44,007 bases of DNA, taken from the NCBI GenBank assembly GCA_039196715.1, contig JBCCUP010000034.1, forward strand, positions 1 to 44,007. Reading direction: 5' to 3'. Shown piece by piece: positions 1-44,007 of this stretch. The translations under genes and the position numbers were made by a program. The DNA is from Pseudomonadota bacterium (GTDB lineage: Bacteria; Pseudomonadota; Gammaproteobacteria; CALCKW01). Numbering within the stretch: position 1 is the stretch's first letter; the number at the start of each line of letters is the position of its first letter. A model generated the notes under the pieces. It had not been told where the DNA came from. It saw nothing but the letters and a program-made list of their open reading frames with translations, and ran no database searches.

Positions 1-324
1 ACCGGGGTGCGCCGCCACCTGCGAGGCCAGCCCACCAGTGCGCTCCAAGGGGATGTCATCGCTGACGTCGACGCCGTCCAAAGCCACCCCGGTGCGGTCC
101 CCGAGCACCTCGAAACTCACTTGCATGGTTGACGCCACCGCCGCGGCGGCGTCAGCGTTTTCGACCGAAACCCCGTGTTTTTCGCACGCCAGCGCGGTGA
201 CGCGGTACAACGCGCCGCTGTCGAGCAGGTGAAAGCCGAGCCTGCCCGCAACAATGCGCGACACCGTCCCCTTGCCCGAGCCACCCGGCCCGTCGATCGT
301 GATGGTCGGTGCGGTGTCAGTCAC
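1..324 (-). CDS. cmk: Cytidylate kinase, N-terminal part (cut by window edge)
   Basis: Phosphorylates CMP and dCMP with ATP in the cytosol (pyrimidine nucleotide salvage). Reading the minus strand from GTG at 324 gives 108 codons beginning [20 protein letters not shown]. This contains the P-loop GPGGSGKGT and, shortly after, the LLDSGALYR segment that is diagnostic of CMP kinases (compare LDSGAIYR). The rest lies beyond position 1. The GTG start overlaps the aroA stop in a GTGA arrangement (aroA TGA at 321-323), so translation is probably coupled. The aroA-cmk order is the usual gammaproteobacterial one, where rpsA normally follows. Family assignment is secure; only the start codon is inferred. 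Confidence 0.93.
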
Positions 325-1634
325 GCAGCCGCCTCCCGCAAGCGATCGAAGGCCGTGAAGTAGCCCGGGAAGGTCTTGGCCACGCAGCCCGGGTCGTTGA
401 TTGTGACCGACACGCCGGCACAGGCGACCAGCGAGAAACACATCGCGATGCGGTGGTCATCGTAGGTGTCGACTGCCACCCCGGGTGCTGGCGACGGACA
501 CGGCCAGACCCGCAACCAGTCCTCGCCCTGCTCGACCCGGGTGCCGAACTTGGCGAGCTCGGTTGCCATGGCGTGGATGCGGTCGGTCTCCTTGACCCGC
601 CAGCTGGCGATGTTGCGCAGCGTGCACGGGCCGTCGGCGAACATTGCAACCACCGCAAAAGTCATCGCGGCGTCGGGTATGTCGTTGAAATCCCCATCAA
701 AAGCGGGAATAGACCCGTTGCGCTGAACATGGATCTCATCGGCGTCGATGCGCACGTCGGCGCCGAACTCCGCCAGGTGACGGGCAAAGGCCACGTCGCC
801 CTGAAGCGAGGCGTTGCCGACACCCTGCACCGTCACGGGGCCCTGTCCGAGCAGGCCCGCCGCGAGGAAGTAACTTGCCGAGGAGGCATCACCCTCCACC
901 GCGCACCGGCCGGGCGCGGCGTAGCGCTGCCCGGCGGCGACCTGAAAGCCGTTGGCCGTTGGCGCGACGGTCACGCCGAAGCGGCGCATCAGCGCGACGG
1001 TCATGTCGACGTAGGGCTTGGAGATCAGCTCGCCGTCGATGTCGATCGTGAGCCCGTTCGGCAACAGCGGCGCCGCTTGCAGCAGGCCGGTGGTAAACTG
1101 GCTCGACACCGAGCCACGCACGGTCACCCGCGCCGCCTCGGTGTCACCGCGCGGCCCGATCGCGAGCGGTGGGTAACCCTCGGCACCGAGGTAGCGCACG
1201 TCGGCGCCGAGCGCGCGCACGGCGTCGACGAGGTCGCCGATCGGCCGCTCGTGCATCCGTTCAATGCCGCGGATCGCCACACTCTGGCCCGGGTCCGCTC
1301 CTTGCAGGGCGAGTGCCGCCACCAGGGTGCGCACCGCGGTGCCGGCGTTGCCGAGAAAGAGCTCGCCCTGCACGTGAGGCAGGCGCCCGCCGGTGCCCTC
1401 GACGGTGACCGTGCAGTCGTCGCCCGCGGTCCAGTTGACCCCGAGGGCACGCAGCGCCGCCAGCATGTGGCGCACGTCGTCGGAGTCGAGCAGCCCGGTC
1501 AGGGTCGTCTCACCCGCTGCCAGCGCGGCGAGCAGCAGCGCCCGGTTGGACAGGCTCTTGGAACCCGGCACCCGCACGGTGCCGGTCAGGCGCTGTACGG
1601 GCGCGAGCGTCAGGGTCGCGGGGTAGCCGCTCAT
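321..1634 (-). CDS. aroA: 3-phosphoshikimate 1-carboxyvinyltransferase (EPSP synthase)
   Basis: Condenses shikimate-3-phosphate and phosphoenolpyruvate to EPSP, the step before chorismate synthase. The 437-residue product has the family's normal length. Visible signatures are [17 protein letters not shown] near residues 23-39, [14 protein letters not shown] at 91-104, the [14 protein letters not shown] segment, [10 protein letters not shown], and WRVKETDRI in the C-terminal half. It belongs to class I by the LGNAGTA motif. One oddity is Thr103 where class I enzymes nearly always have Pro (E. coli P101 in LGNAGTAMRP); the glycine corresponding to E. coli G96 is kept. The ATG start overlaps the tyrA stop (ATGA) and the stop overlaps the cmk start, so three genes are read as one coupled unit. 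Confidence 0.96.
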
Positions 1635-2539
1635 TCGGATGGCTCCTGGGTGTCGTCAAGCTCGTTCAACCAGGCGTTGCGTGCGTCACGCGCCCGGGTG
1701 AAGAGCCCGGACAGGGCATCGCCGTCGCCCGCGGCCACGCGGTCGCGCAGCTGTGAGAGCGCGTCGACGTAGGCATCGAGCTCGCCGACGATCGCATCGC
1801 GGTTGCACAACGCGATGTCCCGCCACATGGTCGGGTCGGAGGACGCCACGCGGGTGAAGTCGCGGAATCCACCCGCGGCAAAGCGGAAAATGTCATCCCG
1901 GTCGGCACGCGCAGCGAGCATGTCCACCAGCGCGAAGGCGGCGTAGTGCGGCAGGTGGCTGGTGGCCGCAAGCAAGCCGTCATGGCGCTCGACCGGCAGC
2001 GACACCACCTCGGCACCGCAGGCCTGCCAGACGCGTTGCACGGCGGCAACGGCGCGGTCGTCACTCTCGGCCAGGGGCGTCAGGATCACGCGGCGCCCGG
2101 CGTAGAGGTCGGCCTCGCCGGCCTCGACGCCGCTGTGTTCACGGCCCGCGATCGGGTGGCCCGGCACGACGCGCCACAGGCTGTCGGCGAAGGCGTCGCG
2201 CGCCGCGTCGACGAAACTGGATTTCACGCTGCCGCCGTCGGTGATCACCGCGTCGGCCGGCGCCGCCGTTGCCAGGGCCTGCAGCAGCGGGGGCATGGCC
2301 AGCATGGGCGTCGTCAGCACGACCATCGCCGCGTCGCGCACCGCGTCGGTCAGCTCGGCCTCGACGCGGTCGACCACACCGAGTGTCAGTGCCGTCTCGA
2401 GCGTCTCCGAGCTGCGCGACGTGCCGACGATCTCGCCACGGTGGCCGGCCGCTTTCAACGCGAGCCCGAGGGACGCGCCAATCAGCCCGACGCCGACGAT
2501 CACCAGCGAGCGATCGTTCAGGTCCGGCACGCGGTTCAT
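1631..2539 (-). CDS. tyrA: Prephenate dehydrogenase
   Basis: Oxidatively decarboxylates prephenate to 4-hydroxyphenylpyruvate, the committed step to tyrosine. The 302-residue protein starts [21 protein letters not shown]: a Rossmann GxGxxG fold ([11 protein letters not shown]) follows a short leader, so this is a monofunctional TyrA with no chorismate mutase or EPSP synthase fusion. The catalytic-region motif [16 protein letters not shown] is intact, including the conserved histidine. The C-terminal helical dimerisation part ([32 protein letters not shown]) is complete. The start overlaps pheA's end by 4 nt and its stop overlaps the aroA start. A hisC paralogue, common between pheA and tyrA in pseudomonads, is absent here. 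Confidence 0.95.
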
Positions 2540-3633
2540 GGGTGCATCGCCTTGGGGTAGGCACCGGCGACGCGAAAATTGAGCACGTTGCGGCGCAGCT
2601 CATCGAGCACGGCCGCCACGGCCGGTTCCTGGGCGTGGCCGCCGATGTCGAGGAAGAACACGTCACGCCAGGCGCTGGAGGCAACCCGGCGGGAGCTGAT
2701 GTTGATCATGTCGAGTCCACTCTCGGCCAGCGGGGTCAGCACCCGGTGCAGCGCGCCCGGCCGGTTGTCGAAGGAGAGGATCACGCTGGTGACGTCGTGG
2801 CCGCTGGGCTCGATCTCGCGGTCGCCCAGCACCAGGTAGCGTGCCGCCTCGGGCGCCTGATCGTCGATGTCGCGCGCAAGGGTGGCCATTGCCGCCCCCT
2901 TGGCCGCCCCCTTGGCCGCCGCCTCGGGCGCCACCGCCGCGCAGTCGGGCTGCTGCTGCGCGCACTGCACCGCCAGCCCGGTGCTCACGGTTTGTTCGCG
3001 CTCGGCCTGCGGCAGGTGGGTGTCGAGAAAGCGCCGGCACGCCGCGAGGGACTGCGGGTGACCAACCACCTTCTGCACCGCGTCGAGCGGCTGGTCGGCA
3101 CCGATCAGGCTGTGCTGCAGGGGTTGAACAATTTCGCCGCACAGGTACAGCGGCGAGTCGCACAAGAAGTCGACGACGTGGCTGCTGCCGCCGTCGCGCG
3201 AGTCCTCGAGCGGCACCACGCCGTAGCGTGCCCGGCCACTCTCGACCTGGCGGAACACGTCTTCGATCGAGGCGAGCGGCTGCAGCTCCGGCCCATGGCC
3301 GAAGTGACGGCGTGCCGCGATGTCGGTGAAGCCGCCGGCCGGGCCGAGACACGCAACCTGAAGCACCTGCTCGAGCGCCAGGCACGAGGAGATGATTTCC
3401 TTGTAGATGGCCTGGACCGAGCGGTCCGGCAAGGGACCGGGGTTGTCACGCGCGATGCGCGCGAGGATCTGGGCCTCGCGTTCCGGGCGGTAGAACACCG
3501 CATCGGCGTCGCTTGCCAGTTTGATTTCGGCCACGCGCTCGGCGCACTGGGCGCGCTCACGCAGCAACTGCAGGATGGCCTTGTCGATGCGGTCGATCGC
3601 GACGCGCACCTCAGCGAGAGTGTCTTCTGCCAT
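2536..3633 (-). CDS. pheA: Chorismate mutase / prephenate dehydratase P-protein with altered dehydratase motifs
   Basis: By architecture this is the bifunctional P-protein converting chorismate to prephenate and then phenylpyruvate. Residues 5-90 form an AroQ chorismate mutase helix bundle (IDRIDKAILQLLRER, FYRPEREAQIL). Residues 93-268 are the prephenate dehydratase fold (LGPAGGFTDIAARRHFG, GVVPLEDSRDGG, VVGHPQS). Residues 282-360 are an ACT domain. Several family-defining residues differ. The catalytic TRF motif reads A264-R265-Y266, the Asn of the IEN(S/T) motif is Asp144, the ACT GALV motif is GALH, and the ESRP motif is SSRR (313-316). An Ala/Gly/Lys insertion near 237-250 comes from a 12-bp tandem duplication. 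The mutase domain looks intact; dehydratase activity and phenylalanine feedback are doubtful. The frame is open throughout, so this is divergence rather than breakage. Confidence 0.9.
   Translation of the reverse strand: MAEDTLAEVRVAIDRIDKAILQLLRERAQCAERVAEIKLASDADAVFYRPEREAQILARIARDNPGPLPDRSVQAIYKEIISSCLALEQVLQVACLGPAGGFTDIAARRHFGHGPELQPLASIEDVFRQVESGRARYGVVPLEDSRDGGSSHVVDFLCDSPLYLCGEIVQPLQHSLIGADQPLDAVQKVVGHPQSLAACRRFLDTHLPQAEREQTVSTGLAVQCAQQQPDCAAVAPEAAAKGAAKGAAMATLARDIDDQAPEAARYLVLGDREIEPSGHDVTSVILSFDNRPGALHRVLTPLAESGLDMINISSRRVASSAWRDVFFLDIGGHAQEPAVAAVLDELRRNVLNFRVAGAYPKAMHP
2891..2914. repeat. 12-bp tandem duplication inside pheA
   Basis: The unit GCCGCCCCCTTG occurs twice in direct succession (2891-2902 and 2903-2914), followed by a partial third unit GCCGCC. 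On the minus strand it encodes the low-complexity insertion with two KGAA units around residues 240-248 of PheA. This lies just before the position of the dehydratase TRF motif. In-frame expansion by replication slippage is the likely origin. Confidence 0.8.
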
Positions 3634-3636
3634 CGC

Positions 3637-4722
3637 TCAACCCCGGGTTCGTTCGAATTCAGTCATGAAAGCCACCAGATCGTCGACCGCCTGTTGGCTG
3701 ACCGCGTTGTACAGCGACGCGCGCAAGCCACCGACCGCGCTGTGCCCCTTGAGTGCCAGCAAGCCCGCCGACTCGGCCGCCGCGACGAAGGCCCCGACGC
3801 GCTCGGGTTCGGCGAGGTCGAAGGTGACGTTGACGCGCGATCGGCTGTCGAGCGCGACCGCGTTGGTGTAGTAGTTACTCGCGTCGATCGCGCTGTACAG
3901 GGTGTCGGCCTTGCGTTGGCTGCGCGTTGCCATCGCCTCGGCACCGCCCTGCTCTTCCACCCATTCCAACACCAGACCCAGCAGATACCAGGCAAAGGTT
4001 GGCGGGGTGTTCAACATCGAGTCGCGCCCGGCTTGGCCCGCGTAGCTCAGTATCGCGGGGGTCCCGGGCGTGGGCGGCCGGATCAGGTCACGCCGCACGA
4101 TCACCAACGTGATCCCGGCCGGTCCGAGGTTCTTCTGCGCACCGGCGTAGAGGACCCCGAAGCGCGACACGTCGACCGGTTGCGACAGGATGCTCGACGA
4201 GTAGTCGGCGACCAAGGGCACCGCGCCGGCGTCCGGCACGTAGGGGAACTCGATGCCGTGCACGGTCTCGTTCGGGCAGTAGTGCAGCCAGGCCGCGTCC
4301 GGGTCGATGTCGATGTCCGCGGGCGCCGGCACGCGGTCGAAGCCGCCGTCCGGTCGCTGGGTCGAGCAGGCAACGCGCGCTTCGCAGAGCGCCGACGCGA
4401 CACGCTGCGCCTTGTCGGACCAGAGGCCCGTGACCACGTAGTCACCCCCGTCCGCATCGCCGATGAGATTCCAGACCAGCGTCGAGAACTGCAGCGTCGC
4501 ACCGCCCTGAAAGAAGAGCACCGCGTACTCGTCCGGCACCGCCATCAGGGCGCGCAGGCGCGCCTCGATCTCCTCGACCAGCTGCATGAACACCGGGCCA
4601 CGGTGGCTGAGCTCCATGACCGACGCGCCGCTGCCGCGAAAGTCGAGCAGCTCGGCGCGTGCCCGCTCGAGCACCGCCTCGGGCAAACCGGCCGGGCCCG
4701 CGCTGAAATTGTGCGGGCGCAC
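3637..4722 (-). CDS. serC: Phosphoserine aminotransferase
   Basis: PLP enzyme that transaminates 3-phosphohydroxypyruvate to phosphoserine (serine synthesis); in many bacteria it also acts in pyridoxal-phosphate synthesis. The 361 residues begin MRPHNFSAGPAGLP, the typical SerC start (FxAGPAxLP). Other signatures are ELSHRGPVFMQLVEE, FFQGGATLQF, and AGAQKNLGPAG, where Lys197 is the Schiff-base lysine. The end (FVAAAESAGLLALKGHSAVGGLRASLYNAV) matches the family C-terminus. The gene lies 3 nt downstream of gyrA and 3 nt upstream of pheA, giving the canonical gyrA-serC-pheA order. Nothing is missing. Confidence 0.96.
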   Translation of the reverse strand: MRPHNFSAGPAGLPEAVLERARAELLDFRGSGASVMELSHRGPVFMQLVEEIEARLRALMAVPDEYAVLFFQGGATLQFSTLVWNLIGDADGGDYVVTGLWSDKAQRVASALCEARVACSTQRPDGGFDRVPAPADIDIDPDAAWLHYCPNETVHGIEFPYVPDAGAVPLVADYSSSILSQPVDVSRFGVLYAGAQKNLGPAGITLVIVRRDLIRPPTPGTPAILSYAGQAGRDSMLNTPPTFAWYLLGLVLEWVEEQGGAEAMATRSQRKADTLYSAIDASNYYTNAVALDSRSRVNVTFDLAEPERVGAFVAAAESAGLLALKGHSAVGGLRASLYNAVSQQAVDDLVAFMTEFERTRG

Positions 4723-4725
4723 GGG

Positions 4726-7398
<2,673 letters not shown>

Positions 7399-8014
7399 CT
7401 GATGCTGTTTTCCAGGGTCAGGGCAGCGCGCGACCGTACGGCCCGCGGGGCGTGTCGACGCGCCGCTAGGGCGGCTCGTCAGCACGCGACGTCAAACCGC
7501 TAATTCTACCACGTTTTCAAGGGTTTCTCGTGGAGACAGGAATTGCCGTCCGCACGCATCTGCACCGCCAAGTGGCCATTGGTTGAAACCCGGTTCACGA
7601 CCCGTTGGCGGGGTCGGATCGGGCGCAAGCCGACCGCGCTGGCCGCACCACCGCGAGGGCCATCCCCATCACACCATCGACAACCGGTGCGCGGGCCGCG
7701 CTCACTGGATCGGGTGCCCGCACGCAGCGCCGTGTGTCGGACGTGCCGAGGCCAGGAGCCTCCGTCAGTTCCGTGCCGTGCCACACCACGCGCTGCGGGA
7801 CACGCTGTTGGCAGGTGGCGTGCCCGTTCGGCCGTCGACCAGCAGCCTGCCATGAGGCATCCTGTCGCGGCGTCCCTGCGCGTGCGCGGTGCCCGAGCAC
7901 CCACCGCCAACACCGCTGAGACTGCTGGAGCGCACCCCGGGTTTGACCCGCCGCACCTCAGCAGATCGGCCTGCACGGCGTCGACTGCACCCGCATGCTG
8001 CCACTCCCACGGAC
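7399..8014. other. Gene-free intergenic region between gyrA and the LysR gene
   Basis: This 616-bp stretch separates divergent gyrA and the LysR regulator. The open frames in it (for example 7506-7976 on the minus strand) give Arg/Ala/Gly-rich translations with no recognisable family and look like high-GC shadow frames. Apart from the candidate gyrA -10, no gene, RNA or repeat was recognised. Confidence 0.6.
7503..7508 (-). promoter_or_regulatory. Candidate extended -10 element for the gyrA operon
   Basis: On the minus strand the sequence TGGTAGAAT lies about 105 bp upstream of the gyrA ATG. It is a good extended -10 (TGn plus TAGAAT). No convincing -35 is seen 16-18 bp upstream, which is tolerable for an extended -10 promoter. 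Confidence 0.35.
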
Positions 8015-8911
8015 ATGGACCCGGACATGCTCAACCTCAGAGACCTGGAGTTTCTCACCGCCCTTGCACGGCGCAAGCACTTCGCCCGTGCAGCGGAGGA
8101 CTGTGGGGTGTCCCAGCCGGCCTTTTCAATGCGGCTGCGAAAGATCGAGGACAATCTCAGTGTCGCACTGGTGAAGCGCGGCAACCGGTTCCAGGGCTTC
8201 ACGGCCGAGGGTGAAGCCCTGCTGCGACGCGCCTACAAGATCATGGATGACCTCAAGTCGATCGAGCAGGATATCCGCTCCGCGCAAGGCGACATCGCCG
8301 GTTCACTCGCCATCGGAGCCATACCCACGGCCGTGGTGTACGCCGTCAAAGCGATCAAGGCGCTTCAGTCCCGACACCCCAACCTCGCCGTCACACTGCA
8401 CACTGCGACCGCGTTGGGTGTACAGCACGGCGTGGACACAGGCCAGTTCGACGCCGGCTTCATCTACAGTGACGCGCTCAGCAACACGCTGCACTGCATC
8501 GACCCGCTCTACCAGGAGCGCTACCTCCTGCTCGCGCACGAAGACCTGCTCAAGGCCACCAGTGACACGGTCACGTGGGCCGAGGCCGCGACCATTCCGC
8601 TCTGCCTGCTGGCGCCCGGCATGCAGAACCGGCAAATCATCGACAAGGTGTTTCGCGATCAGGGATTGAGCCCGAAAGTGACGGTCGAGTCGAGTGGCTT
8701 CTTTGCGTCGGTTGCACTGGCAAGGGAGGGCGCGCACGCGACCATCGTTCCAGAGCACCTCGGCGGCACCTTTGCGCGCATGACCAGCCTCACGGCGCGC
8801 GCGCTGGTGGCACCCGAGCTGGACATGGCGGTCTGCCTCATGACCCGGGCACGGGAGCTGGGCGCCCCAGCGGTCGACGCGCTGCGCGCCTGTTGCGGGG
8901 AAATTCAATAA
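8015..8911 (+). CDS. LysR-family transcriptional regulator next to formate dehydrogenase
   Basis: DNA-binding regulator of about 298 residues. The start is ATG 8015 (MDPDMLNLRDLEFL) or ATG 8027 (MLNLRDLEFL); the open frame extends further upstream but without family similarity. The N-terminal winged helix-turn-helix is clear (LTALARRKHFARAAEDCGVSQPAFSMRLRKIEDNL). A linker helix and a two-lobed effector-binding domain follow (GSLAIGAIPTAVVYAVKAIKAL, DAGFIYSDAL, VESSGFFASVALAREGAHATIVPEHL). It ends 93 bp before the formate dehydrogenase genes and is transcribed in the same direction. LysR regulators are known beside bacterial NAD-dependent formate dehydrogenase operons, so control of that operon is a reasonable inference; the inducer is unknown. 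The general OxyR/CbbR-like fold does not fix a subfamily. Confidence 0.87.
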   Translation: MDPDMLNLRDLEFLTALARRKHFARAAEDCGVSQPAFSMRLRKIEDNLSVALVKRGNRFQGFTAEGEALLRRAYKIMDDLKSIEQDIRSAQGDIAGSLAIGAIPTAVVYAVKAIKALQSRHPNLAVTLHTATALGVQHGVDTGQFDAGFIYSDALSNTLHCIDPLYQERYLLLAHEDLLKATSDTVTWAEAATIPLCLLAPGMQNRQIIDKVFRDQGLSPKVTVESSGFFASVALAREGAHATIVPEHLGGTFARMTSLTARALVAPELDMAVCLMTRARELGAPAVDALRACCGEIQ

Positions 8912-8918
8912 GGAAAAA

Positions 8919-8971
8919 TGATGATTACATCAATTTCAACTGATTGAGAGTCAATTTATCTGATGTAAAAT
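8919..8971 (+). promoter_or_regulatory. Formate dehydrogenase promoter with overlapping inverted repeats
   Basis: A sigma70-like promoter is visible: TTGAGA at 8944-8949, a 16-bp spacer, and TAAAAT at 8966-8971, followed by ATG at 9005. Two perfect inverted repeats sit on it: TGATG-N4-CATCA at 8919-8932, and ATTGA-N3-TCAAT at 8943-8955 overlapping the -35. These are plausible operator half-sites for the upstream LysR protein. The AT-rich composition contrasts with the flanking genes. Confidence 0.6.
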
Positions 8972-9004
8972 ACGGGGACACATCTGCACCTCACGGGTGA
9001 CAAC

Positions 9005-10696
9005 ATGGCGGTCAACCCCGTCCAGGGCGGCATCTGGAAGAAAAAGGGCACCGGCAAGTCCCGCAAGCAGCCCAAAGGCCGCCAGAGCAGCGATCGGGCC
9101 TTGCAGGAGGTCTCCGAGCTGCTGGCGGATCGCCCCCGAAACCGCGACCTGTTGATCGAATTCCTGCACCTGATCCAGGACGCCTATGGGCATTTGTCGG
9201 CTGACCATATTGCTGCGTTGGCCGGTGAGCTGCGGCTCGCGCAGACCGAGGTCTACGAGGTCGCGACCTTTTACGCCCACTTCGACGTGGTGCGCGAGGA
9301 CGACACACCGCCCCCGGCGCTGACGATCCGTGTCTGCGACTCGCTCTCCTGCGAGATGGCGGGTGCCGACCAGCTCGCCAAAGCGCTCGCAGACAACCTC
9401 GACCCGGCCGAGATCCGGGTGCTGCGTGCGCCGTGCATGGGGCGCTGCGACACCGCACCCGTACTCGAGCTCGGCCACAACCACATCGACCACGCCACGC
9501 CCGAGAAAGTCTCGGCAGCGATCGAGGCCGGCGAGACCCACCCGCACGTGCCCGAATACGAGGCGTTCGAGGCGTACTGCGCGAGCGGCGGTTACACGCA
9601 GCTTGCAGCGCTGCGCGACCACGGCGATTGGGAGGCGGTCCAGGCGTCCGTGCTCGACAGCGGCCTCAGGGGACTGGGCGGCGCGGGTTTCCCCTCGGGC
9701 AAAAAGTGGGGTTTCGTCAGGGCCAATCCGGGACCGCGCTACCTCGCGGTGAACGGGGATGAGGGCGAGCCTGGCACCTTCAAGGACCGCTACTATCTCG
9801 AACGCACGCCGCACCTCTTCCTTGAAGGCATGCTGATTGCCGCCTGGGCAGTGGAGGCAGACAAGGCCTTCATTTACCTGCGCGACGAATACCCGGTGGT
9901 GCGCGAAATCTTGTTGCGCGAAATCGACGCGCTGGAGGACGCCGGCATCGTCGCACCCGGATACATCGACCTGCGGCGTGGCGCGGGTGCGTACATCTGC
10001 GGCGAAGAGAGTGCCATGATCGAGAGCATCGAAGGCAAACGCGGCCTGCCGCGACACCGACCGCCGTTCGTTGCGCAGGTCGGCATCTTCGGACGCCCGA
10101 CCCTGGTGCACAACATCGAGACGCTGCTCTGGGTTGCGCGGGTCTGCCGCGAGGGGCCCGAAGTGCTGTCCAGCACCGAGAAAAACGGCCGCAAGGGCTT
10201 GCGCAGCTATTCGGTTTCCGGACGCGTGAAGCGCCCGGGCGTGCACCTTCTGCCCGCCGGGTCGACCATTCTCGACATCATCGACGCCTGCGGCGGCATG
10301 CTGGACGGGCACGCGTTCAAGGCGTACCAACCCGGCGGCCCCTCCTCGGGTCTTCTGCCGGCTTCCATCGATGACGTCCCACTCGATTTCGACACGTTGC
10401 AACCGCTGGGCACGTTTATCGGCTCGGCAGCGGTGGTGGTCCTGTCCGATCAGGACAGCGCAAAGGTTGCGGCGCTCAACATGCTGCGATTCTTCGAGAA
10501 AGAGAGCTGTGGACAGTGCACGCCGTGCCGGGCAGGCTGCGAGAAAGCCGTTAAACTGATGCAGGCACCGAGCTGGGATCAGGACCTGCTCACCGACCTG
10601 TGTCAGGTCATGGGCGACGCGTCGATCTGCGGCTTGGGGCAAGCGGCGTCGAACCCCATCCGCTCGATGATGAAACACTTCGGGGAGGAGATCTGA
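9005..10696 (+). CDS. fdh1B: NAD-dependent formate dehydrogenase, fused NuoE/NuoF-type beta subunit
   Basis: Diaphorase subunit that passes electrons from the alpha subunit to NAD+. The 563 residues are a natural fusion. Residues 30-165 are a NuoE/FdsG-like thioredoxin-fold [2Fe-2S] domain with Cys111, Cys116, Cys144 and Cys148. Residues about 190-563 are a NuoF/FdsB-like module with the FMN loop NGDEGEPGTFKDR, the NADH-binding GAGAYICGEESA, and a [4Fe-4S] site SCGQCTPCR (Cys502, 505, 508) plus Cys542. The basic N-terminus (WKKKGTGKSRKQPKGR) is an extension. The size and fusion match the beta subunit of the heterodimeric tungsten FDH1 of Methylobacterium rather than the separate FdsG and FdsB proteins of Ralstonia or Rhodobacter. 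One nucleotide separates it from the alpha gene. Confidence 0.92.
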   Translation: MAVNPVQGGIWKKKGTGKSRKQPKGRQSSDRALQEVSELLADRPRNRDLLIEFLHLIQDAYGHLSADHIAALAGELRLAQTEVYEVATFYAHFDVVREDDTPPPALTIRVCDSLSCEMAGADQLAKALADNLDPAEIRVLRAPCMGRCDTAPVLELGHNHIDHATPEKVSAAIEAGETHPHVPEYEAFEAYCASGGYTQLAALRDHGDWEAVQASVLDSGLRGLGGAGFPSGKKWGFVRANPGPRYLAVNGDEGEPGTFKDRYYLERTPHLFLEGMLIAAWAVEADKAFIYLRDEYPVVREILLREIDALEDAGIVAPGYIDLRRGAGAYICGEESAMIESIEGKRGLPRHRPPFVAQVGIFGRPTLVHNIETLLWVARVCREGPEVLSSTEKNGRKGLRSYSVSGRVKRPGVHLLPAGSTILDIIDACGGMLDGHAFKAYQPGGPSSGLLPASIDDVPLDFDTLQPLGTFIGSAAVVVLSDQDSAKVAALNMLRFFEKESCGQCTPCRAGCEKAVKLMQAPSWDQDLLTDLCQVMGDASICGLGQAASNPIRSMMKHFGEEI

Positions 10697-10697
10697 C

Positions 10698-13490
10698 ATG
10701 CTCCAGAATGCGCAGGTCAACTTGATCACGATCACGCTGGACGGCGAAGAAGTCAGCGTGCCGCAGGGCACCACGCTCTGGGAAGCCGCTCGATCTCGCG
10801 GTCAGAAAATCCCCCACCTGTGCCACAAGCCCGCCAAGGGCTACACACCCGACGGCAACTGCCGCGCGTGCATGGTAGAGGTCGAGGGCGAACGCACCCT
10901 GGTCGCGTCGTGCATCCGCACGGTTTCTGAAGGCATGGTGGTCCGAACCGAATCTGAACGCGCCAGAAAGTCGCGTGAAATGGTGCTCGAGCTGTTGGTC
11001 GCAGACCAACCCGAGATCAAGCACGACGCCTCGTCGCATTTTTGGGATATGGCTGCCCTCAACGGCGTCAGCGAGAGTCGGTTCCCGTCGAAACAACCGG
11101 AGCACGTCCCCCTCCTCGATGCCAGCCACGTCGCCATGCGCGTCAACCTCGACGCCTGCATCAACTGCAACCTCTGCGTGCGCGCCTGCCGCGACGTTCA
11201 GGTCAACGACGTTATCGGCATGGCGGGCCGCGGAGCCACATCGAAAGTCGTCTTCGATCAGGACGACCCGATGGGTGCATCCTCGTGTGTGGCGTGTGGC
11301 GAGTGCGTTCAAGCCTGTCCGACCGGTGCCCTGATGCCCGCCACAGTGTTGGACGCGCAGCAGGCCGGCGACAGCAAGGATTTCGACCGCGAAGTGAAGA
11401 GCGTGTGCCCCTACTGCGGGGTCGGTTGCCAGATCAGCTTCAAGGTCAAGGACGACAAGATCAAGTACGTCGAGGGCATCGATGGCCCCGCCAACGAAAA
11501 CCGCCTGTGCGTGAAGGGACGCTTCGGCTTCGACTACATCCACCACCCGCACCGCCTGACCAAGCCGCTGATCCGCCGCACCGACGCGCCGGCCAAGGGG
11601 TTGAACGTCGACCCGGCCAACTGGCAGACGCACTTTCGTGAAGCGAGCTGGGACGAGGCGCTCGATTTCGCCGCCGGCGGCATGGCGAAGCTGCGCGCGC
11701 AGAAACCCACCTACATCGCCGGCTTCGGCTCGGCAAAGTGCTCGAACGAAGAGGCCTACCTCTTCCAGAAACTCATCCGCCAGGGCTTTGGCCACAACAA
11801 CGTGGACCACTGCACCCGCCTGTGCCACGCGTCTTCGGTAGCGGCGTTGCTGGAAAACGTCGGGTCCGGTGCCGTGTCGGCCACGTTCAACGAAATCGAG
11901 AATGCCGACGTCGCGATCGCGATCGGCTGCAACCCGCTCGAAAACCACCCCGTCGCGGCGACCTACTTCAAACAGTTCACAAAGCGCGGCGGCAAACTCA
12001 TCGTCATGGATCCGCGCGGGCACGGGCTCAAGCGGTTTGCCAGCCACATGCTGCAATTCAAGCCTGGCGCCGACGTCTCGATGCTCAACGCGATCATGCA
12101 CACGATCGTCGAGGAGAAACTCTACGATCGTCAGTACATTCAGGCCATGACCGAAAACTGGGATGCAATGAAGACGCATCTCAAGGGATTCTCACCCGAG
12201 AAGATGGCGCCGATCTGCGGCATCGAGGCACACGTTCTGCGCGACGTCGCGCGCACATTTGCCGGTGCCAACGCGGCGATGATCTTCTGGGGCATGGGCG
12301 TCTCCCAGCACATTCACGGCACCGACAATTCACGCTGCCTGATTTCGCTGGCACTGATGTGCGGACAAGTGGGTCGGCCGGGCGCCGGACTGCACCCGCT
12401 ACGCGGACAGAACAACGTCCAGGGCGCCTCCGATGCCGGACTGATTCCGATGTTCCTGCCGGACTACCAGAGCGTGATGGACGACGGCGTGCGCTCGGCT
12501 TTCACCGACGTCTGGCAGTCCGGGGATTTCTCGAACCAGAAGGGCCTCACCGTGGTCGAGATCATGGATGCGATACACGCAGGCGACATCCGCAGCATGT
12601 ACATCCTCGGCGAGAACCCGGCCATGTCGGACCCGGATGCAGACCACGCACGCGACGCCCTCGCCAAGTTGGAACACCTGGTCGTACAGGACATCTTCCT
12701 GACCGAAACGGCCAATTTCGCTGATGTCATCCTGCCGTCCTCGGCCTGGTATGAAAAATCCGGCACCGTGACCAACACCAACCGGCAGGTTCAGATGGGT
12801 CGGCCTGTTACACCGCCTCCGGGTGACGCGAAAGAGGACTGGTGGATCGAAGTGGAGCTGGCCAAGCGGCTGGGCTTGAACTGGCACTACACGCACCCGT
12901 CCGAGGTGTTCGCCGAGATGAAGCTCAACATGTCTTCGCTCGACAACATCACGTGGGAGCGGTTGGAGAAAACCGCCGTCACCTACCCCTCGCTCAGCCC
13001 CGAAGACCCCGGCCAGTCGATCGTGTTCGTCGAAGGCTTCCCGCGTCCGGATGGACGCGCGAAGTTCACGCCAGCCAACGTGATCCCACCGGACGAGAAG
13101 CCGGACACCGAATACCCGTTCGTGCTGATCACCGGTCGTCAGCTCGAGCATTGGCACACCGGCTCGATGACGCGCCGGTCGAAGGTGCTCGACTCTGTGG
13201 AACCCGAGGCAAACTGCTCGATGCACCCACGCAGCCTGCGCGAATTGGGGCTTGAGCCCGGCGACTACGCGCAACTGACAACACGGCGTGGCAGCGTCAG
13301 TGTCATGGTGCGCGCTGACCGCGCTGTGGCGGAGGGCAACGTGTTCCTGCCCTTCGCCTACGTCGAAGCGGCAGCCAATATTCTCACCAATCCGGCACTC
13401 GACCCGTTTGGCAAGATTCCGGAGTTCAAGTTCTCGGCGGTGCGGGTCGAGAAGGCGCCCGACGTGTCTCTGGCAGCGGTCGGGCGCTGA
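10698..13490 (+). CDS. fdh1A: Formate dehydrogenase alpha subunit (W/Mo-bisPGD, NuoG-like N-terminus)
   Basis: Catalytic subunit oxidising formate to CO2, probably cytosolic since no Tat or Sec signal is visible. The 930 residues carry an N-terminal [2Fe-2S] domain (Cys42, 55, 58, 72), two ferredoxin-type [4Fe-4S] sites (Cys154/157/160/164 and 197/200/203/207), and the molybdopterin-oxidoreductase [4Fe-4S] site (Cys237, 240, 244, 271). The active-site pair is Cys376-His377 in HCTRLCHASS, so the metal ligand is cysteine, not selenocysteine. The C-terminal molybdopterin-dinucleotide-binding domain is present (LITGRQLEHWHTGSMTRRS). Whether tungsten or molybdenum is used cannot be read from sequence. 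The maturation factor FdhD/FdsC is not in this window. Confidence 0.94.
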   Translation: MLQNAQVNLITITLDGEEVSVPQGTTLWEAARSRGQKIPHLCHKPAKGYTPDGNCRACMVEVEGERTLVASCIRTVSEGMVVRTESERARKSREMVLELLVADQPEIKHDASSHFWDMAALNGVSESRFPSKQPEHVPLLDASHVAMRVNLDACINCNLCVRACRDVQVNDVIGMAGRGATSKVVFDQDDPMGASSCVACGECVQACPTGALMPATVLDAQQAGDSKDFDREVKSVCPYCGVGCQISFKVKDDKIKYVEGIDGPANENRLCVKGRFGFDYIHHPHRLTKPLIRRTDAPAKGLNVDPANWQTHFREASWDEALDFAAGGMAKLRAQKPTYIAGFGSAKCSNEEAYLFQKLIRQGFGHNNVDHCTRLCHASSVAALLENVGSGAVSATFNEIENADVAIAIGCNPLENHPVAATYFKQFTKRGGKLIVMDPRGHGLKRFASHMLQFKPGADVSMLNAIMHTIVEEKLYDRQYIQAMTENWDAMKTHLKGFSPEKMAPICGIEAHVLRDVARTFAGANAAMIFWGMGVSQHIHGTDNSRCLISLALMCGQVGRPGAGLHPLRGQNNVQGASDAGLIPMFLPDYQSVMDDGVRSAFTDVWQSGDFSNQKGLTVVEIMDAIHAGDIRSMYILGENPAMSDPDADHARDALAKLEHLVVQDIFLTETANFADVILPSSAWYEKSGTVTNTNRQVQMGRPVTPPPGDAKEDWWIEVELAKRLGLNWHYTHPSEVFAEMKLNMSSLDNITWERLEKTAVTYPSLSPEDPGQSIVFVEGFPRPDGRAKFTPANVIPPDEKPDTEYPFVLITGRQLEHWHTGSMTRRSKVLDSVEPEANCSMHPRSLRELGLEPGDYAQLTTRRGSVSVMVRADRAVAEGNVFLPFAYVEAAANILTNPALDPFGKIPEFKFSAVRVEKAPDVSLAAVGR

Positions 13491-13598
13491 CCGACGACTC
13501 GCCCGCGGATAACCGCACTTGGTGCGAAGCGGGGCCTTGACAGGCACCCGCGCCTCCCTGTGCCGCGTGAGAAGCGGCGGTAACCGTGAAGTCGCCCG

Positions 13599-13680
13599 TG
13601 TGACGGACCACGTGGTCCGTCACATGTAATCCATCACCCGTGGTCCGTCACCTCTGCGACGTCTCACGTGGTCCGTCACA
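13599..13680. repeat. 26-bp perfect palindrome plus 28-bp-spaced direct repeats
   Basis: Positions 13599-13624 form a perfect palindrome with 11-bp arms (TGTGACGGACC) around ACGT. Its right half, CGTGGTCCGTCAC, recurs at 13639 and 13667, giving three copies exactly 28 bp apart. The cluster lies between the convergent formate dehydrogenase and ABC-transporter operons. It could act as a bidirectional transcript-end hairpin or a multi-site protein-binding region. No T-run follows, so ordinary intrinsic termination is not evident. Confidence 0.75.
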
Positions 13681-13780
13681 GGGACGACCGCGTAGCTCCC
13701 TCCCCTGATGGTCGACGTGGGACCCTGGCACACACAAGGTGCCCGGGCTCCCCACCTCGAGCCGTACCTGTTCGCCAGGT

Positions 13781-13879
13781 CTACTCGACGCTGAGGAACG
13801 CACTGAAGTCGTTGTCGAAAAACAGCCCGATGACAATGCCGGCAATCAACGCCAAAACCAGTTTCATACGTCGGTCCAT
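13781..13879 (-). CDS. Small single-span membrane protein at the end of the ABC-transporter operon
   Basis: A 32-codon frame beginning with ATG at 13877-13879 and ending TAG at 13781-13783. It starts MDRRMKLVLALIAGIVIGLF and continues FDNDFSAFLSVE: a basic N-terminus, one hydrophobic helix of about 17 residues with a GxxxG pattern, then a short acidic tail. A Shine-Dalgarno-like GAGGA lies about 6 nt upstream of the ATG. It follows the livM homologue by 9 bp in the same direction, so it probably shares the transcript. No family is recognised. Its charge pattern would place the N-terminus in the cytosol and the tail outside. It may be an accessory peptide of the importer, but a chance frame is possible. 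Confidence 0.55.
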   Translation of the reverse strand: MDRRMKLVLALIAGIVIGLFFDNDFSAFLSVE

Positions 13880-13888
13880 CACTGATCC

Positions 13889-14956
13889 TCAACTGCTTTT
13901 TTGCGGCCTTGCAACACCGTGCCCGGATGACCGTCGCGCGGTGAAACGGGCTTTGAGATTGGACCACAGCTTGGCCATGCCGAGCGGCTCGTAGATCATG
14001 AACACAATGATCAGCAGTCCGAATACCACAAGCTCGATCGACGAGATGATGGTGGCATCGATCATCCCGTGGAAGATATCGTTGCCCAGGGTATTGAGAA
14101 CCACCGGAAACAGCAGAATGAAAGCCGCGCCGATAAACGCCCCGTTGATCGTGCCCAGGCCACCCAGGATCACCATGAACAGAATGCGGAAACTGAGCTT
14201 GATGTCGAAGGCCACGGGCTCCATCGACTTCAGATAGGTGAACGCGAAAAGCGCACCGGCCACGCCGCAGAAGAACGCCGAGATCGCAAAGGCCTGCAAC
14301 TTCGTCTTCAACAGCGAGATCCCCATGCTCTCGGCAGCAATGTCCATGTCGCGAACGGCCATCCAGTTTCGACCCGTGCTGCCGCGTGTCATGTTGACTG
14401 CGAGGAATGTCATGATCGTCACCACGACCAGGACCACCAGGTACATCTCGAGCGGAGAAGTGAATTCCGTGCCGAGGATCACGATATCCTGCGCGGTGAT
14501 GATGCCGGACGTGTCGTAGTTCTTGAACCAACCGAACTTGTCGATCATCCAGATGATGAAGAACTGCGATGCCAGGGTCGCCACCATCAGGTAGATGCCA
14601 CGCACTCGCAGCGACGGCAGTCCGAACAGGATGCCGAACGCCGCCGCCACCAGACCCGACAGCATCAGGTTGATCGGAAAACCGAGAAACGGCAACCGCA
14701 GCTCGAGGTTGAACAGCGCAAACGCTCCAGCTGCCATGAAGCCCGCCGCACCGAGGGCGAGTTGTCCCGCGTACCCCATGACGATCTGCTGTCCAATGGC
14801 GGCCAGCGACAGGCACAACCAGGGAATCAGAATGGACGAATACCAGTAGTAGGTCTGCACGATCATCGGTATGACCGCAAAGCCCAGGACCATCAACACC
14901 ACGAGGTTTGACAGATCGCCCCGCGTGTAGCTCATGAAAACGGGTGAAGCTCGCAT
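13889..14956 (-). CDS. livM: Branched-chain amino-acid type ABC transporter permease (LivM family)
   Basis: One of two inner-membrane permeases of a HAAT-family importer. About 355 residues with roughly ten hydrophobic helices, containing the LivM motif region (GQLALGAAGFMAAGAFALFNL, RVRGIYLMVATLASQFF, GRNWMAVRDMDIAAESMG, LGGLGTINGAFIGAAFI). The start is ATG at 14954-14956, because AAGGAG sits 8 nt upstream. A TTG two codons earlier would place that ribosome site only 2 nt away. It follows livH by 12 bp. Substrate cannot be inferred from the permease; this family carries branched-chain amino acids, amides, urea and aromatic acids. Confidence 0.92.
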   Translation of the reverse strand: MRASPVFMSYTRGDLSNLVVLMVLGFAVIPMIVQTYYWYSSILIPWLCLSLAAIGQQIVMGYAGQLALGAAGFMAAGAFALFNLELRLPFLGFPINLMLSGLVAAAFGILFGLPSLRVRGIYLMVATLASQFFIIWMIDKFGWFKNYDTSGIITAQDIVILGTEFTSPLEMYLVVLVVVTIMTFLAVNMTRGSTGRNWMAVRDMDIAAESMGISLLKTKLQAFAISAFFCGVAGALFAFTYLKSMEPVAFDIKLSFRILFMVILGGLGTINGAFIGAAFILLFPVVLNTLGNDIFHGMIDATIISSIELVVFGLLIIVFMIYEPLGMAKLWSNLKARFTARRSSGHGVARPQKSS

Positions 14957-14968
14957 GTCCAACTCTCC

Positions 14969-15871
14969 TTATACGCGCCTGATGATCTTCTCGCCGAACA
15001 GTCCCTCGGGCCGCCACAGCAGAAAGAAGATCGCGAGAACAAAAGGCGCCCAGCCTTCTATCGCACCACCGAAGTACGGGCCGATGTAGACCTCGAGCAC
15101 CTTCTCGGTCGCGCCAATGATGAGGCCGCCAACGATCGCGCCGGGAATCGACGAGAAGCCGCCGATGATCAGCACGGGCAGTGCCTTGAGCGCGAGATCG
15201 ACCAGTGCGAACTGAACCCCTGCGCGCGCGCCCCACATCATGCCGGCGACCAGCGCGACAATGCCCGCTGACGTCCACACCAGCAGCATGATGCTGCTCA
15301 GCGGGATACCAATGGAACTGGCGGCCCCCGGGTCGTCAGCAACCGCACGTAAGCCGAGCCCCATCTTGGTGTACTTGAACAGCAGAGCGAGGGCGATGAT
15401 CAACACCGCGGCAACCAGGCCGGCAGTGAGATCGAGCGCCGATATGAACAGTCCTGTCGTGTCAATGATCCACTGGATGGGAAAATCGCCAATGCCGAGA
15501 TCCAGCCGCCGCACTTCGACACCCCAGGCGGCCTGCGCAAGGCCCTCAAGAACGAAGCCGAGCCCGATGGTGGCCATCAGCAAGGTGTCCTCGCTCTCGT
15601 TGCGCAATGGCTTCAACACGAAGCGCTCTGTCGCCAAGCCGACCAACGCCATCAGCGCGATGGTCACGAAGAAGGCCACCACAAACGGCAGTCCCAGCTC
15701 CATGAACCCGACAAAAGACAGCACCGCGAAGAACACCATGGCGCCTTGCGCAAAGTTGAACGTTGAAGACGCCTTGTAGATCAGCACGAAACCCAAGGCC
15801 ACGAGCGAGTACATCGTTCCGGCCAGCAGACCGGCTACAACGACCTCGATGAAAAACAGAAAGTCAGTCAT
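14969..15871 (-). CDS. livH: Branched-chain amino-acid type ABC transporter permease (LivH family)
   Basis: The partner permease of the importer. The 300 residues show eight or nine membrane helices and typical LivH segments: GLLAGTMYSLVALGFVLIYK with FNFAQGAMVF near the N-terminus, GLGLRAVADDPGAASSIGI (the loop that contacts the ATPase), and ALPVLIIGGFSSIPGAIVGG. The C-terminus FFLLWRPEGLFGEK is characteristic. The gene overlaps the end of livG by 8 nt and precedes livM by 12 nt, so the four transporter genes are read together. Assignment is firm for family, not for substrate. Confidence 0.93.
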   Translation of the reverse strand: MTDFLFFIEVVVAGLLAGTMYSLVALGFVLIYKASSTFNFAQGAMVFFAVLSFVGFMELGLPFVVAFFVTIALMALVGLATERFVLKPLRNESEDTLLMATIGLGFVLEGLAQAAWGVEVRRLDLGIGDFPIQWIIDTTGLFISALDLTAGLVAAVLIIALALLFKYTKMGLGLRAVADDPGAASSIGIPLSSIMLLVWTSAGIVALVAGMMWGARAGVQFALVDLALKALPVLIIGGFSSIPGAIVGGLIIGATEKVLEVYIGPYFGGAIEGWAPFVLAIFFLLWRPEGLFGEKIIRRV

Positions 15872-16661
15872 GCGCCACCCCCAGATAGGCGTCGATCACA
15901 TCCTGGTTGTTCCGAATTTCGTCCGGCGGACCGTCGCCGATGATCTTGCCGTAGTCGAGCACGACGACATTGTCGGATATGTCCATGACGACGCCCATGT
16001 CGTGTTCGATCAACACGATCGTTGTCCCCAACTCGTCATTGACCTTGAGAATGAAGCGACACATCTCGCGTTTCTCTTCGACGTTCATACCCGCCATCGG
16101 CTCGTCGAGCAGCAGGACCTGTGCTTCTGTTGCCAATGCGCGCCCAAGCTCCACTTTCTTTTGCAAGCCGTAAGGCAATTTGCCGACTGGGGTGTCACGA
16201 ATGTCCGTGATCTCGAGAAACTCGATGATTTCCTCGCAACGCGCCACGTTGACTCTCTCCTCCTCACGCGCCGAGGGCAGCTGGAGGGCGACAGCGAGAA
16301 AATGCGAATGCATGTGGAGTTTTCTGCCGACAAGGATGTTGTCGAGCACCGACATGCGTTTGAACAACGCCAGGTTCTGAAACGTTCGTGAAATGCCTTT
16401 CTCGGCGATGGCGTTCGGGTTGATCCTGACCAGCCGTTCGCCCTTGAAGGAGATACTGCCGTCTTGTGGCTTGTAGATGCCGTTGATGCAGTTCAAGAGC
16501 GATGATTTGCCGGCACCGTTGGGCCCGATGATCGCCTTGATCTCGTGTTGAAGCACCTTGAATGAGGTGTCTGTAATCGCCTTGACACCACCAAAACTCA
16601 GTGAAACGTTGTCGACTTCCAGAATCGGGGCGCCGATCGGGAATGATCTCGTGTCCAGCAT
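15864..16661 (-). CDS. livG: ABC transporter ATP-binding protein (LivG family)
   Basis: Cytosolic ATPase of the importer, 265 residues. Walker A is GPNGAGKSS, the Q-loop lies in SRTFQNLALF, the signature region is a divergent LPYGLQKKVELGRAL, and Walker B is VLLLDEPMAGM followed by the H-loop LIEHDMGVVMD. The long segment between the Q-loop and signature (HMHSHFLAVALQLPSAREEE) is the LivG-specific helical insertion. The YGLQK form of the signature, instead of LSGGQ, is normal for LivG. It overlaps livH by 8 nt and lies 23 bp after livF. Confidence 0.93.
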   Translation of the reverse strand: MLDTRSFPIGAPILEVDNVSLSFGGVKAITDTSFKVLQHEIKAIIGPNGAGKSSLLNCINGIYKPQDGSISFKGERLVRINPNAIAEKGISRTFQNLALFKRMSVLDNILVGRKLHMHSHFLAVALQLPSAREEERVNVARCEEIIEFLEITDIRDTPVGKLPYGLQKKVELGRALATEAQVLLLDEPMAGMNVEEKREMCRFILKVNDELGTTIVLIEHDMGVVMDISDNVVVLDYGKIIGDGPPDEIRNNQDVIDAYLGVAHD

Positions 16662-16684
16662 GGTCTGTTTTCCCTCAGTCCGCC

Positions 16685-17503
16685 TCAGTTGTTTATGCCG
16701 GCGTGCTGCTCGCTCTCTTCACGCAGCACATCGCGAAAGTTCTTTCGTCCCTCCTTGGAAATACCGAGATAAAGCTCCTTGACCTTCTCGTCATTCAACA
16801 AACTGTCGGCGGTACCGTGCAACATCACATGGCCGGTTTCGATGATGTAGCCGTAGTCGGCGTTTCGAAGTGCCACATTGGTATTTTGCTCGGCCAGCAA
16901 TATGCTGACCCCTTCTTTTTGGTTGAGCTCGTTGACGATGTTGAAAATCTCCGCGACCAATTGCGGAGCCAACCCCATCGACGGTTCATCGAGCAACAAC
17001 ATCTTGGGTTTGGCCATCATGGCGCGTGCGACAGCAACCATCTGCTGCTCACCGCCCGAGGTGAAGCCCGCCTGGCTCTTTCGCCGGTCTTTCAGGCGCT
17101 TGAAGTAGGTGTAGATCTTGTCGAGTTCATCGCGGATATCCGCCTTGCTCAATTTGCGGGAGTACGCGCCAGCGATGATGTTCTCCTCGACGGTCAGGTG
17201 GCCGAAGCAACGTCTTCCTTCGAGCACCTGTACCAATCCCCGACCGACCATATCGGCCGGGTCCTGGTTGGTGACAGCCTCGCCGTCGTAGGTGATTGCG
17301 CCTTTGGTTACCTTGCCGCGCTCACCGGCCAGCATCGTGGAAATCGCCTTGAGCGTCGTGCTCTTGCCCGCGCCATTGCCGCCCAAAAGGGCGACGATCG
17401 TACCGCGTGGCACGCTCAGCGAGACGTCGTGCAAGGCGGCAATGACGTTGTCGTAGATGACCTCGATCTTGTCGATCTCGAGGATGTTGTCGGTGTCATT
17501 CAT
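16685..17503 (-). CDS. livF: ABC transporter ATP-binding protein (LivF family)
   Basis: Second ATPase of the importer, 272 residues. It has Walker A GGNGAGKST, Q-loop region GLVQVLEGRRCFGHLTVEEN, signature TSGGEQQMVAVARAM, Walker B MLLLDEPSMGLAP and H-loop LLAEQNTNVAL. The EGRRCF/LTVEENI pattern is LivF-like (compare EGRRIF.MTVEENL). A C-terminal extension of about 25 residues (EGRKNFRDVLREESEQHAGINN) goes beyond the usual LivF end, which is common in the subfamily that pairs with large binding proteins. It is first after the binding-protein gene, separated by 98 bp containing a strong hairpin. Confidence 0.92.
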   Translation of the reverse strand: MNDTDNILEIDKIEVIYDNVIAALHDVSLSVPRGTIVALLGGNGAGKSTTLKAISTMLAGERGKVTKGAITYDGEAVTNQDPADMVGRGLVQVLEGRRCFGHLTVEENIIAGAYSRKLSKADIRDELDKIYTYFKRLKDRRKSQAGFTSGGEQQMVAVARAMMAKPKMLLLDEPSMGLAPQLVAEIFNIVNELNQKEGVSILLAEQNTNVALRNADYGYIIETGHVMLHGTADSLLNDEKVKELYLGISKEGRKNFRDVLREESEQHAGINN

Positions 17504-17537
17504 GGGGTGGTTGCCGTGTCCATGTTCTCGCAGGAAA

Positions 17538-17567
17538 TCGGCACCCGACGCATTCGTCGGGTGCCGA
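17538..17567 (-). terminator. Strong hairpin between binding-protein gene and livF
   Basis: A perfect 13-bp stem (TCGGCACCCGACG and its complement) with a CATT loop lies 34 bp after the binding-protein stop. On the transcript strand only TTTCC follows, so termination would be partial. Such intercistronic hairpins commonly leave excess binding-protein mRNA over downstream permease mRNA. Confidence 0.7.
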
Positions 17568-17601
17568 CTTGCTCAGGTGGCGCCGAACGCCGACAGTGCG
17601 C

Positions 17602-18939
17602 TCAGCACTCCTTCGGCGTGATGCCGTTCTCACCCGCGAATTTCGCCGCCGACGCTTCAACGAGACCGCGAATGTAGGCCGGGTCGAGCGGTGCTTCCCA
17701 GTCGGTCACTTGCTCGAACTTGTCACCGTCCCATTGCATCATGGCGAACTTGCCCGCCCCTTCGTGGTTCTCACAGGAGATCGAGAACGGTGCGATCATG
17801 CCCTTGATGCCGATTTCCTCAAGGCGGGCATCGTCCATGACCAGGCTCTCGTAACCGTCGCGAAACTCTGCGCCGGTCACGGCTTTACCCACTTTGCCGT
17901 GCATCTCCTGGGCGAGACGCAGTGCCTCGATGTAGGTCACAGCCGCACCCAGTCCGCGGTTCCAGTACACGGTCCCGATCCGGCTTTCCTCAGCCAGGTT
18001 GCCATTGCCCGCGTCATAGACCTGCTCCTTGATCGCTTTCACCAGAGGAAACTGATCGCCGGGCAGTGCGTTGGCCATGGCGTAGGTGCCTTCAGCGGCG
18101 GCACCTGCGGGAAACATGTCCTCCTCCGCTGCGCCAAACGTCACGTAGATCATGCGGTTGCGCGGAAAGCCGACTCGCGCCGCATTGGTCATGGCGGTCG
18201 AGTTCATGCCGGAACCTGCGCCCCAGAACGTGACCCAGTCCGGCCGTTCCTTGCGGATCTGCAACCACTGCGACTGTTGTTCAAGACCGGGCGGGGGAAT
18301 GGAGATCTCCACCAACTCCACGCCCCAATCCTCGGCAATCGCGCGCATCGCAGGCAAGGGCTCACGACCGTAGGCACTGTCGATGTGCAGGTGCACGATC
18401 TTCTTGCCGTTCATGTTGTCGATGCCGCCTTCCTGTTCTGCCATGAACTTCATTTTCACGGCGATCTGCGACCAATAGTGCGAAGCGGCGTTGAACACCC
18501 AAGGCCACACGCGGCCGTCGGCGGCATCGGTTCGACCGTAGCCGTATTGCGCCAGCACCACGTTGTCGTCAGCCATGCGATTGATGACCGCGTACGCGCC
18601 CGGCGTACCAAGCGTGTCGAACACGACGATACGTTGTCCGTCCTTCTCCAGAAGACGCTGATAACACTCGACAGTCTTGACGGCGTTGTACTCCGTCTCG
18701 CACTCCTGCCAATCCAACATGACGCCGTTCACGCCACCGTTCAGGTTGACGTAGTTCATGTAGTCGATTTGAGCACCGTAGTAACCGGTACCCATGGCAG
18801 AGTACGGTCCGACCCGGCTGCTCGCCACCGGGAAGTACTGCGTTTCGGCCGCGACTGATGCCACAGGTACCACGGTTGCGAACGTGGCCACCACCGTCAC
18901 CGCCGCCGCCAGAGCGCGCCTGATACGTTTCAATTTCAC
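17602..18939 (-). CDS. Periplasmic substrate-binding protein of the HAAT-type ABC importer
   Basis: Captures the transported solute in the periplasm. The start was set at GTG 18937-18939 because GGGAG lies about 9-12 nt upstream and a clear signal peptide begins there (VKLKRIRRALAAAVTVVATF, then probable cleavage after VASVAA, before ETQYF). The open frame continues upstream to 19158 with unrelated sequence. The 445-residue preprotein is a type I periplasmic binding fold (COG0683): RVGPYSAMGTGYYGAQIDYMN, GKKIVHLHIDSAYGREPLPAM, PDWVTFWGAGSG. Several cysteines (WQECE, VECYQ, SISCENHEG and the C-terminal KEC) could form disulphides. The large size resembles binding proteins of amide or aromatic-acid importers more than LivJ, but the substrate is unknown. 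Confidence 0.88.
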   Translation of the reverse strand: MKLKRIRRALAAAVTVVATFATVVPVASVAAETQYFPVASSRVGPYSAMGTGYYGAQIDYMNYVNLNGGVNGVMLDWQECETEYNAVKTVECYQRLLEKDGQRIVVFDTLGTPGAYAVINRMADDNVVLAQYGYGRTDAADGRVWPWVFNAASHYWSQIAVKMKFMAEQEGGIDNMNGKKIVHLHIDSAYGREPLPAMRAIAEDWGVELVEISIPPPGLEQQSQWLQIRKERPDWVTFWGAGSGMNSTAMTNAARVGFPRNRMIYVTFGAAEEDMFPAGAAAEGTYAMANALPGDQFPLVKAIKEQVYDAGNGNLAEESRIGTVYWNRGLGAAVTYIEALRLAQEMHGKVGKAVTGAEFRDGYESLVMDDARLEEIGIKGMIAPFSISCENHEGAGKFAMMQWDGDKFEQVTDWEAPLDPAYIRGLVEASAAKFAGENGITPKEC

Positions 18940-19203
18940 AGTGTATTTCTCCCTTGATTCACTCGGTTCGTTCGCGGATGAAGCGCTGAGCACGGCGCCA
19001 CAGCTGAGTCGGCTCGAGAACCGAGTCCACCGTGCACGCCCGGCAACGTGGATCGCACCCGTCAGCCTGTCCTGCGTCTGCCGTGCACTGCGCGTGTCGA
19101 AGGTGTGCCGCGATTCACCCGCTTGCTGCCGAACAAGGCCCCACTGACTAGAGCGCACGCATCCGAGGTAACCGGTGTGCGCAGCCTTGTACTAGCCCCG
19201 TGC

Positions 19204-19286
19204 ATCTAAATGCCTTGGCACCGGCCTTGTCAACAGATAATTTCTTTTATATCAATGGCTTATAAAATTTGAGACAGGCTTGTAAA
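19204..19286 (-). promoter_or_regulatory. Promoter and twin direct repeat upstream of the ABC-transporter operon
   Basis: On the minus strand TTGACA (19228-19233) is followed after 17 bp by TTTAGA (19205-19210; with 18 bp, TTAGAT), a good sigma70-like promoter. Upstream is an AT-rich tract. On the plus strand it contains GGCTTATAAA (19257-19266) and GGCTTGTAAA (19277-19286), direct repeats spaced exactly 20 bp, about two helical turns. This is the arrangement expected for an activator dimer, perhaps the adjacent response regulator. The 426-bp region from 18940 to 19365 holds no recognisable gene. Confidence 0.5.
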
Positions 19287-19365
19287 GGTCACAAAGTCCC
19301 ACAGTGCGTGGCAGTTCAGGATGCCGGACGGACAAAATGTCCACTTTTGCAGCCTCCGGTGCAGC

Positions 19366-21324
19366 TCACTGGGACGAGTTGTCCTCGCCGGGGAACCACA
19401 CCTTGAACGCCGCACCGCTGCCCGCCTGCGAGTCGATACTGATCAACCCGCCCACGCGCGTGACGAGTGCCTGACTGATAGACAAGCCAAGACCTGTACC
19501 CTTGCCGAGCTTGCTGGTCATGAACGGATCGAAAACGTGATCAATCAGGTGGGCCGGAATACCGGGACCGTTGTCTTCGACGCAAATCTCCGTGCCGGGT
19601 ACACCGTCACGTTCGGCTGGTCCGGTTCGGATGGACAGCTTTCCCCCGGTACCCATGGCTTGGGCCGCGTTGATGGCAAGGTTGACGATAACCTGCTGAA
19701 CTTCGGTCTCCACGATTCTGAAACGCGGGCTGGCCACGTGGCTCACCTCGGTTTCGATCGCGTGCTTGCGCAGGTCCGGGGCCACCAGGATTAGCGCGTC
19801 ATCCACGGCTTGCGACGCATCGACCAAGGTTGTCAGATCCGACATCTCGTCGGGGCGGGTGAAATTGAGCAGCTTGCCGACAATGATGTTGATTCGGTGG
19901 GTTTGGGCATCGACGAGGTCCAGTTCGGTCTGCAGTTCCTGCAACTGAGACTGGCTCAAGCCCATGCGGATCACTTCGAGGTTCCCCTGTATCACTGCGA
20001 CCGGGTTGTTGATTTCGTGCGCGACCCCTGCAGTGATCTCACCGATCGAGGCCAGCTTTTCCGACATCACCAACTGTGCAAAGGTGGATTCCAACTTGCT
20101 GTTGGCCTCCTTGAGTTCTTCCGTCCGCTGCTCCACGAGCACATTCAGGTTGTCGGCGTAGCCTCGCAACGCTGCATCGCGCTCCTCGACCTGATCGAGC
20201 AAGCGGTCGAGGTGACGCGCGACCGCACCGATCTCGTTCTTCTCCGACACGGTGCCGATCCTGGCATTCAGATCGCCCGATTCGGCCCGCGCCATGGTCG
20301 CCGTCATCTGTTCCAACGGGGCGAATACACCTCGCGCGAGCCAGAGAAACAGCGGCACGGACAGCCCGACGACCGCCACGAATGCGGCGATCAGCGTCAA
20401 CACCGTGGCATCGCGCTGCGCAGTGAAGGGGGTCTCGAGAAAGCCGGTATACAACATGCCGATGCGCTGGCCCGAGACATTGGTCAACGGCAGGTATCCC
20501 GAGATGTACCAGTTGTTGACCACGAAAGCGCGATCGAGCCACGTCTCGCCGGTCACCATGACCTTTTGCCAGACGACCTCGGACACCCGTGTGCCGAGCG
20601 CCCTGGACCCTTCGAACAAGCGTACATTGGTCGAAATTCGCACATCGTCCAGGAACAGTGTCGTGGTGCCGATGCGCGATATCTCACCTGTCGCGTCACG
20701 GTAGACCAGCGCGTTCATGGTGTCGATGAAGTCGAGGTTGCGGTTCAACAACCGTCCACCAATCAGCGCCCTCTGCCCATCACTCGCTGTCTGAGCCGCC
20801 AGGGCGAACATCCCCCGAGTCTCGACGTCCCGCGTGATTGTTCGAGCGGCCTCGGTCGGCACCAAGACGATCCGCGCCTGTGGTAGCAACGCCTCGGACA
20901 CCGTCGCAATGTCATCGGCATCGAGCAGCACAAGCTGGCCCGCTGGTCCGTCGCTTGCCGACACGCTGGCCACCGCACGCAGCGGCTCCGGCAAGCTGCC
21001 GTCAGTCAGCGAGGCCCAGACAAGGAAATCCAAACCGAGCCTCGCACGCTCCGCGCCCAGAAAGGCGTCCAGTGCAGCGTCACCCTGCTCGACTGCCCGG
21101 CTGAAACCGACGGATCGGGCAACCGCTGTCACCGCTGCAGCTTGCGTGGCTTCGATGCTGTCGAAGTACTGCTCCGCCACGCGCAGATCGCTCGCAACCT
21201 TGGCAATCAGCAAATCGTCGAACCGGTTGATCCAGCGCAACATGGTGACACCGAACAACAGCGGCAGCAGCACAACGAGCGGCAGCAGTGCGATCAGCAG
21301 AAGTCGCCAGCGGACAGACCGCAT
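19366..21324 (-). CDS. Membrane sensor histidine kinase with cache-like sensor domain
   Basis: Senses a periplasmic signal and phosphorylates the adjacent response regulator. The 652 residues run as follows. TM1 is about residues 7-29. A periplasmic single-cache-like domain follows to about 300; its end, GQRIGMLYTGFLETPF, is typical. TM2 is about 309-331, then HAMP (ARGVFAPLEQMTATMARAESGDL). A coiled coil spans about 372-425. HisKA carries His436 in GVAHEINNPVAVIQGN. HATPase_c has VNLAINAAQAM, DNGPGIP and GKGTGLGLSIS. The ligand is unknown. It is encoded 3 bp after the regulator gene and upstream of the ABC importer operon, suggesting control of uptake of the same solute. Confidence 0.9.
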   Translation of the reverse strand: MRSVRWRLLLIALLPLVVLLPLLFGVTMLRWINRFDDLLIAKVASDLRVAEQYFDSIEATQAAAVTAVARSVGFSRAVEQGDAALDAFLGAERARLGLDFLVWASLTDGSLPEPLRAVASVSASDGPAGQLVLLDADDIATVSEALLPQARIVLVPTEAARTITRDVETRGMFALAAQTASDGQRALIGGRLLNRNLDFIDTMNALVYRDATGEISRIGTTTLFLDDVRISTNVRLFEGSRALGTRVSEVVWQKVMVTGETWLDRAFVVNNWYISGYLPLTNVSGQRIGMLYTGFLETPFTAQRDATVLTLIAAFVAVVGLSVPLFLWLARGVFAPLEQMTATMARAESGDLNARIGTVSEKNEIGAVARHLDRLLDQVEERDAALRGYADNLNVLVEQRTEELKEANSKLESTFAQLVMSEKLASIGEITAGVAHEINNPVAVIQGNLEVIRMGLSQSQLQELQTELDLVDAQTHRINIIVGKLLNFTRPDEMSDLTTLVDASQAVDDALILVAPDLRKHAIETEVSHVASPRFRIVETEVQQVIVNLAINAAQAMGTGGKLSIRTGPAERDGVPGTEICVEDNGPGIPAHLIDHVFDPFMTSKLGKGTGLGLSISQALVTRVGGLISIDSQAGSGAAFKVWFPGEDNSSQ

Positions 21325-21327
21325 GCG

Positions 21328-22707
21328 CTACAAGCCCCACGACTTGCATTTACGGTCGATGGTCTTGCGCGCCACGCCGAGCCGCCTTGCTGCTTCCGCC
21401 CGATTGCCGTCACACGCCTCCAGCATGGCGAGAATGTGACGCTGTTCAACGGCGGCGAGACGCTCGGTCTCGAGTTCACCGGCTGCCGGTTCAAGGGCGT
21501 CTTCGAAACTGCCGCGGATCAGCGCGCGCTCGACCGCGTTGCGCAGCTCCATGACATTGCCGGGCCAGTCGTGTGACAGAAAACGCCGCCGCGCCAACGC
21601 CGTAAACTCGGGTAACACCACGCCCATTCGTGCCGCGAGCGCCTCGGCAAAATAGGTGATCAGTTCGAGCACATCTTCGTGCCTCTCACGCAACGGCGGC
21701 TGAACGATCTCCACCACGGTCAACAAGTAGAAGAGCTCGAGCCGAAAGACATTGTCTTTGGTCATGTCGGACAGGCGTCGCGTGACGGAACTCACGATAC
21801 GCACATCGAGCTCCACGCTGCGACTTGCGCCCATCGGGCTGAACCGCCCGGTAACCAGCAGTTCGGCGAGCACGTGTTGGCAATTCAGCGACAGCATGTC
21901 GACGTCTTCGAGGTACAAGGTGCCGCCTGCCGCGCTCTGCAAGATCCCATCCTGACGCACCACCGAGCCATCGAGTTGGGTTTCAAGACGCCCGAACAGC
22001 CGCTCCTTGAAGGCGTCTTCCTCCATGCCGTAGCAATGCAGCCACACAAAAGGGTGTGCAGACCTCGCCGACGACGCGTGCAGCATCCGTGCGGCCACTT
22101 GCTTTCCGGAGCCGACTTCGCCCCGAATGACCACATTGGCAGCGGTTTTGGCCGCCCGCTGGATGGACTGCCGGACCTGTTGAATCTCCGCCGAGGTGCC
22201 GAGCAGGGCATCCCGGTTCTTGAGGATATCCCTGCCCGATTCAAGCTCGTGCCGCAACACCGAGTTCTGACGCCTCAGACGCGCCCGCTCCAGGCTGTGC
22301 GAAATGGCGTTGAGGACCTGGTTGCTGCGAAACGGTTTGAGCAGAAAATCGCTCGCGCCGGCCCGAATCGCTTGAATCGCGGTGTCGAGGTCAGCGTGCG
22401 CCGTGATCAGAATGGCATCGCTGAACAAACCGATCTGCCGCTGCTCCACGAGCCAGTCCAGACCGGTCTTGTCCGGCATGATGTTGTCCAGGACAATCAC
22501 GTCATAGGCGTTTTCATCGAGCAGCCGCGACGCACTTCGCGTGTCTTCGGTGACGTCGACGCGGCCACAATTCCCGGTCAACACCTTGGCCAGAAAATTT
22601 CGAATCCCGGGTTCGTCGTCGAAGACAAGAACGGCAGCCTGAGACAGCGCGTCCGAAAACTCCGCCTTGGCCGGCGACAAGGAAACCGTTTCAGTGAGTT
22701 CGGCCAT
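21328..22707 (-). CDS. NtrC-type response regulator lacking the GAFTGA loop
   Basis: Response regulator of 459 residues. The receiver domain (25-140) has the acidic pocket FDDE, phosphoacceptor Asp74 (IVLDNIMPDKTG) and Lys124. The AAA+ domain (about 165-390) has a Walker A variant GEVGSGK (196-202), GGTLYLEDVD near 261-270 and arginine fingers around PPLRERHED. The Fis-type helix-turn-helix is at the end (AVEQRHILAMLEACDGNRAEAARRLGVARKTI). Where sigma54 activators have GAFTGA, this protein reads LFGRLETQLDGSV, so sigma54 contact is not expected. It may act on a sigma70 promoter, as known for GAFTGA-less NtrC-family members such as TyrR and Rhodobacter NtrC. It is upstream of and nearly fused to the kinase gene. 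Confidence 0.9.
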   Translation of the reverse strand: MAELTETVSLSPAKAEFSDALSQAAVLVFDDEPGIRNFLAKVLTGNCGRVDVTEDTRSASRLLDENAYDVIVLDNIMPDKTGLDWLVEQRQIGLFSDAILITAHADLDTAIQAIRAGASDFLLKPFRSNQVLNAISHSLERARLRRQNSVLRHELESGRDILKNRDALLGTSAEIQQVRQSIQRAAKTAANVVIRGEVGSGKQVAARMLHASSARSAHPFVWLHCYGMEEDAFKERLFGRLETQLDGSVVRQDGILQSAAGGTLYLEDVDMLSLNCQHVLAELLVTGRFSPMGASRSVELDVRIVSSVTRRLSDMTKDNVFRLELFYLLTVVEIVQPPLRERHEDVLELITYFAEALAARMGVVLPEFTALARRRFLSHDWPGNVMELRNAVERALIRGSFEDALEPAAGELETERLAAVEQRHILAMLEACDGNRAEAARRLGVARKTIDRKCKSWGL

Positions 22708-23157
22708 GAAGCACCTGCCGGGTTACACGCGTTGCTACAATTTCGCAAGCGGGGCACCACATTGCAATGCCTGTCTCGGCCGTTCCGCGCGCCGGCCGAC
22801 GCACTCGCACTGCGGATGCCGGCGTCAGGCGGGCCGACGAGCGTCAGTCCACCCCAGTGGGACAGGGCCTCTGCTTCAAAGCCGAACAGGCCATTTCATT
22901 CGCACTAGAACATCCAGCGACCTGTGCGCCATGCCCGGGTCCGACGGTGCGGAAACGGGTGCTCGAACACTTAGCGCGAATGCGCTTGACGTGCTGTCAG
23001 GACATCGCCACACCGCGGTCTGCCAGTGGCGCCTTTTTGCGTAGCTGCCGAAGAACACGTCGTGGCGACGGCACGGTTTCGCGGCGATGACACCGATCCG
23101 ACTGACACCGGTGTGCATGACGCTGTCTGGCTGCTCCCTTGCCGCACGGCAAGGGGG
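22708..23157. other. Intergenic region between the regulator gene and the AtuA-DUF4387 pair
   Basis: These 450 bp lie downstream of the AtuA-DUF4387 genes and upstream of the response-regulator gene. Short frames on either strand give no recognisable protein. The only clear structure is the hairpin at 23136-23155, listed separately. It must also hold the promoter of the two-component operon, but no convincing -35/-10 pair was found. Confidence 0.5.
23136..23155 (-). terminator. Hairpin directly after the DUF4387 gene
   Basis: Perfect 8-bp stem CCCTTGCC/GGCAAGGG with a 4-nt loop, starting 2 bp after the stop codon of the DUF4387 gene. No T-tract follows on the minus strand, so it may be a stabilising 3' hairpin or a Rho-dependent end rather than an intrinsic terminator. 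Confidence 0.4.
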
Positions 23158-23478
23158 TCACAGCACGTGCTGTAATTGCATCTCGGCGAGCAGACTGGCG
23201 AAACCGGCGCCGTGCATGTCGCGATCGCCAAGCGTGCCCTGAACCGCCGGCCGCGGCAGGCTGAACTTGATCACCCGCAGGTCATCGAGCACGTAGCGCT
23301 CGACGCGGTCGGCAACCGTGCCGTAGCGTGCGGCAACGGCTTCGGTGTCAAGCCCGTCCCGCACCTGTTCAAACGCGTCCTGGCTGGCGAAGAACACATC
23401 GATGGTGAGCCAGAACGGGCCAGCGTTCTTGCTGCGCACGGACGCCGCCACATCGGCGACACGAAGTGGCATGGTCAC
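23158..23478 (-). CDS. DUF4387-family protein (AtuA partner)
   Basis: Small cytosolic protein of 104-106 residues with no known activity. The start is either GTG 23476-23478, which overlaps the AtuA stop in a GTGA junction, or ATG 23470-23472. Family-like features are the opening MPLRVADVAASVRSKNAGPF, then LTIDVFFASQDAFEQV, and near the end FSLPRPAVQGTLGDRDMHGA. That RP..QG...D.D.HGAQ-type segment is typical of DUF4387. These proteins are habitually encoded right after AtuA-like proteins and are sometimes fused to them, as the coupling here suggests. They probably form a two-component enzyme of unknown reaction. Confidence 0.82.
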   Translation of the reverse strand: MTMPLRVADVAASVRSKNAGPFWLTIDVFFASQDAFEQVRDGLDTEAVAARYGTVADRVERYVLDDLRVIKFSLPRPAVQGTLGDRDMHGAGFASLLAEMQLQHVL

Positions 23479-24818
23479 AATGCGATCACCTCAAGGTCGA
23501 AGGCCGCCATGGGGTCGGCGAGCGCGAGCACGTGGTGCAGACAGAATTCGTGGACCGCACCGCGCGCCATTTCGGGCGGCGAGAAGGGAAAGGCAAAGGT
23601 GGGCATCGGCTCGTCGTCCGTCAACGGGCAGTGCAACAGCAGCGGGTTCACCGCCTTGGCGACATCGGTGGCGGTCGCCTGATCAGCTGCCGTGACAATC
23701 GCCAGCACGCCGATTTCGTGCACGTCGCTGCGACGGGTCTCGAGCGCACCGAGGGTCGCGTCACGCCCGATGACGCGCAGTTGCAGCTCCACACCAGTGA
23801 GGCCACGCGCCGCCAAACGCGCTTGCACGGTGCGCTCGATGCGCGCCGTCCAGTCGTCGATCTGCTGCACGTAGCGCGCGTCCCGCACCAGCACCAGCGA
23901 CGCGGTCTGGAAGCCCGCCACGCGGGCGCCTTCGAGTTTCACCGTGTAGGGCGCGGTCGGCACCCACACGCTGCCCTCGACCCGCACACTGCGCGCATCG
24001 ACGGTCGAATACCGCGCCTGGCTCACGTCCAGGTAGCCACCCGGTTCGTACAATCTGAGCGGGTTGCTGTTCTCGTAGAGCATGTGAGCCGAGACCGTGT
24101 GCGGCGTGGCTGCGGCCTCGGCGGCCATCGGCGTGAGCGTGAAGCCGCTGTCGTCGAAGTGGATCATCACCGTGCCGGTGTCCGGGTGGGTGGTCGCCAG
24201 CGCACCGCACTCGCCGATCTTCGCGCCGTGCCACGCACCACCGGCGTGGCAGCCACGCGCCAGCGGCAACGCGGCGATCAGCGCCGTGTCGGTCGTGCGG
24301 CCTGCGATGACGATGTCGGCCCCGGTTGCGATCGCCGCCTGCACCGCTTCCGCACCGGCCAGCGCCACCACGTTCGTGCAGTTTTCAACGGTCTCGGGCG
24401 TCACCGCAGGCGCGCCGGGCAGCGCGGTCACACGCCCGTCACGCATCGCGGCGGCGATGTCTCTCGGGGCCTGCCCGCACTTGAGCACCGCGACCCGCTC
24501 GTGCGTTCCCCGCTCCGCGGCAATCTCACGCGTGATGTCGACCAGCCAGTCGACCGCGCTGTCGGCACCAGACGTGCCGGCGGTGCCGATGACGAGCGGC
24601 ACGCCGGCCTCGGAGCGGGCCGCCATCAGCGCCGACCACTCGGCCTTGATCGTGGAGCGCGCGTACTTGCTCGTGCCGGTGCCGAGGTAGTGCGGCCCAC
24701 TGTCAGTCGAACCGCCGTCGATCGCGATGATGTCGGGCCCGGCCGCCACGCCCGCCGCCAACGCGGCCGGATCGCAGCCGATGCCGAGCGCGCCCGACGG
24801 AATCAACACCTTGACCAT
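23475..24818 (-). CDS. AtuA-like protein (DUF1446 family)
   Basis: Related to AtuA of the citronellol/geraniol (acyclic terpene utilisation) pathway, whose biochemical role is not established. The start was set at ATG 24816-24818 (MVKVLIPSGALGIGCDP), giving 447 residues, the normal family length; the open frame beyond it has no similarity. Typical segments are PDIIAIDGGSTDSGPHYLGTG near the N-terminus, VLKCGQAPRDIAAAM, GADIVIAGRTTDTALIAALPL, GAKIGECGAL, and YENSNPLRLYEPGGYLDVSQA. None of the other atu genes (acyl-CoA dehydrogenases, geranyl-CoA carboxylase) are nearby, so a terpene role is not supported by context. It is transcribed divergently from ubiG and coupled to the DUF4387 gene. Confidence 0.86.
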   Translation of the reverse strand: MVKVLIPSGALGIGCDPAALAAGVAAGPDIIAIDGGSTDSGPHYLGTGTSKYARSTIKAEWSALMAARSEAGVPLVIGTAGTSGADSAVDWLVDITREIAAERGTHERVAVLKCGQAPRDIAAAMRDGRVTALPGAPAVTPETVENCTNVVALAGAEAVQAAIATGADIVIAGRTTDTALIAALPLARGCHAGGAWHGAKIGECGALATTHPDTGTVMIHFDDSGFTLTPMAAEAAATPHTVSAHMLYENSNPLRLYEPGGYLDVSQARYSTVDARSVRVEGSVWVPTAPYTVKLEGARVAGFQTASLVLVRDARYVQQIDDWTARIERTVQARLAARGLTGVELQLRVIGRDATLGALETRRSDVHEIGVLAIVTAADQATATDVAKAVNPLLLHCPLTDDEPMPTFAFPFSPPEMARGAVHEFCLHHVLALADPMAAFDLEVIAL

Positions 24819-24965
24819 GTGGGCTCTCGCTGTCCGTGTCTCGGGCTGTAGGGTGACCGCACAGTGTACTGCAGTGCGGCCGTGCGCGGTTCGGACAGTG
24901 CTTGCCCTGCCCTGCCGTGCAGGCCACACTCCGTCCACCCGACACCCGCGCTTCCGGTCCCTGTG

Positions 24966-25664
24966 ATGCACGCCAACGCCGACCCCGACGAACTCGCCAA
25001 ATTCGACGCGCCCACCGACTGGTGGGCACGCGACGGCGAATTCAAACCGCTGCACGACATCAACCCGCTCCGCCTGCAGTTCGTGATCGACCGCTGTCCA
25101 CTGCGCGGCAAACGGGTGCTCGACGTCGGCTGCGGTGGCGGCATCTTCAGTGAAGCGCTGGCACGCGCGGGCGCCGAGGTCACCGGCATCGACCTGGCGA
25201 GCCAGGCGCTCGAGGTCGCGCGCCAGCACGCCGCGGACTCCGGGCTGCAGATCGACTACCGCACAGTGTCTGCCGAGCAGCACGCCGACGAGGCACACGG
25301 CCAATACGACGCGGTCAGTTGCCTCGAGATGCTCGAGCATGTCCCGGACCCCACGGCCGTGGTGCGCGCCCTTGGCAGCCTGGTCGCGCCGGGCGGGCAT
25401 GTCTTCCTCTCGACCTTCAACCGCAACCCCAAATCCTATCTGTTCGGCATCCTCGCCGCCGAGCGCGTGTTGCGCCTGGTGCCGGCCGGCACGCACGACC
25501 ACGCGAAGTTCATCACCCCAGCCGAACTCGCCCGCCAGTGTCGAGAGGCCGGACTTGGCTTGTCGGAGCTTGTCGGCATGAGCTACAACCCGCTGACCCG
25601 ACGCTACCACCTGGGCCGCAACATCGACGTCAATTACCTCGCCCACGCGCGCCGCGCACCGTGA
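24966..25664 (+). CDS. ubiG: Ubiquinone biosynthesis O-methyltransferase UbiG
   Basis: SAM-dependent methyltransferase carrying out both O-methylations of ubiquinone synthesis. The 232 residues start MHANADPDELAKFDAPTDWW (ATG 24966; an adjacent GTG at 24963 is possible). Signatures are WWARDGEFKPLHDINPLRL, motif I VLDVGCGGGIFSEALA, motif II-like CLEMLEHVPDP, and the UbiG C-terminal part STFNRNPKSYLFGILAAE and THDHAKFITPAEL. Its TGA stop overlaps the next gene's ATG (TGATG), giving translational coupling to the phosphatase gene, the same ubiG-mupP order as in Pseudomonas. Confidence 0.96.
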   Translation: MHANADPDELAKFDAPTDWWARDGEFKPLHDINPLRLQFVIDRCPLRGKRVLDVGCGGGIFSEALARAGAEVTGIDLASQALEVARQHAADSGLQIDYRTVSAEQHADEAHGQYDAVSCLEMLEHVPDPTAVVRALGSLVAPGGHVFLSTFNRNPKSYLFGILAAERVLRLVPAGTHDHAKFITPAELARQCREAGLGLSELVGMSYNPLTRRYHLGRNIDVNYLAHARRAP

Positions 25665-26332
25665 TGCCTGGCACGCCGCGCACCCAAGGGGTGTTTTTCG
25701 ACCTCGATGGCACCCTGATCGACACGGCCCCGGACATGGGTGGCGCACTCAACCGCATGCTGGCGGCCCACGGTCGCGCGCCGATCGCGGCATAGGCCTA
25801 CCGCCATCTGGTCTCGGACGGGTCACGCGCCCTGACCCGCCTCGGCTTCGGCGCGCCGCGTGACGACGCGGAGCAGGCCGAGCGCGTCGCGGAATTCCTC
25901 AGCCACTACCGCGAGTGCCTGGCGGACGCGTCGGTGTTGTTCCCGGGTGTTGCGGCGTTGCTCGACGCCCTGGATGCGCGCGGCCTCGCCGTCGGTATCG
26001 TGACCAACAAGCCCGGTGCGTTCACCGAACCGCTGCTACAGCAACTCGGCTTGCGCCATCGCTTCAGCAGTGTGGTCAGCAGCGACACACTGCCAAAACG
26101 CAAACCCGACCCCGATCCGATCTGGCACGCAGCGGCCGAATCCGATGTCGACTCGGCCGCCTGCATCTATGTCGGCGACGCCGAGCGTGACATCGTCGCC
26201 GGCCGCGCCGCCGGCATGCGCACCCTGGCGGTCGAGTGGGGCTACTTCCCCGCCGACACCCGACTCAGCGACTGGCAACCCGACGCCGTCGTGGCGCACC
26301 CCGCCGACATTCTCGATCACCTGGTGGGCTGA
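25664..26332 (+). pseudogene. mupP: MupP-like HAD phosphatase interrupted by an amber codon
   Basis: HAD phosphatase, by synteny with Pseudomonas ubiG-mupP-yciK most likely N-acetylmuramic acid 6-phosphate phosphatase of peptidoglycan recycling; phosphoglycolate phosphatase is the alternative. ATG 25664 opens MPGTPRTQGVFFDLDGTLID (catalytic Asp13/Asp15). At 25793-25795 a TAG interrupts codon 44. The same frame continues without shift to 26332, with all remaining motifs: IVTNKP, KRKPDPDP and VGDAERD. The C-terminal YFPADTRLSDWQPDAVVAHP resembles MupP. The TAG needs only one base change from GAG (Glu) or CAG (Gln). Several neighbours end in TAG, so TAG is a true stop here. A recent nonsense mutation or a base-call error explains it best. 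Confidence 0.85.
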
Positions 26333-26958
26333 TGGACATCGGCTTCGTCGCCGTCCTGATCGGCTGGAGTCTGGGTGCGGCCAGCCCGGGACCGGCCACG
26401 CTCGCGCTCTCGGCGACAGCGATGGCCCACGGTCGTGCCGCCGCGGTGGCGCTGGCTGCGGGCATCACCACCGGTTCGGCCGCGTGGGGCATCGCCGCCG
26501 CGCTTGGCCTCTCGGCCATCATGGTGAGTCAGGTGTGGTTGTTCGAAGCGGTCCGCTGGGCGGGCGCGACCTACCTGCTCTGGCTGGCGGTCCGCGCTGC
26601 ACGCCGTGCGTGGCGGCCGACGACCACCGTGCGGTCGGACGTGTCCGTACCACTTCGCCAACTCTACCGGCGCGGCTTGCTACTGCACCTGACCAACCCC
26701 AAGGCCATTTTCGGTTGGGGCAGCGTGTTTGCGGTGGTTCTGCCACCGGGCAGCGACACCGGCGCCATCTGGTTTCAGTTCGCCTGCTTCATCGTCGCCT
26801 CGGCCGGTGTGTTCTTCGGCTACGCCGTGGCGTTTTCGCACCGCGCCGTCGCGGCCCGGTACCGACGCAGTCAGCGGTGGTTCGACGGCGCGTTTGCCGC
26901 CTTCTTCGGCGCCGCCAGCGTGCACTTCATGACCTTCAGGGTCAGCCAGGGCGGCTGA
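26332..26958 (+). CDS. LysE/RhtB-family amino-acid exporter
   Basis: Inner-membrane exporter of about 208 residues, starting at ATG 26332, which overlaps the stop of the phosphatase frame. Typical LysE/RhtB features are the N-terminal helix with ASPGPATLALSATAMAHGR (the conserved PGP motif), AAGITTGSAAWGIAAALGLSAI, WAGATYLLWLAVRAARRAW, and LLLHLTNPKAIFGW, where NPK is the family motif after the hydrophilic loop. Roughly six hydrophobic helices are present. Substrate cannot be predicted: family members export basic amino acids, threonine, homoserine lactone or leucine. It replaces the yciK gene that usually follows mupP; yciK itself is found 2.6 kb downstream. Confidence 0.9.
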   Translation: MDIGFVAVLIGWSLGAASPGPATLALSATAMAHGRAAAVALAAGITTGSAAWGIAAALGLSAIMVSQVWLFEAVRWAGATYLLWLAVRAARRAWRPTTTVRSDVSVPLRQLYRRGLLLHLTNPKAIFGWGSVFAVVLPPGSDTGAIWFQFACFIVASAGVFFGYAVAFSHRAVAARYRRSQRWFDGAFAAFFGAASVHFMTFRVSQGG

Positions 26959-26977
26959 CGTCGGGCCGCGCCGACAC

Positions 26978-27121
26978 TCAGTTGGTCGACACCTCACCGC
27001 CGGGCGACAGGGTGTTGTCCTCGAGCGGGTTGCTGTAGAAGGTGCGGTCTTTCCCGATGTTGATTCCGAACCACATCCCGACCACAAATCCCAGCAACAG
27101 ACCAAAGCACAGCCTTTTCAC
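26978..27121 (-). CDS. Small single-span membrane protein (47 residues)
   Basis: Minus-strand frame from GTG at 27119-27121 to TGA at 26978-26980, too short for routine gene finding. It begins VKRLCFGLLLGFVVGMWFG: a short basic start and one hydrophobic helix with G-rich spacing. A polar tail follows (INIGKDRTFYSNPLEDNTLS, ending EVSTN). A GAGAAGGG purine tract lies just upstream of the GTG. Its design resembles the 32-residue peptide at 13781-13879 (basic, GxxxG helix, polar tail), though sequences are not alignable beyond the helix. No family recognised. It is convergent with the exporter gene and could be an orphan membrane peptide or a chance frame. Confidence 0.5.
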   Translation of the reverse strand: MKRLCFGLLLGFVVGMWFGINIGKDRTFYSNPLEDNTLSPGGEVSTN

Positions 27122-27281
27122 GTGACCCTTCTCGCTCAAACGTTTGATGCATTCATGCTACCACGCGGTCACAAGCGCTCCCACAGCCGCCGGCTTCCTG
27201 TCCAAGCTGCAAGCCGTCGGGCAGTGGCGGTGCGTCACCGGGGTGCCGTGCCGGTGCGCCGCAGCGCGTGGCGGCGCGTCA

Positions 27282-28409
27282 TCAGCGCCAGCTGATGGCC
27301 TTGGCGCTGCCGAAATACCGCAGCGTTGCGACGAACGCCGCGGCGTTCAGTTGCACGAAGACCTTCGCGATGTTGAATACCCCGGACCGGGCAAAGCCGA
27401 GGTCGAGGTAACTGCAGGCCGCCAGCGCATAGAACGCCATCTGGACCCAGAACGCCAGGTCCAGAAACCACCCCGACCCGACCGCCGCCGCCAGCAGCGC
27501 CCCGATCAGGGCCCACGGCACGATCAGGCGTGCGAGCTTGTGCGATACGAACTGCAACCACACGGGGTTCTTCCGGGGGCTGAACAACCAGTTGTGGCGC
27601 ATGAACGACTGCCAGTTGCCGCCGAGGTTGCGCACCTTGCGCCGAAACTCCTGGTGGATGTCATCGGACGCGGCATCGAAGGCGTAGGCACCGGGCACGA
27701 ACACCGTGCGCTTGCCCTGTTTCAACAAGCCGATCGGGGTATCGAAATCATCGAGCAAGGTGCCGACCGGGTTCGGTGTGAAGTCGGCCCGGCGAATGGC
27801 GTAGAGCGCACCGGTCACGCCGGTGGTCGAGAAGAGTTTGCTCTCGTTGTCGCGTATCCACTTCTCATAGCGCCAGTAGAGGCCGAAGTTGGCGGCCTCC
27901 AGGCTGGTGTCGTCCGAGAGGATCAGCTCGCCGGTCGCCGCACCGAACTGCGGGTCACAGAGAAAGGGCACGAGCACGCGCGCCGCGTTCTCGGACACCG
28001 GCTGGCGCGCATCCATGAACAGAATGATCTCGCCGGTGGCCCGTGCCACCCCCTCGTTGAGCGCACCGCATTTGCCTTTCGGCGTCTCGTACTGGTGGAA
28101 GATGCGGTCGTCTCGGCCGTCGAACCACGGCGCCACCGCAGCTTCGGAGTTGTCGGTCGAGCCGTCCGACACGATCACCCACTGCACCAGCTCGGGCGGG
28201 TAGTCGAGCGCGTCGAGCGAGCGGCATTTGCCGGGCAGGTTCCTCGCTTCGTTGTGCGCCGCTATGACGATGCTGACCGTCGGCCAGCGCTCGGGTGCCG
28301 GCGCCACCAACGGCGGCACGTGCCGTGCGCGCCAGTGCAGCCACAGCGGGAACAGCGCGTAGGCGTAGACCACAAAGCCTGCGCAGAGCAGGAAAACCGC
28401 GAGTGCCAT
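27282..28409 (-). CDS. Family 2 glycosyltransferase, membrane-anchored
   Basis: Processive-type glycosyltransferase of 375 residues, probably in envelope polysaccharide synthesis. An N-terminal membrane helix (MALAVFLLCAGFVVYAYALF) precedes a GT-A domain. That domain has SIVIAAHNEARN, the nucleotide-binding VSDGSTDNSE, KCGALNEGVARATGEIILFMDARQ (DxD-like DAR), GELILSDDTS, GALYAIRRADF, LLDDFDTPIGLLKQG (catalytic acidic pair) and RRKVRNLGGNWQ (in place of the usual QRxRW). Two or three helices follow from about residue 300. The YEKWIRDNESK segment is typical of bacterial GT2 proteins with membrane anchors. It lies 2 bp after the PseB/CapD-like gene. Acceptor and sugar are unknown. Confidence 0.86.
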   Translation of the reverse strand: MALAVFLLCAGFVVYAYALFPLWLHWRARHVPPLVAPAPERWPTVSIVIAAHNEARNLPGKCRSLDALDYPPELVQWVIVSDGSTDNSEAAVAPWFDGRDDRIFHQYETPKGKCGALNEGVARATGEIILFMDARQPVSENAARVLVPFLCDPQFGAATGELILSDDTSLEAANFGLYWRYEKWIRDNESKLFSTTGVTGALYAIRRADFTPNPVGTLLDDFDTPIGLLKQGKRTVFVPGAYAFDAASDDIHQEFRRKVRNLGGNWQSFMRHNWLFSPRKNPVWLQFVSHKLARLIVPWALIGALLAAAVGSGWFLDLAFWVQMAFYALAACSYLDLGFARSGVFNIAKVFVQLNAAAFVATLRYFGSAKAISWR

Positions 28410-28411
28410 GG

Positions 28412-29416
28412 TCAGCCGGTACCGCGCCGCACGGACACGATGTCCCTGGCTTTGAGCGACTCGGCGTACGCGAGGTACAACATGCGGATTTCGTCCTCGC
28501 TCATGTACTCGGCCGTCAGAGACGAGAGTTCGCGCTTGAGCCGTTGGCTGCCGAGCGCGTCGCTGTGCAGCATGATGTGCTCGCCGTCCTCGGCCTCGTA
28601 GGCGAATTCCAGTTCGGCGTCGCTGACCAGCGTTTCGTTCAGGCGCTCGCCCGGACGCAGGCCCACCGTCTCCGGCGCGCGGCCGTCACCGAAATCCGCG
28701 GAAATGGCGTTGGCCAATTGCAGCATGTTGACCGATTTCATCTTGCGAACAAGCACGAAGGGCACGTCGACGGCGGCCGCGTGGTCGGCCGCAGTGCGCA
28801 CCAGGGCACTGGCTTCCTCGGCGCTGAACATCAAGCGGTTCATACGCGAATCCGTCAGTTTCAAGGTGTCACCCGACAACGCTGCCCGCAACCAGATCGG
28901 GATCACCGAGCCGGCCGAGGCCGCAACGTTGGCGAAACGGGCACAGACGAAACGGGTCTGCGCGCAGTGGTGCTCGAGCCAGATCTGCTCCGTGATCCGT
29001 TTGGTATAGCCATAGATGTTCTCTGGCTGGCACGCCTTGTCGGTGCTGATGGCAACCGCCACCGGGACCTGAGCCGCGAGGCACGCCTTGATCACGTTGA
29101 GGGTGCCGAGGATGTTGATCTCGACCGCTTGCGACGGCTGCAGCTCGGCCTGATTGACGTGTTTCATCGCGGCAGCGTGAACAACGATGTCCGGGCGCAC
29201 GTCGAGAAAGACCCGGGTCAAGGCGTCCCGGTCACGGATATCCGCCGCGTAGGCCTGACAGGACGGCAGCGGGGCCTCCGCGTTGCGGCTGACCGTGTGG
29301 TAGGCGAAATCGTCGGGGTAGGTCTCCATGAACGATACGCCGACCGAGCCGGTGCCCCCGGTGATCAGAACCCGCGTGGGCCCGGATGCGTTGCTGCCCG
29401 TCTGTTGATCTTGCAC
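28412..29416 (-). CDS. PseB/CapD-like UDP-sugar dehydratase or epimerase (extended SDR)
   Basis: NAD(P)-dependent sugar-nucleotide enzyme of 334 residues. The N-terminal Rossmann motif is VLITGGTGSVG. VVHAAAMKHVNQAELQPSQA is the diagnostic AAxKHVPxxE-type block of the FlaA1/PseB/CapD family, followed by INILGTLNVI. The catalytic set is AISTDKACQPENIYGYTKR, with the YxxxK pair and the STDKA motif. Family members make UDP-4-keto-6-deoxy sugars (4,6-dehydratase, often with C5 inversion) for O-antigen, capsule or pseudaminic acid. The absence of membrane helices puts it with the short soluble type. It precedes the glycosyltransferase by 2 bp; the two probably build or attach a modified sugar. The exact product is not determined. 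Confidence 0.86.
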   Translation of the reverse strand: MQDQQTGSNASGPTRVLITGGTGSVGVSFMETYPDDFAYHTVSRNAEAPLPSCQAYAADIRDRDALTRVFLDVRPDIVVHAAAMKHVNQAELQPSQAVEINILGTLNVIKACLAAQVPVAVAISTDKACQPENIYGYTKRITEQIWLEHHCAQTRFVCARFANVAASAGSVIPIWLRAALSGDTLKLTDSRMNRLMFSAEEASALVRTAADHAAAVDVPFVLVRKMKSVNMLQLANAISADFGDGRAPETVGLRPGERLNETLVSDAELEFAYEAEDGEHIMLHSDALGSQRLKRELSSLTAEYMSEDEIRMLYLAYAESLKARDIVSVRRGTG

Positions 29417-29579
29417 GTCTTCCGTCTCCGAAGTTCAACCCCGTCTCTGCACACGCGGGCAAAACGCAACCCCGTGCGTGAGTGTGCCCGGTGACACCGA
29501 CATTCGCCGGCGCGTCGCCTGGCACCGCGACAGCGAACCGCACTACACTCGACACCTCAACCTTCGCCGACCCGCCTGC

Positions 29580-30314
29580 ATGACCGCCGCCGACGACCGC
29601 CTGCAAAACCGCACCATTCTGATCACCGGCGCAGGCTCGGGCCTCGGCCGGGCACTCGCCGTCGACGCCGGAAAGTCCGGCGCTACTGTCATACTCATCG
29701 GTCGGAAAGTGCCCGAACTTGAAACAACGTACGACGCCATAGAAGCCGTCGGCGGGCCACAGCCTGCAATCATACCGCTCGACTTGCTCTGTGCAACCAC
29801 CGTGGAGTACTCGTCACTTTGTGCTCAGGTGGCTGACACCTTTGGCGCGTTGCACGGGCTGGTGCACTGCGCTGCGACCCTCGGCGCACTGACGCCGCTG
29901 GAGCACTACCCGCAGACAACCTGGAGCGAGGTGTTCACCACAAACCTGCACGCGCCGCTGGTGCTGACCCAGGCGTGTATGCCACTGCTGAGCGAGAGTG
30001 CGCCGGCCAGCGTGGTCTTCACCCTGGACGACCGCCTCTCGGCCTATTGGGGCGCCTACGGCCTGAGCAAGGCGGCGGTGCGGGCCACGGTCTCGATGCT
30101 GGCGGACGAGTGTGACGGCAAACGGCTCACGTTCGGGCGCCCGCGCGTCACCGTCAACGGGGTGTGCCCGGGTCCGATGCGCACGCGGCTGCGTCAACTC
30201 GCCTTCCCCGGGGAGTTGCCCGAAGCCAACCCCTTGCCCGAGGCTCGGACCGCGCCCTACCTCGCCCTGCTGTCGGCCGAGAACGGCGACAACGGCCAGT
30301 TTCTCGACGCCTGA
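29580..30314 (+). CDS. yciK: YciK-like short-chain dehydrogenase with an altered active site
   Basis: Classical SDR of 244 residues; the physiological substrate of YciK is unknown. The start MTAADDRLQNRTILITGAGSG at ATG 29580 matches the YciK N-terminus, while the open frame upstream does not. NAD(P) binding TGAGSGLG and the Tyr160-x3-Lys164 pair (WGAYGLSK) are present. The segment before it reads VFTLDDRLSAYWGAY, versus VFTSSSVGRQGRANWGAY in E. coli. It is three residues shorter and has no serine 13 positions before the tyrosine, so the catalytic Ser appears lost. The NAG motif is also replaced (HCAATLGAL). The C-terminus (VNGVCPGPMRTRLRQLAFPG) is clearly YciK. It is divergent from the PseB-like gene. 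Confidence 0.84.
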   Translation: MTAADDRLQNRTILITGAGSGLGRALAVDAGKSGATVILIGRKVPELETTYDAIEAVGGPQPAIIPLDLLCATTVEYSSLCAQVADTFGALHGLVHCAATLGALTPLEHYPQTTWSEVFTTNLHAPLVLTQACMPLLSESAPASVVFTLDDRLSAYWGAYGLSKAAVRATVSMLADECDGKRLTFGRPRVTVNGVCPGPMRTRLRQLAFPGELPEANPLPEARTAPYLALLSAENGDNGQFLDA

Positions 30315-30421
30315 TCGCGGCGCGCACCGGCCCGCAATACGTGGAACCCCGCGCGTTGCAGCTCACGCGAGCGCACGAGACTTCGCTATCATTCGAACTC
30401 TCCCCGCCTGAGATACCCCCC

Positions 30422-31265
30422 GTGCGCAAGCTGATTGCCCTCCCCCTCGCGGCCGTGCTGTGCGCGGCCTTCGCAGCACACGCGCGCGACGACCTGCCGG
30501 TCTGGGAAGTCGGCGTGGCCGCGGTCGGCCTGCAGGGCCAGGACTACCCCCGCATCGGACCAGGCGAACGACCGCGTGCTGGCCGCACCCTACGCCGTCT
30601 ACCGGGGCGAGCGCTTCCGGCTCGGCGAAGGCGGCCTGCAGGCGCTTGCGTTCCAGAACCCGCGGTACCGCCTGGCGCTCTCGGTGGCGGGCTCGCTCGA
30701 CGCCAACTCCGAGGGCAACCCGCTGCGCGAGGGCATGCCGGACCTCGATTTTCTGTTCGAAATCGGCCCACAGCTCATCGTGACGCTGGACGAACGCGGC
30801 TACGCCGACCAGAGCCAGGGGACCACCGAACTGGCGCTGCAGCTGCGGGCCGCCTTTTCCACCGACTTCGGCGGAATCGATGCGCTCGGCCCGGTGGCGA
30901 GCCTGGCCCTGTCATACGAGCGCGAAGGCCTGATGGACGGCCGTCTCGACATCGGCGTCGAGTACAACGCCGTGTTTGCCGACGAGAAACTGCACGACCT
31001 CTTCTACCAGGTGGACCCGCAGTTCGTCACCGCGACCCGACCGGCCTTTGACGCAGAGTCGGGGTACCTCGGCAGCGATTTGTCGCTCAGCGGGTTCTAC
31101 TACCTGCGCGAGGACCTCGCGCTCTTCTCTGGCGTGTCGTGGAACAGCTTTGCCAACGCCGCCAACGAAGACAGCCCGCTGTTCGAAACCGACAGCAGCG
31201 TCAACACCTGGCTCGGTCTGATCTGGCGCTTGCGCGAGAGCACCGCGCGGATCAGCGCGGACTGA
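30422..31265 (+). pseudogene. MipA/OmpV-family outer-membrane protein with a frameshift
   Basis: Beta-barrel outer-membrane protein related to MltA-interacting protein MipA and OmpV. It reads from GTG 30422 as a signal peptide (VRKLIALPLAAVLCAAFAAHA) then DDLPVWEVGVAAVGLQGQDYP. At about 30550 this frame stops making sense. The family sequence resumes in another frame (ASDQANDRVLAAPYAVYRG) and continues to 31265 with typical barrel strands and the C-terminal TWLGLIWRL. Removing one C from the run of five at 30547-30551 restores YPASDQANDR, the expected MipA junction. So one extra C explains the lesion: a true +1 frameshift, slippage or a sequencing error. Repaired length is about 280 residues, normal for the family. 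Confidence 0.82.
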
Positions 31266-31267
31266 CC

Positions 31268-32155
31268 TCAGCCCCCTGACGCGGCGCGCAATTCGCTGGC
31301 CGTCACGGCAAAGACCCCGTCGCCGCCGTGCTCGAAGGCCACCCACTGCAGCGGCAGGTGGGCGAAGGCCGCGGTGGCCGCAGGCATGCTCGCCCCGACC
31401 TCGACAATCAGCACCCCGGCATCGCTGAGGTGCGCGCCGGCCTCGCGCAGGATGCGGCGCGTGAGATCCAGTCCGTCGGCCCCGGACGCAAGCCCGAGCG
31501 CCGGTTCCGCGTGGTACTCCGCGGGCATCTCGGCGATCTCCCGCGCGTCGACGTACGGCGGGTTGCTGACAATCAGGTCGTAGCGCTCGCCCGCAACCGG
31601 TGCGAACACGTCGCCCTCGAACAGGCGCACCCGCGCATCCAGGCCGTGCAGGGCGACGTTCTCGGCCGCGAGCGCGAGCGCGTCCGCACTGAGGTCGGTG
31701 CCGTGCACGGTCGCCTCGGGCAGCGCGTGCGCCGTCGCGATGGCGATGCAGCCGCCACCCGTGCAGAGGTCGAGCACGCGGTGGACACGCTCCGGCACAA
31801 TCCAGGGCCGGTAGCGCGCCTGGATGAGTTCGGCGATCGGTGAACGCGGCACCAGGGCGCGGGCGTCCGACTTGAACGCGTGCCCGGCAAACCAGGCGGT
31901 CCCGGTGAGGTAGGCGGCCGGCACGCGCCGCGTGATGCGCGCGGTCACCAGCGACCGCACCGCCGCCGCGTCGGCTTCAGACCGCACCCGGGCGTAGTCG
32001 GGCGGTTGATCCGGTGGCAAGCCGAGTGCGTGCAGAGCCAACCACGTGGCCTCGTCGAGCACGTTGTCTGTGCCGTGGCCACACCAGACGCCGGCGTCGT
32101 CGAGCCGCCTCGCGCTGGCACGAATCAGGCTCTCCAGTGTCAGGCGTTGAGTCAC
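31268..32155 (-). CDS. prmB: Ribosomal protein uL3 glutamine N5-methyltransferase PrmB
   Basis: SAM-dependent enzyme methylating a glutamine side chain of ribosomal protein L3. 295 residues, GTG start at 32153-32155. The N-terminal helical part has LDEATWLALHALGLP and RVPAAYLTGTAWFAGHAF. LVPRSPIAELI is the segment that distinguishes PrmB from PrmC. The methyltransferase core has VLDLCTGGGCIAIATA and the catalytic NPPY motif in YDLIVSNPPYVDAREI. The usual PrmB genomic partner aroC is not in this window. The gene ends 2 bp after, and convergent with, the MipA-like gene, and is divergent from the SCO-like gene with 42 bp between their starts. Confidence 0.94.
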   Translation of the reverse strand: MTQRLTLESLIRASARRLDDAGVWCGHGTDNVLDEATWLALHALGLPPDQPPDYARVRSEADAAAVRSLVTARITRRVPAAYLTGTAWFAGHAFKSDARALVPRSPIAELIQARYRPWIVPERVHRVLDLCTGGGCIAIATAHALPEATVHGTDLSADALALAAENVALHGLDARVRLFEGDVFAPVAGERYDLIVSNPPYVDAREIAEMPAEYHAEPALGLASGADGLDLTRRILREAGAHLSDAGVLIVEVGASMPAATAAFAHLPLQWVAFEHGGDGVFAVTASELRAASGG

Positions 32156-32197
32156 GCGCCGCTATACTCGAAACCGTTGCGCGCAGGATAGCACCCC

Positions 32198-32833
32198 TTG
32201 GCCACACCCGATGCAGACAAGCCAACCAGGCCGCCGTGCCGCTTTTGCCAATCGGTGCGGTACCTGGCGATCGTCAGCGCCATCGTCGCATGGTACCTGC
32301 TTGTGCGCGCGCCGATCGGCCCGGAACACCCGGTGCCGACCCACATCCGCAGCGCTGCGCTGCTCGACAGCGAAACGCCCGCGGCACCCGCCTTCGCGCT
32401 GCTCGACCACCGCGGTGCACGATTCGATGAGCGCGACTTGCACCGTGGCTGGTCCGTGCTTGCCCTGGCCTACCGCGGGTGCGAGGCGCCGTGCCCGGAG
32501 ACCCTGGCGGCGCTCAGCAGCGCGCACGCCAGACTGCTCGACATCGACCCGGCCGTCGCGAGTGGCCAGTGGCTGGTCGCGTCGCTCGACCCGGAGGCCG
32601 ACACCCCGTCGCGCTGGGCACACTACCTCGGCGGGTTCAACGAGGCGTTGACCGGCCTGACCGGCGACGTCGGTGCAATGACCGACCTCGTCGCGGGCCT
32701 GACAGCCGGTCAGACACCGGTGCCCGGCCAGGTCTTCGTGCTGGCGCCGGGCGGCGCGGTGCGTGCCCGCTTTGACCCACCGGTGCGCGCGGACGACCTT
32801 GTCGCCGACCTGCGCCTGATTCGCCGACACTGA
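32198..32833 (+). CDS. SCO1/SenC-like membrane-anchored thioredoxin-fold protein
   Basis: 211 residues with TTG start at 32198 (no ATG nearby; AGGA lies 10 nt upstream). A short cytosolic part containing CRFCQS is followed by one membrane helix (YLAIVSAIVAWYLL). A periplasmic thioredoxin-like domain then begins near residue 60 (APAFALLDHRGARFDERDLH). The pattern ALAYRGCEAPCPETLAALSSA corresponds to the SCO CxxxC copper/redox site, with GC-x3-C. The later conserved histidine of SCO1, expected just before FVLAPGG, is not present. A role as thiol-disulphide reductant or cytochrome oxidase assembly factor is inferred from the fold only. No oxidase genes are near. It lies 26 bp before psd. Confidence 0.66.
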   Translation: MATPDADKPTRPPCRFCQSVRYLAIVSAIVAWYLLVRAPIGPEHPVPTHIRSAALLDSETPAAPAFALLDHRGARFDERDLHRGWSVLALAYRGCEAPCPETLAALSSAHARLLDIDPAVASGQWLVASLDPEADTPSRWAHYLGGFNEALTGLTGDVGAMTDLVAGLTAGQTPVPGQVFVLAPGGAVRARFDPPVRADDLVADLRLIRRH

Positions 32834-32859
32834 CCCAACCCCCACACGACGGAACCGCT

Positions 32860-33705
32860 GTGCGCCCACGCCTGTTTGCCCAACTGCAGATGATCCTCCC
32901 GCACCACGCCCTGTCGCGGTTGGTGTTCTGGCTGACGCGGCGGGAGACCCGCCTGGCACAGCCGGTGATGCGCTGGTTCTGTCGCACCTACCAGGTCGCG
33001 CTGGCCGATGCGGCCAACCCCGCACTCGATCAGTACGCGAGCTTCAACGCCTTTTTCACCCGTGCGCTACACGAGCACGCGCGCCCGATCGAAGGCGACG
33101 CGCTCAGCCTGAACTGCCCTGCAGACGGCCGGGTGTCCGCAGTCGGGCACCTCGATGGCGACACGGTGTTCCAGGCCAAGGGCCAGTCCTACAGCGCAGC
33201 CGCCTTGCTCGGCGACGCCGAGAGCGCAGCACGCTACCGCGACGGCGCCTTCATCACCGTGTACCTCAGCCCACGCGACTACCACCGCGTGCACATGCCG
33301 ATGGCGGGCAGCCTGGCGCGCATGCGCCACATCCCCGGGCGGCTGTTCAGCGTCTCCCCCCACACCGTCGACCACGTGCCGGGCCTGTTCGCCCGCAACG
33401 AGCGTGTGGTCTGCGAATTCGACACCGAGCACGGGCCGCTCGCGCTGGTGCTGGTCGGCGCGATCAACGTCGCCGCGATCGAAACGACCTGGGCCGGGCT
33501 GGTCACCCCGCCGGCCGGCAAGACGGTTACGACGACCGACTACGCGGTTGGCGAGCACCGTTTCGAGCGCGGCGACGAGATGGGCCGCTTCAACATGGGC
33601 TCGACCGTGATCCTGCTGTTGCCACCGGGTCTCACCTGGCGCGCCGGCCTCGCGCCCCGCGTACCGCTTCGCATGGGCCAGTGGCTGGGACGTTTTCCGC
33701 GCTGA
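32860..33705 (+). CDS. psd: Phosphatidylserine decarboxylase proenzyme
   Basis: Inner-membrane enzyme converting phosphatidylserine to phosphatidylethanolamine; it self-cleaves to form a pyruvoyl group. 281 residues, GTG start at 32860. Features are FNAFFTRALHEHARPI, NCPADGRVSAVG, YLSPRDYHRVHMPMAG with the catalytic histidine region, TERNE-like LFARNERVVCEF, and the self-cleavage site GRFNMGSTVILLLPPG, with cleavage expected between Gly247 and Ser248. MGST replaces the common LGST, a conservative change. Its 3' end overlaps the convergent HExxH gene by 74 bp. All key residues are present. Confidence 0.95.
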   Translation: MRPRLFAQLQMILPHHALSRLVFWLTRRETRLAQPVMRWFCRTYQVALADAANPALDQYASFNAFFTRALHEHARPIEGDALSLNCPADGRVSAVGHLDGDTVFQAKGQSYSAAALLGDAESAARYRDGAFITVYLSPRDYHRVHMPMAGSLARMRHIPGRLFSVSPHTVDHVPGLFARNERVVCEFDTEHGPLALVLVGAINVAAIETTWAGLVTPPAGKTVTTTDYAVGEHRFERGDEMGRFNMGSTVILLLPPGLTWRAGLAPRVPLRMGQWLGRFPR

Positions 33706-34174
33706 GCAGCGCGCGTTCGCGCAACCAGGCACGGGCATCCTCGGCGTCCGACTCGAACCACGCCCGCGCACTGCCAAGCCGAAAGCTGTAACCCCATCGG
33801 TCCATGTCAGCGAGCATGCGCGCCTGGCCAACCCCCTCGAGCTGCGCCGCGACGGTGATCTGCAGGTAGCAGGTGGCGCACTCCTCCAGCGCGCTGCCGC
33901 CGACATTGGTGTGCACGTGTTCACGCCGCGCTGGCGGCAGGCACACCCAGTGACAACCCTCGTGCAGCGCGGATTGGACGGGCGTGTCGGGCCTGACGTG
34001 CAGCGCATCGGCGATCAGCCCGGCCTCAGGCTCGCCCCAGAAGCTGCCCGGGATCGGCGCGCCGACCGGGTGCCATACGACCCGCAGCCCGTGCGACGCA
34101 AACCAGGCCTCGAGCGCGTCGGCATCGATCTCCTGCAGCAGCAGCACGCCCGGGACGCTGTCCGACGCGGTCAT
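33632..34174 (-). CDS. HExxH putative metalloprotein coupled to epmA (EpmC-like)
   Basis: 180-residue protein from ATG 34172-34174, which overlaps the epmA stop (ATGA), so it is translationally coupled to EF-P modification genes. The central motif is SALHEGCHWVCLPPARRE (His71, Glu72, His75). This resembles the SAIHEISHW...ARRE pattern of E. coli EpmC (YfcM), the EF-P hydroxylase. A later acidic helix GSALEECATCYLQI (Glu98/Glu99) could supply another metal ligand. Overall length is close to EpmC, but the rest is only weakly similar. The proposed role, hydroxylation or processing of modified EF-P lysine, rests on this motif and on context. It could equally be an uncharacterised Zn protein. The 3' end overlaps psd by 74 bp. 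Confidence 0.72.
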   Translation of the reverse strand: MTASDSVPGVLLLQEIDADALEAWFASHGLRVVWHPVGAPIPGSFWGEPEAGLIADALHVRPDTPVQSALHEGCHWVCLPPARREHVHTNVGGSALEECATCYLQITVAAQLEGVGQARMLADMDRWGYSFRLGSARAWFESDAEDARAWLRERALLSAENVPATGPCEAVRGARGRRAR

Positions 34175-35127
34175 GCCCGACCCCACGGAAAATTCAGGAC
34201 GTCCTGGATGTGGTCGGCGCCGAGGGCGGCCATGAGCACGCGGTCGACGCCGATCGCCATGCCGGCGCAGGCGGGCAAGCCGTGCCGCATCGCGTCGATG
34301 AGGTGCGCGTCCACCGCGGGCGAGTCACGGCCGCTGGCGAGCCGCTGCGCACGCTCGCGCTCGAACCGCGTGCGCTGCTCGTCCGCATCGAGCAACTCCT
34401 CGAACCCGTTGCCGAGTTCGAGATCGCCGAAGAACACCTCGACGCGCAGAGCGACCGGGCCGGACGCCGACTGCTCGACCCGCGCCAGCGACGCCTGACT
34501 CGCTGGGTACCCGCTGACAACCGTGAGGCGGTCCGGTTCGAAGCGCGGTGCCACCAGGGTGCTGAAGGCGAAGTCGAGCCACGCGTCGACTGCGTCCTCG
34601 GCGAGCCCGATGGGCGCGCCGTGCCCGGCTGCCGCGAGCAGGCCCCGCAACAGCGACAGGTCGGGCGCGAACGGGTCGAAGCCACCGAGCGTGGTGCAGG
34701 CCTCGCGCAAGCTCATCTGCGTGGCTTCGAGCGGCCGCCCCCAGGCCGCGTCGAGCACGGCGAGCGTGTCGGCGGTGATGTCGGCGAGCGTGTGGCCGAG
34801 GCGGTACCACTCCAGCAGCGTGAACTCGGGGTTGTGGCGGGCGCCTTGTTCACCCACGCGGAACACGCGCGCCACTTGGAAACAGTCACCGCAGCCGGCC
34901 GCAAGCAGCCGTTTCATCGCGAATTCGGGCGAGGTGTGCAGATGGCCCGACAGTGCCCCGACGACCGCGGCGCTGTCGATGTTCGGGTCGGTGGTGCCCG
35001 CGCAGCTGAGCGCGGGCGTCTCGACCTCGAGCACCCCGGCCTCGGCGAAGTGGGCACGCACGCGGGCGAGCATGGCCGAACGCGCCCGGCGGGCCGCCTC
35101 GCCCGCAGTGGGTCGCCACGCGCTCAC
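34171..35127 (-). CDS. epmA: EF-P lysine lysyltransferase EpmA (PoxA/GenX)
   Basis: Class II lysyl-tRNA synthetase paralogue lacking the anticodon-binding domain, which attaches (R)-beta-lysine to Lys34 of EF-P. The start was set at GTG 35125-35127 (VSAWRPTAGEAARRARSAML), 7 nt after the efp stop, because it aligns with the EpmA N-terminus; the frame extends into efp but without similarity. It gives 318 residues, the family length. Motifs are GVLEVETPALS, LHTSPEFAMKRLLAAGCGD, RVFRVGEQGARHNPEFTLLEWYR (motif 2), LELGNGFEEL and GMAIGVDRVLM (motif 3). EpmB, the aminomutase that makes beta-lysine, is not in the window. Confidence 0.94.
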   Translation of the reverse strand: MSAWRPTAGEAARRARSAMLARVRAHFAEAGVLEVETPALSCAGTTDPNIDSAAVVGALSGHLHTSPEFAMKRLLAAGCGDCFQVARVFRVGEQGARHNPEFTLLEWYRLGHTLADITADTLAVLDAAWGRPLEATQMSLREACTTLGGFDPFAPDLSLLRGLLAAAGHGAPIGLAEDAVDAWLDFAFSTLVAPRFEPDRLTVVSGYPASQASLARVEQSASGPVALRVEVFFGDLELGNGFEELLDADEQRTRFERERAQRLASGRDSPAVDAHLIDAMRHGLPACAGMAIGVDRVLMAALGADHIQDVLNFPWGRA

Positions 35128-35134
35128 CGACCGA

Positions 35135-35701
35135 TCACTTGACGCGTGAGACGTACTCGCCCGTTCGGGTGTCGCAGCGGACTTTTTCACCCTGCTCGAT
35201 GAACAGCGGCACCTTCACGGTCGCACCGGTTTCGAGGTGTGCGGGCTTGGTGCCGCCGTTGGCGGTGTCGCCGCGCACGCCCGGGTCGGTCTCGACGATT
35301 TCCAGCTCGACGAAGTTCGGCGGCTGCACGTTCAGGGGCGAGCCGTTCCAGAGCGTGACCTGGCACATGTCCTCTTCCTTGAGCCACAGTTTGGCGTCGG
35401 CCACGGCCGAGGCGTCGGCGCCGAGCTGCTCGTAGCTGGAGGTGTCCATGAAGTGCCAGAACTCGCCATCGGTGTAGAGGTATTGCAATTCGACATCGAC
35501 CACGTCGGCGGCCTCCACCGACTCGCCCGACTTGAAGGTCTTTTCGACCACCCGTCCGGTCTTGAGGTTGCGCACGCGCGCGCGGTTGAACGCCTGGCCC
35601 TTGCCGGGCTTGACAAATTCATTCTCGACGATGACGTGCGGGTCGTTGTCGAGCATGATACGCAAGCCGCTGCGAAATTCGTTGGTGCTGTAGTTGGCCA
35701 C
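35135..35701 (-). CDS. efp: Elongation factor P
   Basis: Translation factor that rescues ribosomes stalled at polyproline stretches. 188 residues from GTG 35699-35701 ([17 protein letters not shown]); AGAGG lies 7-8 nt upstream and the frame before it is unrelated. The modification loop is [10 protein letters not shown] with Lys34 in the canonical position, flanked by the residues seen in lysylated (EpmA-type) rather than rhamnosylated (Arg32) EF-P. Domain II/III features [34 protein letters not shown] and C-terminal [11 protein letters not shown] are intact. The downstream epmA supports beta-lysylation. It is divergent from the REC-PAS-EAL-like gene with 149 bp between. Confidence 0.97.
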
Positions 35702-35850
35702 CGCGATGCCTCTACTGGGAGTGGGGAGCAGCCGCGCATTATACGCCACTCTCGTCCGGCGGTCCGCCGACCACAACCCGCTATCGACCCGGCGCGACAA
35801 ACCGGGATAATGTGGTGCGTTGAGAACCCCCGGTCAGCACAGACACTGAG

Positions 35851-37800
35851 ATGAAGCCCGGTATTCGGATGCACCTGTTGATCGTCGACACCGACACCGA
35901 GCGCGCGGCCGAGGTCGAGGGCCACCTGCGCCACCTCGGCAGCGCCGTGCGCACGACCCGCATCGACCACGTCGGCACCCTGCCGACCGACGCCCCGGTC
36001 TTCGACCTCTGTGTCGTTGCACTTGACGGCGGTGCCAGCCTCGCCGCAGCCGACCTGCCCGGGCTCCGTGAGCAGGGACAGCATGGGCCGGTGCTCGCGC
36101 TCGGCCAGCCGGATTTCGAGTGCGCGCTCGGCGCAATCCTCGCGCACGGTTTCGCCGACTGGGTCGGCACCGACGACCCCCTGCACCTGCGTGAAGCCGC
36201 CCGTCGCGAACTCGACGCCGCCAGCGCGCGTCTGCAGACACGGCAACTGCGCGACGCGCTGATCGACAGCGAGCGACGCCTCGAAGTCATCATGCACAAC
36301 ACCCGCGACGCCCACGCGGTGGTGATCGACGGTGTGCACGCCAACGCCAACAACCCCTACTTGCGCGCACTGCAGCTCGACCCGGCCCGGGCGACGGCCA
36401 CGCCGTTCCTCGACTGCGTGGTCGAGGCCGAACGTGACGACGCCCGCGCGCTGTTGCGCGCCTTCGGCCGGGGCGAGGCCCAGGACACGCGACGCGCTCA
36501 GACCTTCGTGCTGCCGGACGGCCGGACGCGCGCACTCGAGACGCGTTACGCCGCCTGGGTCGGCGACGGCGAGCGCGGCGTGCTGGTCAGCCTTGTCCGA
36601 CCCGTGCGTCAGCGCGGCGATGCCCTGACCCGGGGCGCGCCGACGGGGCCCGAGACAACCGGCACCCCGCGACCGATACCGGTTGCGGCAGCCGGTGCTG
36701 CGGCAGCCGATACTGCGGCAGCCGGCGCTGCGGCAGCCGGTGCCACTGGACGCGCGACGGCAACGGCGGACACCGACACCCTCATGCCGGTGGTCGAGCC
36801 TCAGCCCACCGCCGAGGTGCCGTCTCAGCCCGACGCGACGGGCGGGCTCGCCGCCGGGCTCACTGCCGGGCTGGCGACCGAACCGGCGGCGCCGGCAACC
36901 GACCGCCCGACCCGATCGCGCGTGCCGAGCAGCGTCGGCGGACTCGCCGCCGAGCTCGACGACACGCAGCTGCCGGAGGCAACGGCCAGCGCACCGCCCA
37001 CCGACACGCCCGCGGCACCCGCGCCGAGCGCCGCCGACACCGACAGCAAAGACGCCCCGGTTGCGACTGCGGGTGCCCTGCGTGAACGGCTGCGCCAGTC
37101 GATTCGGCAGAACACGCTGGTGGTGCGCACCGCGTCACTGCACACCGTGGGCGCCAGCTCGGTCGAGCACCACCTGAACGTGTCGTTGCTGCCAGGCGAA
37201 CTGCTGCACCCGCTCGCCGACGGTGACGCCGTGCGTCGTGTCGCCACGCGGGTCGGACTCGCAGCGGCCCTCGACCGCTGGCACTTGTTCGTCGCGAGCC
37301 GGCTCGCCGCACGGAAAGCGCCGCGCCTCGGCGCCGCGCGGGTCCGTTTGCACGTCACCCTGTGCGACAGCGCGCTGCAAGACGAAACGCTCGGCGATTG
37401 GCTCAAGCAGCTCTCGGGTCAGTACCCGGGACTGCGTCATACCATCTGGCTACCACTGCCGGCGGCACGGCGTGCACCGGAGGACACGGCGCGCTTTCGC
37501 CTGACGCTCGAAGCCGTTGGCATGCGCCTGTGTCTGACCGACGCGTTTCAGAACGCCGGCGACCTGACCGACCTGCGTGCACTGCGCCCCCACGACGTCT
37601 GTCTGCACAGCGGGGTACTGACCGCGTGGGCGGCCGGGCGCTTCTCGACCGACAACGTGCAGCGCCTGACCGCATTGCTACAGTCACATCAGATCCAGAC
37701 GCTTTGCGCCGAGCCCCACCCCCAGCTCGACGAGGACGCTGCGGCGCGGCTTGGGTTTTGCTTGATCAGCCCGGTAAAGCGAGAAGACACCGTTGAATGA
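35851..37800 (+). CDS. Degenerate REC-PAS-EAL-like signalling protein
   Basis: 649 residues, probably cytosolic, resembling FimX-type c-di-GMP effectors in layout. The receiver-like domain (1-120) has IVDTDTERA, but the phosphoacceptor position reads Ala57 (FDLCVVALDGG), so it cannot be phosphorylated in the normal way. A PAS-like domain lies at about 142-235 (RRLEVIMHNTRDAHAVVIDG). A long Ala/Pro/Thr-rich linker (about 255-405) includes a 15-bp DNA repeat. The C-terminal EAL-like domain (about 408-645) contains IRQNTLVVRTASLHTVG, VRLHVTLCDSALQDETL and VCLHSGVLTAWA but lacks the EAL signature and metal ligands, so phosphodiesterase activity is not expected. It may bind c-di-GMP or partner proteins, perhaps for pili or motility. 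No GGDEF domain is seen. Confidence 0.72.
   Translation: MKPGIRMHLLIVDTDTERAAEVEGHLRHLGSAVRTTRIDHVGTLPTDAPVFDLCVVALDGGASLAAADLPGLREQGQHGPVLALGQPDFECALGAILAHGFADWVGTDDPLHLREAARRELDAASARLQTRQLRDALIDSERRLEVIMHNTRDAHAVVIDGVHANANNPYLRALQLDPARATATPFLDCVVEAERDDARALLRAFGRGEAQDTRRAQTFVLPDGRTRALETRYAAWVGDGERGVLVSLVRPVRQRGDALTRGAPTGPETTGTPRPIPVAAAGAAAADTAAAGAAAAGATGRATATADTDTLMPVVEPQPTAEVPSQPDATGGLAAGLTAGLATEPAAPATDRPTRSRVPSSVGGLAAELDDTQLPEATASAPPTDTPAAPAPSAADTDSKDAPVATAGALRERLRQSIRQNTLVVRTASLHTVGASSVEHHLNVSLLPGELLHPLADGDAVRRVATRVGLAAALDRWHLFVASRLAARKAPRLGAARVRLHVTLCDSALQDETLGDWLKQLSGQYPGLRHTIWLPLPAARRAPEDTARFRLTLEAVGMRLCLTDAFQNAGDLTDLRALRPHDVCLHSGVLTAWAAGRFSTDNVQRLTALLQSHQIQTLCAEPHPQLDEDAAARLGFCLISPVKREDTVE
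36685..36744. repeat. Four tandem 15-bp units in the linker of the REC-PAS-EAL-like gene
   Basis: Four successive copies of a GCGGCAGCCGGTGCT-like unit (starts 36685, 36700, 36715, 36730), each differing by one to three bases. They encode five-residue units AAAGA/AAADT. The repeat is in frame and lies in the disordered linker, so unit-number variation would change linker length without breaking the protein. Confidence 0.85.
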
Positions 37801-37828
37801 CACCAAATTTTCCTGCGGAAAGAGGCAC

Positions 37829-37857
37829 TTGACAAAGATCTGACGTTGACATAGCTT
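37829..37857 (+). promoter_or_regulatory. Weak candidate promoter upstream of the Cas6-RT gene
   Basis: TTGACA at 37829-37834 followed 17 bp later by TAGCTT (37852-37857), with a second TTGACA at 37846-37851 and an AT-rich tract to 37890. The -35 boxes are perfect but the -10 is poor. The 190-bp region 37801-37990 contains no gene and no CRISPR repeat. Confidence 0.3.
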
Positions 37858-37990
37858 CATTCTTGATCAGTCATTCTAAAATTAACAATGACCCGAGCTG
37901 ATCGAGGTAGGCACATGCAGCCACCACACCACCAACGGGCCCGGATTGACCCAGGTGCGGCGCGGTTGCCTCCACACACAAGGGACTCTC

Positions 37991-39670
37991 ATGGACGATG
38001 ATTTCCGGACCGACGAACCCGCGTTGCCGATAGCGCAGCTCCTGCCCGTGCGTGCTGTGACGATCACGCTGCAGTTCACAGGCGCTTCACAACCCAAGTT
38101 CTTTCACCAGGCGAGCCTCGCCGCCTTTGTCCGCCACCTGCTGCGCGAACCGCCCGAGTTCGACACGCTGCTTCGCATCCACTGCCTCGAAACCGGCCGT
38201 ACACACTTTGCACCGGGCGACCACTACAGCTTCTCCGTGATCTCCCTGGCCGGCGGCGAACAGTTGCTGGACGAGCTCGTGCAGAGCCTGCAAATGCTGC
38301 CCGACTCGGCCCTTCGCCGCGAACGCCGCATCTGCTTTCGCGACAACCTCCGCTTCGTCGCGTTGCGTGACGAACTCACGGGCCAGCCGGTCGATTCGGT
38401 GCAGGCTCTGTCCACGCTGGACGCGGACGGCCTGACGGCGATGGCCGCGCAGCTCGCCGAACAGAACGCCGACGCACTGCAAGTGCGCTTTGACGCACCG
38501 GTGCGCTTGCTCAAGGACAAGGGCAAGCGCCTGAACGCGCGCGGCGAATCCCGCTACTGCCACACCGCCGAAGACCTCGACCCGGCGCTCTTGATCAACC
38601 GCGTGCGCGACAGTTTCGCCGATTTGCTGCGCCGCCGCGGCGCGAGCTACCTGCCGCCCCGCACCGCTGCGCCGGAAGTGGGCTACGGCCAGACCGACGT
38701 GTTCTGGCTCGACGGCATCTACAGCGACCCGGGCTCGCGCGACCGCGGCATGGGCGGGCTGTGCGGCCAACTGACGCTCAAGCAAACCGAACAGCTGTCG
38801 TCCGACTGGTGGCAGTTGCTGGCCCTCGGTCAGTTCACCGGCATCGGCCAACGCACCTCGCAGGGCTGGGGCCGCTTCCGGCTCGGCCCGCCTGGCGCGG
38901 ACTGGGCCGAGCGCGACGACACAGTGCAGAGCACCAGCCCGATTCGCCAGATCGTCGGCGACAAGAACCTGCTGACGGCCTACTACCACTGCCTGTTCGA
39001 ACAGGAACAGCTCGGACGGGCGGGCGACTTGTCACCGGCCTTGCCCGAAGACCCCCTGCCCGACCCGGTTGCGACCTTGCGCGAGCACTTCGCAGCGCTT
39101 GAGGGCCTGCGCTACACGGTGCCCGCACCGCAGCAGTTCACCGCGCGCGACCAGGCCGCCGTTGCAGTGCCACCGCTGATCGACCGCGTGATGCAACAGG
39201 CGACCCTGCAGGTCCTGCTGCCCGCGCTGGTGCAACTGCAGGCAACCGGCCGCGCCCAGCTCAACAGCCCCGACCTCGCGCAGTCGTTCATCGATTCACA
39301 GGCCCTGCACCGCAGACTCGAGGCCAGCGACGCCTTCGGTGCGGCACGCAAGCACGCCGCCACCTGCGACGCGCGCACCGTGGCTGCCCACCTCAGTGCC
39401 GTGTTCGGCGAAGACCCGATCATGCGCTACGTCGAATCGTGGCTCTCGGCCGATGGCGACAACCCGGGCGTCACGCTGGGATCGCCTCTGGTGTCCTTGA
39501 TCGCCCAACCCATTGGCCTCGAGCCTGTGGCCGTCGACGCCTGGCGGGAACTCGCGAACAGCTCCGGACGTCAGGGCGGCCACCACAAACCGAGCAAGGG
39601 CGTGCGCATCCGCTCGCGGTCGCCCTACCGGCACTACAACACCAACGGCCGCTCGAAGACGGGCACCTAG
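37991..39670 (+). CDS. Cas6 endoribonuclease fused to a degenerate, truncated reverse transcriptase
   Basis: 559 residues from ATG 37991 (AAGGGA 6 nt upstream). Residues about 20-300 are a Cas6 (PF10040-type) CRISPR RNA endonuclease. A candidate catalytic His39 lies in FFHQASLAAFVRHLL, and the diagnostic C-terminal glycine-rich loop is LGQFTGIGQRTSQGWGRFRL (about 279-298). Residues about 320-515 match the early part of the RT in Cas6-RT-Cas1 fusions: RYTVPAPQQF, VPPLIDRVMQQATLQVLLPA (393-412), GEDPIMRYVESWLSA, and GVTLGSPLVSLIAQPIG, the counterpart of the GxPQGxPLSPLLANL block. The motif A FFD is lost (CDARTVAAHL), and the protein ends before the YxDD motif, thumb and Cas1. The tail 524-559 is very basic. 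No cas1, cas2, cas10 or array is visible. Confidence 0.8.
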   Translation: MDDDFRTDEPALPIAQLLPVRAVTITLQFTGASQPKFFHQASLAAFVRHLLREPPEFDTLLRIHCLETGRTHFAPGDHYSFSVISLAGGEQLLDELVQSLQMLPDSALRRERRICFRDNLRFVALRDELTGQPVDSVQALSTLDADGLTAMAAQLAEQNADALQVRFDAPVRLLKDKGKRLNARGESRYCHTAEDLDPALLINRVRDSFADLLRRRGASYLPPRTAAPEVGYGQTDVFWLDGIYSDPGSRDRGMGGLCGQLTLKQTEQLSSDWWQLLALGQFTGIGQRTSQGWGRFRLGPPGADWAERDDTVQSTSPIRQIVGDKNLLTAYYHCLFEQEQLGRAGDLSPALPEDPLPDPVATLREHFAALEGLRYTVPAPQQFTARDQAAVAVPPLIDRVMQQATLQVLLPALVQLQATGRAQLNSPDLAQSFIDSQALHRRLEASDAFGAARKHAATCDARTVAAHLSAVFGEDPIMRYVESWLSADGDNPGVTLGSPLVSLIAQPIGLEPVAVDAWRELANSSGRQGGHHKPSKGVRIRSRSPYRHYNTNGRSKTGT

Positions 39671-40494
39671 GGGGCCGCGCAAAAACGCGATCCCGGTGCC
39701 GGCGGCTCGACCGGTGGCCCGGCAAAACACTGCGCGGCACCCATCCACGCCGTCGCCGTCGGGCCCCGCACCTCCAGGCCGGTGTCATCGACGTGCCGGG
39801 TCTGGGTCACCACCTGGGCAAAGCCCACGGCATCGCCTGTGATGCTGTCCGGGCCCTCGCCAAAGGCCCAGGTGCCCCCGGAGGGCGCGCGCAGCCGCAG
39901 CGTCGGCAGTGCGCCCGGCGCCGTCCGGCCCCGCACACGAAAACTCCAGTCGAAGGTGTTCACACCCAGCACGACGACGTGGCGCACGCGGTCGGTGTGC
40001 ACCCGCTCACGGCCGCAGAGGTCGTAGACCGCCTGGGCGTGCGCCCAGGTTTCCATCAGCCGTGCCGAGACCGCCGAACGCACCGACATGTCGGGCCCGG
40101 CCCACTGCACCCGGTGCGCAGGGTCCAGCGCGCCAAAGGTGGAGACGATGTCGGCGCAACCGCTGCGCCAGAGAGAAAACAGACGGTCGGCCGGCGGCTC
40201 GTCGAGGCCGCTTTCGATCGCCCGGAACGCCTCACCGCGCGCCAACCCCGCTTGCACGGCGCCGACACAGCGCGCGAGCTCCGCCGGGTCGCGCACGGCC
40301 AACAGGGCCATACGGTTCCAGAAATGCAGGTGCGCGACCGTGTCGCGAACCGACCACCCCTCGAACTGCGTGGCCTCCGCCCAACGCGCGTTCGGCAACT
40401 CGGCGAGCAGACGCGCGACGTCATCGCACTCGGCCTCGAAATCGGTACACAGCTCGCGCACGGTTGCTCCCGGGTTTGCACGGTGCGATACCAT
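39667..40494 (-). CDS. DinB/MDMPI-like putative metal-binding protein (TIGR03084-like)
   Basis: 275 residues from ATG 40492-40494. The N-terminal four-helix bundle is of the mycothiol-dependent maleylpyruvate isomerase/DinB type (FEGWSVRDTVAHLHFWNRMA), with the metal-ligand pattern completed by RLMETWAHAQAVYDLCG. The C-terminal domain (GVNTFDWSFRVRGRTAPGAL, GDAVGFAQVVTQTRHVDDTGL) matches TIGR03084-type proteins. Gammaproteobacteria do not make mycothiol, so a maleylpyruvate isomerase activity is not implied. Function is unknown; a thiol-transferase or small-molecule modifying role is only inference. It converges on the Cas6-RT gene, with stop codons overlapping by 3 nt, and is divergent from the oxidoreductase gene with 28 bp between start codons. 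Confidence 0.75.
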   Translation of the reverse strand: MVSHRANPGATVRELCTDFEAECDDVARLLAELPNARWAEATQFEGWSVRDTVAHLHFWNRMALLAVRDPAELARCVGAVQAGLARGEAFRAIESGLDEPPADRLFSLWRSGCADIVSTFGALDPAHRVQWAGPDMSVRSAVSARLMETWAHAQAVYDLCGRERVHTDRVRHVVVLGVNTFDWSFRVRGRTAPGALPTLRLRAPSGGTWAFGEGPDSITGDAVGFAQVVTQTRHVDDTGLEVRGPTATAWMGAAQCFAGPPVEPPAPGSRFCAAP

Positions 40495-40522
40495 GCCGGT
40501 TCACTCGCCCCAACCTTACGCC

Positions 40523-41506
40523 ATGCACGCCATCTTCTGCGACCAACACGGCCCGATCGACACCCTGCGCCTCGGTGAGGCCGACACACCCACACCGGGC
40601 GAACACGAGGCGCTGATCCGTGTGCGGGCGGCCGGGGTGAATTTTCCGGACGGCTTGCTGGTGCAGGGCCTGTACCAGGCCAAGCCGCCGTTGCCCTTCA
40701 TCCCGGGCATGGAGTTCTGCGGCGACGTTGTCGCCGTTGGCGACAGTGTGTCAACCGTCTCGGTCGGCCAGCGCGTGATGGGCAGCAGCGCGGGCTTCGG
40801 CGCCTTCGCCGAGAGCCTCTGCGCCGACGCGCGCGCGCTGGTGCCGGTGCCGGAGGCCATCCCCGACGCCGAGGCCGCGAACCTCCTGTGTGCCCACGGC
40901 ACAGCGCACCACGCCCTGAACCAGCGTGCGGCGCTCGCGTCGGGCGAACACGTGCTGGTGCTCGGTGCGGCGGGTGGTACCGGGCTTGCAGCTGTGCAGG
41001 TCGCCAAGGCGATGGGCGCGACCGTGATCGCAGCCGCCTCGACCGAGGACAAACTCGCGCTGGCACGCGAGAACGGCGCCGACCACACGGTCAACTACGC
41101 AACCGACGACCTCAAGACGGCCGTGCGCGCGCTCACCGACAACCGCGGTGTGGATGTGGTGTACGACCCGGTGGGTGGCGACGCCTTCGACACCAGCTGC
41201 CGCCTCATGGCACGCGGTGGACGGTTGCTGGTGATTGGCTTTGCCAGCGGGCGCATCCCGCAGTTTCCGGTGAACCTCGCGCTGGTCAAGGAGTTCAGCG
41301 TGGTCGGTGCGTTCTGGGGCAGCTTCGTGCGGCACGAGCCTGCGCTCGCCGCCGACAACTTCGCCGAACTGATCGGTTGGTACCTCCAAGGCGCCGTCAA
41401 GGTGCAGGTGGAGAAGACGTACCCGCTCGATCAGACAGTGGCCGCACTCGAGCACGTGATGGGCCGGCAGGTGCGCGGCAAAGTCGCGATCGTGCCGGGC
41501 GGCTGA
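40523..41506 (+). CDS. Quinone-oxidoreductase-like NADPH-dependent MDR enzyme
   Basis: 327 residues from ATG 40523 (MHAIFCDQHGPIDTLRLGEA); the frame upstream has no similarity. Zinc-free medium-chain dehydrogenase/reductase of the QOR type: GroES-like domain with VNFPDGLLVQGLYQAKPPLPFIPGMEFCGDVV, and a cofactor domain with the AAxGGxG motif LVLGAAGGTGLAAVQVAKAMGA, then GVDVVYDPVGGDAF and GRLLVIGFASGRIP. No zinc-binding cysteine set is visible. NADPH-dependent reduction of a quinone or enone is the family activity; the substrate is unknown. It is divergent from the DinB-like gene and convergent with the AEC transporter. Confidence 0.9.
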   Translation: MHAIFCDQHGPIDTLRLGEADTPTPGEHEALIRVRAAGVNFPDGLLVQGLYQAKPPLPFIPGMEFCGDVVAVGDSVSTVSVGQRVMGSSAGFGAFAESLCADARALVPVPEAIPDAEAANLLCAHGTAHHALNQRAALASGEHVLVLGAAGGTGLAAVQVAKAMGATVIAAASTEDKLALARENGADHTVNYATDDLKTAVRALTDNRGVDVVYDPVGGDAFDTSCRLMARGGRLLVIGFASGRIPQFPVNLALVKEFSVVGAFWGSFVRHEPALAADNFAELIGWYLQGAVKVQVEKTYPLDQTVAALEHVMGRQVRGKVAIVPGG

Positions 41507-41522
41507 GGTCGGCTTGGCGGGC

Positions 41523-42473
41523 TCAGACCATGCCCGCGAGGCGGAAGGCCATCAGGCCGAGGCTTGTAAACACGATCGACGCGACCGTCGTCACCACGAT
41601 GATGTTGGACGCGAGCGCGTCGTTGCCGCCAAAACTCCGCACCATGACGTAGCTCGCGCTGGCCGTGGGCGCCGACGCCATGAGAAAGACCAGCACGGTC
41701 TCCATCGCGTCGAGGTCGGCGAGCACCGCCAGCCCCACCACCAACGCCGGCGACAGAATGCCCTTGCCGAGCGACCCGACCACGGCGCTCCGCGGTGCGG
41801 CGTGCAGTGCGCCGAAGTTGAGCGCCGCCCCGGTGCAGAGCAACGCCAACGGCAGCACCATCTGGCCGAGGTAGTCGAGCGTGCTGATCACCGCCGTCGG
41901 CACAGGCGCGCCAGTCACCCGCACCACCCCGCCGGCGACGATCGCGAGTATCAACGGGTTCTTCAGCACGCCGAAGAGCGCAGAGCGCACGTCACTGCGG
42001 CCGTGCAGGTAGTGGTTCAACAACACCACGGCGATCACGTTATACAGCACCGTCACCACACCGAGGTAGACAACCACGGCTGCCAAGCCGGCATCACCGA
42101 AGGCGTTGAAACAGTAGGCGAGCCCGACCACGCCCATGTTGGCGCGGTAGGCGCCCTGCACCACCACGCCGCGGTCCGACACGTCCTCGACGACCACGCG
42201 CACGATCAGGATCATCAACCCGCACACCAGGGTCGTGCCGATCACGCCGACCCAGAGCATGTTGACGCTGCTGCCCGAGCCGCTCGGCGAGCTGACCATC
42301 TTGACGAACAGCATGGCGGGCATGGCGACGTTGAACACCACCCAGGTTGCCTGGCCGAGAAAGGCCTCATCGATGCGGCCAAACCGCCGCAGCCCGGTGC
42401 CAACCAGCATGATGAGCAGGATCGGCGCCGTGATGTTCACGGCAAAGAGGAGCAGTGGGAAAAGGTCAATCAC
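41523..42473 (-). CDS. AEC-family (auxin efflux carrier-like) transporter
   Basis: Integral membrane carrier of 316 residues, GTG start at 42471-42473. About ten hydrophobic helices in two halves; AEC features are VFNVAMPAMLFVKMV near the N-terminus, QGAYRANMGVVGLAY (the family's conserved N-x-G region), LKNPLILAIVAGGVV, and LALLCTGAALNFG leading into the second half, then MASAPTASASYVMVRSFGG near the end. Bacterial relatives move malonate, malate or other organic acids, but nothing nearby fixes the substrate. It is convergent with the QOR-like gene and divergent from the EamA transporter with 153 bp between their starts. Confidence 0.9.
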   Translation of the reverse strand: MIDLFPLLLFAVNITAPILLIMLVGTGLRRFGRIDEAFLGQATWVVFNVAMPAMLFVKMVSSPSGSGSSVNMLWVGVIGTTLVCGLMILIVRVVVEDVSDRGVVVQGAYRANMGVVGLAYCFNAFGDAGLAAVVVYLGVVTVLYNVIAVVLLNHYLHGRSDVRSALFGVLKNPLILAIVAGGVVRVTGAPVPTAVISTLDYLGQMVLPLALLCTGAALNFGALHAAPRSAVVGSLGKGILSPALVVGLAVLADLDAMETVLVFLMASAPTASASYVMVRSFGGNDALASNIIVVTTVASIVFTSLGLMAFRLAGMV

Positions 42474-42626
42474 GCAAGTTACCCGAGGGCATCCGCCCGG
42501 CGAGCCAACCGGTGCGATGGAAGCCTGAGACCCTAGGCGACAGTTCGTGCGAGCACAACACCCTGCCGGTCAAACACCGGGCCGCAAAGCGCAGTTGGGT
42601 TGCACAACAGCGGCTACACTGGCTCC

Positions 42627-43520
42627 ATGCACTCACCTGCTCTGCTGCTTGTTGTCACCGGCTTTTTTCTCGGCCTGACGTTTCCGCTCGGCAAGCTCGC
42701 GACCGCGGCGTCGGTACCCCCACTTGTCTGGGCCTGCTGGCTGTCCGGCGGCAGCGCGCTGTGTCTTGTCGCGATCCGCGGTTTTGCGCGCAAGCGGGTG
42801 CGTGTGCAGCCACCGTTCGCTCGCTATTACCTGCTCAGTGCGGTTGTGTCACTTGTGCTGCCAAACACGCTGATCTTCATCGTGGTCGACAAACTGGGAG
42901 CAGGCTTCACCAGCATCTTTTTCACCCTCTCACCGATTTTCACCTTGATCCTGTCCTCGATCGTCCAGGTCAGGGTGCCCAATGCCCTGGGCATCGCCGG
43001 TGTGATCACCGGCTTTCTCGGCGCCATCGTGGTGGCGTGGACGCGGGGTGAAGCTGCGCAGCCCGCGGCCTGGCTGTGGGTGTTTGCCGGTCTGTGCATC
43101 CCGGTGTCGCTAGCAGTTGGCAACGTCTACCGCACCGTCGCCTGGCCGGCCGGCGGTGAGCCACTCGAGCTCGCTGCCGGCAGTAACGCAGCGGCCGCCG
43201 TGATGCTGGTGCTCGCGGCAGTGACCGTCGACGGTCTCGGCGCATTCACACGGGTGTTCGATCTGCCCTGGCTCGCACTTGCCCAGGTTGCCGCGTCCAC
43301 GGCGATGTTCACAACCTTTTTCCGTCTGCAGCTCGCCGGCGGACCAACCTACCTCAGCCAGATCGGCTACGTCGCCGCGGCGGTCGCGTTGCTGATCGGC
43401 ACCTTCGTGCTCGGCGAACGCTACGCGCCGCTCACCTGGCTCGGCGCCGGCATCATCTTCACCGGTGTGGGGTTCAGCATTGCGTCAACGCGCACCGTGG
43501 CTGAGGACACCCCCCGGTAA
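42627..43520 (+). CDS. EamA/DMT-superfamily transporter
   Basis: 297 residues from ATG 42627 (MHSPALLLVVTGFFLGLTFP); an in-frame TTG at 42600 adds nine residues without family similarity. Ten predicted membrane helices in two EamA repeats: repeat one has FPLGKLATAASVPPLVWACWL and LGAGFTSIFFTLSPIFTLILS, and repeat two ends GPTYLSQIGYVAAAVALLIGTFVLGERYAPLTWLGAGIIFTGVGF. The GE.....W.G..li..G pattern is typical of the second repeat. Family members export amino acids or metabolites, or import nucleotide sugars; specificity here is unknown. It is the last gene before the repeat region. Confidence 0.9.
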   Translation: MHSPALLLVVTGFFLGLTFPLGKLATAASVPPLVWACWLSGGSALCLVAIRGFARKRVRVQPPFARYYLLSAVVSLVLPNTLIFIVVDKLGAGFTSIFFTLSPIFTLILSSIVQVRVPNALGIAGVITGFLGAIVVAWTRGEAAQPAAWLWVFAGLCIPVSLAVGNVYRTVAWPAGGEPLELAAGSNAAAAVMLVLAAVTVDGLGAFTRVFDLPWLALAQVAASTAMFTTFFRLQLAGGPTYLSQIGYVAAAVALLIGTFVLGERYAPLTWLGAGIIFTGVGFSIASTRTVAEDTPR

Positions 43521-43655
43521 CGGTCCGGGCTGTTTCAGCTGAGCCGAGCACCCCTGGCCGGGCGCCCCTGGCAGGCTGACGCGGCGACAACCCCCCTCCC
43601 TCGCGGTGCTGGGCCGAAACCCCGATCCGACGTGCGATCACCCCTGCAGGTGCGT
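43521..43655. other. Short gene-free stretch before the tandem repeat
   Basis: No open frame with recognisable similarity and no clear terminator hairpin with a T-tract after the EamA transporter gene. It leads into the hairpin-rich repeats that occupy the rest of the window. Confidence 0.5.
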
Positions 43656-44007
43656 CAGCCTGCGTTGCCGGTTGATCGGAGCCGGGGGGTTCTGGAGGTA
43701 GCTTGATTGGACTTCGAGATTGTGAGGACCCGGAAGGATGGATTCGCAAACGCTAAGGCGTTTGCTCACCCTTCGGGCGGCCTGCGGCCGTCTCAACTGG
43801 CGTTGCCAGTTGATCGAACCTGAGGAGGTTCTGGACCGACCGGGTGTGCCATTGGAAAAGCCACCCGTTGGGTGGCGGGTCGTCTTGTCTGGTGCACCCT
43901 CTGCCCGGAAGAATAGATTTGCAAACGCTAGGGCGTTTGCTCACCCTGCGGGCGGCCTTTGGCCGTCTCAACTGGCGTTGCCAGTTGATCGAACCTGAGG
44001 AGGTTCG
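43656..44007. repeat. Hairpin-rich tandem repeat, period 175 bp, continuing off the right edge
   Basis: Two copies of a block of about 95 bp occur at 43741-43837 and 43916-44007 (offset exactly 175 bp, about five differences). A diverged partial copy lies at about 43661-43700. Each block holds four successive perfect hairpins. In the first copy they are GCAAACGC/GCGTTTGC (43746-43765), CGGCC/GGCCG (43778-43790), CAACTGGC/GCCAGTTG (43794-43812) and GAACCT/AGGTTC (43816-43831). The spacer adds CCACCC/GGGTGG (43861-43875). Differences between copies fall in loops or between hairpins, while stems are unchanged. No protein-coding gene is supported here. It may be a REP/MITE-like element, a structured RNA or an attachment-type array. 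Confidence 0.8.

What the first reader, a model, noticed from the sequence alone, without database searches (positions are those of the whole stretch)
37991..39670. Orphan Cas6 fused to an RT remnant without Cas1, effectors or array
The sequence shows a complete Cas6 module (candidate His39, G-rich loop LGQFTGIGQRTSQGWGRFRL) followed in the same frame by RT-like blocks (VPPLIDRVMQQATLQVLLPA; GVTLGSPLVSLIAQPIG). Known type III systems carry Cas6-RT-Cas1 fusions, for example in Marinomonas, used to acquire spacers from RNA. Here motif A is altered, the YxDD motif and thumb are missing, and the protein ends in a basic tail of about 35 residues. The frame is open over 559 codons with a good ribosome site, so it looks retained rather than decayed. 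It may be an exapted RNA-processing protein acting on a remote CRISPR array or on host hairpin RNAs. Alternatively, it may be the last relic of an RT-CRISPR locus.
Basis: partly seen in the sequence, partly recalled or inferred. Interest (0 to 1): 0.85.

Follow-up and report, generated by a model that had tools for sequence, protein, structure and literature searches.

The report
CRISPR-free Cas6 with dead reverse transcriptase
A group of uncultured bacteria has kept, as an ordinary well-conserved chromosomal gene, the RNA-cutting half of a CRISPR 'RNA-memory' protein after losing its Cas1 part and the catalytic half of its reverse transcriptase, which suggests that a CRISPR enzyme has been recruited for some other RNA job.

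Summary
Window 37991-39670 (+) is an intact 559-aa gene: a complete Cas6 domain (MMB-1 Cas6, E 1e-37) fused to the fingers and motif-B part of a CRISPR reverse transcriptase (RT). The predicted fold matches the Thiomicrospira Cas6-RT-Cas1 structure over residues 10-514 (Z 24.6). The motif-A Asp is replaced, the xADD block and Cas1 are absent, and a basic tail ends the protein.

It is not a fresh relic. All four held genomes of its genus (the whole order as held) carry it with the same ending, at 49-77% identity, and chromosomal neighbours are shared. All four keep Cas6 His39, Arg48 and the glycine loop, and all lost the RT Asp. dN/dS is about 0.11, tighter than seven of eight neighbours. No type III RAMP or Cmr2-type Cas10 gene was found in the four genomes; no Cas1 in three. 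The other Cas loci found (type II; I-E with its own Cas6e) do not need it. About half of the window's genome was scanned and no CRISPR array was seen.

Best reading: an exapted Cas6-family RNA-processing protein using a dead RT as an RNA-binding part. Target unknown; activity untested. A remote array is disfavoured, not excluded. One published Cas6-RT record without Cas1 is a partial precedent.

The parts
37991..39670 (+). Orphan Cas6-RT protein, 559 aa, ATG to TAG
   Evidence: orthologues L001, L002, L003
37991..38890 (+). Cas6 endoribonuclease domain (aa 1-300), RAMP-type fold, glycine-rich loop aa 280-294
   Evidence: 6dd5_A Z 31.4, 275 residues
38105..38107 (+). His39, candidate catalytic histidine, invariant in all 10 aligned Cas6-RT proteins
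38132..38134 (+). Arg48, aligned with the arginine inferred to be active-site R37 of Thiomicrospira Cas6-RT-Cas1, invariant in all 10
   Evidence: PMC8102632
38933..39520 (+). RT fingers / partial palm remnant (aa 315-510), including RT0/1-like DRVMQQAxxQVLxPAL
39341..39343 (+). Position of the motif-A catalytic Asp, here Ala451 (Ala or Ser in all four orthologues)
39467..39499 (+). Degenerate RT motif B (GVTLGSPLVSL for GLPQGSPLSPL)
39521..39667 (+). C-terminal basic, probably disordered tail (10 Lys/Arg + 3 His against 3 Asp/Glu in 49 aa) replacing the catalytic palm and Cas1
   Evidence: (pLDDT under 40)
37829..37857 (+). Probable promoter TTGACA-17 bp-TAGCTT, same hexamers and spacing in orthologous locus L001
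   Evidence: read
37980..37985 (+). Ribosome-binding-like AAGGGA upstream of ATG 37991
   Evidence: also in L001
35851..37800 (+). PAS/EAL-domain regulatory gene, conserved upstream neighbour (window, L001, L003); not shown to be functionally linked
35135..35800 (-). efp (elongation factor P), conserved neighbour; the class II tRNA-synthetase-like (epmA-like) gene follows at 34171-35190
40523..41506 (+). Zinc-type alcohol/quinone dehydrogenase, conserved downstream neighbour (L001, L002)

Best explanation
The gene encodes a Cas6-RT protein descended from a type III CRISPR Cas6-RT-Cas1 fusion and exapted in the ancestor of this genus to a CRISPR-independent RNA function. Shown: homology and fold of Cas6 plus RT fingers, loss of RT catalytic residues and Cas1, the same truncated architecture in all four held genomes of the genus, shared synteny, strong purifying selection, retention of Cas6 active-site residues, and no detectable type III RAMP or Cmr2-type Cas10 genes. 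Inferred: it is an active metal-independent endoribonuclease that recognises a specific RNA (stem-loop or repeat-like sequence) through the Cas6 groove, cleaves it using His39/Arg48, and probably stays bound to the product. The dead RT fingers and the basic tail act as an added RNA-binding platform. The substrate is most likely one or a few host transcripts or small RNAs, so the protein works as an RNA maturase or regulator. The substrate is not known.
For: Orthologues in 4 of 4 genomes, same C-terminal end. Shared neighbours: efp/epmA-like, methyltransferase, MipA, SDR and EAL genes match in L001 and L003; ADH and transporter genes in L001 and L002. The four form one clade, support 100/100, on a long stem. 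dN/dS 0.11 against 0.05-0.28 for eight neighbours, and 0.08-0.19 in the RT part among the closer pairs with finite dS. His39, Arg48, Gln281, Gly286/292/294 invariant in 10 of 10 Cas6-RT proteins; the aligned Arg in Thiomicrospira is required for processing (PMC8102632). Fold: 6dd5 Z 31.4; 7kft_C Z 24.6 over 431 residues. No RAMP or Cmr2-type Cas10 in 4 genomes; no Cas1 in 3. The Cas9/Cas1 locus in G003 and the I-E locus with its own Cas6e in G002 do not need this Cas6. No array in 2.47 Mb of the 4.95 Mb own genome, while the same script found the known array in L009.
Against: No RNA substrate found; the 5' leader has no unusual fold (z = +0.8). Only half of the own genome was readable for arrays, and all four genomes are incomplete assemblies (three records are titled MAG; the window's own record is unnamed). 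CRISPR loci assemble badly in MAGs. Nuclease activity is not tested. The C-terminal tail varies (25-27% identity to G003), and at G003 distance dS is saturated.
Confidence: 0.62

Rival explanations
1. It still processes CRISPR RNA in trans, from an array elsewhere in the genome or carried by plasmids, feeding a remote or intermittently acquired class 1 effector.
For: The Cas6 active site is fully conserved. In G305 a separately truncated Cas6-RT (495 aa) sits beside a 7-repeat array and a TIGR03986 RAMP gene, so truncated Cas6-RT can serve a real CRISPR locus.
Against: No type III RAMP or Cmr2-type Cas10 in any of 4 genomes. The only Cas loci found do not need it: type II in G003, I-E with its own Cas6e in G002. 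No array in half of the own genome. Vertical chromosomal synteny and tight constraint across the genus are unlike a CRISPR accessory gene.
Confidence: 0.13
2. It is an RNA-binding or scaffolding protein whose cleavage activity is irrelevant or lost, for example an RNA chaperone or translational regulator.
For: Several Cas6 homologues bind RNA tightly after cleavage (established knowledge). The added basic tail and retained RT fingers fit RNA binding.
Against: The catalytic-type residues His39 and Arg48 are invariant in all four orthologues and in the CRISPR relatives, which is not expected if catalysis were dispensable.
Confidence: 0.14
3. It is a non-CRISPR defence factor that cuts invader RNA directly.
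For: CRISPR ancestry and RNase fold.
Against: No defence-island context: the neighbours are efp, an epmA-like gene and metabolic genes, and the gene is stable and slow-evolving rather than patchy and fast. No relatives found in phage or viral collections.
Confidence: 0.06
4. It is a decaying remnant of an RT-CRISPR locus with no function.
For: Loss of the RT active site and Cas1. Broken Cas6 remnants of this family do exist elsewhere (G484 and G504, frames with several stops).
Against: Four intact frames, dN/dS about 0.11, conserved active site, start, promoter-like sequence and end.
Confidence: 0.02

Closest known systems
Cas6-RT-Cas1 fusion of type III CRISPR-Cas (Marinomonas MMB-1, 6dd5; Thiomicrospira, 7kft/7kfu)
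   Same: Cas6 domain, linker and RT fingers in the same order; the same invariant His and Arg; same fold
   Different: Motif-A Asp, motif-B signature, xADD palm and Cas1 are gone; no array, type III effector or Cas1/Cas2 partner beside it; vertically inherited with its chromosomal neighbours
The single record in Toro et al. 2017 (PMC5541045, Table 1 footnote c) described as a Cas6-RT fusion without a recognisable Cas1 domain
   Same: Cas6-RT without Cas1
   Different: That record was collected as a CRISPR-associated RT; nothing is said in the text read here about loss of RT catalysis, a conserved orthologous group or CRISPR independence. It was not compared by sequence here
G305 locus (L009): truncated Cas6-RT, 495 aa
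   Same: Cas6 plus RT fingers, no Cas1
   Different: Keeps the motif-A Asp, stops before motif B, and lies beside a CRISPR array and a TIGR03986 RAMP gene; in the tree it lies outside the orphan clade
Stand-alone Cas6 (Cas6b, Cas6e, Cas6f)
   Same: RAMP-fold endoribonuclease
   Different: Those serve crRNA maturation beside arrays and Cascade or Csm/Cmr; this one has an RT remnant and no such partners found

Membership tests
Cas6 endoribonuclease fold family | Profile/fold match over the RAMP-type domain with glycine-rich loop | tested here: met
   PF10040 26.2 bits over cut-off 25; PADLOC Cas6 in all 4 orthologues; 6dd5_A Z 31.4. The NCBIfam cas6 model is below its cut-off
Cas6 endoribonuclease fold family | Conserved active-site residues | tested here: met
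   His39 and Arg48 in 10 of 10; Arg aligned with the residue inferred to be R37 of PMC8102632
Cas6 endoribonuclease fold family | Cleaves CRISPR repeat RNA | not testable with these tools
   Needs biochemistry; no cognate repeat identified
Cas6-RT-Cas1 (RT-CRISPR adaptation module) | RT fingers homologous to CRISPR/group II RTs | tested here: met
   (7kft_C Z 24.6; 7k9y, 5hhl Z about 14)
Cas6-RT-Cas1 (RT-CRISPR adaptation module) | RT catalytic aspartates (motif A and xADD) | tested here: not met
   A/S at motif A, xADD block missing in all 4
Cas6-RT-Cas1 (RT-CRISPR adaptation module) | Cas1 integrase domain fused or adjacent | tested here: not met
Type III CRISPR-Cas locus | Cas10 and RAMP effectors, array nearby | tested here: not met
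   No PF03787 and no TIGR02577 in 4 genomes; no array in the window or in 2.47 Mb of the own genome
Remote class 1 array served in trans | An orphan array elsewhere in the genome | tested here: inconclusive
   Half of G000 scanned, negative; the rest was not readable

The most novel reading that the evidence does not exclude
A CRISPR crRNA-maturation enzyme with a fused, catalytically dead CRISPR reverse transcriptase has become a core host RNA-processing factor of a bacterial genus, cutting a host RNA with no CRISPR array, effector or adaptation module involved.
Probability: 0.55. Interest if true: 0.85.

Novelty: new variant of a known kind. Interest (0 to 1): 0.72.

Why it matters
Exaptation of CRISPR parts is much discussed, but conserved Cas6 proteins living without CRISPR seem rarely documented; none equivalent was found in the papers searched. 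This gives a concrete, vertically inherited, strongly constrained case with a defined architecture, in which the RT kept its RNA-gripping fingers but lost catalysis. It makes 'what else can Cas6 cut?' directly testable, and it may yield a Cas6 with a new RNA specificity.

Tried and rejected
Frameshift or sequencing-error truncation: rejected, because all orthologues stop at the same place and no RT-palm or Cas1 match lies downstream. Hidden CRISPR array in the window: none. Two other repeat hits in the own genome (L135, L150) are a locally repeated element with irregular spacing and a 45-bp coding-type tandem repeat, not CRISPR. Autoregulatory hairpin in the 5' leader: no fold signal (z +0.8). 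Rfam: only tRNAs. Viral and phage homologues: none. Plasmids: two matches, both annotated Cas1 genes of Cas6-RT-Cas1 type (Vibrio aerogenes, Thiodictyon). Another RT in the genome as partner: the only RVT_1 match is a probable DGR RT on another contig. The Mol Cell 2018 MMB-1 Cas6 paper was not held. Literature searches for orphan or exapted Cas6 gave no equivalent. The published Cas6-RT record without Cas1 (PMC5541045) could not be compared by sequence.

Full report
What is there. Window 37991-39670 (+) encodes 559 aa in one open frame. Residues 1-300 are a Cas6 domain: PF10040 just over its cut-off, PADLOC Cas6 1.5e-12, MMB-1 Cas6 structure 1.4e-37. The Thiomicrospira Cas6-RT-Cas1 chain aligns from residue 21 to 488. 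A structure predicted from a 10-sequence alignment (mean pLDDT 73, pTM 0.75) matches 6dd5 (Z 31.4), 7kft_C (Z 24.6 over 431 residues, model 10-514) and, for residues 315-528, group II intron RTs (Z about 14). So the RT region is real although Pfam RVT_1 does not score it.

What is missing. Against Cas6-RT-Cas1 relatives from other genomes, the motif-A Asp is Ala or Ser in all four orthologues, motif B is degenerate, and the xADD block and everything after it are absent. A basic tail with very low pLDDT ends the protein. The RT should be catalytically dead (inference from lost residues).

It is conserved. All four held genomes of the genus, which are also all held genomes of its order, carry the gene with the same ending (three records are titled Granulosicoccaceae MAGs). 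The '1 TGA' shown for G003 is the match running past that gene's own stop. The EF-P, EpmA-like, methyltransferase, MipA, SDR and EAL neighbours match in the orthologous loci L001 and L003, and the ADH and transporter genes in L001 and L002; L002 starts inside the gene, so its upstream side cannot be judged. dN/dS between G000 and G001 is 0.11, against 0.05 for EF-P and 0.14-0.28 for seven other neighbours. The RT remnant is constrained too, 0.08-0.19 among the closer pairs where dS is finite. The four proteins are one clade (100/100) on a long stem, so the truncation is old. Elsewhere in the phylum, broken remnants of this family do occur (G484, G504), so decay looks different.

The Cas6 active site is kept. 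His39, Arg48 and the glycine-loop residues are invariant in all ten Cas6-RT proteins. In the Thiomicrospira protein the active-site mutation R37A cuts processing to 12% (PMC8102632). Arg48 aligns with the only arginine of that chain that can be R37, assuming a three-residue tag in the deposited sequence (inference).

No CRISPR partners were found. No PF03787 RAMP and no Cmr2-type Cas10 in the four genomes; no Cas1 in three. G003 has a Cas9/Cas1 locus and G002 a I-E locus with its own Cas6e; neither needs this protein (established knowledge). A repeat-spacing script found no array in 2.47 Mb of the 4.95 Mb own genome, while finding the 7-repeat array in L009 as a positive control. The other half could not be read.

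A second, separate case. G305 (L009) has a 495-aa Cas6-RT without Cas1, but it keeps the motif-A Asp and lies beside an array and a TIGR03986 RAMP gene. It lies outside the orphan clade, and suggests that truncated Cas6-RT proteins can remain CRISPR components. Toro et al. 2017 (PMC5541045) also list one Cas6-RT fusion without a recognisable Cas1 domain.

Mechanism. Most likely (0.62) this is an exapted RNA-processing protein: Cas6 recognises and cuts a host RNA, and the dead RT fingers and basic tail add RNA affinity. Conservation, loss of catalytic residues in the RT, retention of Cas6 residues and the lack of detectable type III partners are shown. Nuclease activity, substrate and physiological role are inferred. 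The local 5' leader gives no hint of an autoregulatory hairpin.

Limits. The genomes are incomplete assemblies, array detection covers half of one genome, one Cas10 model stands for all Cas10, and synonymous sites are saturated at G003 distance.

Noticed in passing
G000:C1:194387-194920 (L173 1243-2313, minus strand): 356-aa reverse transcriptase beside formylglycine-generating-enzyme-like genes: looks like a diversity-generating retroelement (judged by eye from the ORFs).
   Followed up: partly
window 43729-44006: Two 103-nt direct repeats (93% identical), each made of several short palindromes; related fragments occur in L001 near 13830-13987, with a partial match in L036.
   Followed up: partly
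window 37829-37885 and L001 upstream region: Conserved promoter-like TTGACA-17-TAGCTT followed by a conserved TTGATCnnTCnTTCTAnAATTAA, possibly an operator of a regulator.
   Followed up: no
L009 (G305) 646-2976: Separately truncated Cas6-RT (495 aa, up to past motif A) beside a 7-repeat CRISPR array and a TIGR03986 type III RAMP gene.
   Followed up: partly
L135 (G000:C93) 14670-15550: Cluster of degenerate interspersed repeats containing TTCAACGGTGGCTGTC with irregular spacing; not CRISPR-like.
   Followed up: partly

Follow-up and report, generated by a model that had tools for sequence, protein, structure and literature searches.

The window, that is, the whole stretch of DNA analyzed here, is an entire contig of 44,007 bases (G000:C34), and its final 280 bases are occupied by an array of hairpin-rich repeats. 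The neighbors of the array are a membrane-transport gene (41523-42473, minus strand) and an EamA-type transporter gene (42630-43520). A block of 103 nt occurs in two copies, at 43729-43831 and at 43904-44006, the latter truncated by the contig end; both lie on the minus strand, which is the tRNA strand, are 93% identical, and are spaced by 175 bp. An earlier note on this DNA had described two near-identical blocks of a tandem 175-bp repeat. That note also supposed that the region continues past the window. The sequence does stop inside the array, but the window is the whole contig, and what ends it is an assembly break. A diverged third block, likewise proposed in the note, did not withstand comparison: 43656-43735 holds a remnant of the B/A hairpin end only (43664-43696, minus strand, distal), in which 43685-43696 matches at a spacing of 139, and its fold lacks the series of four hairpins. 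An ORF at 43738-43998 overlaps the copies and is regarded as incidental.

Each copy carries five hairpins, all on the minus strand. Hairpin E (43746-43765 in copy 1, 43921-43940 in copy 2) has 8 bp and the loops CTTA and CCTA, respectively, and 5 of its 8 pairs exhibit two-sided changes. Hairpin D (43769-43777 and 43944-43952), a short CCC GAA GGG element of 3 pairs between E and C, is near-invariant across the family, both in the alignment of modules from the same genus and in that of class-wide cores. Hairpin C (43776-43792 and 43951-43967) has 7 bp and the loops GCA and AAA, whereas hairpin B (43793-43813 and 43968-43988) has 9 bp and the loop AAC; it is in the latter loop that many relatives carry A(N)GGA. 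Hairpin A (43816-43831 and 43991-44006; GAACCT/AGGTTC) duplicates half of a tRNA T-arm (GGTTCGA), as judged by comparison with the tRNA-Arg in locus L056. The description of four perfect hairpins per block holds insofar as E, C, B and A are present in both copies, but C of copy 1 contains one G-T pair, and the short D has to be added. The accompanying observation, that the stems are unchanged and that changes fall mainly in loops, is correct: the 7 differences between the copies spare all 64 stem bases (hypergeometric p = 0.0008), 4 being located in the loops of E, D and C and 3 in the 5' linker.

The sequence ATCCTTCCGGG at 43729-43739 (minus strand) equals, by comparison with L056, the 3' strand of the T-stem and acceptor of the syntenic tRNA-Arg(acg) in the sister genome G001 (window, CCCGGAAGGAT; L056, CCCGGAAGGATTCGAACC). 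At the loci of the genus, the order on the tRNA strand is a T-arm half ending in GGTTCGA, then hairpins B, C, D and E, then GAATC, and finally the T-stem/acceptor 3' strand. The hairpin cluster occupies the place at which a T-loop would be expected. In the spacer between the copies, we noted by eye a terminator-like hairpin on the tRNA strand (43856-43876, minus; GCCACCC-AAC-GGGTGGC followed by TTTT). The terminator scan did not report this hairpin, the T-run rule being unmet, and listed only an overlapping site on the plus strand.

A tRNA search of the 44,007-base window found none. However, positions 41091-42344 align at 70.6% with G001:C132, in which this same repeat comes next, in unchanged orientation, and after it an intact minus-strand tRNA-Arg(acg). 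This synteny leads us to expect a tRNA-Arg just past base 44007. The match between the array and the syntenic tRNA-Arg of G001 extends over 11 bp; the upstream tRNA of the array's own genome would lie beyond the contig end. The own assembly (completeness 96%, with breaks at several such arrays) contains no tRNA whose end matches the array, and a pattern search of it for the expected tRNA end returned a sole match, a one-mismatch site inside another tRNA. Contig G000:C72, which starts 82 bp before a tRNA-Arg(acg), was considered as the partner and rejected because its T-arm differs (CCCGGAGAGATTCGAACTC). We consider it likely that the feature is a tandem array of tRNA-linked repeats (TLRs) and that the tRNA-Arg gene which it trails fell into the gap where the contig stops. 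Arrays of this kind often stand at contig ends (G000:C34, C21, C30 and C101; G001:C5; G002:C317); short-read assemblies evidently break there, and copy numbers are consequently underestimated.

The identity of the array as a TLR is well supported by its homologous hairpin core. Two covariance models were used, R1 being derived from modules of the own genus only and R2 from 19 class-wide cores that include neither the own genus nor Enterobacteria. The core of copy 1 (43739-43819) is matched by R1 and by R2 (E 8.7e-18), and that of copy 2 (43914-43994) by R2 (E 1.6e-16). R2 also recovers all four repeats at E. coli tyrT (E 1.8e-7 to 7.6e-6) and the E. coli rrnB repeat in the stretch after the 5S gene (55.6 bits, E 1.3e-15); R1 detects these as well, all four at tyrT (E 3e-6 to 3e-4 in 2.2 kb) and the one at rrnB (E 1.6e-8). 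Three weak R2 sites are present in the E. coli argQ-argZ-argY-argV stretch (E 0.001-0.02), and the stretches with glyVXY and leuQPV gave no R2 match. The link from the window to E. coli runs via the models and intermediate loci. Direct comparison of the window with E. coli genomes by blastn yielded no match, the window against Rfam as a whole nothing of weight, and the window against Rfam RtT (RF00391) no match up to E = 10. The gathering threshold of RtT is 45 bits, and the best relative, a class locus that also matches R1 (L120), attains 40.5 bits (E 1.4e-6).

TLRs have been known since 1978, and a function is known only for the three rRNA-linked ones (PMC8144298); earlier TLR work (Egan and Landy 1978; Rudd 1999) is cited through that paper. 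According to the same source, their hallmark is a stretch of 18-19 bp identical to the upstream tRNA, and members in E. coli are transcribed by read-through; that rtT at tyrT is a TLR follows from it also (PMC8144298). In Salmonella, a 175-bp VNTR is located at the rtT RNA (PMC2658671). Like the window array, the E. coli tyrT rtT consists of tandem units of ~175-180 bp (spacing of 178 versus 175) that are found by the same models and that run from a hairpin A copied from the T-arm through B-C-D-E to a tRNA 3' end; at tyrT, the units lie downstream of a tRNA. The two differ in that the window array is tied by synteny to tRNA-Arg and rtT to tRNA-Tyr; further, the window has longer, perfect B and E stems and the terminator-like spacer hairpin, and it falls below detection by the Rfam RtT model. 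The E. coli rRNA-operon TLRs RrA, RrB and RrF possess the same B-C-D-E core, but the rrnB copy has GGA in its B and E loops, whereas the window copies have none and, as far as synteny tells, are not rRNA-linked. A resemblance also exists to the Aggregatibacter sRNA AaHKsRNA22 (RF02902), the Rfam model of which can be matched to each hairpin in turn at the class locus L110; the score is below gathering (39.8 bits) in every case, at 35.8 bits for L110 and a weak 28.3 bits for L007 of the own genus.

Other known systems were set aside. The palindrome downstream of Methanopyrus tRNAs (PMC5217627) is single and short and is separated from the tRNA by ~10 bp. By its architecture, the array fits neither an integron nor a CRISPR array; for integron attC sites, the spacers of ~70 bp, which accompany tRNA ends in the units, are too short for cassettes. 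The recombination array suggested in the earlier note gained no support from the analyses made here. The excerpted Alcanivorax sRNA paper (PMC9788540) shows no link to these repeats, and searches of open-licence papers for tRNA-end palindromes turned up nothing relevant.

The earlier note had reasoned that uniqueness to this locus would weaken any functional or mobile interpretation; the repeat is anything but unique. A DNA search gave matches in 3 of the 4 genomes of the genus, own genome counted, and R1 in all 4, with 20 matches in the own genome (E up to 0.1). Beyond the genus, the R2 core is found at 1e-6 in 163 of 369 class genomes, representing 124 of 271 genera; 19 training genomes within that sample match by construction, and 144 of 350 remain without them. 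At 1e-5, R1 matches 68 of 274 class genomes. In a sample of the phylum, 53 of 200 genomes match R2, 41 of them (G381 being one) outside the class. Matches per genome are lower bounds in the R1 sample and in the R2 class and phylum samples, reaching at least 23 in the latter. A pattern scan of named genomes produced at least 117 stretches, 80 of which became loci; among the matches listed are Microbulbifer, Lysobacter, Luteimonas, Thioalkalivibrio, Woeseiaceae and Mariprofundus, as well as single bins labelled Lentisphaera, Klebsiella and Desulfobulbaceae, which may be misbinned. The range of the family very probably includes the Zetaproteobacteria. With this distribution in the sampled class genomes, the TLR family is no curiosity of E. 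coli. Our literature search covered open-licence papers, and we do not claim to be the first to report either the wide spread or the loop pattern described below.

Linkage to tRNA genes is common in the family, but not general. In the class sample, a tRNA lies on the same strand within 900 nt in 24 of 28 loci, and 23 of 37 modules end in the 3' sequence of that tRNA (at least 10/12), versus 4 with random tRNAs. Among the pattern matches listed, 29 of 73 loci have a tRNA within that distance, and the 3'-end test is passed by 13 of 98 modules (3 in the control); for the own genus, the figure is 8 of 38 modules (1 in the control). Arrays of the genus adjoin genes for tRNA-Arg(acg), tRNA-Arg(ccg), tRNA-Ser(tga), tRNA-Ser(gga) and tRNA-Ser(gct). 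Copies that lack such linkage are scattered, some of them being identical, and have mosaic palindromic surroundings. In the fetched flanks of L268-L287 (G376) and L288-L294 (G426), many dispersed, near-identical cores lie in mosaic palindromic repeats away from tRNAs.

In the covariance check that the earlier note had proposed, the stems covary strongly. Alignment A1 comprises 18 modules of the own genus, with exact duplicates and 7 hits whose end or stem was not found by the parser left out. In it, 93.9% of cells pair, 16 of 25 pairs have two-sided changes, and 101 cells are two-sided versus 3 one-sided. The covariation score is 0.55 versus 0.15 when shuffled, with 0 of 500 shuffles reaching 0.55, under limited control for relatedness; sliding the partner by 1-3 columns destroys the covariation. 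For the class, one module each was taken from 20 of 28 loci (A4) and then from 19 (A5, the basis of R2), the divergent, incomplete or untypical L105, L109, L116, L119, L121, L125, L128 and L131, and subsequently L132, being left out by hand. In A5, 92.1% of cells pair, 16 of 23 pairs have two-sided changes, and 79 cells are two-sided versus 2 one-sided; the score is 0.50 versus 0.14 shuffled, and none of 500 shuffles is as high, again with limited control for relatedness. Of the three natures that the note had offered, a repeated structured RNA is the best: the array belongs to the TLR family, its E. coli members are transcribed (PMC8144298), and the covariation of the stems is strong.

The same excess of two-sided over one-sided changes in A1 and A5 is also what favors a different account, namely that the array is a relic, in which a tRNA 3' end was tandemly duplicated and template switching corrects the palindromes and so preserves their perfect arms; in this lineage, such a relic would have no function today. 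The loss of GGA from the loops in the genus, where decayed copies and pseudo-tRNAs are present, agrees with it. However, hairpin D and the CTCACCCTNCGGGC box are near-invariant, and the architecture has been kept in the 124 genera noted above; we therefore view this account as possible but unlikely.

The chief result against a pure RNA reading concerns the mismatches. Among 231 distinct B and E hairpins, non-Watson-Crick pairs are G-U in 31 cases and A-C in 27, as counted by a stem finder that treats G-U and A-C equally; the T and acceptor stems of tRNAs in the retrieved loci, whose pairs lie at fixed positions, contain 52 G-U and 0 A-C of 1296. Selection for RNA pairing alone would favor G-U, and the near-parity thus points in part to an effect at the DNA level. 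The perfection of the palindromes is probably due in part to such an effect, whether template switching or selection on DNA hairpins.

That G-U and A-C mismatches are about equally rare is likewise consistent with a REP/MITE-like DNA element, i.e., a non-autonomous mobile or DNA-structural repeat that is recognized as single-stranded hairpins and has settled by chance in tRNA ends. REP/BIMEs with RAYT transposases are palindromic, multi-copy and mosaic, as is this family, and a Y1 transposase is encoded in many of the genomes. REP elements carry a conserved tag of the GTAG/GGAG type. Tandem core dimers of 72-76 bp also accord with such an element, as do the near-identical copies that G376, G426 and Microbulbifer carry scattered at a distance from tRNAs. 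The Y1 transposase (PF01797) is present in all 4 genomes of the genus and co-occurs with the core (both in 97 genomes, core only in 66, transposase only in 88, neither in 118; odds ratio 2.0, p = 0.0016, ignoring genome size and kinship). This link is weak, and the transposase is not required here: 66 of the 163 core-bearing genomes have no PF01797 match at 1e-10. By eye, the flanks of the G376 copies are mosaic, with no obvious common boundary or target duplication. Further, the family's linkage to tRNA ends and the strand-specific loops are left unexplained. The REP/MITE-like nature suggested in the earlier note retains some plausibility from the dispersed copies off tRNAs elsewhere and from mismatches that are not G-U-biased, but we judge it unlikely.

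If the array is instead a TLR array behind a tRNA-Arg, as we prefer, its units could have arisen by unequal exchange between repeated tRNA 3' ends. By analogy with E. coli, read-through from the tRNA promoter would transcribe the array at a low level, and cutting of the transcript at the duplicated tRNA ends would then release small structured RNAs, as has been proposed for E. coli RrB.

The loops of hairpins B and E hint at what such RNAs might do in relatives. The fuller form of the CsrA motif is A(N)GGA. Outside the own genus, this motif occurs on the tRNA strand in 85 of 135 B loops and 88 of 126 E loops, and its reverse complement in 1 of 135 and 0 of 126, respectively; in the other hairpins of the same loci, GGA is found in 36 of 409. 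When the pattern scan was run with the loop left free, 74 of 86 B loops among the matches listed contained GGA. The two loops vary together: in the class sample, both have GGA in 21 modules, neither in 12, and only one in 1 + 1 (2 modules set aside; kinship ignored), and among the pattern matches listed the counts are 65, 13 and 5 + 8 (7 set aside; kinship ignored). The distance from GGA to GGA is 41-66 nt, with a median of 49. A joint pattern of this kind would be expected under selection by a dimeric RNA binder that uses two sites. At E. coli rrnB, these two loops contain GGGA and AGGA. GGA in a hairpin loop is the motif of CsrA, and RrB, the family member for which CsrA binding is on record, binds CsrA in vitro and also Hfq; a prediction program gave the 19 tRNA-linked E. 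coli TLRs a CsrA-binding score of <0.01 (PMC8144298).

The two A(N)GGA sites of many relatives would fit titration of CsrA, and for these GGA-bearing members, among them the Thiohalophilus unit in L139, titration may be regarded as a live hypothesis. Two loops with A(N)GGA are frequent in tRNA-linked members outside Enterobacterales, which leads to a testable proposal for this family, the coupling of CsrA titration to tRNA transcription. A broader form can be put forward tentatively, as plausible but somewhat short of probable. In it, the B-C-D-E core would be a CsrA-binding RNA module that is placed behind tRNA and rRNA genes and whose age and range far exceed those of Enterobacterales. The titrating RNA would scale with stable-RNA transcription, so that CsrA activity would be linked with growth rate throughout Gammaproteobacteria and Zetaproteobacteria. 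Gain and loss of GGA would affect both loops together, and the lineage of the window and E. coli tyrT would be GGA-less derivatives.

For the window itself, CsrA titration is unsupported. Its genome encodes CsrA, and relatives have A(N)GGA in both loops, two facts in favor of an active CsrA sponge in the source organism. However, the window loops (AAC and CTTA/CCTA) contain no GGA, let alone the several GGA loops of the CsrB/RsmZ type, and among 35 modules of the own genus, none has GGA in both loops and 4 have it in one. A sponge is accordingly rejected for the window copies, and its chances in the organism are very slim. The own genus having lost the GGA loops, the array is probably a form without a CsrA function, like E. 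coli rtT, and the window copy taken alone is an ordinary GGA-less member of the TLR family.

Several arrays of the genus have peculiarities of their own. At L061 (183-400, G002:C317), a tRNA-Arg(ccg)-like copy has, by eye, an insertion in its D-loop and the hairpin core in its T-loop. At L008 (890-1060, G000:C5), a decayed copy of tRNA-Ser(gct) with an altered anticodon arm is joined to the hairpin core, adjoining the intact tRNA-Ser(gct) and a csrA gene (1500-1709, minus strand). Hairpin C of the tRNA-Ser arrays (e.g., L059 and L060), read by eye on the tRNA strand, contains tandem G-A mismatches that are conserved (GGAGC...GCGAC); a tandem GA motif has been reported for RtT RNA (PMC7657543). 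At L059 (690-1180, G001:C19), a single unit contains tandem repeats of the B-C-D-E core with a period of 74-76 bp, and similar core dimers are present in G375, G387, G433 and G465.
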